DNA of 35,951 nt from Sandarakinorhabdus cyanobacteriorum. GTDB taxonomy: Bacteria > Pseudomonadota > Alphaproteobacteria > Sphingomonadales > Sphingomonadaceae. Every line of letters starts with the position of its first letter. Positions within the stretch are counted from its first letter, which is position 1. A program made the translations under genes and the position numbers. Shown one piece after another: positions 1-35,951 of this stretch. Below the pieces are notes generated by a model. It saw only the letters and a program-made list of their open reading frames with translations, was not told where the DNA came from and did no database searches. Location: positions 1-35,951 of the forward strand of contig NZ_NOXT01000099.1 of NCBI RefSeq assembly GCF_002251755.1. The letters run 5' to 3'.

Positions 1-212
1 CCGGCGCGGTGCTCAGCTGAGTTAATGGAGGTGCCCAGCTGATCCCGCACTTCAACGTAATGATTGTGACCAAAGAAGTCTTCAATCTTGGTGGCCTCAG
101 GATCGGGCATGTCGATCAGGAGATATCCTGCATCTGACGTGCTCAGGTCGAAGCCCATCTGCACAACCCCTTGCCCAACCGTCACCACTTCGGACGCGCT
201 AAGCAGGTCCAC
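1..212 (-). CDS. hypothetical protein, C-terminus outside window
   Basis: An open minus-strand frame of 70 codons runs off the left edge without a stop. I place the start at GTG 212-210 because GGGAGA lies about 6 nt upstream. The visible product begins VDLLSASEVVTVGQG and continues with the segments GYLLIDMPDPEATK and FFGHNHYVEVRDQLG. It is mildly acidic, with no membrane segment or signal peptide. The DNA here is less GC-rich than the rest of the window, and the frame has a natural codon pattern. I do not recognise the family. It could belong to a polymorphic-toxin or immunity neighbourhood, but nothing seen here proves that. Confidence 0.5.
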   Translation of the reverse strand, partial: MDLLSASEVVTVGQGVVQMGFDLSTSDAGYLLIDMPDPEATKIEDFFGHNHYVEVRDQLGTSINSAEHRA

Positions 213-290
213 CTTCAATCTCCCTCGGCTGAGGCAGGATTATCGCCGGCCCATTGCGATTGTCGAGGAGCAAGATCCCTACCAGCCGAC

Positions 291-336
291 ACGAAGACAG
301 ACGGGTGCAGGGGCCTCGCCCCTGCCCGCCGGAGGC
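291..336 (-). repeat. R1 hairpin repeat, copy A (downstream of the antitoxin)
   Basis: Read on the minus strand: GCCTCCGGC, then an 8-bp stem (307-314 with 318-325, loop 315-317), then ACCCGTCTGTCTTCG. It begins 26 nt after the antitoxin stop. It matches five other copies in the window in sequence, layout and orientation relative to the preceding gene. The hairpin followed by a T-rich tail makes a terminator role plausible. Confidence 0.75.
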
Positions 337-362
337 CCTGCCTTTCTCTTCAATCCCCAGCC

Positions 363-644
363 TCACGCCGCCACCGCCAGCCGCACGCCCAGCGCCTTCA
401 GCACGCGCAGCAATGTGTCCAGCGTCGGGTTGCCGGTGTCGCTGAAGGCACGGTAGAGGGCTTCGCGGCTGATGCCGGTTTCGCGGGCGAGTTCGGTCAT
501 GCCGCGGGAGCGGGCGATGGTGTTGATGGCGCGCAGCAGTTCTTCGGGGGTGCCGTCTTCCAGATAGCCATCGAGATAGGCGGCGATATCGGCCGGGGAG
601 TTCAGTGCTTCGGCAGCGTCCCAGGGTTTGGTTTCGATGGTCAT
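363..644 (-). CDS. type II antitoxin, HTH (HigA-like addiction module antidote)
   Basis: A 93-residue protein starting MTIETKPWDAAEAL. Residues about 12-40 (DIAAYLDGYLEDGTPEELL) and a C-terminal XRE-type helix-turn-helix (SRGMTELARETGISREALYR, then PTLDTLLRVLKALG) match the family of addiction-module antidotes that pairs with RelE-like toxins encoded just upstream. The expected role is to neutralise the toxin and repress the operon. The start is ATG 644-642: GGGAGA lies 9 nt upstream, and an upstream in-frame TTG is less likely. The toxin TGA lies 2 nt before this ATG, so translation is probably coupled. The toxin-first order is normal for HigBA-type modules. Confidence 0.85.
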   Translation of the reverse strand: MTIETKPWDAAEALNSPADIAAYLDGYLEDGTPEELLRAINTIARSRGMTELARETGISREALYRAFSDTGNPTLDTLLRVLKALGVRLAVAA

Positions 645-646
645 GA

Positions 647-952
647 TCAAATCTCCCTGGCACCAATCTCTTTTGCCATGGCGATGGCCCGTTCGATGTC
701 GCGTTGCTGGCTGTGCTTGTCGCCGCCGCAGAGCAACACGATGATCAGCTGGCCGCGCTGCACATAATACACCCGGTATCCGGGGCCGAACGCGAACCGC
801 AGCTCGCTGACGCCGCCGCCAACCGGTTTGGTGTCGCCGAAATTTCCGTCTGCCAGCCGATCGAGCCGCTTGGCAATCCGCGCCCGCCCTTGAATATCCT
901 TCAGGTCGGTCAGCCAGTTCAGGAACGCGGCCGTCCGTCTGACCTCAAACAT
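647..952 (-). CDS. type II toxin, RelE/ParE superfamily (HigB-like)
   Basis: A 101-residue protein, typical length for this toxin family. It opens MFEVRRTAAFLNWLTDLKD and contains RARIAKRLDRLADGNFGD, ELRFAFGPGYRVYYVQR and LLCGGDKHSQQRDIERA. These are the signature segments of the addiction-module killer protein subfamily of RelE-fold toxins, which usually cleave mRNA on the ribosome. The conserved GxGYRVYY strand and the K/R residues near the C-terminus (GGDKHSQQRDI) are present, so the toxin looks intact. The ATG at 952 is the family's usual start, yet no Shine-Dalgarno sequence precedes it; see the promoter entry. Confidence 0.88.
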   Translation of the reverse strand: MFEVRRTAAFLNWLTDLKDIQGRARIAKRLDRLADGNFGDTKPVGGGVSELRFAFGPGYRVYYVQRGQLIIVLLCGGDKHSQQRDIERAIAMAKEIGAREI

Positions 953-957
953 GTGAC

Positions 958-987
958 TTATAATGCACGATTGGGTCAGATCGTCAA
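958..987 (-). promoter_or_regulatory. putative sigma-70 promoter of the toxin-antitoxin operon
   Basis: On the minus strand TTGACG (987-982) and TTATAA (963-958) are separated by 18 bp. The -10 ends only 5 nt before the toxin ATG. Transcription would therefore start at or next to the ATG, giving a leaderless mRNA, which agrees with the missing ribosome-binding site. This is a prediction from consensus only. Confidence 0.45.
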
Positions 988-988
988 G

Positions 989-1210
989 TCACAACACCCC
1001 GCCACCCATGAACAGGCGGAACGCGCCGATGGCGATCACCACCAGGTTCAGCATCACGCCGGAGCGTTTGCCGGAGAGGAAGCCGAGGCCGACGCCGACC
1101 ATGGCGAGCGGGATGATTGCCCAGTTGGCCCAGCCGAGCAGCGGCAGGAAGGCGAAGAAGGCCAGACCCAGCGAGGCGAAGCCGACGATCATGGAAAGGG
1201 CGTTCATCAT
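989..1210 (-). CDS. small membrane protein, unknown function
   Basis: About 73 residues from MMNALSMIVGFASLG. There are three hydrophobic stretches: residues about 5-21, 25-41 (WANWAIIPLAMVGVGLG) and 51-66 (NLVVIAIGAFRLFMGGG). The second is followed by the positively charged turn SGKRSG. Such small three-span proteins are common, uncharacterised genes in sphingomonads. ATG at 1210 or 1207 is chosen because the hydrophobic core starts right after it. The open frame extends upstream to a TTG at 1261, but that part (PLRQLVAGLNRGRIAG) is unconvincing and no strong ribosome site decides the matter. The gene ends 36 nt upstream of the toxin gene on the same strand, so read-through is possible. Confidence 0.6.
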   Translation of the reverse strand: MMNALSMIVGFASLGLAFFAFLPLLGWANWAIIPLAMVGVGLGFLSGKRSGVMLNLVVIAIGAFRLFMGGGVL

Positions 1211-1292
1211 GCCCGCAATGCGGCCCCGGTTCAGGCCCGCTACAAGCTGCCGCAGCGGCAAAATTCACAGGCTTGCCGCGCCTCCGAATCGG

Positions 1293-1310
1293 GTTTACGT
1301 AAACGTCAAC
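1293..1310. promoter_or_regulatory. LiuR-like palindromic operator upstream of acyl-CoA dehydrogenases
   Basis: GTTTACGTAAACGTCAAC contains a perfect 12-bp palindrome (1293-1304) and a wider quasi-palindrome, GTTtACG-TAAA-CGTcAAC. It lies 22 nt before the ATG of the first acyl-CoA dehydrogenase. From memory, it resembles the operators of the MerR-family regulator LiuR, which controls branched-chain amino acid and acyl-CoA degradation genes in proteobacteria. The regulator gene is not in this window, so the assignment is inference. Confidence 0.5.
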
Positions 1311-1332
1311 CTATGTGCTGGGGAGAAAAGCC

Positions 1333-2541
<1,209 letters not shown>

Positions 2542-2548
2542 CTTCTGA

Positions 2549-2606
2549 CCCCTCTCTCCTTGGGGGAGAGGGCGACTCGCGCGCCAGCGCGGCGGGGTGA
2601 GGGGTT
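2549..2606 (+). repeat. R2 GC-rich palindromic repeat, first of an inverted pair
   Basis: CCCCTCTCTCC-TTGG-GGGAGAGGG hairpin followed by GCGACTCGCGCGCC and GCGGGGTGAGGGG. It starts 8 nt after the stop of the first acyl-CoA dehydrogenase and is mirrored by the copy at 2621-2680. It belongs to the same broad CCCTCCCCC / GGGGGAGG class as the repeats at 3814, 6975, 8606 and 11411. Confidence 0.6.
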
Positions 2607-2620
2607 GGCCCTCTCGGAGC

Positions 2621-2680
2621 AACCCTCACCCCGCTCGCCTTCGGCGAGTCGACCCTCTCCCCGAACGGGAGAGGGGCTTT
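2621..2680 (-). repeat. R2 GC-rich palindromic repeat, second of an inverted pair
   Basis: The reverse complement repeats the plan of the 2549-2606 copy: a CCCCTCTCCC / GGGGAGAGGG hairpin, GTCGACTCGCC and GCGGGGTGAGGG. The two copies are separated by only 14 nt, so the transcript between the two dehydrogenase genes can fold either into two small hairpins or into one long stem. Confidence 0.6.
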
Positions 2681-2695
2681 CCTTGGGGAAGACAC

Positions 2696-3811
2696 ATGGA
2701 TTTCAATTTCACCGAAGAACAGACCATGCTGCGCGATTCGCTGTCGCGCTATCTGGCCAACACCTATGATTTCGACACGCGCCAGAAGACCGTGCGCGAA
2801 GGCAAGGGCTGGAACCCGGCGGTGTGGACCGCATTTGCTGAGGAACTGGGCATCCTGTGCGCGCCGTTCAGCGAAGCCCATGGCGGCCTCGGCGGCGGCG
2901 CCGTTGAAAACATGGTGGTGATGGAAGAACTGGGCCGCGCCATCGTGCTGGAACCCTATCTCTCCACCGTCGTCATCGGCGGCGGCGCGCTGAAGGCGGT
3001 TGGCGGCGCCATCGCTGATGATCTGATCCCCGGCATCATCGCCGGCCATGTCCGCATCGCCTTTGCCGCGTATGAACCGCAGGGCCGGTTCCACCTGAAC
3101 GATGTCACCACCACGCTTAAGGGCGGCCAGCTGAATGGCCACAAGGCGGTGGTGGAGCATGCCAGCAACGCCACCCATCTGCTGGTGACGGCGCGCACCG
3201 GCGGCGCCCAGCGCGATACCGGCGGCATCGCGCTGCTGCTGATCCCGGCCGATGCCGCCGGCATCACCCGCCGCGATTATCTGACCGTGCATGGCACCTC
3301 GGCCAGCGAAGTCTATTTCGAGAATGTCGCCGTGGGTGACGCCCATGTGCTGGCCGCCGATGCCCTGCCGCTGGTGGAGCGCATCGTCGATGAAGCCACC
3401 GTCGCCCTGTGCGCCGAAGCCTGCGGCGTGCTGAAGGTGCTGCACGCGCAGACGCTGGATTATGCCAAGCAGCGCAAGCAGTTCGGCAAGGCCATCGGCG
3501 ATTTCCAAGTGATCCAGCACCGGCTGGTCGACATGTTCATGGAGGTCGAACAGGCGGTTTCGATGACGATGATGGCGACGCTCAAGCTCGACAGCGACGA
3601 ACGCGCCGCCGCCGTTTCGATGGCCAAGGCCAAGGTGGGCAAGGCCGCCAAGTTCGTCGGCCAGAACGCCGTGCAGATCCACGGCGGCATCGGCATCACC
3701 CAGGAACTGGCCGTCGGTCATTATTTCAAGCGCGCGACGCTGATCGAAAACCAGTTCGGCAGCGTGGACTTCCACCTGTCGCGCTACGAAAATCTCACCC
3801 TGGCGGCGTAA
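2696..3811 (+). CDS. acyl-CoA dehydrogenase, small-subunit type
   Basis: A 371-residue paralogue starting MDFNFTEEQTMLRDSLSRYL. The ATG at 2696 is preceded by GGGGAAG at 7 nt spacing. The C-terminal FAD/helix domain is clear: DYAKQRKQFGKAIGDFQVIQ, then the QIHGGIGITQEL motif. The middle domain is degenerate, and the usual catalytic loop (YEG) is replaced by ENQFGSVDFHL. This pattern is typical of the small partner in alpha2-beta2 acyl-CoA dehydrogenases such as PimC/PimD-like pairs. I infer that it forms a complex with the product of the preceding gene; the 154-nt gap with paired hairpins may set different expression of the two subunits. Confidence 0.88.
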   Translation: MDFNFTEEQTMLRDSLSRYLANTYDFDTRQKTVREGKGWNPAVWTAFAEELGILCAPFSEAHGGLGGGAVENMVVMEELGRAIVLEPYLSTVVIGGGALKAVGGAIADDLIPGIIAGHVRIAFAAYEPQGRFHLNDVTTTLKGGQLNGHKAVVEHASNATHLLVTARTGGAQRDTGGIALLLIPADAAGITRRDYLTVHGTSASEVYFENVAVGDAHVLAADALPLVERIVDEATVALCAEACGVLKVLHAQTLDYAKQRKQFGKAIGDFQVIQHRLVDMFMEVEQAVSMTMMATLKLDSDERAAAVSMAKAKVGKAAKFVGQNAVQIHGGIGITQELAVGHYFKRATLIENQFGSVDFHLSRYENLTLAA

Positions 3812-3813
3812 TC

Positions 3814-3852
3814 ACCCTCCCCCTCTGGGGGAGGTGCCCGCAGGGCGGAGGG
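3814..3852 (+). repeat. R2 repeat copy after the acyl-CoA dehydrogenase pair
   Basis: An 8-bp stem CCTCCCCC (3816-3823), loop TCT, GGGGGAGG (3827-3834), then GTGCCCGCAGGGCGGAGGGG. It is nearly identical to 8606-8650. It begins 2 nt after the stop codon at 3809-3811 and runs directly into an intrinsic terminator. Confidence 0.7.
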
Positions 3853-3879
3853 GGCCGGGCTATCCAAGCCCGGCCTTTT
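3853..3879 (+). terminator. intrinsic terminator of the acyl-CoA dehydrogenase operon
   Basis: A perfect 8-bp stem GGCCGGGC (3853-3860), loop TATCCAA, GCCCGGCC (3868-3875), followed by TTTT. It lies between converging genes, 6 nt before the stop codon of the minus-strand TPR fragment. Confidence 0.75.
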
Positions 3880-3884
3880 CCGTT

Positions 3885-4643
3885 TCAGGCCACCGGCGCC
3901 AGCCGGGCTGGCACAAACAGATCGGGCGGGATGATCTTGTCCTGCACCGCCTTGAAGCGCGGTTCCTTGCGCAGCGGATCGAGCCATGGATCAACGGCGA
4001 TGTCGTTCAGGCCAGCGTCCTGAGCTTTCAGCGCCTTCTCGATCGAAGCGAGTGCGGCTGGGATCTCGCCGCGCTGTGCGTGCAATACCGCAAACTGGTA
4101 ATGCGCGGTGCCATTGTCCAGCGTGCGAAACGCTGCCAGGGCCGCATCGGCGGCGGCGCGATTGCCGGCCTGGGCCTCGATCAGGGCGCGATAAAACGGC
4201 TGCTGCCAGCCCTTCGGCACCTGCGGGACCAGTTGGCGTGCCGCATCGGTTTGACCCAGCGCCAGCAGCGTATTGACGAGAAGAGTCGCGCCGCGCCGGT
4301 TTTTGCTCTCCTGCCTGAGGCGCTGGATCAAGGTAGCGGCCTCCTGATAGCGGCGGGCAAAGAAAAGTGCGTTGGCACGCGCAAGCATTGCGCCCCGGTC
4401 CAGTGGGTCGAGCGTCAGGGCACGCTCGGCGATGCCAACGGCACGATCAGGGTCCACCGGGGTCAGCAAAAGCGCGAATGATGACACCACGCGACCATCG
4501 CCCGGGGCCAGTGCGAACGCCCGTTCGATTTCAGCAAGCGCATTGCGGATGTCCAGTATCCCTATGAACGCGTTGGCAAGGGCTGCATGGGCAAAGCCGG
4601 ACCCTGGCGCAATCGCAACCGCCTGCCGTGCCGTTGCCAGCGC
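3885..4643 (-). pseudogene. TPR C-terminal part of the TIR protein, separated by a frameshift
   Basis: From about 4643 a second frame opens with ALATARQAVAIAPGSGFAHA and continues through repeat units such as RVVSSFALLLTPVDPDRAV, ALTLDPLDRGAMLARANALF and AALASIEKALKAQDAG to the stop at 3885. These are tetratricopeptide-like helical pairs. The frame has no good start codon; the first candidate is GTG at 4490 inside a repeat. It makes sense only as the continuation of the TIR gene upstream, whose own frame turns into arginine-rich nonsense at the same place. Adding one base between AAG (4645-4643) and the next codon restores the join. I also suspect some TPR sequence is missing at the junction, because related proteins usually have a longer linker there. 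Confidence 0.7.
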
Positions 4644-5539
4644 TTCAGCGCCGCCACCACGCTGCTGGCGATCCGGCTCTGCACCGCCAGCACATCGCCG
4701 GCCGGCTGGTCATAACTTTGCGCCCAGCTCTGGGCGCCGGTCTTGCCATCCACCAGCTCTGCGCCGATGCGGATGGTGGCGGGGGACCGGCGCACGCTGC
4801 CAGTGAGGATGTGCACCACGCCCAGCTTTTCCGCCACGGCCGCCAGATCGGTGGCATCGCGGAACTGTTCGGAACTCACGCGGCCGATCACCTTCAGCCC
4901 GCTGATCTGGGCCAGGGCGTTGCGCAATTCCTCGGCAATGCCGTCGGAGAAATAGGCCTGGGCCGGATCGCCCGACAGATTGGCAAAGGGCAGCACCGCG
5001 ATGCTGGCGGTGCCGTCGTCATCGCTGTTGCCCATCAGCCGCCACGCGCCAACGCCGCCCGCCGCCAACGCCGCCACACCGGCTGCACTCCCGATCAGTG
5101 CGCGCCGGCTGGGTCCGGTTGCGGGCACCGGCCTCGGCGCCGCCCCCGGTGCGCCCAGCTGCCGCGCCACTTCGGCCAACACGGCGACCAGGCGCGGATC
5201 GCTGGCATTGCCCTTCCAACCGATCAGATCGGCCGATTGCCGCAGCTCAAACGCCACCGGCCGCTGGCAATCCTCGATCATCACCGGCATCAGCGTGCCG
5301 CTCTGCATCGCCACCGTGGCTTCGGATCGCACCCAATCCGATACCACCGCGGTTTTCGACCACAAAACGATCACCAGCCGCGACGCGCGCAGGGCATTTT
5401 CCAGCACTTGGTCATAAACATCGCCGGCGCGGATCTCGCGGTCCCACCACACATCATGGCCGGCCGCTGACAGCACGGCCGCCATCGCGCCGGCCACCGC
5501 CACATCCTGCCGGCTGTAAGACAGGAAGATATCAGGCAT
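4562..5539 (-). CDS. TIR-domain / TolB-N-like membrane protein, C-terminus frameshifted
   Basis: Starts MPDIFLSYSRQD at ATG 5539 behind GAGGTGG; the frame extends to 5581 but without a ribosome site. Residues 1-130 form a TIR domain with box DIFLSYSRQD, WWDREIRAGD, and the Glu in YDQVLENAL (about E47) at the place of the NAD-cleaving Glu of enzymatic TIR domains. One membrane segment follows (RALIGSAAGVAALAAGGVGA), then a TolB-N/FlgO-like domain: SIAVLPFANLSGDP, YFSDGIAEELRNAL, LTGSVRRSPATIRI. After VVAALK the last 27 codons (RWQRHGRRLRL and onward) do not look like protein; the true continuation is the TPR frame ending at 3885. The intact product would be about 550 residues. This architecture is common in sphingomonads; its job is not established, and NADase activity is inference. 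Confidence 0.75.
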   Translation of the reverse strand: MPDIFLSYSRQDVAVAGAMAAVLSAAGHDVWWDREIRAGDVYDQVLENALRASRLVIVLWSKTAVVSDWVRSEATVAMQSGTLMPVMIEDCQRPVAFELRQSADLIGWKGNASDPRLVAVLAEVARQLGAPGAAPRPVPATGPSRRALIGSAAGVAALAAGGVGAWRLMGNSDDDGTASIAVLPFANLSGDPAQAYFSDGIAEELRNALAQISGLKVIGRVSSEQFRDATDLAAVAEKLGVVHILTGSVRRSPATIRIGAELVDGKTGAQSWAQSYDQPAGDVLAVQSRIASSVVAALKRWQRHGRRLRLRQGPALPMQPLPTRS

Positions 5540-5684
5540 GCACCACCTCTGTGGCACCGCCCGAGCCCTCGCAAAGGGCACAGTATCGCATCAGTCGCCC
5601 CCGCATGCCGGCATCATTCAGAAAATATCATGCCAGCATACAAAGTCGTTGCTGCGGTGAAAAGCCAGTTGCGGCATACCCCGC

Positions 5685-6920
5685 CTAAATCAAATCCCCG
5701 CCCGCCGCCGAAGCCGTCGTGCCATGCGCCTGATACGCCTTGATCACATTGCGCCCCACCGTCCACCGATGCACCTCGTCCGGCCCATCCACCAGCCGCT
5801 GCGACCGGATATGGGTGTACCAACTGGCCAGCGGCGTGTCCTGGCTATAGCCCAGCGCGCCATGCAGCTGGATCGCCGTGTCCACCACCTTGTGCACCAT
5901 ATGGGCCAGGAACACTTTGGCGATGCTGTTCTCCTGCCTGAGATCGAGGCCCTTTTCCGCCTTGTAGGCGATGTGCAGCAGCATCAGCCGCGCCATGTAA
6001 AGCTCGCTGGCGCATTCGGCGAGCATGAACTGCACCGCCTGCCGCTGATACAGCGGTTTGCCGAACGTCTCGCGGCTCGTCACATGCGCGGTCGCCAGAT
6101 CAAGCGCGCGCTGCGCCATCGCCACATTGTGCATGCCGTGCCGCAGCCGGCCATAGGCGAGGCGGTGCTGCCCCATGGCAAAGCCATTGCCCTCACCGCC
6201 CAGCAGATTTTCGGCCGGGACCACCAGGTCCCTGATCTCGATCTCGCTGTGGCCGCCGCCCATTACCTGGGACAGCGGGCCCTCGATCGCCATCGTCTTG
6301 ATGTCGCGCTTGATGATGTAACCGGGGTTGGGCAGCTCCACGATGAAGGTGGAAAATTGCCGGTGGCGCGGCGCATCCGGATCGGTGCGCGCCATCACCA
6401 CGGCGATATCGGCGGCGCTGGCGGCTGACGAGAACCATTTCTCGCCGTTCAGCACATAATTCTCGTTGCCGTCCTTCACCGCTGTCGTGCGCATCCCCGT
6501 CGCATCGGCGCCGGCGGCCTTCTCGGTCATCGAATAGCACACCCGCTTCTCGCCATTGAGCAGGGGTTTCAGGAACTTCTCCTTCTGAAACTCCGTCCCA
6601 TGCGCCAGCAGGGTCAGCATGGTGGCATCATCCGGCCCCTGGCTGTTCATCGACAGCGCGCCCAGGTGGCTCTGCCCCAATTCCATCTGCACCAGCGCGT
6701 TGGCCAGCGGGCCCAGCCCCATGCCGCCATGCTCCTTGGGAATGAACGGCAGCCACAGGCCTTGGGCCCGCGCCTTGGCCCGCAGCTCGGCCAGCACCGT
6801 CCTGTAATCGGCGCCGTCCTTCAGCTTCTGCTCGGCCGGCCGGCATTCATCCTCCACCCACTGCCGCACCCGCGCGCGAATGGCCTTGGCTTCGGCTGGA
6901 ATTTCGAAATCGATCGACAT
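5685..6920 (-). CDS. acyl-CoA dehydrogenase, ACAD10/11-like
   Basis: A 411-residue protein from MSIDFEIPAEAKAIRAR; ATG 6920 is preceded by GGGGGAGA at 7 nt spacing. Family landmarks are CYSMTEKAAGADATGM, LNGEKWFSSAAS, the QLHGALGYSQDTPLA segment and SQRLVDGPDEVHRWTVGRN near the C-terminus. The DGPDEVH signature is typical of the ACAD10/ACAD11-like branch, which acts on long or modified (4-hydroxy) acyl-CoAs; substrate assignment here is only by analogy. It is not part of the operon at 1.3-3.8 kb. The TIR gene follows 145 nt downstream on the same strand. Confidence 0.88.
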   Translation of the reverse strand: MSIDFEIPAEAKAIRARVRQWVEDECRPAEQKLKDGADYRTVLAELRAKARAQGLWLPFIPKEHGGMGLGPLANALVQMELGQSHLGALSMNSQGPDDATMLTLLAHGTEFQKEKFLKPLLNGEKRVCYSMTEKAAGADATGMRTTAVKDGNENYVLNGEKWFSSAASAADIAVVMARTDPDAPRHRQFSTFIVELPNPGYIIKRDIKTMAIEGPLSQVMGGGHSEIEIRDLVVPAENLLGGEGNGFAMGQHRLAYGRLRHGMHNVAMAQRALDLATAHVTSRETFGKPLYQRQAVQFMLAECASELYMARLMLLHIAYKAEKGLDLRQENSIAKVFLAHMVHKVVDTAIQLHGALGYSQDTPLASWYTHIRSQRLVDGPDEVHRWTVGRNVIKAYQAHGTTASAAGGDLI

Positions 6921-6974
6921 GGCGTGATCTCCCCCCTCAACAAGGCCCAAGCTTACGCCAATGCGCCGCCAGTT

Positions 6975-6996
6975 CCCCTCCCGCTTGCGGGAGGGG
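6975..6996. repeat. palindromic hairpin (R2-class core)
   Basis: CCCCTCCCGC-TT-GCGGGAGGGG, a perfect 10-bp inverted repeat between the divergent acyl-CoA dehydrogenase and photolyase genes. The same core with loop AG occurs at 11416-11437. Confidence 0.6.
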
Positions 6997-7060
6997 GTGG
7001 GCATGCCACGCGACACCACGCCCGGTTGCCGCGCTGCACCGTCAGCCCGAGAGCGGGCGC

Positions 7061-8569
7061 ATGCCCACGCTTGTGCCCATTCTTGGCGATCAACTCAGCC
7101 ACAGCCTCGCGGCCTTGCGCGCCGTGCCGAAATCCGACGCCGTCATCCTGATGATGGAGGTGGCCGAGGAAGCCACCTATGTCCCCCACCACCCGCAGAA
7201 GATCGCCCTGTTTTTCAGCGCGATGCGCCATTTTGCCGAGGAGCTGCGGCAAGCCGGCTGGCGGGTCGATTATGTCCCGCTCGACGATCCCGCCAACACC
7301 GGCAGCCTGTCCGGCGAAGTCACCCGCGCCGCCACCCGCCATGGCACGGCGCGCACCCTGGCGGTGAAGGCCGGCGAATGGCGTGTGCTCACAGCGCAGC
7401 AGCATTGGCCGAACGTCACCCTGCTCGATGATGACCGCTTCCTCTGCAGCATCGACCAGTTCGCCGCCTGGGCAGGCCCGCGCAAACGCCTGATCATGGA
7501 GGATTTCTATCGCATCATGCGCCGCCAGACTGGCCTTCTGATGGACGGTGACCAGCCCATCGGCGGCCAATGGAACTTCGACACCGAAAACCGCAAGTCC
7601 GTGCCCAAGGGCCAGCGCTTCACGCCCCCCATCCGCTTCGCCCCCGACGCCATCACCGCCGAGGTGCTCGCCCTCGTCAACGCCCGCTTCCACAATCATT
7701 TCGGCACCACCGCCAGCTTCGCCTGGCCGGTCACCCGCACCCAGGCCCTTGCCGCGCTCGATGATTTCATCACTCACCGCTTGGCCGGCTTCGGCGATTA
7801 TCAGGATGCCATGGTCACCGGCGAGGATGTGCTCAACCACAGCCTCCTCTCCCCTGCTATCAACCTCGGCCTGCTCGGCCCGCTCGAGGTCGCCCGCGCC
7901 GCCGAAGCCGCCTACCAGGCCGGTCACGCCCCGCTGAACGCCGTCGAAGGCTTCATCCGCCAGATCATCGGCTGGCGCGAATATGTCCGCGGCCTCTATT
8001 GGTTCGCCGGGCCGGATTACACGGCGCGCAACCATCTCGCCGCCACGCGCCCGCTGCCCGCCCTGTTCTGGGGCACCCCCACCGGCTTGAAATGCCTGGC
8101 TGAGGCCGTCAGCGCCACCGGCCGCAACGCCATGGCCCACCATATCCAGCGCCTGATGATCCTCGGCAATTTCGCCATGCTCACCGGCACCGATCCATCG
8201 CAAGTCCACCGCTGGTATCTCGCCGTCTATGCCGATGCCATCGAATGGGTGGAGGCGCCCAACGTCATCGGCATGAGCCAGTTTGCCGATGGCGGCCTGA
8301 TGGCCACCAAGCCCTATGCCGCCGGCGGCGCCTATGTGAACCGCATGAGCGACCACTGCAAAGCCTGCCGGTACGACGTGAAGCAGCGCACCGGCCCCAA
8401 AGCCTGCCCGCTGAACAGCCTCTATTGGGATTTCCTCGCCCGCCACGAGGAAGTTCTGAGCAGCAACCAGCGCCTCTGGCGCATATATGATGGCTGGCGC
8501 CGTTTCGCCCCCGACGAACAGCAGCGCATCCGCACCCAGGCCGCCCACTTCCTCGCCACCCTGGCCTGA
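7061..8569 (+). CDS. phrB: iron-sulfur (6-4) photolyase / bacterial cryptochrome (FeS-BCP)
   Basis: A 502-residue flavoprotein that should repair UV (6-4) photoproducts with blue light. It opens PTLVPILGDQLSHS, the usual start of this branch. Four cysteines at residues 345, 433, 436 and 449 (GLKCLAE; HCKACRY; PKACPL) match the [4Fe-4S] ligands of Agrobacterium PhrB (C350, C438, C441, C454) with a constant offset of five. The catalytic His pair is at 360-361 (MAHHIQRLM). The N-terminal half is the antenna domain, which in this family binds a lumazine. ATG 7061 follows GAGAG. Neighbours do not form an obvious operon; a DUF2256 gene, a family often linked with such photolyases, lies at 15.8 kb. 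Confidence 0.92.
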   Translation: MPTLVPILGDQLSHSLAALRAVPKSDAVILMMEVAEEATYVPHHPQKIALFFSAMRHFAEELRQAGWRVDYVPLDDPANTGSLSGEVTRAATRHGTARTLAVKAGEWRVLTAQQHWPNVTLLDDDRFLCSIDQFAAWAGPRKRLIMEDFYRIMRRQTGLLMDGDQPIGGQWNFDTENRKSVPKGQRFTPPIRFAPDAITAEVLALVNARFHNHFGTTASFAWPVTRTQALAALDDFITHRLAGFGDYQDAMVTGEDVLNHSLLSPAINLGLLGPLEVARAAEAAYQAGHAPLNAVEGFIRQIIGWREYVRGLYWFAGPDYTARNHLAATRPLPALFWGTPTGLKCLAEAVSATGRNAMAHHIQRLMILGNFAMLTGTDPSQVHRWYLAVYADAIEWVEAPNVIGMSQFADGGLMATKPYAAGGAYVNRMSDHCKACRYDVKQRTGPKACPLNSLYWDFLARHEEVLSSNQRLWRIYDGWRRFAPDEQQRIRTQAAHFLATLA

Positions 8570-8605
8570 CCCTTCGATCCTCTCCCGCTGGGCGCGCCGA
8601 TAGAT

Positions 8606-8650
8606 CCTCCCCCTCTGGGGGAGGTGCCGACCACAGGGAGGCGGAGGGGG
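8606..8650 (+). repeat. R2 repeat copy downstream of the photolyase
   Basis: CCTCCCCC (8606-8613), loop TCT, GGGGGAGG (8617-8624), then GTGCCG, an insertion relative to the 3814 copy, and AGGCGGAGGGGG. It begins 36 nt after the photolyase stop and 40 nt before the next small gene. It may act as a transcription attenuator, but there is no T run. Confidence 0.65.
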
Positions 8651-8689
8651 CCCACCCTCCCAGCAACACCCAACCCCCGGAGGACCAAG

Positions 8690-8881
8690 ATGCCCAAACG
8701 CACCTCCCCCCACGATGCCGACGACATCACCGAGGCTGACGACCTCCAACACGCCGTCATCGACAAACGCGAAGCCTGGCGCGCCAACCCCACCAAAGCC
8801 CGCCGCCGGCAACGCCGCTACACCGGCCTGCTCACCCGCCAGCTGCTGAAACAGGGCGGCGCGGTCGGGGATGAGGATTGA
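8690..8881 (+). CDS. small basic hypothetical protein
   Basis: 63 residues from MPKRTSPHDADDITEADDL. The ATG at 8690 is preceded by CGGAGGA at good spacing, which decides it over an upstream in-frame ATG at 8624 that lies inside the repeat. An acidic N-terminal part (DADDITEADDLQ) is followed by a strongly basic tail (KARRRQRRYTGLLTRQLLK). There is no membrane segment or known motif. It converges with the TetR gene, 6 nt between the ends. Function unknown. Confidence 0.6.
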   Translation: MPKRTSPHDADDITEADDLQHAVIDKREAWRANPTKARRRQRRYTGLLTRQLLKQGGAVGDED

Positions 8882-8887
8882 TCGCGC

Positions 8888-9478
8888 TCAACCGGCAATC
8901 GCCGCCAGCGTGCCGCCAACCATCTGATCGATGAACAGCGCCAGCGCCGCATCCTCCACCTGTTCAAACCGCAACAGCGCCAGCGTGTGCGCCCCGCCCA
9001 CAAACAGCCGCGCCGCCATCGCCGCCCGCGCCGTATCGGCCGCCGCCGGGGCCAGGATCGCCCGCACATGCGCCTGCAATTCCGCCTGCAGCACCAGATA
9101 CCGCGGCCACACGTCGGCGCGCACGCCCGTGCTCCAATCCAGCCACACCCGCACCGCGTCCGGCTGCTCCACCGCCATGTCGGCCGTGTGCCGGGCCAGC
9201 ACGGTCAACGCCTCGGCCACGCCAACGCCGGGCCGCGCCGCCTGGGCCAGCATCGCCCGGATCGCATCGGCCACCGCCGCCAGCACCGCCGCCACCAGAT
9301 CGGCCCGCGTGCGGAAATAGGAATAGACCGCCGACACCGAAACCCCCGCCCGCGCCGCCACCTGTGTGTGGGTGGCGCGCGCAATGCCATGATCGGCAAA
9401 ACAGGCGATGGCATGCCCCATCAACTGGGCTCGGCGATCGGCCGGCAACAACCGGGTGCGGGCGGGCTTGGCGCTCAT
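8888..9478 (-). CDS. TetR-family transcriptional regulator
   Basis: A 196-residue protein. The N-terminal helix-turn-helix is canonical: AIACFADHGIARATHTQVAA, then RAGVSVSAVYSYFRTRADLV (residues about 23-60). The C-terminal ligand/dimerisation domain is alanine-rich and helical and not assignable to a ligand. ATG 9478 starts MSAKPARTRLL. It diverges from the diiron-protein gene across 79 nt that contain a large dyad operator, so it most likely represses that operon and itself until a small hydrophobic ligand binds. Confidence 0.9.
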   Translation of the reverse strand: MSAKPARTRLLPADRRAQLMGHAIACFADHGIARATHTQVAARAGVSVSAVYSYFRTRADLVAAVLAAVADAIRAMLAQAARPGVGVAEALTVLARHTADMAVEQPDAVRVWLDWSTGVRADVWPRYLVLQAELQAHVRAILAPAAADTARAAMAARLFVGGAHTLALLRFEQVEDAALALFIDQMVGGTLAAIAG

Positions 9479-9496
9479 GCCCCCGCTCTACCGGGG

Positions 9497-9544
9497 CTTA
9501 TTGACAAAAGCCACAACAAGCTTATTGTGTATCTTATCAATAAG
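9497..9544. promoter_or_regulatory. nested dyad operator between TetR and its target operon
   Basis: Two inverted repeats share one centre (9520/9521): an inner 18-bp palindrome (9512-9529, CACAACAAGCTTATTGTG, one mismatched pair) and outer arms CTTATTGA (9497-9504) and TCAATAAG (9537-9544) that match perfectly. The 7-mer CTTATTG occurs three times (9497, 9521, and inverted at 9538). A TTGACA box at 9501-9506 overlaps the outer arm. This fits binding by one or two TetR dimers that block both divergent promoters. Confidence 0.7.
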
Positions 9545-9557
9545 GGGGATTCGCACC

Positions 9558-10436
9558 ATGTCCACCACCAGCCCGCGCATGATCGTGCGTCGCATGGCCT
9601 TCCGCTTCGCCGCCACCCTGGGCGGCCACTGGAACCCGCAGCGCCCGCAATTCAGCCACATCGTCAACGCCGCCTCGCTGGCCATGCCCTATCTGGAACC
9701 CTATTTGATCGATACGATGCGCCAGGCCCGCGCCCGCATCAGCGATCCGCGCCTGCTCGCCGATATCGATCTCTACATCGGGCAAGAGGCCGCCCATTAT
9801 CGCCAGCACCAGCAGTTCAACCGCCGCCTGGCCGACATGGGCTACACCGCCGTCCCCGCCATGGAAGCAAGGCTGAAGGCCGATTATGCCGGCTTCGCCA
9901 AACGCCGCAGCTTCACCTTCAACCTCGCCTATGCCGAAGGCTTCGAAGCCATGGCGCTCGCCATCGGCCACATGCTGATCGAAGATCGGGAACATCTGTT
10001 TGGCCGCGCCGATCCCGCCGTCGCCTCGCTCATCCTCTGGCACTTCGTGAAGGAGATCGAGCACAAATCCGCCACCTACGATGTGTTCAAGGCCCTCGAC
10101 GGGCGCTATCTGTGGCGCATCTGGGGGCTGATCTTTGCCACCGTCCACATCATGGCCCGCACCCGCCAGGGCTATGCCGCCATGCTCCACCAGGAAGGCC
10201 TGTGGTGGCACTGGCGCTCCCGCCTTGCCACCTGGCGCCTGCTCGCCCACATCTTCCGCCGCCTCACCCCGCGCTTCCTCGCCGTGCTGCGCCCCGGCTA
10301 TGATCCGCGCCAGGTGCCCGATCCGGCCTGGGCCCAGGCCTGGTGGCGCCAGCACCACCAGGGCGATCCCGGCCTCGCCACGCTCGACACCCACCGCCTT
10401 GCCCACGCCGAACCCATCTGCATCGCGGCGGCCTGA
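9558..10436 (+). CDS. ferritin-like diiron protein (predicted metal-dependent hydrolase family, PF10118-type)
   Basis: A 292-residue protein from MSTTSPRMIVRRMAF. ATG 9558 has AGGGGGA upstream; the frame is open further 5' but that part overlaps the operator. It fits the family annotated as predicted metal-dependent hydrolase. The visible metal signature is E47, E77-x-x-H80 (GQEAAH), E130 (GFEAM; E127 is the alternative) and E166-x-x-H169 (KEIEHK). That is the E / ExxH / E / ExxH spacing of a four-helix diiron carboxylate protein, so oxygenase or aldehyde-type chemistry is as likely as hydrolysis (inference). It is co-transcribed with the membrane gene 3 nt downstream and likely controlled by the divergent TetR. 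Confidence 0.8.
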   Translation: MSTTSPRMIVRRMAFRFAATLGGHWNPQRPQFSHIVNAASLAMPYLEPYLIDTMRQARARISDPRLLADIDLYIGQEAAHYRQHQQFNRRLADMGYTAVPAMEARLKADYAGFAKRRSFTFNLAYAEGFEAMALAIGHMLIEDREHLFGRADPAVASLILWHFVKEIEHKSATYDVFKALDGRYLWRIWGLIFATVHIMARTRQGYAAMLHQEGLWWHWRSRLATWRLLAHIFRRLTPRFLAVLRPGYDPRQVPDPAWAQAWWRQHHQGDPGLATLDTHRLAHAEPICIAAA

Positions 10437-10439
10437 ACC

Positions 10440-10913
10440 ATGCACACCACACCCGCCCCACTGCCCGAACGCACCCGCGCCCTGCTCTTCCTCAACGGCA
10501 CCCTGCTGCTCGCCTTCTCGCTCATCGTCGGCTGGCACTGGTTCATCGCCCTGCTCGGCCAGCTCGTCGCCTGGCCGCTCATCCCCCCCATCGAACTGCA
10601 CGTGCCCAGCGACAGCCGCGCCTGGCGCATGGCCCATATGGAAGCCATCACCCACGGCCTCCTCCTCATGGGCTGGAGCGCCGGCGGCCGCTGGCTGCTC
10701 CTCTCCCCCCGCCAACAACGCATCTTCGTCGCCAGCGCCCTCACCACCGCCTGGCTCTTCACCGTCCCCGCCGCCGCCAACGCCCTCGCCGGCACCCGCG
10801 GCCTCGCCTGGAACAACGGACCCTTCCCCGGCAACATCACCGCCAACAACATCATCTTCCTCTTCGGCTGGCCCCCCTCGTCGCCGTCCACATCTGCTTC
10901 GCCCTCGCCGTGA
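10440..10913 (+). CDS. four-span membrane protein resembling styrene-oxide isomerase; frameshifted near the C-terminus
   Basis: As read, 157 residues ending in a serine/proline-rich tail (PPSSPSTSASPSP). A single extra C in the C6 run at 10872-10877 would instead continue LVAVHICFALAVIGVWRAV, a proper fourth membrane helix, to a TAA at 10952-10954 (171 residues). I take that as the true gene. Segments IELHVPSDSRAW, RMAHMEAITHG and GTRGLAW align with EFHVPGSPEGW, RAHSGPALNG and NRGLTF of styrene-oxide isomerase (StyC), as I remember that sequence. The haem-ligand His (H58 there, H66 here) is kept, but StyC residues N64, D95 and Y103 become H, T and A. So the fold and haem may be shared, with a different reaction. 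Start ATG lies 3 nt after the diiron gene stop. Confidence 0.6.
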   Translation: MHTTPAPLPERTRALLFLNGTLLLAFSLIVGWHWFIALLGQLVAWPLIPPIELHVPSDSRAWRMAHMEAITHGLLLMGWSAGGRWLLLSPRQQRIFVASALTTAWLFTVPAAANALAGTRGLAWNNGPFPGNITANNIIFLFGWPPSSPSTSASPSP

Positions 10914-10964
10914 TCGGCGTGTGGCGGGCGGTAAAGGCGATGCCGGCGGGGTAAGGCAGAAGAA

Positions 10965-11005
10965 GCCTCCAGCGGGCAGGGTCGCAGGCCGGCGCACCCG
11001 TTTGC
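10965..11005 (+). repeat. R1 hairpin repeat, copy B (degenerate)
   Basis: GCCTCCAGCGGGCAGGGTC, then a divergent right arm (GGCCGGCGC), then the conserved ACCCGTTTG tail. It starts 10 nt after the TAA at 10952-10954, which supports that TAA as the real end of the frameshifted membrane gene. The 8-bp stem of the other copies is lost. Confidence 0.6.
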
Positions 11006-11070
11006 TGGCGGCTGTCCGTCGGCACCGCAAGCGCGCCAACCCAATCCGCCTCAGTAACTTCAGGCCTGTC

Positions 11071-11110
11071 AAAAGCAGGTGCAGGGGCCTCGCCCCTGCC
11101 CGCCGGAGGC
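11071..11110 (-). repeat. R1 hairpin repeat, copy C
   Basis: A perfect stem GCAGGGGC (11081-11088) / GCCCCTGC (11092-11099) with GCCGGAGGC at 11102-11110. Read on the minus strand it is followed by ACCTGCTTTTG. Its orientation agrees with a 3' element of the minus-strand hppA, but it lies about 335 nt beyond the stop, after two other hairpins. Confidence 0.7.
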
Positions 11111-11195
11111 CGCTTGCTTGGCTCTCTGTCCTACACGGGCCCAACCGGGTATCATCGCGGCGTGGCTGTTGGATTTAGGCCTTGATAACCAAGCG

Positions 11196-11220
11196 AAAAA
11201 ATCCGGAATCCCGGAATTTT
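11196..11220. terminator. bidirectional intrinsic terminator between converging genes
   Basis: AAAAAA, TCCGG (11202-11206), loop AATC, CCGGA (11211-11215), ATTTT. Read on the minus strand the T run is six long; on the plus strand four. It sits between the plus-strand membrane gene and the minus-strand hppA and could stop transcription from both sides. The rest of the gene-free stretch 10955-11445 holds repeats and two more hairpins, and no convincing gene. Confidence 0.55.
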
Positions 11221-11345
11221 CGTCAATTGTGTCAAATGAAGCCGGGTGGCGTCAAAATCCGGTGAGATGCGAAAAAAGGGCGAAACGGGCCGACGTTGGC
11301 GGGCGTTGGATGCGTGGAATTGGGCCTTTTGGAGAAGCAATGAAG

Positions 11346-11371
11346 AAGGGGCGGCCGATGGGCCGCCCCTT
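11346..11371 (-). terminator. long hairpin downstream of hppA
   Basis: An 11-bp perfect stem AAGGGGCGGCC (11346-11356), loop GATG, GGCCGCCCCTT (11361-11371). On the minus strand it is followed by CTTCATTGCTTC. It lies 75 nt after the hppA stop and is the strongest terminator candidate for hppA. The plus strand also spells a short open frame here (see findings). Confidence 0.6.
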
Positions 11372-11410
11372 GTGAAGTTGGTGGTGTGAGGTCCGTGGTG
11401 TTCCCACCCC

Positions 11411-11445
11411 CCCGGCCCCTCCCGCAGGCGGGAGGGGAGGAGGGG
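11411..11445. repeat. R2-class repeat immediately after hppA
   Basis: CCCCTCCCGC (11416-11425), loop AG, GCGGGAGGGG (11428-11437), followed by AGGAGGGG. It abuts the hppA stop codon. The same 10-bp arms occur at 6975-6996. Confidence 0.6.
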
Positions 11446-13536
11446 TCAACCCCCGGCCAGCGCGGCGAGCAGCAGCAGCGCCACGATGTTGGTGATCTTG
11501 ATCATCGGGTTCACGGCCGGGCCGGCGGTGTCCTTGTAGGGGTCACCCACGGTGTCGCCGGTCACCGCCGCCTGGTGCGCCGGTGATCCTTTGCCGCCGT
11601 AGGCGCCTTGTTCGATCACCTTCTTGGCGTTGTCCCACGCGCCGCCGCCGCTGGTCATGGAGATGGCGACGAAGAGCCCGGAAATGATGACGCCCATGAG
11701 GAGGGCGCCCAGCGCGGCAAAGCCGTTGCCCTGGCCGGCGACCGCGGTGATGGCGAAATAGACCACCACCGGGGCGAGCACCGGCAGCAGCGAGGGGACC
11801 ACCATTTCCTTGATGGCGCCCGCCGTGACCAGGCCGACGGTGCGGGCATAATCCGGCTTCACGGCGCGGGTGGCGATGCCGGGGTTTTCGCGGAACTGGG
11901 CGCGGATATCCTGCGCCACTGCCTGGGCGGTGCGGCCCACCGCCGTCATCGCCATGCCGCCGAAAAGATAGGGCAGCAGCGCGCCGAGCAGCAGCCCGAC
12001 GACGACATAGGGGTTGGCGAGGGAGAAATCGACGGCGACGGTGCCGAAGAACTCCTTCAGATCGTTGGTGTAGGTGGCAAACAGCACCAGTGCGGCGAGG
12101 CCGGCCGATCCGATGGCATAGCCCTTGGTGACGGCCTTGGTGGTGTTGCCCACCGCGTCCAGCGCGTCGGTGCGGTTGCGCACTTCGCCTTCCAGGCCGG
12201 CCATTTCGGCGATGCCGCCGGCATTGTCGGTGACGGGGCCATAGGCATCGAGTGCCACGATCATGCCGGCCAGCGCCAGCATCGAGGTCGCGGCAAAGGC
12301 TATGCCAATGAGGCCGCCCAGCTTGTAGGTGGCGATGATGCCGGCGATGATCACCAGCGTGGGCAGCGCGGTCGATTCCATCGACACGGCCAGGCCCTGG
12401 ATCACGTTGGTGCCGTGCCCGGAGTCAGACGCCTTGGCGATGGATTTCACCGGCCGATATTCGGTGCCGGTATAATATTCGGTGATCCACACGATCAGCG
12501 CGGTGACCACCAGGCCGATCAGCATGCAGAGGAACAGCGACTGGCCAGTGAAGCCATCGCCAACGCCTTCGCCGCCGATCACCGCGTTCATGTCGGGGAA
12601 CACGGCCTGGGTGGCGAACCACAGCGCCGGCACCGACAGCACGCCGGTGACAATCAGGCCCTTGTAGAGCGCGCCCATGATGGAGCCGCCGCCCAGCCGC
12701 ACGAAGAAGGTGCCGATGATGGAGGTGATGATGCAGACGCCGCAGGCCAGCAGCGGCAGGCCCATCAGCTTGGCGGCATCCGGCCCGCCGACGAGCAGGG
12801 CGCACAGCACCATGGTGGCGCCGATGGTGACGACATAGGTTTCAAACAGGTCGGCCGCCATGCCGGCGCAATCGCCGACATTGTCGCCCACGTTGTCGGC
12901 GATCACGCCGGGGTTGCGATCATCATCCTCGTCAAAGCCGAGCTCGTTCTTGCCCACCATGTCGGCCCCCACGTCGGCCGCCTTGGTGAAGATGCCGCCG
13001 CCCAGCCGGGCAAAGATGGAGATGAGCGAGGCGCCGAACGACAGCGCAACGAGCGCGTTGACGACGGCGCGGCTCGTCGGCTCCAGGCCCGACGAGATCA
13101 GCGCATAGAAATAGCCGGCGATGGCCAGCAGCGCGAGGCCGGCGACCAGCATGCCGGTGACCGCGCCCGACCGGAACGCCATGGTGAGCCCGGCCTGCAG
13201 CGATTGCCGCGCCGCTTCGGCGGTGCGCACATTGGCGCGGACCGAGATGTTCATGCCGATGAAGCCGGTGGCGCCCGACAGCACCGCGCCCAGCACGAAG
13301 GCAATGGCCGGGATGATCCCCAGGAACATTGCCACCAGGCCGGCGACGATCACGCCCACCACCGCGATGGCGGTATATTGCTTGGTGAGATAGGCGCCGG
13401 CACCGATCTGGATCGCCTTGGCGATTTCCTGCATGCGCTCATTGCCGGCCGATGCCCCCAGCACCTGCCGTGATGTCAGCAACCCGTAAACGACCGCGGC
13501 CAATCCGCATATGATGGCCAGAACAACGCTATCCAT
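11446..13536 (-). CDS. hppA: K+-independent H+-translocating membrane pyrophosphatase
   Basis: A 696-residue integral membrane protein that couples hydrolysis of pyrophosphate to proton export across the inner membrane. Start [18 protein letters not shown] at ATG 13536 behind AGGGGAAGGGG; the frame is open further upstream but lacks the family pattern. Substrate-binding motifs are complete: [39 protein letters not shown], and near the end [10 protein letters not shown] and [18 protein letters not shown]. In [17 protein letters not shown] the Lys after GNTT is the known marker of the K+-independent subfamily, where K+-dependent enzymes have Ala. About 15-16 membrane helices are expected. A hairpin CCCGTG-CAAA-CACGGG (13578-13563) lies in the 5' leader. 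The gene is divergent from the aminotransferase gene. Confidence 0.95.
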
Positions 13537-13664
13537 GGTTCCCCTTCCCCTGATGTGGTCCGCCCGTGTTTGCACGGGTCGATCATTTTGTCGCAGCATG
13601 ACATGGGTTTTGCCGAACGCAAGCAAAGAGGTGAGGGTGTTGGCCAAAGGATGAGGGGGCAGAG

Positions 13665-14936
13665 ATGATGGACGTGACACGGCGCGGTGCGCTGATGTTG
13701 GCAGGGGCGGCCGCGGTGCCGGTGGGCGCAGCGCTGCCCGCCGGGATGATCGCACCGGATGATGAGGCCGGCTGGGCCCGCATCGCCGCGCTCTATCCGC
13801 AGATGGGGCCGGTGACCCAGCTGGAGCATGGCTATTGGGGCAACATGGCGCTGCCGGTGGCCGAGGCGCATCGCGCCATCCTGGCCCGGCTGAACCGCGA
13901 CACCAGCCTTTATGCCCGCAGAGCCATGCGCAAGGATCAGGAGGTGGTGAAGGCCCGCGCCGCGCAGGCCATGGGGGTGCAGCCCGAAGAGATCGGCTTC
14001 TGCCGCAACGCCGCCGAAGCGTTGCAGGCGCTGATCACCCAGGTCCAGGTCGTGGGCGAGGGGGATGCCATCCTCTGGTCGGACTCCGATTATGACACCA
14101 GCCACAACGCCATGCGTTCGCTGGCGAAAAGCCGGCGCGCCCGGCCGGTGATGATCAACCTGCCGCGGGCGCCGACGCGGGACAATGTGATCGCCGCCTA
14201 TGCCGCGGCCATCAAGGCGACGCCGAAGCTGAAGTTCGTCCTCCTCACCCATGGCACCCACAAATCGGGGATGGTGGTGCCGGTGGCGGAGATTGCGGCA
14301 CTGGCCAGGGCGGCCGGGGCGATGGTGCTGGTCGATTGCGCGCAGAGCTTCCGCATGCGCCCCTTCACCATTCCGGATTTCGGTGCCGATGCCGTGGTGC
14401 TCAACTTCCACAAATGGACCGGCGCGCCGGTGGGCGTGGCCGGCTTCTGGATCCGCCCCGGTGCTGGCCCGATGATCGCGCCGGCCGCCGCCGAACCGGA
14501 TGCCAAACCCGATGATGTGCAGGCCAAGCTGCACCAGGGCACGCTGGATTATGCCCCGCAGCTCACCCTGCCGGCCGCGCTGGATTTCCAGGATCGGGTG
14601 CTGCCCGTGCCGATGAAGCTGGCCCGGCTGCAACATCTCAGGAACCTGTGGGTCAAACCGCTCAGGGGGCTTTCGGGGCTGGAGATCATGGTCGGCGATG
14701 ATCCGGCCACCTTTGGCGCCATCACCAGCTTCCGCATTGCCGGCCACAACAGCACGGCCGACAATATCGCCATCACCGATCGGCTGCTGGCCGATTATGG
14801 CGTCAACACCGTGCACCGCACCGGGTTGGCCGATGGGGCCTGCGTGCGGGTGACGCCGGCGCTGTTCACCACGCCGGATGATTGCGTGAAGCTGGTCGCG
14901 GCCTTGAAGGATCTGGTGCCGAAGATCGCCCGCTGA
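13665..14936 (+). CDS. class V aminotransferase-like PLP enzyme with Tat signal
   Basis: A 423-residue protein. The N-terminus [20 protein letters not shown] carries a twin-arginine signal, so the folded enzyme is probably exported to the periplasm. The class V aminotransferase/cysteine desulfurase fold shows in [39 protein letters not shown] and the PLP-binding Lys in [12 protein letters not shown]. Proteins of this set are annotated as isopenicillin N epimerase-like; the actual substrate is unknown. Start ATG 13665 (or 13668) is preceded by GAGGGGG. It converges with the aldolase gene, 7 nt between ends. A periplasmic PLP enzyme is uncommon; the window has a second candidate at 18.5 kb. Confidence 0.85.
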
Positions 14937-14943
14937 GGGGCGA

Positions 14944-15720
14944 TCAGTCGCGGAAGCTGGGATCGATCCGGTCGAGCTTGCGCAGCAGCGCCGGCCAGGC
15001 CAGCATGTTGCCCACGATCTTCAGCCCGTCGCGGCCCTGTTCGGCAGCCTTTTCCGGCGTGCCCTGCGGCGGGTGGTTGATGAGATCCTGGCCGCCGGCC
15101 AGCGCATGGATCTGCGCCTCGCAGGCCCGTTCCAGGAAATACATCTTGATGAAGGCCTCGGCCACGGTCGACCCGACGGTGAGGGTGCCATGGTTCCTGA
15201 GGATCATCGCCGTCTTGGTCGGCCCCAGATCCTCCACCAGCCGTTCCCGCTCATCAAGGTCGGTCGCGACGCCTTCATAGTGGTGATAAGTCAGCTCGTC
15301 GCGGATCAGCATGGCGGTCTGGGTCAGCGGCATCAGGCCTTCGGCATGGGCGGACACAGCCTGGCCGTGCGGCGTGTGCAGGTGGATGACGGCATGGGCG
15401 TCTTCGCGGGCCATGTGGATGGCCGAATGGATGGTGAAGCCCGCCGGGTTGGTGAGATAGGGCGTTTCCATCACGGGGTGGCCGTTCACATCGATCTTCA
15501 CCAGGCTCGACGCGGTGATTTCCTCGAACATCAGATTATAGGGGTTGATGAGGAAATGATGCTCCGGCCCCGGCACACGCACGCTGAGGTGGGTGAAGAT
15601 CAGATCATCCCAGCCGTAATGGGCAACCAGGCGATAGGCGGCGGCCAGATCGACGCGCAGTGCCCATTCCTCGGCCGAAACCTGATCCTTCACCGATGGC
15701 GTCTTCAGTTGCGTGGCCAT
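14944..15720 (-). CDS. class II aldolase/adducin family protein
   Basis: 258 residues starting MATQLKTPSVKDQVSAEEW. The family's metal site is visible: HLHTPHGQA (about residues 130-140) and RNHGTLTVG about 70 residues later. N-terminal landmarks are VAHYGWDDLIFTHLSVR and LINPYNLMFEEITASSL. Close relatives are fuculose-phosphate-aldolase-like and adducin-head proteins, whose reactions in this size class are mostly undefined. ATG 15720 is preceded by GGGGGAG; an upstream extension in the same frame lacks a ribosome site and would enter the DUF2256 gene. Confidence 0.88.
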   Translation of the reverse strand: MATQLKTPSVKDQVSAEEWALRVDLAAAYRLVAHYGWDDLIFTHLSVRVPGPEHHFLINPYNLMFEEITASSLVKIDVNGHPVMETPYLTNPAGFTIHSAIHMAREDAHAVIHLHTPHGQAVSAHAEGLMPLTQTAMLIRDELTYHHYEGVATDLDERERLVEDLGPTKTAMILRNHGTLTVGSTVAEAFIKMYFLERACEAQIHALAGGQDLINHPPQGTPEKAAEQGRDGLKIVGNMLAWPALLRKLDRIDPSFRD

Positions 15721-15745
15721 GTGATTCCTCCCCCGGGACTGGCAG

Positions 15746-15916
15746 TCATTTTGTCGTGCCGGCGCGCGCCCGTCCATAGGCGCCGCTGCGGCAGGCATCG
15801 GAACAATAGCGCACATTCTCCCAATCGCGCGCCCATTTCTTCCGCCAGCTGAACGGCCGGCCGCAGGCGGCGCAATCCTTGCTGGGCAGATCGGCCTTGG
15901 ACCGCATCTTGGGCAT
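15746..15916 (-). CDS. DUF2256 zinc-ribbon protein
   Basis: 56 residues from [15 protein letters not shown]. The diagnostic core is [19 protein letters not shown] followed by VRYCSDACR: two cysteine pairs (CxxC and CxxxC) that should bind zinc, around a W-rich basic loop. DUF2256 genes frequently sit beside or fused to cryptochrome/photolyase genes; here the photolyase is 7 kb away. Function unknown, possibly nucleic-acid related. ATG 15916 is chosen because the family starts there; the longer frame upstream overlaps the divergent phosphatase leader. Confidence 0.85.
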
Positions 15917-15986
15917 CGTGTGGGGGCCCCTCGAAAATGTCACAATATCGGGTTTAATGGCGGCATCATCTAAAGGGGAATCGGCC

Positions 15987-17597
15987 ATGCGTCCTGCCAT
16001 CGATCGTCGCGCCTTCCTGTCGGCCACGGCGGCCGGCCTGATCCTGCCGGTGCGCCCGGCGCTTGCGCGGCTGTGGCCGGCCAGCGGTTTCACCCATGGC
16101 GTGGCCTCCACCCCCACCGGCCCCGGCGCCGTGAAGCTGTGGACGCGCTATGCCAGCGTGACCGGCGCCGCCACCACCCTGAAGCTGGAGGTGGCCGAGG
16201 ACGAGGCCATGGCCCGCATCATCGCCCGTGCCGACGCCGTGGCCGGCCCGGAGACCTGGGGCACCGTCCAGGCCGAACTGACCGGCCTGCCCGACGGCAA
16301 GTGGCTCTGGTATCGCTTCACCGCGCCCGATGGCAGCCAATCCACGCTGGGCCGCACCAAGACGCTGCCGGCCGGCCGCATCGATCAACTCAAGCTCGCG
16401 GTATTTTCCTGCTCCAACCGGCCGTTCGGCCATTTCAACGCCTATGCCCACGCCGCCGCCCGTGATGACATTGATGCGGTGATCCACCTTGGCGACTATA
16501 TCTATGAATATATGGTCGGCGTGTATCCGTCGGTGGTGATGCCCGGCCGCGAGATCCTGCCGGCCGACGAGATCATCATCATCGACGATTATCGCCAGCG
16601 CTATGCCAGCTATCGCGCCGATCTGGCCCTGCAGGCCATCCACGCCCGTTTCCCGATGATCGCCATCTGGGATGATCATGAATTCGCCAACGACACCTGG
16701 AAGGGCGGAGCCGAAAATCACCAACCGGCCGAAGGCGTTTGGAACCTGCGTCGTGATGCGGCGATCAAGGCCCACCGCGAATGGCTGATGAGCCCCGAAC
16801 GGCCGTGGCAGCGGCTGGATTTCGGCAATCTCCTGTCGGTGATCACGCTCGACACCCGCATGTCGGGCCGCGACCGGCAACTGGATCTCAACGCGGCGCT
16901 GAAGGCCGGGGCCGATGGCATCAAGGCCTTCCAGTCCGGCGAATGGCAGAACCCGGCCCGCACCCTGCTGGGAACCGAGCAGGAGGCCTGGTTTGCGGCC
17001 GAGATTGCCGCCAGCGTGAAATCCGGCCAGCGCTGGCAGCTGATCGCCCAGCAGGTGGTGATGGGCGATATCTTCACGCCGAAACAGGCCGTCGAATGGC
17101 TGGGCCCCACTGCCGATGCCCGCGCCCAGGCCTATGTGAAGGGCGGCATTGCCGCTGCGCAGGCCGGGATTGCCGGCGCGCAGGACATGTGGTCCGGATA
17201 CCCCCAGGCGCGGCGCCGGCTGCTCGCCGCCATGCGCGATGCTGGCGCCAATCCGATCGTCATCGCTGGCGACAGCCACAATGCCTGGGCCTTCAACCAC
17301 AGCCTGGATGGCAAGCCGGTCGCAGCCGAATTCGGTGTGCAGTCGGTCACCTCGCCGGGTTATGAAGCCGCATTGGCGGCGGATCCGGCGGTGATCCGCA
17401 CCGGCTTGCTGCAAAGTTCGCCGGGGCTGCAATGGTGCGACACCAGCCGGCGCGGCTATCTCACGCTTAGCTTCAGTGCCGGTGAAACCCGCTGCGACTG
17501 GGTGTTCATGGAAACCATCAAGCAGCTTTCCACCGCCACCAGCGCGCCCCAGGCCGCGGTGGTCAAGTTTGACAAACGCAAGATGACGCTGGCCTGA
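15987..17597 (+). CDS. phoD: alkaline phosphatase D (PhoD) family metallophosphoesterase
   Basis: 536 residues. The N-terminus [20 protein letters not shown] is a Tat signal (RRAFLS), as expected for PhoD, which binds its metals before export. An N-terminal beta domain ([20 protein letters not shown], where PhoD proteins usually have FxxGVASGDP) precedes the metallophosphoesterase domain: [37 protein letters not shown], and [12 protein letters not shown] near the end. It should release phosphate from phosphodiesters and monoesters outside the cytoplasm. ATG 15987 has AAAGGGGAA at good spacing. The hydrolase gene follows 20 nt downstream, so the two are probably co-transcribed. Confidence 0.9.
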
Positions 17598-17617
17598 TCC
17601 TGCGCTATGGCGCGGCG

Positions 17618-18535
17618 GTGTTGTTCCGCCTGCGTCTGCTGTGCCTGACGGCGTTGTGCCTCCTTGCTGCCCCGGCGGCGGCGGCGGTGTGCGACGCACT
17701 GTGGGTCGACCGTGCCCGTGGCCGTGCCATCCCGGTGCGCATTCAACTGCCCGAATCCGGCGCCCGCCTGGCCGCCATCATCTGGTCGCCGGGCCTCGGC
17801 GCCACCACCAGCGGCGGCGGCGTGTGGGCGCGTGGCTGGCTCGCTGCCGGATTTGCCGTGATCACCGTGCAGCATCCCGGCAGCGACAATATCGCCTATG
17901 CCCGCGAACCAGCGGCCACCCGGCCCGCCCGCCTGCGCCGTGCCACCAGCGGGCTGCACATGGCCGAACGGGCGGGTGATGTTGGCCTTGTGCTGGACGA
18001 ACTGGCCCGCCGTCCGCGGGAAGGGGCGTGCGACCTGGCCCGTATCGATCCGGATCGCATCGGGGTCGCCGGTCACAGCCTCGGCGCCTGGACGGTGCAG
18101 GCGCTCGCCGGGCAACGGTTCGGCGGCGAACGCGGCCAGATCGACCGGCGCCCCCGCGCCTTCATCGGGCTGAGCGGCAGCCAACTGGAACCCGGCGATC
18201 CCGCCGCCATCTTTGGTGGCATCGGCCGGCCCTATCTGATGATCAGCGGCACGCTGGATGGGGCTGGCGATGGCGATATCGTTGCCCGCCGCACGATGAT
18301 CTGGCGCGGGCTGCCGGCCGACGGACGCAAATATATGGCGCTGTTCGGCGATGCCACCCACATGATGTTTGCCGGCAATCGCCCGGCCACGACGGCGCTG
18401 GGCCGGCGGGTGGAGGCGGAGGTGATCCGGCTTTCGACCGCCTTCTGGCGGCGCTGGCTGCTGGATGATGCGGCCGCCGATGCCGTGCTGGCCCACCCCG
18501 GCCTGCCCGCGGCCGACCGTTGGGAGCATAAATAG
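17618..18535 (+). CDS. secreted alpha/beta hydrolase (PAF-acetylhydrolase-like)
   Basis: 305 residues starting at GTG 17618 (MLFRLRLLCLTALCLLAAP), a clear Sec signal peptide ending near AAAAVCDA. The hydrolase fold shows an oxyanion strand AAIIWSPGLGATTSGG, the nucleophile elbow GVAGHSLGAWTV (Ser near residue 153), and a C-terminal LFGDATHMMF with the likely catalytic His. This pattern matches dienelactone-hydrolase / platelet-activating-factor acetylhydrolase-like esterases. The nearby ATG at 17607 is in another frame. It follows phoD by 20 nt and converges with alr at 3 nt. Confidence 0.8.
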   Translation: MLFRLRLLCLTALCLLAAPAAAAVCDALWVDRARGRAIPVRIQLPESGARLAAIIWSPGLGATTSGGGVWARGWLAAGFAVITVQHPGSDNIAYAREPAATRPARLRRATSGLHMAERAGDVGLVLDELARRPREGACDLARIDPDRIGVAGHSLGAWTVQALAGQRFGGERGQIDRRPRAFIGLSGSQLEPGDPAAIFGGIGRPYLMISGTLDGAGDGDIVARRTMIWRGLPADGRKYMALFGDATHMMFAGNRPATTALGRRVEAEVIRLSTAFWRRWLLDDAAADAVLAHPGLPAADRWEHK

Positions 18536-18538
18536 GCC

Positions 18539-19804
18539 TCAGCCCTTCAGCGCCTTGGGCAGGCTTGCGCCCAGAACGGCCAGAAGCTCGGGGCCATAGG
18601 CGCTGCTGTTCGCTTCCAGTTCGGCCTGGGTGATGCGCTCTGCCCCTTGCGCGCCGAACAGCACCACCTCGTCCCCCAGCCGCACCGCACCCGGCGCGTC
18701 GGTCACGTCCACCATCAGCGTGTTCATCGTCACCCGCCCGACCACCGGAAAGCGCCGGCCGCCGATCAGCACCTGTGTCGCCGGCCGTTGCTCGGCCGGA
18801 AATTCCGGCCGGTTGCCGCGGCTGACGCTGCGGCGCACGCCGTCGGAATAGCCCAAGGGGATGTTGGCCAGCAGACTGTCCCGCTCCAGCCGCCAGATGC
18901 GGTCATAGTTCACTGTCTGCCCGGCCGGATAGGGATTGAGGGCGGCAACGCGGGACTTGATGGTCATCGTCGGCGCGAAGTCATCGGTCTTCACGGAACC
19001 GGGATCGCCATAGAGCAGCCCGCCCACCCTCACCATGTCGAGCCAGGTTTCGGGGTGCATCAGGGTGGCAAAGCTGTTGGCCGTGTGGCGCAGCAGCCGG
19101 TCGGTGGCGAGGCCCTGCGCCTGCAGCCAGGCAAGATCCGCCCGAAAGCGCGCCAGCTGGCCCATGATGTCGTCGGCCGCCTCGCCGGGATAATGGGTCA
19201 TCACCCCGGCAATGCGCAGGCCGGGCAGCGCCAGCAGGGCGCGGGCATCGGCCTGCCCGGCAGCATGGGCCAGCTCCACCCCGTTGCGCGACATGCCACC
19301 GCTGTTGAGCGCCAGCTGCACCGGCAAGGGCGCCGCCGGCCCGCGCTGCCGCCACAGCGCATCGAGCCGGCTTGCTGCCTCGCGGTTGCCCACCAGCTCC
19401 TCGATGCCCAGCGCCAGGCCGTCTTCCATCTCGTCCGGCGTGGCGGTGCGGATGCGCAGCAGCCGGCCGCGATAGCCAAGGTCACGCGCCACCTGCGCCT
19501 CGTCATTCGCGGTGATCGCCACCACGTCGACGCCGGCCGCGATCACCGCCGGGATCAGCAGTGCGATGCCATTGCCATAGGCATCGGCCTTCATCACCGC
19601 GCACAGCCGGCTGCCGCCGATCAGGCGGCGCACCCGGGCGATGTTGGCGGTGAAGGCGGCGGCATCCACTTCGATCCAGCCGTTTCGCCGTGCGGCGCTG
19701 GCCGGGGTCAGCCCGAAATTGTCGGCCCGCAGCACCGGCGCCGCCAAGGCATGCCCCGCCCCCGCTGCTGCCAGACCGGCGAGCAGGGCGCGGCGGCCGA
19801 TCAC
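18539..19804 (-). CDS. alr: alanine racemase with N-terminal export signal
   Basis: A PLP racemase of about 421 residues. PLP Lys is in CAVMKADAYGNG; the second catalytic Tyr is the first Tyr of VNYDRIWRL; IPLGYSDGVRR and VGRVTMNTLMVDV are the conserved C-terminal segments. Unusually, the start GTG 19804 gives MIGRRALLAGLAAAGAGHALA, a twin-arginine-type signal, before the enzyme proper (NGWIEVDAAAFTANI). Cytosolic Alr has no such extension; periplasmic broad-specificity racemases do have signals, usually Sec. The GTG overlaps the aroB TGA (GTGA). So it is the last gene of aroK-aroB-alr. An upstream extension of the same frame lies inside aroB. Substrate could be Ala or other amino acids. Confidence 0.82.
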   Translation of the reverse strand: MIGRRALLAGLAAAGAGHALAAPVLRADNFGLTPASAARRNGWIEVDAAAFTANIARVRRLIGGSRLCAVMKADAYGNGIALLIPAVIAAGVDVVAITANDEAQVARDLGYRGRLLRIRTATPDEMEDGLALGIEELVGNREAASRLDALWRQRGPAAPLPVQLALNSGGMSRNGVELAHAAGQADARALLALPGLRIAGVMTHYPGEAADDIMGQLARFRADLAWLQAQGLATDRLLRHTANSFATLMHPETWLDMVRVGGLLYGDPGSVKTDDFAPTMTIKSRVAALNPYPAGQTVNYDRIWRLERDSLLANIPLGYSDGVRRSVSRGNRPEFPAEQRPATQVLIGGRRFPVVGRVTMNTLMVDVTDAPGAVRLGDEVVLFGAQGAERITQAELEANSSAYGPELLAVLGASLPKALKG

Positions 19805-20895
19805 GCCAATTCGCCCGCCAGAAACGCCTCGACCTCGGCCAGTTCGACATCGCGCGAGACAAAGCTGCGGCCGATGCCGCGGGTCAGGATGAAGGCCAGC
19901 CGGCCGGCGCTCATCTTCTTGTCGTGCTTCATGTGATCGACCAGCCGGGCCGCGCTGCAATCAAGGCCAAGGTCGCGCGCTTCGGTCGCAAAGCCCAGCC
20001 CAGCCAGATGCGCCGTCACCCGCGCCGCGTCACCTTCCGGGCACAGGCCCAGCCGGGCCGACAGCCGGTGCGCCAGCACCATGCCCAGCGCCACCGCCTC
20101 GCCGTGGAGCAGCCGGCTGGAGAAGCCGGTTTCCGCCTCGAACGCATGTCCAAAGGTGTGGCCCAAGTTGAGCAGGGCGCGCACATCATCGGTCTCGCGC
20201 TCATCGGCCGCCACCACGGCGGCCTTGGCGCGGCAGCTGTGCGCGATGGCGTGGATCTGCGCGTCGCTGTCGCCGGCCAGAACGGCTGCACCGTTGGCCT
20301 CGCACCAGGCGAAGAAGCCGGCATCGTTGATCAGGCCATATTTCGCCACCTCGGCATAACCGGCCATCAGTTCGCGGCGCGGCAGGGTGGCCAGTACGGC
20401 CGGATCGATCAGAACGGCGACCGGCTGGTAAAAGGCGCCGACCAGATTCTTGCCGGCCGCCGCATTGATCGCCGTCTTGCCGCCCACCGAGCTGTCGACA
20501 TGAGACAACAGGGTGGTCGGCACCTGCACGAAGCGGCAGCCGCGCTTCAGCATCGAACAGGCAAAGCCGACGAGATCGCCGATCACGCCGCCGCCCAGCG
20601 CCACCACGGCATCGCTGCGCTCCACCCCCAGGTCGAGCAGCCGCTCCACCACCAGCTGCAGATGGGCCCAATCCTTGGTGGCTTCGCCCGGCGGCAGCAC
20701 GATCGGCTCCAGCCTGATGCCGGGCAGGCCGGCGGCCAGCGTGGCGAGATGGTGCGTGGCCACGGTTTCATCGGTCACCACCACCAGGCGCTGGCCGCGC
20801 GCCAACGGGGCCAGCACGGCGGCGGCATCGCCCAGCAGGCCGGGGCGGATGTGGATGGGATAGGACCGGTCGCCCAGCGCGACATCAATGATCAT
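19801..20895 (-). CDS. aroB: 3-dehydroquinate synthase
   Basis: 364 residues, second enzyme of the shikimate pathway: DAHP to 3-dehydroquinate, using NAD+ and a divalent metal, in the cytoplasm. Motifs: VVTDETVATHH, ALGGGVIGDLVGFACSMLKR (NAD/substrate), QVPTTLLSHVDSSVGGKTAI, GYAEVAKYGLI, and metal ligands Glu (AGYAEV), His (NLGHTFGHAFE) and His (LLHGEAVALGM). Length and order of motifs are normal. ATG 20895 overlaps the aroK stop by 4 nt (ATGA), and the end overlaps alr, so the three genes are translationally coupled. Confidence 0.96.
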   Translation of the reverse strand: MIIDVALGDRSYPIHIRPGLLGDAAAVLAPLARGQRLVVVTDETVATHHLATLAAGLPGIRLEPIVLPPGEATKDWAHLQLVVERLLDLGVERSDAVVALGGGVIGDLVGFACSMLKRGCRFVQVPTTLLSHVDSSVGGKTAINAAAGKNLVGAFYQPVAVLIDPAVLATLPRRELMAGYAEVAKYGLINDAGFFAWCEANGAAVLAGDSDAQIHAIAHSCRAKAAVVAADERETDDVRALLNLGHTFGHAFEAETGFSSRLLHGEAVALGMVLAHRLSARLGLCPEGDAARVTAHLAGLGFATEARDLGLDCSAARLVDHMKHDKKMSAGRLAFILTRGIGRSFVSRDVELAEVEAFLAGELA

Positions 20896-21479
20896 GGCTG
20901 CTCCTGATTGGCACCGGCCAGCGCAGTGATGATCGCATCCACCGTGTCGCCATGCGGGCCGGCCTTGCTGGCCACCCGGATTGGCGCCAGCGCATAGACG
21001 GGATTGCGCACCGCCGCGAGATCACGCAGCACCTGGCCCGGATCGCGCCCGGCGAGCAGTGGCCGGCCACCACGCCGCCGCACCCGTTCCACCAGCGTGG
21101 CGATATCGGCATCCAGCCACACCGCCTGGGTGCGGGCCAGGATCAGCGCGCGGGTCTCCTCATTCATGAAGGCACCGCCGCCGGTGGCAATCACCTTGGG
21201 CGTGCCATCGATCAGCCGGGCGATCACCCGACGTTCGCCGTCGCGGAAATGCGCCTCGCCAAAGCGCTCGAAAATCTCGGGGATGGACAGCCCGGCCGCC
21301 AGCACGATCTCGTCATCAGCATCAATGAACGGCAGCGCCAGCCGATCGGCCAGCCGCTTGCCGATGCTGGATTTGCCGGCACCCATCAGCCCGATCAACG
21401 TGATCGGCCGGCGCGCCGCCAACGCCAGCCGGTCGGCCGGGCTCACGCCCGGTTCGGGGATTTTCGGGTCGCCGTCCAT
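20892..21479 (-). CDS. aroK: shikimate kinase
   Basis: 195 residues. It phosphorylates shikimate with ATP, the fifth shikimate-pathway step. Walker A is ITLIGLMGAGKSSIGKRLA; then PFIDADDEIV, FGEAHFRDGERRVIARL, VIATGGGAFMNEETR, and the lid segment RRRGGRPLLAGRDP. ATG 21479 gives the N-terminus MDGDPKIPEPGVSPADRLAL, a normal extension in alphaproteobacteria; the longer open frame upstream lies inside the divergent gene. No good Shine-Dalgarno sequence is seen, only a short CAGG 5 nt before the ATG. It is the first gene of aroK-aroB-alr. Confidence 0.95.
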   Translation of the reverse strand: MDGDPKIPEPGVSPADRLALAARRPITLIGLMGAGKSSIGKRLADRLALPFIDADDEIVLAAGLSIPEIFERFGEAHFRDGERRVIARLIDGTPKVIATGGGAFMNEETRALILARTQAVWLDADIATLVERVRRRGGRPLLAGRDPGQVLRDLAAVRNPVYALAPIRVASKAGPHGDTVDAIITALAGANQEQP

Positions 21480-21487
21480 TGCCTGCA

Positions 21488-21499
21488 ACGCTATACACC
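21488..21499. promoter_or_regulatory. possible shared -10 element of divergent aroK and the exported-protein gene
   Basis: The two ATGs face away from each other with only 25 nt between them. The only promoter-like sequence there is GCTATACACC: TATACA read rightwards (21492-21497) and TATAGC read leftwards, the latter with TTGCAG 16 nt upstream. A symmetric -10 used in both directions would leave 5' leaders of a few nucleotides. This rests on consensus only. Confidence 0.3.
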
Positions 21500-21504
21500 G
21501 GGGC

Positions 21505-23289
21505 ATGAACCCTGCAAGCAAGCGCATCCCCATGCCTGTTCGCGCCGTGCTGCTGGCCGGGGCCCTTGGCCTGGCCGCGCCGGTGAACAGCCAGAAGCAG
21601 GATTCGCCCAAATCCTTGCTGCCCCCGGGCTTTGACACGCCGGCCCCGGCCCCGGCGGCTGCCCCGGCGGCGCCCTTGCCCGGCCTCGCGCCGCCGCCAG
21701 CCGAACCCGCCCCCGGCGAAACCCCGCTGCTGCCGGCCGAGGCGCAAGCCCCCGCGCCGGTGGTGGCCGATCCCTTTGCCGGCGCCGTGGCGCTGCCGCC
21801 GGGTGCGCCGATCGGGACGCTGGGCCCCGGCACCGGCGGCCTTGCCATCACCGCCTTTTCGGGCAGCAACGGCCGCTTTGTCGGCACGCTGGCCGATCGC
21901 ATCGCCCGACCGCTCAGCTCGCGCTGGGCGACGATCATGGTCAGCCGCGCCCTCCTCACCCGTGCGCCCACGCCGGCCGGCATCAACGACGGCGATTGGG
22001 TGGCGGCCCGTGCCGGCCTGCTGCTGCGGCTGGGCATTGTTGATGGCGCGCGCCGGCTGATCGATGCGCTGCCCGTGGACCGTTACACCCCCGCCACCTA
22101 TCAGGCTGCCGCGCAGGTGAGCCTGGCCGCCGGCGATCTGGCCGGGCTATGCCCCATTGCCGCCACCGGCCGCGCCCTGTCGCCATCGCCCTTGTGGGAT
22201 CTGGCCTGGGGCATGTGCGCGGCGATGGATGGGGATGATATCACCGCCGCCAATCTGATGGACGCGCTGCGCAGCCAGCGTGGCCGGGTCGCCAGTTTCG
22301 ACGTGCGCCTTGCCGCCCGCGTGGTGGTGCTGGCCGGTGGTGCCGGGCGGGCGGACGGCATCAATTGGGAAGAGGCCCCCGGCCTCACCCTCTATCGCTA
22401 TGGCGTCGCCACGGCGGCCGGGGTGACGGTGCCGGCAGACCGGCTGGCGGCGCTGGGCCCGGCCCATGCCGGCTGGGCAGTGCGCAACCCCGGCCTGCCC
22501 GAAGCCACCCGCCTTGCCCTGTTGCGCCCGGCCGCGGCCATGGGCGAGCTTTCGGCGCAGGAACTGGCCAGCGGCATCGCCGCCCTGTCACCGGCCGATG
22601 CCAGCGGCGGCTTTCCCGCCGGCAGCCGCGCCGCCAATCTGCGCGATGCCTTCACCGCCGGCAGCGCATCAGCGCGCGGTGCTGCCATTGCGGCCCTGCG
22701 CGGCGATGGCCGGGATTTTGGCGCGTTGCTGGAAACCGCCGGGGCCGCCGCCGCGTTGAAGCCGGATGCCGCGCTGGCCGATCAGGCCGATTGGCTGATT
22801 GCCGCGCTGCTCGCCGCCGGTGACGTGGCGCGCGCCCGCGCCTGGTGGCCGGTGGCGGCCGATGCCGATAGGGCGGTCAAGGCACGGGCCTGGGCGCTGC
22901 TCGCCGTGGCCGGGGCGCAGCCGGCCAGCCTGTCGGGCTATCGGGATTTCGTGAAACAGGCCGGCGCATCGGGCCATGGAGAGGCGATGCTGGCGGCAGC
23001 GCTGGCCGGGCTCAATCCCCGGAGCGATTGGGCCGCCGCCAAACAGGATCGGGTGCGCGCCATCAGCAACCGCTGGACCGCCGCCCTGGCCGCCGCCGCC
23101 CGGCGCGGTGCCGCGGGCGAGGTGATGCTGCTGGCCGCCACCGGCCTGCAATCGGCCAGCAATGGCGGTTGGGCCGATGTGCCGCCCGCGCATGTGGAAG
23201 CGATCCTGGCCGCGCTGGTCGCCGTTGGCCGCGTTCAGGAGGCGCGGCTGCTCGCCGCCGAAGCGGTGATGCGGACGGCGATGCCGTGA
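21505..23289 (+). CDS. large exported alpha-helical repeat protein, unknown
   Basis: 594 residues from MNPASKRIPMPVRAVLLAGA, with a signal-peptide-like segment (VRAVLLAGALGLAAPVNSQ). A long Pro/Ala linker (about 45-90; PAPAPAAAPAAPLPGLAPP) is followed by an all-helical part rich in Ala/Leu that looks like degenerate TPR or solenoid repeats: VAARAGLLLRLGIVDGARRL, ALLAAGDVARARAWWPVA, ALVAVGRVQEARLLAAEAV. I know it only as an uncharacterised gene between aroK and xerD in sphingomonads. The start at 21505 is chosen because the signal peptide begins there; the frame is open much further back, but that part lies opposite aroK. Its stop overlaps the xerD GTG by 4 nt. Confidence 0.75.
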   Translation: MNPASKRIPMPVRAVLLAGALGLAAPVNSQKQDSPKSLLPPGFDTPAPAPAAAPAAPLPGLAPPPAEPAPGETPLLPAEAQAPAPVVADPFAGAVALPPGAPIGTLGPGTGGLAITAFSGSNGRFVGTLADRIARPLSSRWATIMVSRALLTRAPTPAGINDGDWVAARAGLLLRLGIVDGARRLIDALPVDRYTPATYQAAAQVSLAAGDLAGLCPIAATGRALSPSPLWDLAWGMCAAMDGDDITAANLMDALRSQRGRVASFDVRLAARVVVLAGGAGRADGINWEEAPGLTLYRYGVATAAGVTVPADRLAALGPAHAGWAVRNPGLPEATRLALLRPAAAMGELSAQELASGIAALSPADASGGFPAGSRAANLRDAFTAGSASARGAAIAALRGDGRDFGALLETAGAAAALKPDAALADQADWLIAALLAAGDVARARAWWPVAADADRAVKARAWALLAVAGAQPASLSGYRDFVKQAGASGHGEAMLAAALAGLNPRSDWAAAKQDRVRAISNRWTAALAAAARRGAAGEVMLLAATGLQSASNGGWADVPPAHVEAILAALVAVGRVQEARLLAAEAVMRTAMP

Positions 23290-24218
23290 TCCCAGAGACG
23301 TTGAGTGACCGGCAAGCCATCGCGCTGTTCCTCGATCATCTCGCCAGCGAGCGTGGCGCCGCCAAGAACACCCTGCTCGCCTATGGCCGCGATCTGGCGC
23401 AGGCCAGCGACTGGCTGGGCGGCCAGCTGGCGGCGGCCGATGCGGCGGCGCTGGCACAATTGGCCCGCCACTGGGCACCGCTGGCGCGGGCCAGTGCGGC
23501 GCGCAAGGCCTCGGCCGTGCGCCAGTTCCTTGCCTTTCTGATGGCCGATGGCCTGCGCGGCGATGATCCCGGCCGCGACCTTGCCTTGCCGCAAAGCGCC
23601 CGGCCGTTGCCGAAAAGCCTGGGCAGCGGCGATGTCGAGCGGCTGTTTGCGGCGCTGGCCGAACGCCAGGCCGCCCGGCCAGATGACCCGGCGGTGCTGC
23701 GCCTCTCCGCCCTGTTCGAGCTGCTTTATGGCTCGGGCTTGCGTGCCAGCGAGCTGGTCAGCCTGCCGCGCGGCGCGGTGCGGGCCGGGCGCGGCCACAT
23801 GGTGATCCTGGGCAAGGGCAACAAGGAACGGCTGGTGCCGGTGAGCCGCCGCGCCGAAGCCGCCGTGCTGGCCTGGGCCGCGCATGTGCCCGAAAGCAGC
23901 AAACATCTGTTTCCCGCCGGCCGGGGCGGCACCGGGCATCTGACCCGGTTGCGGCTGTGGCAGCTGGTGAAGGCGCTGGCCGCCGATGCCGGCATCCCGC
24001 CGGCCCGGATTTCACCCCACGTGCTGCGCCACGCCTTTGCCACCCATCTGCTGGAAGGCGGCGCCGATCTGCGCGCAGTGCAGATGCTGCTGGGCCATGC
24101 CGATATCGCCACCACGCAAATCTATACCCATGTCGCCGCCGCCGCGCTGGTGGAGCTGGTCAACAGCCGGCATCCGCTGGCCGATGGCGTTGCAAAGCGC
24201 GGCGAATCCGCCCAATAA
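23286..24218 (+). CDS. xerD: tyrosine recombinase XerD
   Basis: 310 residues. With XerC it resolves chromosome dimers at dif, under FtsK control. The N-terminal SAM-like core-binding domain (LFLDHLASERGAAKNTLLAY) is followed by the catalytic domain with all active residues: Arg in YGSGLRASELVSL, Lys in GKGNKERLVPVS, HxLR in SPHVLRHAFATHLL, His in LLGHADIATTQ and the nucleophile Tyr in QIYTHV. GTG 23286 overlaps the previous stop (GTGA). It sits among housekeeping genes, with no prophage or att-like repeats, so it is the chromosomal Xer and not an integrase. XerD rather than XerC is by context and resemblance. Confidence 0.88.
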   Translation: MIPETLSDRQAIALFLDHLASERGAAKNTLLAYGRDLAQASDWLGGQLAAADAAALAQLARHWAPLARASAARKASAVRQFLAFLMADGLRGDDPGRDLALPQSARPLPKSLGSGDVERLFAALAERQAARPDDPAVLRLSALFELLYGSGLRASELVSLPRGAVRAGRGHMVILGKGNKERLVPVSRRAEAAVLAWAAHVPESSKHLFPAGRGGTGHLTRLRLWQLVKALAADAGIPPARISPHVLRHAFATHLLEGGADLRAVQMLLGHADIATTQIYTHVAAAALVELVNSRHPLADGVAKRGESAQ

Positions 24219-24226
24219 CCACGGCC

Positions 24227-25015
24227 ATGGCCATCCGCATCGCCACCTGGAACATCAACAGCGTCCGCGCCCGCGCCGATATCGTGGAGCAATTCCTGCG
24301 CGATCATCAGCCCGATGTGCTGTGCCTGCAGGAAACCAAGGTCGCCAACGATATTTTCCCGCACGGGCTGTTCGAGGCGCTGGGGTACAACCACCGCGTG
24401 CTGAACGGCCAGCGCATGCACCATGGCGTCGCCACCATCGCGCGGATCCCCATCGATGGTGCCTGGCAATACGACTGGCAGGACAATGGCGAGGCCCGCC
24501 ACATCGGCGTGCGCCTGCCCGGCGGCGTGCTGCTGGAAAATGTCTATGTACCGGCCGGCGGCGACGTGCCCGACCGTTCGGCCAACCCCAAGTTCGGCCA
24601 GAAGCTGGATTTCGTCGAGCGCATGACCCGCTGGTCGGAAGCGCTGAAGGAACCGGCGGTGATCGTCGGCGATTTCAACATCGCACCGCTGGAATGCGAT
24701 GTGTGGAACCACAAGGCGCTGCTCGATGTCGTGTCCCACACGCCGGTGGAAGTCGATCTGTTGAACCGCCTGCAGGCCAGCCACGACTGGGTTGATCTTG
24801 GCCGCCGCTTCAACCCGGCGCCGGAGAAATTCTTCACCTGGTGGAGCTATCGCAACAACGACTGGCGCGCGTCTGACCGGGGGCGGCGGTTGGATCATAT
24901 GTGGTGTTCGCCGCAAGTCGCCACCACCGCCACCGCCTTCGAAGCGGTGAAGGACGCGCGCGACTGGGGCAAGCCATCCGACCATATCCCCCAGATCGTG
25001 ACGCTGGACCTGTGA
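24227..25015 (+). CDS. xth: exodeoxyribonuclease III (AP endonuclease)
   Basis: 262 residues, the usual length. It cleaves DNA at abasic sites and degrades 3' ends during base-excision repair. Motifs: IATWNINSVRAR, CLQETKVANDIFP (metal Glu), VYVPAGGD, VGDFNIAPLECDVW (Asp/Asn), FTWWSYRNNDW, RLDHMWCS and PSDHIPQIVTL (catalytic Asp-His). Start ATG 24227, 8 nt after xerD; the MAIRIATWNIN start is standard for the family. Its stop overlaps the ribA GTG (GTGA). Confidence 0.94.
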   Translation: MAIRIATWNINSVRARADIVEQFLRDHQPDVLCLQETKVANDIFPHGLFEALGYNHRVLNGQRMHHGVATIARIPIDGAWQYDWQDNGEARHIGVRLPGGVLLENVYVPAGGDVPDRSANPKFGQKLDFVERMTRWSEALKEPAVIVGDFNIAPLECDVWNHKALLDVVSHTPVEVDLLNRLQASHDWVDLGRRFNPAPEKFFTWWSYRNNDWRASDRGRRLDHMWCSPQVATTATAFEAVKDARDWGKPSDHIPQIVTLDL

Positions 25016-26097
25016 GCATCGCGCCTGATTTCCTGGCCGAGGCGGCGAGCGATGCGCTGCGCCGCGGCCGGATCGTGGGGGTGGGCAGCCTGGCCGTGCT
25101 GTCGGCCGAACTGGCCGATGCCGATGCGCTGGCCGCGCTTGAGGCCACGGCGCGGGCCGGCCTGATCATCACCGCCCGCCGAGCCGCCGTGCTCAACCTC
25201 GCGAATCAGATCGCGGCCGCCGCTCCTGATCCCGAACCGGTTTGGGTTGACCGGCCCGATTGGCTTGATCTGCCCGGCAGCCGCGCCGTGGCCGATCCGG
25301 TGCTTGATCTTGCCACCCCGTTCAAGGGCCCGTTCCGCACCAGGGCGCTGGCCGGCGATGCCGCCGCCGCCCGCGCCGCCATTGCGTTGGCCAAGCATGC
25401 CGGGCTGATCCCCGCCGTTTATGCCGTGCCGCTGGCAGATGCGGCCGCCGCCATCACCTGCCCGGCCGAAGCCGCCCTGGCGCTGCCGCCAGGGCAGGCG
25501 CGCGTGCATGTCTCTTCCCGCGCACGGCTGCCGCTGGCCAGCGCCGAAGCCCATGGCAAGGATTGCCAGGTGGTCGCCTTCCGCCCGGCCGATGGCGGGC
25601 CCGAACATCTGGCGCTGATGATCGGTGATCCCGATGTGGCGCAGCCTGTGCTGGCCCGCATCCACAGCAGCTGCCTCACCGGCGATGTGCTGGGCAGTCT
25701 GAAATGCGATTGCGGCCCGCAGCTGCACGCCGCCATCGCCGCCATCGCGCGCAACCCGCAAGGCGGCATCCTGCTCTATCTGCAGCAGGAAGGCCGTGGC
25801 ATCGGCCTGCTCAACAAATTGCGCGCCTATGCCCTGCAGGATCAGGGCTGGGACACGGTCGATGCCAACACTCGCCTCGGCTTCGAGCCGGACGAGCGGG
25901 ATTTCAGCCTCGCCGCCGCCATGCTGCGCGCGCTGGGTGTGGGCAGCGTCGCGCTGATGACCAACAATCCCCTGAAGGTCGATGGCCTGGCCGCCCATGG
26001 CTTCCGCGTCAGCCGCGTCGCCCACGACATGCCGCCCAACCCGCACAATGCCGCCTATCTCGCCACCAAGCGCGACCGGCAGGGGCATATGTTGTGA
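25012..26097 (+). CDS. ribA: GTP cyclohydrolase II with degenerate N-terminal domain
   Basis: 361 residues. The C-terminal half (from about 170) is GTP cyclohydrolase II, first step of riboflavin synthesis: zinc cysteines in HSSCLTGDVLGSLKCDCGPQ, LLYLQQEGRGIGLLNKL, DANTRLGFEPDERDF and LMTNNPLKVDGL. The N-terminal 160 residues sit where RibB/RibBA proteins have DHBP synthase, but lack its acidic metal motif (RREDEGD-type), so that activity is not expected. This one-and-a-half-domain form occurs in other alphaproteobacteria. The GTG at 25012 shares GTGA with the xth stop. Confidence 0.92.
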   Translation: MSIAPDFLAEAASDALRRGRIVGVGSLAVLSAELADADALAALEATARAGLIITARRAAVLNLANQIAAAAPDPEPVWVDRPDWLDLPGSRAVADPVLDLATPFKGPFRTRALAGDAAAARAAIALAKHAGLIPAVYAVPLADAAAAITCPAEAALALPPGQARVHVSSRARLPLASAEAHGKDCQVVAFRPADGGPEHLALMIGDPDVAQPVLARIHSSCLTGDVLGSLKCDCGPQLHAAIAAIARNPQGGILLYLQQEGRGIGLLNKLRAYALQDQGWDTVDANTRLGFEPDERDFSLAAAMLRALGVGSVALMTNNPLKVDGLAAHGFRVSRVAHDMPPNPHNAAYLATKRDRQGHML

Positions 26098-26606
26098 CGA
26101 TCTTCTGCGCCAACCCTGCCGCCGGTACGGTCAGCGCCTTTGGCGAAACCCACAGCGCCAGCTTTGGCAAGGGCGGCTGGTGCCCGGCTGCCGACAAGCG
26201 CGAAGGCGACGGCAAGACGCCGCTGGGCCGCTGGCCGATCCGCGCCGCGCTGATCCGGCCCGATCGGCTGCCCGCCCCTGCCACCCGCCTGCCCTGGCGC
26301 TGGCTGCGGCCGTGGGACGGCTGGTCTGACGGCACGGCCGATCCGGCCTACAACCGCCCGGTCACCATCCCGCACCCGCACAGCCACGAGGCCCTGTGGC
26401 GCGATGATCACGCCTACGACATCATCCTGGTGCTGGCCCACAATGATGCGCCGCCGGTGCCCGGCCTGGGCAGCGCCATCTTCTGGCACGTGCGCCAGCC
26501 CGATGGCCGCCCCACCGAAGGCTGCGTGGCGATGGACCGTGCCGTGCTGGCGCGCTGGCTTGCGGCCATGCGCCCCGGCGATGCGCTCAGCATCGCGGCA
26601 GATTGA
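26094..26606 (+). CDS. L,D-transpeptidase (YkuD-fold) family protein without signal peptide
   Basis: 170 residues from GTG 26094 (MTIFCANPAAGTVSAFG), overlapping the ribA stop by 4 nt. The family is recognised by GKGGWCPAADKREGDGKTPLG in the N-terminal half and the catalytic motif FWHVRQPDG..PTEGCVAMD (His, then Cys after Ser/Thr-x-Gly). No signal peptide or membrane segment is visible, although the fold's known substrates are periplasmic peptidoglycan peptides; export route or alternative substrate is open. It is last in the xerD-xth-ribA run and converges with hslU (33 nt gap). Confidence 0.8.
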   Translation: MTIFCANPAAGTVSAFGETHSASFGKGGWCPAADKREGDGKTPLGRWPIRAALIRPDRLPAPATRLPWRWLRPWDGWSDGTADPAYNRPVTIPHPHSHEALWRDDHAYDIILVLAHNDAPPVPGLGSAIFWHVRQPDGRPTEGCVAMDRAVLARWLAAMRPGDALSIAAD

Positions 26607-26639
26607 GCAGCGGCACCAGCCAACGCCGGGCCGCCCACA

Positions 26640-27938
26640 TCAGAGAATATATTTCGACAGGTCGCGGTTGCCGGCGATCTCGCCCAGTTCACGGGCCACC
26701 ATCGCGGCATCCACCGTCACGGTTTCGCCGCTGCGGTCGCTGGCATCAAAGCTGATCGCTTCCAGCAGCTTTTCCATCACCGTGTGCAGGCGGCGGGCGC
26801 CGATATTCTCCACCGTCTCGTTCACCTGCGCCGCCGTGCGGGCGATGGCGTCGATCCCGTCGGCCGTGATCACCAGCGTCACGCCTTCGGTGCCGAGCAG
26901 GGCGGCATATTGGCGGATCAGGCTGGCATCGGTGTCCGACAGGATGCGGCGGAAATCATCCTCGGTCAGGCCTTTCAACTCGACCCGGATCGGCAATCGG
27001 CCCTGCAGTTCGGGCAACAGGTCCGACGGCTTGGCGACATGGAAGGCGCCCGAGGCGATGAACAATATATGGTCGGTCTTCACCGGGCCATATTTGGTGG
27101 CAACCGTGGTGCCTTCGATCAGCGGCAGCAGGTCGCGCTGCACGCCTTCGCGGCTCACGCTGCCGCCGCGCACGTCAGACACGGCGATCTTGTCGATCTC
27201 GTCGAGGAACACGATGCCATTGTCCTGCGCGCTGCGGATGGCTTCGCGCTGAATTTCCTCATCGTCCAGCCGCTTGTCCGATTCCTCGGCCAGCAACGCC
27301 TCCCAGGCGGCGTCCACCTTCATCTTGCGGCGCTTCGTGCGGCCACCCATGGCCTTGGCCATCATGTCCGACAGGTTGATCATGCCAACCTGACCGGGCT
27401 GCATGCCAGGCATCTCGAAACTCGGCGGCGCTTCCGCCACCTCGATCTCCACCTCGCGGCCCTTCAGGTCGCCGGCGTCAAAGCGCTGGCGGAAAGCCAG
27501 CCGCGTCGCCTCGCTGGCATCCTTGCCCACCAGCGCATCGAGCAGCCGGGCCATGGCGGCATCCTCCGCCTTGTGCTTCACCGCGGCGCGACGGGCTTCG
27601 CGCACAAGCCGGATTGATTCCTCCACCAGATCGCGGATGATCGAATCGACATCGCGGCCAACATAGCCAACCTCGGTGAACTTGGTGGCTTCCACCTTGA
27701 TGAACGGGGCATTGGCCAGCTTGGCCAGGCGGCGGCTGATCTCGGTCTTGCCGCAGCCGGTGGGGCCGATCATCAGGATATTCTTGGGCACCACCTCGTC
27801 ACGCAAATCGTCGGGCAATTGCTGCCGGCGCCAGCGGTTGCGCAGCGCCACGGCCACGGCCCGCTTGGCATCGGCCTGGCCGATGATGTGGCGATCCAGC
27901 GCGGCCACAATCGCTTTCGGGGTCAGGCTCGCGCTCAT
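26640..27938 (-). CDS. hslU: HslU, ATPase subunit of the HslVU protease
   Basis: A 432-residue AAA+ unfoldase that feeds substrates to HslV. Walker [16 protein letters not shown], pore loop in [10 protein letters not shown], intermediate I-domain (about 105-240, rich in charged helices), Walker [13 protein letters not shown], sensor-type [22 protein letters not shown], and the conserved C-terminal tail DLSKYIL that inserts into HslV. Start [20 protein letters not shown] at ATG 27938 overlaps the hslV stop by 4 nt (ATGA). Normal length; no defect seen. Confidence 0.96.
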
Positions 27939-28495
27939 GCGGCGTCTCCCGCCGGCATCACTTCCACGGTCAATTCCTCGTTGGTGTACACACACAGATC
28001 GGCGGCGATCTTCATGGCGCGCCGCGCAATGGCCTCGGCATCATGGGCGCTGTCGGCCAGCGCCCGGGCCGCGGCCAGCGCGAAATTGCCGCCCGAACCG
28101 ATGGCGGCGATGCCGCCCACCGGCTCCAGCACATCGCCATTGCCGGTGATGACCAATGTCACCTGCTTGTCGGCCACGATCATCATGGCCTCCAGCCGCC
28201 GCAGATAGCGGTCGGTGCGCCAATCCTTGGCCAGCTCGACAGCAGCGCGCAGCAACTGGCCCGGATGGCGCTCCAGCTTGGCTTCCAGCCGTTCGAACAG
28301 GGTGAAGGCATCGGCCGTCGCCCCGGCAAAGCCGCCAATCACCTCGCCCTTCGGCCCAAGCCGGCGGACCTTCTTGGCATTGGGCTTCATCACCGTCTGC
28401 CCCATCGTCACCTGGCCATCGCCGGCAACGACAACCTGGCCATCCTTGCGGACGGATACGATGGTGGTGCCGTGGAATTGCGGGAGTTCGCTCAT
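27935..28495 (-). CDS. hslV: HslV, peptidase subunit of the HslVU protease
   Basis: 186 residues. The N-terminal threonine peptidase nucleophile is Thr10 in [19 protein letters not shown]: a 9-residue prosequence must be removed to expose it, whereas in E. coli only Met is removed. Further motifs: [52 protein letters not shown] and the C-terminal [16 protein letters not shown] 28495 is the family start. Divergent from hisB across 115 nt. HslVU is a heat-shock protease in most proteobacteria, but I found no convincing sigma-32 box here. Confidence 0.95.
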
Positions 28496-28610
28496 GGTCA
28501 ATCCTGTCTGTCTGCGCCCTATGTAGGATGGATGGGCGCGGCGAAAAGGCCCTGTTGCTTGCCCCTGTTGTCGCAATGCTCTAGGCGCTTGCGCCCAAGG
28601 AGCATGAGCG

Positions 28611-29207
28611 ATGCGCACCGCAAGCATTTCCCGCGTCACCAAGGAAACCCAGGTCGAGGTGCAGGTGAACCTTGATGGCAGCGGCACCTATGAAGTGTCG
28701 ACCGGGATCGGCTTCCTTGATCATATGCTGGAGCAGCTGTCGCGCCACAGCCTGATCGATCTGACGGTGAAGACCGTGGGTGACCTGCACATCGATGGCC
28801 ATCACACCACCGAAGACACCGGCATCGCTTTGGGCGAAGCCGTGGCCAAGGCCCTGGGTGATCGGCGCGGCATCACCCGTTATGGCGATGCGCTGATCCC
28901 GATGGACGAGACGCTGACCCGCGTCGCGCTCGACATTTCGGGCCGGCCCTATCTCGTCTGGCGCACCAGCTTCACCCAGCCCAAGCTGGGCACGCTGGAC
29001 ACCGAGATGTTCAAGGAATTCTTTGCCGCCTTTGCCGGGTCGGCCGGCATCACCCTGCACATCGAAACCCTGTATGGCGTCAACAACCACCATATCGCCG
29101 AAAGTTGCTTCAAGGGCGTGGCCCGGGCGCTGCGGGCGGCGGTGGCGATTGATCCACGCAAGAGTGACGCGATTCCAAGCACAAAGGGCACGTTGGGTGG
29201 TGCCTGA
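28611..29207 (+). CDS. hisB: imidazoleglycerol-phosphate dehydratase
   Basis: 198 residues, the monofunctional dehydratase of histidine synthesis with a manganese cluster bound by His-rich motifs: [26 protein letters not shown], and later [18 protein letters not shown]. Substrate residues in [20 protein letters not shown] are present. ATG 28611 is set by AAGGAG 8 nt upstream; a nearer ATG at 28604 is out of frame. A short palindrome GGCGC-TT-GCGCC (28584-28595) sits just before the ribosome site. First gene of hisB-hisH-hisA-hisF-hisE. Confidence 0.96.
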
Positions 29208-29808
29208 CCAGGTTGCGCTGATCGATTATGGCGCCGGCAACCTGCGCTCTGCGGCGCGGGCGCTGGAGAAGGCCGGTGCGCGCGTGGTGGTGACGGATGA
29301 TCCGGGCACTATTGCCGCCGCGGGGCGCGTGGTGCTGCCCGGCGTTGGTGCCTTTGCCCATTGCATCAATCAGTTGCGCGAGAAGACCGGAATCGAGGCG
29401 GCGCTGAACGAGGCGGTGATGGCGCGCGGCGTGCCGTTCCTGGGCATTTGCGTTGGCATGCAATTGCTGGCCAGCGAGGGCCATGAACATGGCATCCATG
29501 CCGGGCTGGGCTGGCTGCCGGGCATCGTCAAGCGGCTGGAACCCACGGATAACACACTGAAAATCCCGCACATGGGCTGGAACCGGGTGGAGGCCGTGAA
29601 CGGTGCGCCGGTGCCGTCGGGCGATGCCTATTTCGTCCACTCCTATGCCTTTGCGCCCGATGATGCGGCCGATGTGCAGGCGGTGGCCGATCATGGCGGG
29701 CGCTTTGCGGCCATCGTCAAGCGCGGTCATATCACCGGCGTGCAGTTCCACCCCGAAAAGAGCCAGGCCTATGGCCTGGCGTTCCTACATAACTGGTTGA
29801 ATTCATGA
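29197..29808 (+). CDS. hisH: imidazole glycerol phosphate synthase, glutaminase subunit
   Basis: About 203 residues. It supplies ammonia from glutamine to HisF. Class I amidotransferase features: [36 protein letters not shown], nucleophile Cys in [12 protein letters not shown], and the His-Glu pair in [13 protein letters not shown]. Two adjacent GTG codons (29197 and 29200) could start it; I prefer 29197 because AAAGGG lies 8 nt upstream. The gene overlaps the end of hisB by about 11 nt and hisA by 4 nt. Confidence 0.93.
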
Positions 29809-30524
29809 TCATCTTTCCCGCCATCGATCTGAAGGGCGGCCAATGCGTCCGCCTGGCCGAAGGCGACATGAACCGCGCCACCGTTTATGCCGATGATCCC
29901 GCCGCCCAGGCCGCGCTGTTCCGTGCCGCCGGGGCGACGCATCTGCATGTCGTCGATCTGGATGGCGCCTTTGCCGGTGACAGCCGCAATGCCGCCGGTG
30001 TGACCGCCGCCTTGTCCGGCTTTGGCGGCGGCAAGGTGCAGGTTGGCGGCGGCATCCGCACGGCCGCCCATGTCGAAGCCTGGCTCGCCGCCGGCGTGTG
30101 GCGCGTGGTGATGGGCACCGCCGCGCTCGACAATCCCGATCTGGTCAAGGGCCTCGCTGCCGATCATCCGGGGCGCATCGTGGTGGCTGTCGATGCCCGC
30201 GATGGCCTGGTGGCAACGCGCGGTTGGGCCGATGTCTCCACCCTGCCCGTCGCCGATCTGGCCCGGCGGTTCGAGGATGCCGGGGTGGCCGCCGTACTGT
30301 TCACCGATGTCGGCCGCGACGGCCTGTTGAAGGGCGTCAATGTGGAGGCGACGGTGGCGCTCGCCGCCCAGACCAGCCTGCCGGTCATCGCCTCGGGCGG
30401 CGTCGCCTCCATCGCCGATATCCATGCGCTGGTCGGCAAGCCGGGGATCGAAGGCGTCATCACCGGGCGCGCGCTTTATGATGGCCGGCTCGACCTGGCC
30501 GAGGCCATCGCGGTCGCGCAATGA
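29805..30524 (+). CDS. hisA: HisA, ProFAR isomerase
   Basis: A 239-residue TIM barrel. Opening [19 protein letters not shown] has the catalytic Asp; [33 protein letters not shown] (phosphate site), [15 protein letters not shown], the second catalytic Asp in [15 protein letters not shown], and [16 protein letters not shown] follow. ATGA overlaps join it to hisH and hisF. Intact. Confidence 0.96.
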
Positions 30525-31300
30525 CCTTGGCTGTCCGCATCATCCCCTGTCTCGACGTGGCCGGCGGCCGCGTGGTGAAGGGCGTGAACTTTGTCGAATT
30601 GAAGGACGCCGGCGATCCGGTCCAGGCCGCCGCCGCCTATGACGCCGCCGGCGCGGATGAGCTCTGTTTCCTCGACATCACCGCCAGCCACGAAGGCCGC
30701 GGCACGTTGATCGACATTGTCGAACGCACCGCCGATCAATGCTTCATGCCGTTGACTGTCGGCGGCGGCGTGCGCAGCGTCGAGGATGCCCGCGCCCTGC
30801 TGCTGGCCGGGGCCGACAAGGTGGCGGTCAACAGCGCCGCCGTGGCGCGGCCGGCCCTGATCGGCGAGCTCGCCATGCGCTTTGGCGAGCAATGCGTGGT
30901 GGTCGCGGTGGACGCCAAGCAGACCGCGCCCGGCACATGGGAGATCTTCACCCACGGCGGCCGCAAGCCCACCGGAATCGATGCGGTGGCCTATGCCATC
31001 GAAGCGGCCAGGCTGGGGGCCGGCGAAATCTTGCTCACCTCCATGGACCGGGACGGCACCCGCGCCGGCTATGACCTTGCCCTCACCCGCACCGTTGCGG
31101 ACGCGGTGCCGGTGCCGGTCATCGCCTCGGGCGGGGTCGGCGGGGTCGCCGATCTTGTCAGCGGCGTGAGCGAAGGCCATGCTTCGGCCGTGCTCGCCGC
31201 CTCCATCTTCCACTTCGGCCAGGTGACCATCGCCGAAGCCCGCGCCGCCCTGGCCAGCGCCGGATTCCCGGTGCGAAAGGTCTATCATGGATCGCTTTGA
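30521..31300 (+). CDS. hisF: imidazole glycerol phosphate synthase, cyclase subunit
   Basis: A 259-residue TIM barrel, partner of His[21 protein letters not shown] holds the first catalytic Asp; the second is in [31 protein letters not shown] and [14 protein letters not shown] are the phosphate loops. Histidine-pathway branch point: it makes imidazole glycerol phosphate and releases AICAR. The 3' end overlaps hisE by 14 nt. Confidence 0.96.
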
Positions 31301-31601
31301 CCAGCTGCTCGCCACCGTCATCGCCCGCCGCAGCGCCGATCCGGCCAGCTCCTACGTCGCCAAACTCACCGCCAAGGGCCGCGCCAAGCTGGCCCAGAAA
31401 CTGGGCGAGGAAGCGGTGGAAGTGGTGATCGCCGCCGTAGCCGATGACCGCGCTGGCCTGGTCAGCGAAAGCGCCGACCTCATCTTCCACCTCGCCCTCC
31501 TCCTCGCCGACGCCGGCCTGACCTTCGACGACATCCGCGCCGAACTGGCCCGCCGCGAAGGCGTGTCAGGGATTGACGAGAAGGCGGGGCGGAAGGGGTA
31601 G
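31287..31601 (+). CDS. hisE: phosphoribosyl-ATP pyrophosphatase
   Basis: A 104-residue MazG-like helical protein for the second histidine step (PR-ATP to PR-AMP). The metal-binding helices are [14 protein letters not shown] and [20 protein letters not shown]. It is stand-alone and not fused to HisI; hisI, hisG, hisD and hisC are not in the window. ATG 31287 lies inside the hisF end (14 nt overlap), so its translation depends on hisF. An R1 repeat 13 nt after the TAG likely closes the operon. Confidence 0.94.
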
Positions 31602-31614
31602 GGCTTCAGGCAGG

Positions 31615-31665
31615 GCCTCCGGCGGGCAGGGGCGAGGCCCCTGCACCCGTTGGTTTTCGTTTTTG
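31615..31665 (+). repeat. R1 hairpin repeat, copy D (downstream of hisE), terminator-like
   Basis: GCCTCCGGCGG, stem GCAGGGGC (31626-31633), loop GAG, GCCCCTGC (31637-31644), ACCCGTTGG, TTTTCGTTTTT. This is the most terminator-like copy: a perfect stem with two T runs. It begins 13 nt after the hisE stop, and orientation follows the gene. Confidence 0.78.
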
Positions 31666-31721
31666 CTGCATGGCAAGCGCGTCCGCTTTCGCCCTCTTTC
31701 CAGTCGTCCCACATCCCCGTC

Positions 31722-31742
31722 GCCCCGTGCTTGACACGGGGC
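31722..31742. repeat. palindromic intergenic hairpin (CCCCGTG / CACGGGG)
   Basis: Stem GCCCCGTG (31722-31729), loop CTTGA, CACGGGGC (31735-31742), followed by TTGGCTATTC. It resembles the CCCGGNCTTGACCCGGG-type intergenic repeats often seen in alphaproteobacteria. Only one copy in the window. It lies between R1 copies D and E. Confidence 0.45.
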
Positions 31743-31790
31743 TTGGCTATTCTTGCTGCCCGATGCCACCCCAAATCGGCCGTTGAGCAC

Positions 31791-31839
31791 CGCCCGAAAA
31801 CAAACAGGCGCAGGGTCCGCGACCCTGCCCACCGGAGGC
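31791..31839 (-). repeat. R1 hairpin repeat, copy E (downstream of the TPR gene)
   Basis: Minus-strand reading: GCCTCCGGTGGGCAGGGTC, loop GCG, GACCCTGC, GCCTGTTTGTTTTCG. The stem (31810-31817 with 31821-31828) has a T-A pair where copies A, C and D have G-C. It begins 29 nt after the stop of the minus-strand TPR gene. It is head-to-head with copy D, about 130 nt apart. Confidence 0.75.
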
Positions 31840-31868
31840 ATTTTTCATTCTTCCAGCGCAGCCTTGCC

Positions 31869-32642
31869 CTACCCCAGCCGGCTGAACGCCTTCAGCCGCC
31901 GTGCCGTGGCCTGGGCACTAGCGGCGTTGCCGCGCGCGATGCTGGCGGCCAGTTCGATGCCTTGCTGCTTCATCATGGCCTCAAACCCGTCTTCGGCGGG
32001 CAGGGTTTCGATGCCTTTCAGCAGGCCGGCGGCGCGGGCGCTGTTGGCGGGATCGAGATCGAGGAGGGTGATGGCGAAGAAGGTGCGGGTGGAGGGCAGG
32101 CCGGGGGCGAGGCGCAGAGCCTGGGCGTAGCAGCGTTCCATTTCGGATTTCTTCGCGCCAAGCACGGTGCCGGCGAGGAAGCTGCCGACGGTCGCAACCG
32201 CGCCGCCGTGCCAGCCGCCGAGCGCGCCCCACACCAGGCTGTTGTTCGGGTTGGCGGCGCGGATGGCTTCGAAGCGGCGGCGGACATCCTTGGCCAGGCC
32301 GATGCCGCGGGCCAGTTGGGCGCGATAGGCGATGGCGACGGCCTTTTGCAGTTGCGCCTCCACATTGCCTGGGGCGCGGGCCAGCGCCTTGTCGAAATCG
32401 GCTTCGGCCGCCGCGATGATGGCCATGGCGCTGGCCTTGTCGGCGGTTTGATAGCCGGCGATCGAAAGCTGGGCGCGGCCGGCGAGGATCAGGCTGTCAG
32501 GGGTGTTTTCGGCATGGCCGTCGCGCACCACCGCGGCCCAGTTGCCGGCGCGGAATTCGTCGCTGGCGCTGGCGTGAGCGATCTGGGCGTTGCCGGCGAG
32601 GCACAGCATGGCGGCGGCAAGGGGGGCGGTGAGGCGGCGCAT
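31869..32642 (-). CDS. secreted TPR-like protein, unknown function
   Basis: About 257 residues from ATG 32642. MRRLTAPLAAAMLCLAGNAQ forms a signal peptide with probable cleavage after AHA. The mature part is helical and TPR-like: AAAEADFDKALARAPGNVEA, RRRFEAIRAANPNNSLVWGA, MERCYAQALRLAPGLPSTR, LLDLDPANSARAAGLLKG. Two further in-frame ATGs (32684 and 32696) would add a stretch that spoils the signal peptide, so I prefer 32642 although no strong ribosome site is seen. The gene lies 68 nt after the hydrolase gene on the same strand and may be read with it. Confidence 0.72.
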   Translation of the reverse strand: MRRLTAPLAAAMLCLAGNAQIAHASASDEFRAGNWAAVVRDGHAENTPDSLILAGRAQLSIAGYQTADKASAMAIIAAAEADFDKALARAPGNVEAQLQKAVAIAYRAQLARGIGLAKDVRRRFEAIRAANPNNSLVWGALGGWHGGAVATVGSFLAGTVLGAKKSEMERCYAQALRLAPGLPSTRTFFAITLLDLDPANSARAAGLLKGIETLPAEDGFEAMMKQQGIELAASIARGNAASAQATARRLKAFSRLG

Positions 32643-32710
32643 CCCAGGGTTATCGGCCAGAATTCGCTTGGCGGCAATGGGCATCTTCGGGGGCATGTTG
32701 CCGGGCTGTT

Positions 32711-33820
32711 TCAGGCCACCTTCCCGACGGGATGGATGGCATCGCGCCAATGGGCGGCGACGGCGGCGGCAATGTCGGCCGCGTGGGTGGTGTGGGCAAA
32801 ACGGCCGGCACCGGCAATGCGCTGCCAGCGCGTGTCGCCCAGCGCGGTCCAGGCGCTGGCGCCGCCGGCATCGGCCAGGGCCGGAGTCCACAAGGGATCG
32901 CCATCAGCGACGATGATCAGCCAGGGCCGCGCCGGCCCGCCCGGCTGCACCTGCCAGTCGCGATACTCCTGCTGCTCCGCGATGATGCCCAGCCCGGACC
33001 GGTTGCTGAAGGTGAGCAGCTCGGCAATCATGCGGGCGCGGAAATCGGGCTGGGCCAACAGCGCGGCATCGGCGGGGTGGCCGGAAAACAAGAGATCAAC
33101 GATGCGCCCGGTCATCGCCAGGCCGGCGCGCTCGCGCACAAGCCGCCACAAGCCGGTGGCAAGATCGGAGCCGCCCATGGTGGCGCGGGCAAAGCGATCG
33201 ATCATGCGGTTGCCGCTGCGCCCGGTGGACGGCGGATGCGGCTTGATCAGCACGCCGGCCAGCAGCCGGTCACCATGCCGATGCCAGAAGCTGACCGCCG
33301 CCGGCGCGCCGCCATCCAGCGCGGCGATGATCGCCTGATCCAGCCCCAGCACATCCAGCGCGTGCGACATGTCGTCGTCGGCGGTGCCGAACTGGTCCGC
33401 TGCTGCCGGATCAGACAGGCCAAAGCCCGGCCGGTCGATGCCGATGGGCCGCAGCCCGTGCACCTGCAGTGCGGTCACCAGTTCGGCCGCAACCCGCCGC
33501 GTGCCCATGCCGCCGTGGCAGATGATGATCGGCTGCGCCCCGGCCGGCCCGAAATCGGCGATGCCGATCTGGCGGGAACCGCGCCGAATGATGCGCGTGG
33601 CCTCCAGCAGGCCGCCGCGATCATGCTGCAGCCCGTCGCTGCCCAGCGCGATGGCATGGGTGGCCGCCGCCTCGTTGGCCAGTTGCGCCAGATCCTTCAG
33701 GCGCGGGGCAGCGGCGCTTTCCAGCGCGGCGCGGGCATGATCGCGCACCGTGTGCGGCGACAGCTGCAGCCGCGCCGCGATGCCGGGCAGATCATGGCCA
33801 TCGCCGACGAGCCGCGCCAC
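32711..33820 (-). CDS. alpha/beta hydrolase with N-terminal LuxR-type HTH (C-terminal part of an amber-split gene)
   Basis: 369 codons from GTG 33820. Residues 1-40 are a LuxR-type helix-turn-helix (ARLVGDGHDLPGIAARLQLS, then PHTVRDHARAAL). A linker and an alpha/beta hydrolase domain follow: IIICHGGMGTRRVAAELV, IGIDRPGFGLSDP, LDQAIIAALDGGAPAAVSFW (the nucleophile elbow reads ALDGGAP, with Asp at the place usually held by Ser), and a likely catalytic His near GRFAHTTHAAD. The frame continues upstream without a shift through GCG GCG and then TAG (33829-33827) into the preceding HTH protein. So this is probably the C-terminal two thirds of a single 570-residue protein. GTG 33820 lacks a ribosome site. 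Confidence 0.7.
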   Translation of the reverse strand: MARLVGDGHDLPGIAARLQLSPHTVRDHARAALESAAAPRLKDLAQLANEAAATHAIALGSDGLQHDRGGLLEATRIIRRGSRQIGIADFGPAGAQPIIICHGGMGTRRVAAELVTALQVHGLRPIGIDRPGFGLSDPAAADQFGTADDDMSHALDVLGLDQAIIAALDGGAPAAVSFWHRHGDRLLAGVLIKPHPPSTGRSGNRMIDRFARATMGGSDLATGLWRLVRERAGLAMTGRIVDLLFSGHPADAALLAQPDFRARMIAELLTFSNRSGLGIIAEQQEYRDWQVQPGGPARPWLIIVADGDPLWTPALADAGGASAWTALGDTRWQRIAGAGRFAHTTHAADIAAAVAAHWRDAIHPVGKVA

Positions 33821-33826
33821 CGCCGC

Positions 33827-34423
33827 CTACGCTGGCGTCAAGGCCAGCACCGCCTGCAGCCCCGCATCAAACTGCTGATCCGACACGAATTCATCGGCCA
33901 ACAACCGGGTCGTCTGCGCCTGCAGGCCCGCCAGGCCCGAAACCCCGATGGCACGATAGAGCGCCGCCACCCGCTTGCGCGCCCCCGCCGGGCTCAGGCC
34001 CAGCCGGGCTGCCAGTTCGGCAATGTCGTGCGATGCCAACACCAGCTGCAGCGTCTGCCGCTCGGCATCGGCCAGGCTGAACACGCGCGCCGCCAGTGCC
34101 GGGAAATCCGGCGTGCGGCTGGGCACATAGGCGAGCAGGCAGCGGGTGGCGGCGGCATGATCCGGCAATTCCGGCCGCGGCCAGTGCCGGCTGGCGGCGG
34201 TGCCGGCCAGCGCCGTCCACACCGGCAGGCGGTGATGGGCAAAGCGCAGCGGCCAGAAGCGGATGCCGCCAAGGCCGCGCGGCGCCGGCGGCGGCAGCGG
34301 ATCGGCCAGCGGGCCCAGCGCCTGCCACAGCGGATTGGCCGCCAACACGCCGGCATCATCAGCCCAGGCCACGGCAACACCAAAGCGCGGCACAACGGGA
34401 TGAGGGGCGACCACACGTGACAT
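33827..34423 (-). CDS. N-terminal part of the same HTH-hydrolase, ended by an in-frame amber codon
   Basis: 198 residues from ATG 34423 (MSRVVAPHPVVPRFGVAVAW). The first half is a sensory-like domain with no clear family; the second half holds a helix-turn-helix (TLQLVLASHDIAELAARLGL, then SPAGARKRVAALYRAIG). It ends LALTPA-TAG. LuxR HTH domains normally read LTPxExxVxxL at this spot, and the codons after the TAG read AAVARL. A GAG-to-TAG change (Glu to stop) in an otherwise continuous frame explains this. Divergent from the BdcA-like gene. Confidence 0.68.
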   Translation of the reverse strand: MSRVVAPHPVVPRFGVAVAWADDAGVLAANPLWQALGPLADPLPPPAPRGLGGIRFWPLRFAHHRLPVWTALAGTAASRHWPRPELPDHAAATRCLLAYVPSRTPDFPALAARVFSLADAERQTLQLVLASHDIAELAARLGLSPAGARKRVAALYRAIGVSGLAGLQAQTTRLLADEFVSDQQFDAGLQAVLALTPA

Positions 34424-34471
34424 TGTTGTGGCAGCGCATTGCGGGCGACAGGCCGCGAAAGTCCAGCCCCC

Positions 34472-34500
34472 TTGGCGGCGCAGCCCGGCCGGGCAATAGT
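34472..34500 (+). promoter_or_regulatory. putative promoter of the BdcA-like gene with palindromic spacer
   Basis: TTGGCG (34472-34477), 17-bp spacer, AATAGT (34495-34500), each 4 of 6 to consensus. The spacer ends in a perfect 12-bp palindrome, GCCCGGCCGGGC (34483-34494), where a repressor dimer could block the promoter. No operator-binding regulator is adjacent apart from the divergent HTH-hydrolase gene. Confidence 0.4.
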
Positions 34501-34530
34501 GGCTGCGGCGCTCAGGCCATGGGGAGTGGG

Positions 34531-35247
34531 ATGATGACGGATTTTGCCGGCAAGCAGGTGATGGTGATGGGCGGCAGCCGGGGCATCGGCGCGGCCATCG
34601 TGCGGCAGTTCGTGGCGGCCGGCGCATCCGTCCGCTTCACCTTCTCGGGCTCGCCGGATGCGGCGGCGGCGGTCGCGGCCGAAACCGGGGCCACCGCCGT
34701 CCAGGCCGACAGCGCCAATCGCGACGCGGTGATCGCTGCCGTGGCCGATGCCGGCGCGCTCGACGTGCTGGTGATCAACGCCGGGGTTGCCATCATGGGC
34801 GATCCGCTCACCCTTGATCCCGATGCGGTGGACCGGCTGATCGACATCAACGTGCGCGCCGTCTATTTCGCCGGGGTCGAAGCCGGCCGCCAGATGCGCG
34901 ACAATGGCCGCATCCTCATCATCGGCTCGGTGAACGGCGATCGCGTGCCATGGCCGGGCCAGACGGCCTATGCCCTCTCCAAATCCGCCGTGCAGGGCAT
35001 CGCCCGCGGCCTCGCCCGCGATTTCGGCCCGCGCGGCATCACCGTGAACGTGGTGCAACCCGGCCCGGTGGACACCGACATGAACCCCGCCGAAGGCCCA
35101 TTCGCCAAGATGATGCACGCCGCCATGGCCATCAAACGCCACGCGACGGCCGATGAGGTGGCCTCGCTGGTGCTCTACCTCGCCAGCCCGGCGGCGGCGA
35201 TGATCACGGGAACAACGCAGACGATTGATGGCGGGGTGGGGATTTAG
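34531..35247 (+). CDS. bdcA: short-chain dehydrogenase, BdcA-like (cyclic-di-GMP-binding biofilm dispersal family)
   Basis: 238 residues. The SDR nucleotide-binding motif is VMVMGGSRGIGAAIVRQFV, the NAG motif is LVINAGVAIMG, and the catalytic Ser-Tyr-Lys set is IIGSVNGDRVP and AYALSKSAVQGIARGLARDF, then VQPGPVDTDMNPAEGP. Segments GGSRGIGAAIVR, IIGSVNGDR, ARGLARDFGPRGIT and AIKRH closely follow E. coli BdcA (YjgI) as I remember it; that protein binds cyclic-di-GMP and promotes biofilm dispersal. Start ATG 34531 (or 34534) behind GGGGAG. E. coli has a TetR-type bdcR next to bdcA; here the neighbour is an HTH-hydrolase gene. Confidence 0.82.
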   Translation: MMTDFAGKQVMVMGGSRGIGAAIVRQFVAAGASVRFTFSGSPDAAAAVAAETGATAVQADSANRDAVIAAVADAGALDVLVINAGVAIMGDPLTLDPDAVDRLIDINVRAVYFAGVEAGRQMRDNGRILIIGSVNGDRVPWPGQTAYALSKSAVQGIARGLARDFGPRGITVNVVQPGPVDTDMNPAEGPFAKMMHAAMAIKRHATADEVASLVLYLASPAAAMITGTTQTIDGGVGI

Positions 35248-35264
35248 CGGGCCTTAAGAAGGAG

Positions 35265-35310
35265 GCCTCCGGCGGGCAGGGACGCAGTCCCTGCACCCGT
35301 TTGTTTTGGA
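35265..35310 (+). repeat. R1 hairpin repeat, copy F (downstream of bdcA), terminator-like
   Basis: GCCTCCGGCGG, stem GCAGGGAC (35276-35283), loop GCA, GTCCCTGC (35287-35294), ACCCGTTTGTTTTGG. One stem pair is A-T where copies A, C and D have G-C. It starts 17 nt after the bdcA stop and has the gene's orientation. Confidence 0.77.
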
Positions 35311-35342
35311 GCAGTGGTTGGCGGCTCACTGCACCGGCCAGA

Positions 35343-35828
35343 TCACTTCGCGATATTGCATTTCTGCAGAAATTCGCTCCATTTCGCCCGAGCTGCGGCG
35401 TCCATGGGAACTGCCATCGTATAGCCAGTTGTGAAGAGCGAAAGCATCTGGCTTTTTGCAGCCGCCTTGATCTGCTTGTCAGCCAAAGGGAGGCGGATGG
35501 TCAGGTCCCAGCCCGTCACGGGATTCTTCGCTGCTTCCGCGGGCAGAAACTGCGGTTCACCTTTCCCGGAAAACAAGGCCATCAACGCGGCCCCTTCCGG
35601 CATTATTGCTTTTGCATCATCGCCGATTGGGGCGCCGGTTCTCAGGTCCAACAGCTTCGTGACGCCTGTCTGCGTCACGATTACCTCGGTCGGCGTGCAC
35701 GCGAAACTGTATGAGACAGCTTCACCGGCAGCATAGGTCAGGAGCGCGCGACGGTCATCTGACGTTGCTACTACCTGCCAATCGCCAGCCTGTGCCCCTG
35801 CCGGCAGTGCCATCATCAAGGCGGCCAA
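35343..35828 (-). CDS. small secreted protein, unknown; start codon uncertain
   Basis: 161 codons from a TTG at 35828, ending LQKCNIAK. The start region reads LAALMMALPAGAQAGDWQVV, the end of a Sec signal peptide. No good ribosome site precedes this TTG or the ATG at 35816. Further upstream the frame stays open to a TGA at 35867-35865. The codons right after it read ACG AAG GAA TTT (T-K-E-F-A-V-R-F-P-T-P), a fitting positively charged signal-peptide start in which ACG (35864) stands where ATG is expected, with AGGA 6 nt before. The mature part (SYSFACTPTEVIVTQTG; MLSLFTTGYTMAVPMD) is not a family I know. Confidence 0.6.
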   Translation of the reverse strand: MAALMMALPAGAQAGDWQVVATSDDRRALLTYAAGEAVSYSFACTPTEVIVTQTGVTKLLDLRTGAPIGDDAKAIMPEGAALMALFSGKGEPQFLPAEAAKNPVTGWDLTIRLPLADKQIKAAAKSQMLSLFTTGYTMAVPMDAAARAKWSEFLQKCNIAK

Positions 35829-35880
35829 GAGTGGGGTAGGAAAGCGAACAGCAAATTCCTTCGTTCAAGTCCTGAGGCGG

Positions 35881-35893
35881 TCTCAAGTTGAGA
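35881..35893. repeat. short perfect inverted repeat
   Basis: TCTCAA-G-TTGAGA, 6-bp arms around one base, 17 nt upstream of the possible ACG start of the small secreted protein. It could be an operator or chance. I see no other feature between 35868 and the window end. Confidence 0.3.
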
Positions 35894-35951
35894 GAAAGCT
35901 TGGGCGCCAGTTGAACCGCGCCGGGTTTGCCGGAGGCTCCAACTCCTGAGA

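Follow-up and report, generated by a model that had tools for sequence, protein, structure and literature searches.

Gene organization of the locus

The DNA studied here (the window) is a stretch of 35,951 nucleotides from Sandarakinorhabdus cyanobacteriorum and represents contig G000:C91 of a 3.53 Mb genome in 130 contigs. It carries a gene for a PF10118 protein (P0001) followed, at a distance of 3 nt as already noted in the preliminary description, by a gene for a small membrane protein (P0002) related to styrene oxide isomerase (SOI); a gene for a protein with a TetR_N domain is divergent from the pair, and the divergent promoter contains a conserved, imperfect palindrome (Table 1). In the tree of PF10118 proteins the nearest named row is that of Sandarakinorhabdus sp. 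AAP62. On the other side of the regulator gene, and convergent with it, a photolyase-related protein gene (PF04244) is located at 7061-8569 (+), likewise in the congener locus L009, and further away (4562-5581, minus strand) there is a gene whose product has a TIR domain (PF13676) at its N-terminus and, in a later part, weak similarity to a TolB propeller.

Table 1 Features of the locus (positions in the window)
Feature	Position	Strand	Basis or remark
TetR-family regulator gene	8888-9478	-	Divergent from the pair; PF00440, 41.6 bits (cut-off 24)
Putative palindromic operator	9497-9544	.	24+24 nt, 79% complementary, over TTGACA at 9501
P0001, PF10118 'Metal_hydrol' protein gene	9558-10436	+	PF10118, 2.9e-59
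Putative diiron ligand span, codons E47 to H169	9696-10064	+	PF10118 alignments
Codon 165 of the PF10118 gene, Lys (Glu in relatives)	10050-10052	+	Alignment
P0002, small membrane protein of the SOI fold; sequenced ORF, 157 aa	10440-10913	+	Orthologue fold and profile
H66 of the membrane protein, equivalent of the SOI axial haem ligand H58	10635-10637	+	Alignment
C6 run, frame change in the membrane gene	10872-10877	+	Family C-terminus runs on to 10954

The final residues of the membrane protein ORF as sequenced are foreign to its family, and the conserved C-terminus resumes in another frame past the C6 run; five congeners have intact copies. Moreover, P0001 has Lys at residue 165, a position occupied by Glu in 68 of 69 letters of the set of 78 loci described below and in 32 of 32 of the set of relatives. 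The frame break and K165 suggest that the window copy may be decaying, or the break may be a sequencing error; possible decay was counted against the functional reading that we favour.

The PF10118 protein, a predicted diiron enzyme

P0001 matches PF10118 with 201.2 bits (gathering score 33.2), covering 2-245 of 247. The residue set E47 / E77xxH80 / E130 / E166xxH169, which had been pointed out as having the spacing of a ferritin-like diiron enzyme, is present, and E47, E77, H80, E130, E166 and H169 are invariant in an alignment of 67 PF10118 sequences, as are R11, W25, Q76, H162 and E168. The PF10118 protein model (pLDDT 96.2, pTM 0.93) is almost all helix, with the putative ligand residues located within four predicted helices or at their ends, one set per helix. 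A Foldseek search with this model gave no match at E ≤ 0.001 (best E 0.061), and the top of the weak list was mostly occupied by diiron proteins, i.e. ribonucleotide reductase R2, CmlI (second, E 0.12, TM 0.45), stearoyl-ACP desaturase, R2lox and their kin. A search by sequence for solved relatives of PF10118 gave none that was convincing, and this, together with the weak fold list, was counted against our favoured reading. Based on the model and the alignments we infer that PF10118 represents a family of ferritin-like diiron oxygenases misnamed as a hydrolase. One paper names the family incidentally, as a candidate protease (PMC8960859).

The membrane protein, a distant relative of styrene oxide isomerase

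As a single sequence, the window membrane protein scored 27.7 bits (E 2.3e-6) on the StyC model NF045734, below the curated cut-off of 150 bits, and gave a weak match to SOI (E 0.12) in the PDB, while a profile built from 68 relatives retrieved both SOI sequences of the PDB set (E 1.5e-26 and 3.5e-24). The proposal that the structure is SOI-like was borne out for the predicted structure of the orthologue at locus L043, from Sandarakinorhabdus sp. AAP62 (pLDDT 94.2), which was modelled in place of the window protein (window residue numbers equal L043 numbers + 2) and matched 8pnu_A with E 1.5e-6 and TM 0.72/0.78; the next match had E 0.096. Judged by profile and predicted fold, the window protein is a distant relative of SOI.

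In SOI, H58 is the axial haem ligand; activity is lost in the N99A and Y103A variants and impaired in N64A and D95A (PMC11374702). For RoSOI1, R111 has been proposed to hold a haem propionate, and the D94A variant was still active in whole cells (PMC12502698). The check that H66 should face a haem pocket was addressed by alignment, in which H66 of the window protein corresponds to H58, and R120, which belongs to an RGL segment, to R112 (the propionate Arg); N64, D95, N99 and Y103 are replaced by H72, T103, F107 and A111, respectively. The preliminary description, according to which the haem-ligand His and RGL are kept and the catalytic residues are not, thus agrees with the alignment. Throughout the family (83 members; SOI numbering from here on) the axial His is kept in all 83 and the propionate Arg in 81 of 82 letters, a Glu directly follows the axial His in 78, and position 64 is always polar (N in 40, Q in 30 and H in 13). 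Eleven members retain N99 and three retain Y103. Among the PF10118-linked proteins only, Y103 is kept in 3/71 and N99 in 4/71, which counts against our favoured reading since both mutants are inactive in SOI. The D95 position is not discriminating, because three aligned StyC-type proteins that score over the cut-off have Ala there.

Co-occurrence of the two genes

Conserved co-occurrence was a check set beforehand, and its outcome, like that for the membrane protein structure, does not refute the earlier proposal. We collected 78 loci by scanning genome contigs with the peptides WRM[VA]HME and [AS]L[FI]VGW[QH]W, a procedure that favours HME-type proteins; L075 and L076 lie on one contig, and L043, L044 and L046-L048 are congener loci that were also seen through the genome (G) handles. 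Most of the loci derive from Alpha- and Gammaproteobacteria; the remainder comprise a few from Myxococcota and single contigs of Candidatus Binatota and Acidimicrobiales. Parvibaculum indicum DSM 25305 and Solimonas aquatica DSM 25927 are culturable carriers. A PF10118 gene was found within 1 kb for 71 of the 83 SOI-like proteins encoded at these loci, and the 12 unlinked ones include L090, which begins at a contig end with its upstream side unseen. In the congeners the membrane gene is patchy (5 of 23 searched) and each time adjacent to PF10118 (5/5).

Among 289 Alphaproteobacteria there were 37 membrane-protein matches in 21 genomes, and 17 of these had PF10118 within 1.5 kb, whereas the numbers of genes and the sizes of the genomes would lead one to expect approximately 0.12 linked cases; linkage was seen for 15 of the 17 best-scoring matches vs two of the 20 others. 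The same sample had at least 59 PF10118 genes over the cut-off (PF10118 counts in the class sample are in part lower bounds), 16 of them linked, and the family is therefore wider than the pair. In a sample of 398 genomes covering the phylum, six membrane-protein matches (E ≤ 1e-6) were present in four genomes and PF10118 in 63 genomes, and three of the six were linked (G000, G624 and G101:C14).

The order and strand of the two genes vary. The membrane gene precedes PF10118 in G180, G284, G150, G301 and G624, the genes are divergent in L098, L109, L112 and at the second G301 locus, and in the 78-locus set the diiron gene is downstream of the membrane gene in one case, the second copy in L119. 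L073 and L102 had also been labelled in this way from stop-to-stop ORF limits, and were rejected as the match coordinates put the diiron gene first. Adjacency holds in several branches, with order or strand changed, and even where the membrane proteins are only approximately 23-35% identical. At L107 (3727-5213, minus strand) an SOI-fold gene stands alone, and the gene after it, in the place of PF10118, encodes a SnoaL-like domain at the N-terminus.

On plasmids, the type II query gave no SOI-like protein at E 1e-5, and the type II PF10118 query matched 64 plasmid records, all below 60% identity (26.9% among the 15 matches listed). Plasmid pTol5 (L151, NZ_AP024709.1 47984-60760) has an unlinked PF10118 gene near genes for ferredoxin, cytochrome P450, an FAD-dependent oxidoreductase, and AraC and TetR regulators, and PF10118 genes similar to this one are present on 49 Acinetobacter plasmid records.

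Phylogeny and StyC-like linked copies

The membrane-protein tree has a window-like branch with H, F, A and T at positions 64, 99, 103 and 95, respectively, a second large linked branch in which position 64 is N, position 99 mostly I or F and position 103 S, a group without PF10118 neighbours in which N99 is kept and position 103 is S, and an 11-row branch that contains the three over-cut-off StyC-type proteins. Within these 11 rows, L136, L137, L140 and the second copies of L087, L088 and L119 adjoin PF10118 and keep N64, N99 and Y103; L145 retains N64 and Y103, and the second copy of L094 retains N64 and N99. Six of these proteins scored 78.1-128.2 bits on the StyC model, all below 150. None of the linked proteins scored reached that cut-off, and none of the five over-cut-off StyC matches in 26 genomes searched had PF10118 within 1.5 kb; both findings count against our favoured reading. 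StyC might have descended from a PF10118-linked form, which we regard as unsure since the tree is rooted arbitrarily and long branches meet in this region. In the PF10118 tree, one side holds 72 rows, 69 of them linked, and the other side 20 unlinked rows, including the paralogue encoded by the window's own genome; the unlinked rows were drawn mostly from relatives of that genome.

In L087 (5866-6997), L088 (6001-7023) and L094 (5334-6480) two tandem SOI-fold genes follow one PF10118 gene, the first being of the PF10118-linked type and the second nearer to StyC with N64 and N99 kept; position 103 of the second copy is Y in L087 and L088 and F in L094. Four genes in a row are present in Zhongshania sp. 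L119 (3338-6384): a StyC-like gene, PF10118, a second PF10118 and a second SOI-fold gene.

Regulator, operator and neighbouring genes

The TetR gene is present in four of five congener loci, and the contig of the fifth stops short of it. The outer arms of the putative operator, TATTGACA-28 nt-TATCAATA, are exact in the window and in L043-L048 (seven loci) and have two mismatches in L050, and in these near-kin loci (8/8) they are positioned upstream of, and directly before, the PF10118 coding region. Allowing up to two mismatches, the arms were found at none of the other 71 loci scanned, and at a single place in the 3.53 Mb genome. The suggestion that the pair shares a TetR operator is consistent with this predicted site over the promoter. 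Since the site occurs once in the genome and the arms are confined to near-kin loci, the regulator seems, judged from the DNA, to be dedicated to the pair.

Which regulator family is present differs between loci. For the nearest upstream genes (58, from 59 loci with a candidate after dropping L088) we recorded TetR_N in 16, TetR_C_33 in eight and PF13972 in seven, which are overlapping sets, and a PadR-type C-domain in three; for L098, L109 and L120 the upstream gene was replaced by hand with the direct PF10118 neighbour, a regulator or possible regulator, which inflates the regulator count. Attempts to derive a substrate from conserved neighbours were abandoned: besides regulators only short-chain dehydrogenases upstream (5/58) and alpha/beta hydrolases downstream (10/52, the 52 being a hand-thinned part of 57) recur, and the latter count is inflated by the relatedness of the Parvibaculum-type loci (cluster c5) in which they mainly occur. 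No electron donor gene or downstream enzyme common to the loci was found among the neighbours, as predicted by a simple gene caller that misses genes in A+T-rich loci, and this counts against our favoured reading.

Possible function of the gene pair

The gene layout, the family assignments, the conserved ligands, the SOI fold, the conserved operator and the repeated co-localisation were computed directly. Given local control, adjacency through deep divergence and changes in gene order, and two conserved metal sites, it is very likely that the PF10118 and membrane proteins work together, and that they do so as a diiron oxygenase and a haem protein is probable. Whether the haem protein is catalytic on the diiron product is closer to evenly balanced, leaning slightly to the doubtful side. 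The StyC-like linked copies that keep the catalytic residues favour such a role, while the chemistry is less certain for the main branches, which have lost Asn99 and Tyr103. Electron transfer to the diiron centre is the main rival.

We favour, tentatively and at somewhat less than an even chance, a TetR-repressed, substrate-inducible two-enzyme module in which a diiron oxygenase is followed by haem-dependent rearrangement of its product. Specifically, a hydrophobic compound would free the TetR protein from the operator and so induce the pair, and the cytosolic PF10118 protein would add oxygen to the inducing compound or to a related one. The membrane partner, with its SOI fold, would bind haem b through H66 where subunits meet, in the manner of SOI, receive the diiron product and rearrange it by Lewis-acid chemistry on ferric haem, in a pocket that would be devoid of SOI's Asn99/Tyr103 and still have a polar residue (N, Q or H) at position 64. 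The loading with iron and haem, the oxygenation, the hand-over and the class of substrate are thus proposals; a hydrophobic substrate is suggested by the membrane partner and, more loosely, by the PF10118 gene near the ferredoxin-P450-reductase set on pTol5. The closest parallel is the styrene pathway, where the epoxide formed by an oxygenase is rearranged by a membrane haem protein. Of the inducible two-metal-centre system put forward in the preliminary description, the dedicated inducible module is well supported; the two-step chemistry on the diiron product stays plausible and is indirectly supported by the linked StyC-like copies with their catalytic residues, but the window subfamily is devoid of these residues.

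Alternatively, the SOI-fold protein could be a membrane redox partner or anchor whose haem b passes electrons, e.g. from quinol, to the diiron centre. We consider this unlikely, albeit the strongest of the rivals: retention of the haem-binding residues with loss of N99 and Y103 in most linked proteins, the Glu after the axial His, and the absence of ferredoxin or reductase genes among the first 25 neighbour families listed would all fit, but the N, Q or H kept in every member at the substrate-side position 64 and the linked copies with the complete N64/N99/Y103 set speak against it. It is improbable that PF10118 acts as a genuine hydrolase or has a different metal bound, with the pair performing non-oxidative chemistry; the ligand spacing, its invariance and the ferritin-like diiron enzymes that occupy most of the fold-list top argue against this, even if the name 'Metal_hydrol', a family with no solved member and the weak fold match would allow it. 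Aldoxime dehydratase, and AurF/CmlI for the diiron step, provide the analogy for a diiron N-oxygenase converting an amine to an oxime-type product for a haem dehydratase, an idea that the rank of CmlI and a haem with a polar distal residue would suit and that we rate as very improbable, as the fold matches are weak and include many other diiron classes. Equally remote is adjacency by shared descent alone, which one gene order in most linked cases and the clustering of linked PF10118 proteins in one branch with three unlinked rows would favour, and which the divergence across which the pair persists, its changed order and strand and the excess of linked cases over expectation speak against.

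Extending the favoured two-enzyme reading, the SOI fold might be the haem-bearing membrane component of a widespread oxidation module that combines diiron and haem, its partner being one PF10118 branch; StyC would then be a specialist that swapped its diiron partner for a flavin epoxidase, and the haem pocket of the main branches would have been rebuilt to rearrange or dehydrate a hydrophobic product of the diiron protein. This is possible, though rather doubtful; if true, the SOI fold is no styrene speciality. We found no report on the PF10118/SOI-like pair in the open-access literature searched; one paper mentions both 'styrene oxide isomerase' and 'diiron', in separate contexts (PMC13209321). 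The recurrence of the pair as direct neighbours in numerous bacteria of distant relationship seems to point to a joint two-step reaction that apparently has not yet been worked out.

Comparison with known systems

The PF10118 protein resembles ferritin-like diiron enzymes (R2, R2lox, CmlI and stearoyl-ACP desaturase) in its predicted helical bundle and Glu/ExxH pattern, and differs from them in having neither a significant sequence match nor a Foldseek E < 0.06. The paralogue of the same genome (G000:C66) belongs to the same Pfam family and has the same ligand set as P0001, but has no SOI-like gene in the 9 kb read and groups in the separate branch of unlinked proteins. Its neighbourhood (L014, G000:C66:1-9000) has, in this order, a 2OG-Fe(II) oxygenase-like gene, PF10118, a Glu/Leu/Phe/Val dehydrogenase gene and an af470-like monooxygenase gene. 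Finally, the window membrane protein is like StyC/SOI (PDB 8pnu, 8pnv and 30tw; PMC11374702 and PMC12502698) in predicted fold, profile, axial His and propionate Arg, and both are small membrane proteins beside an oxidising enzyme. It is unlike StyC/SOI in the replacement of N64, D95, N99 and Y103 and in its score on the StyC model, and its partner gene is PF10118 instead of the flavin styrene monooxygenase StyAB.
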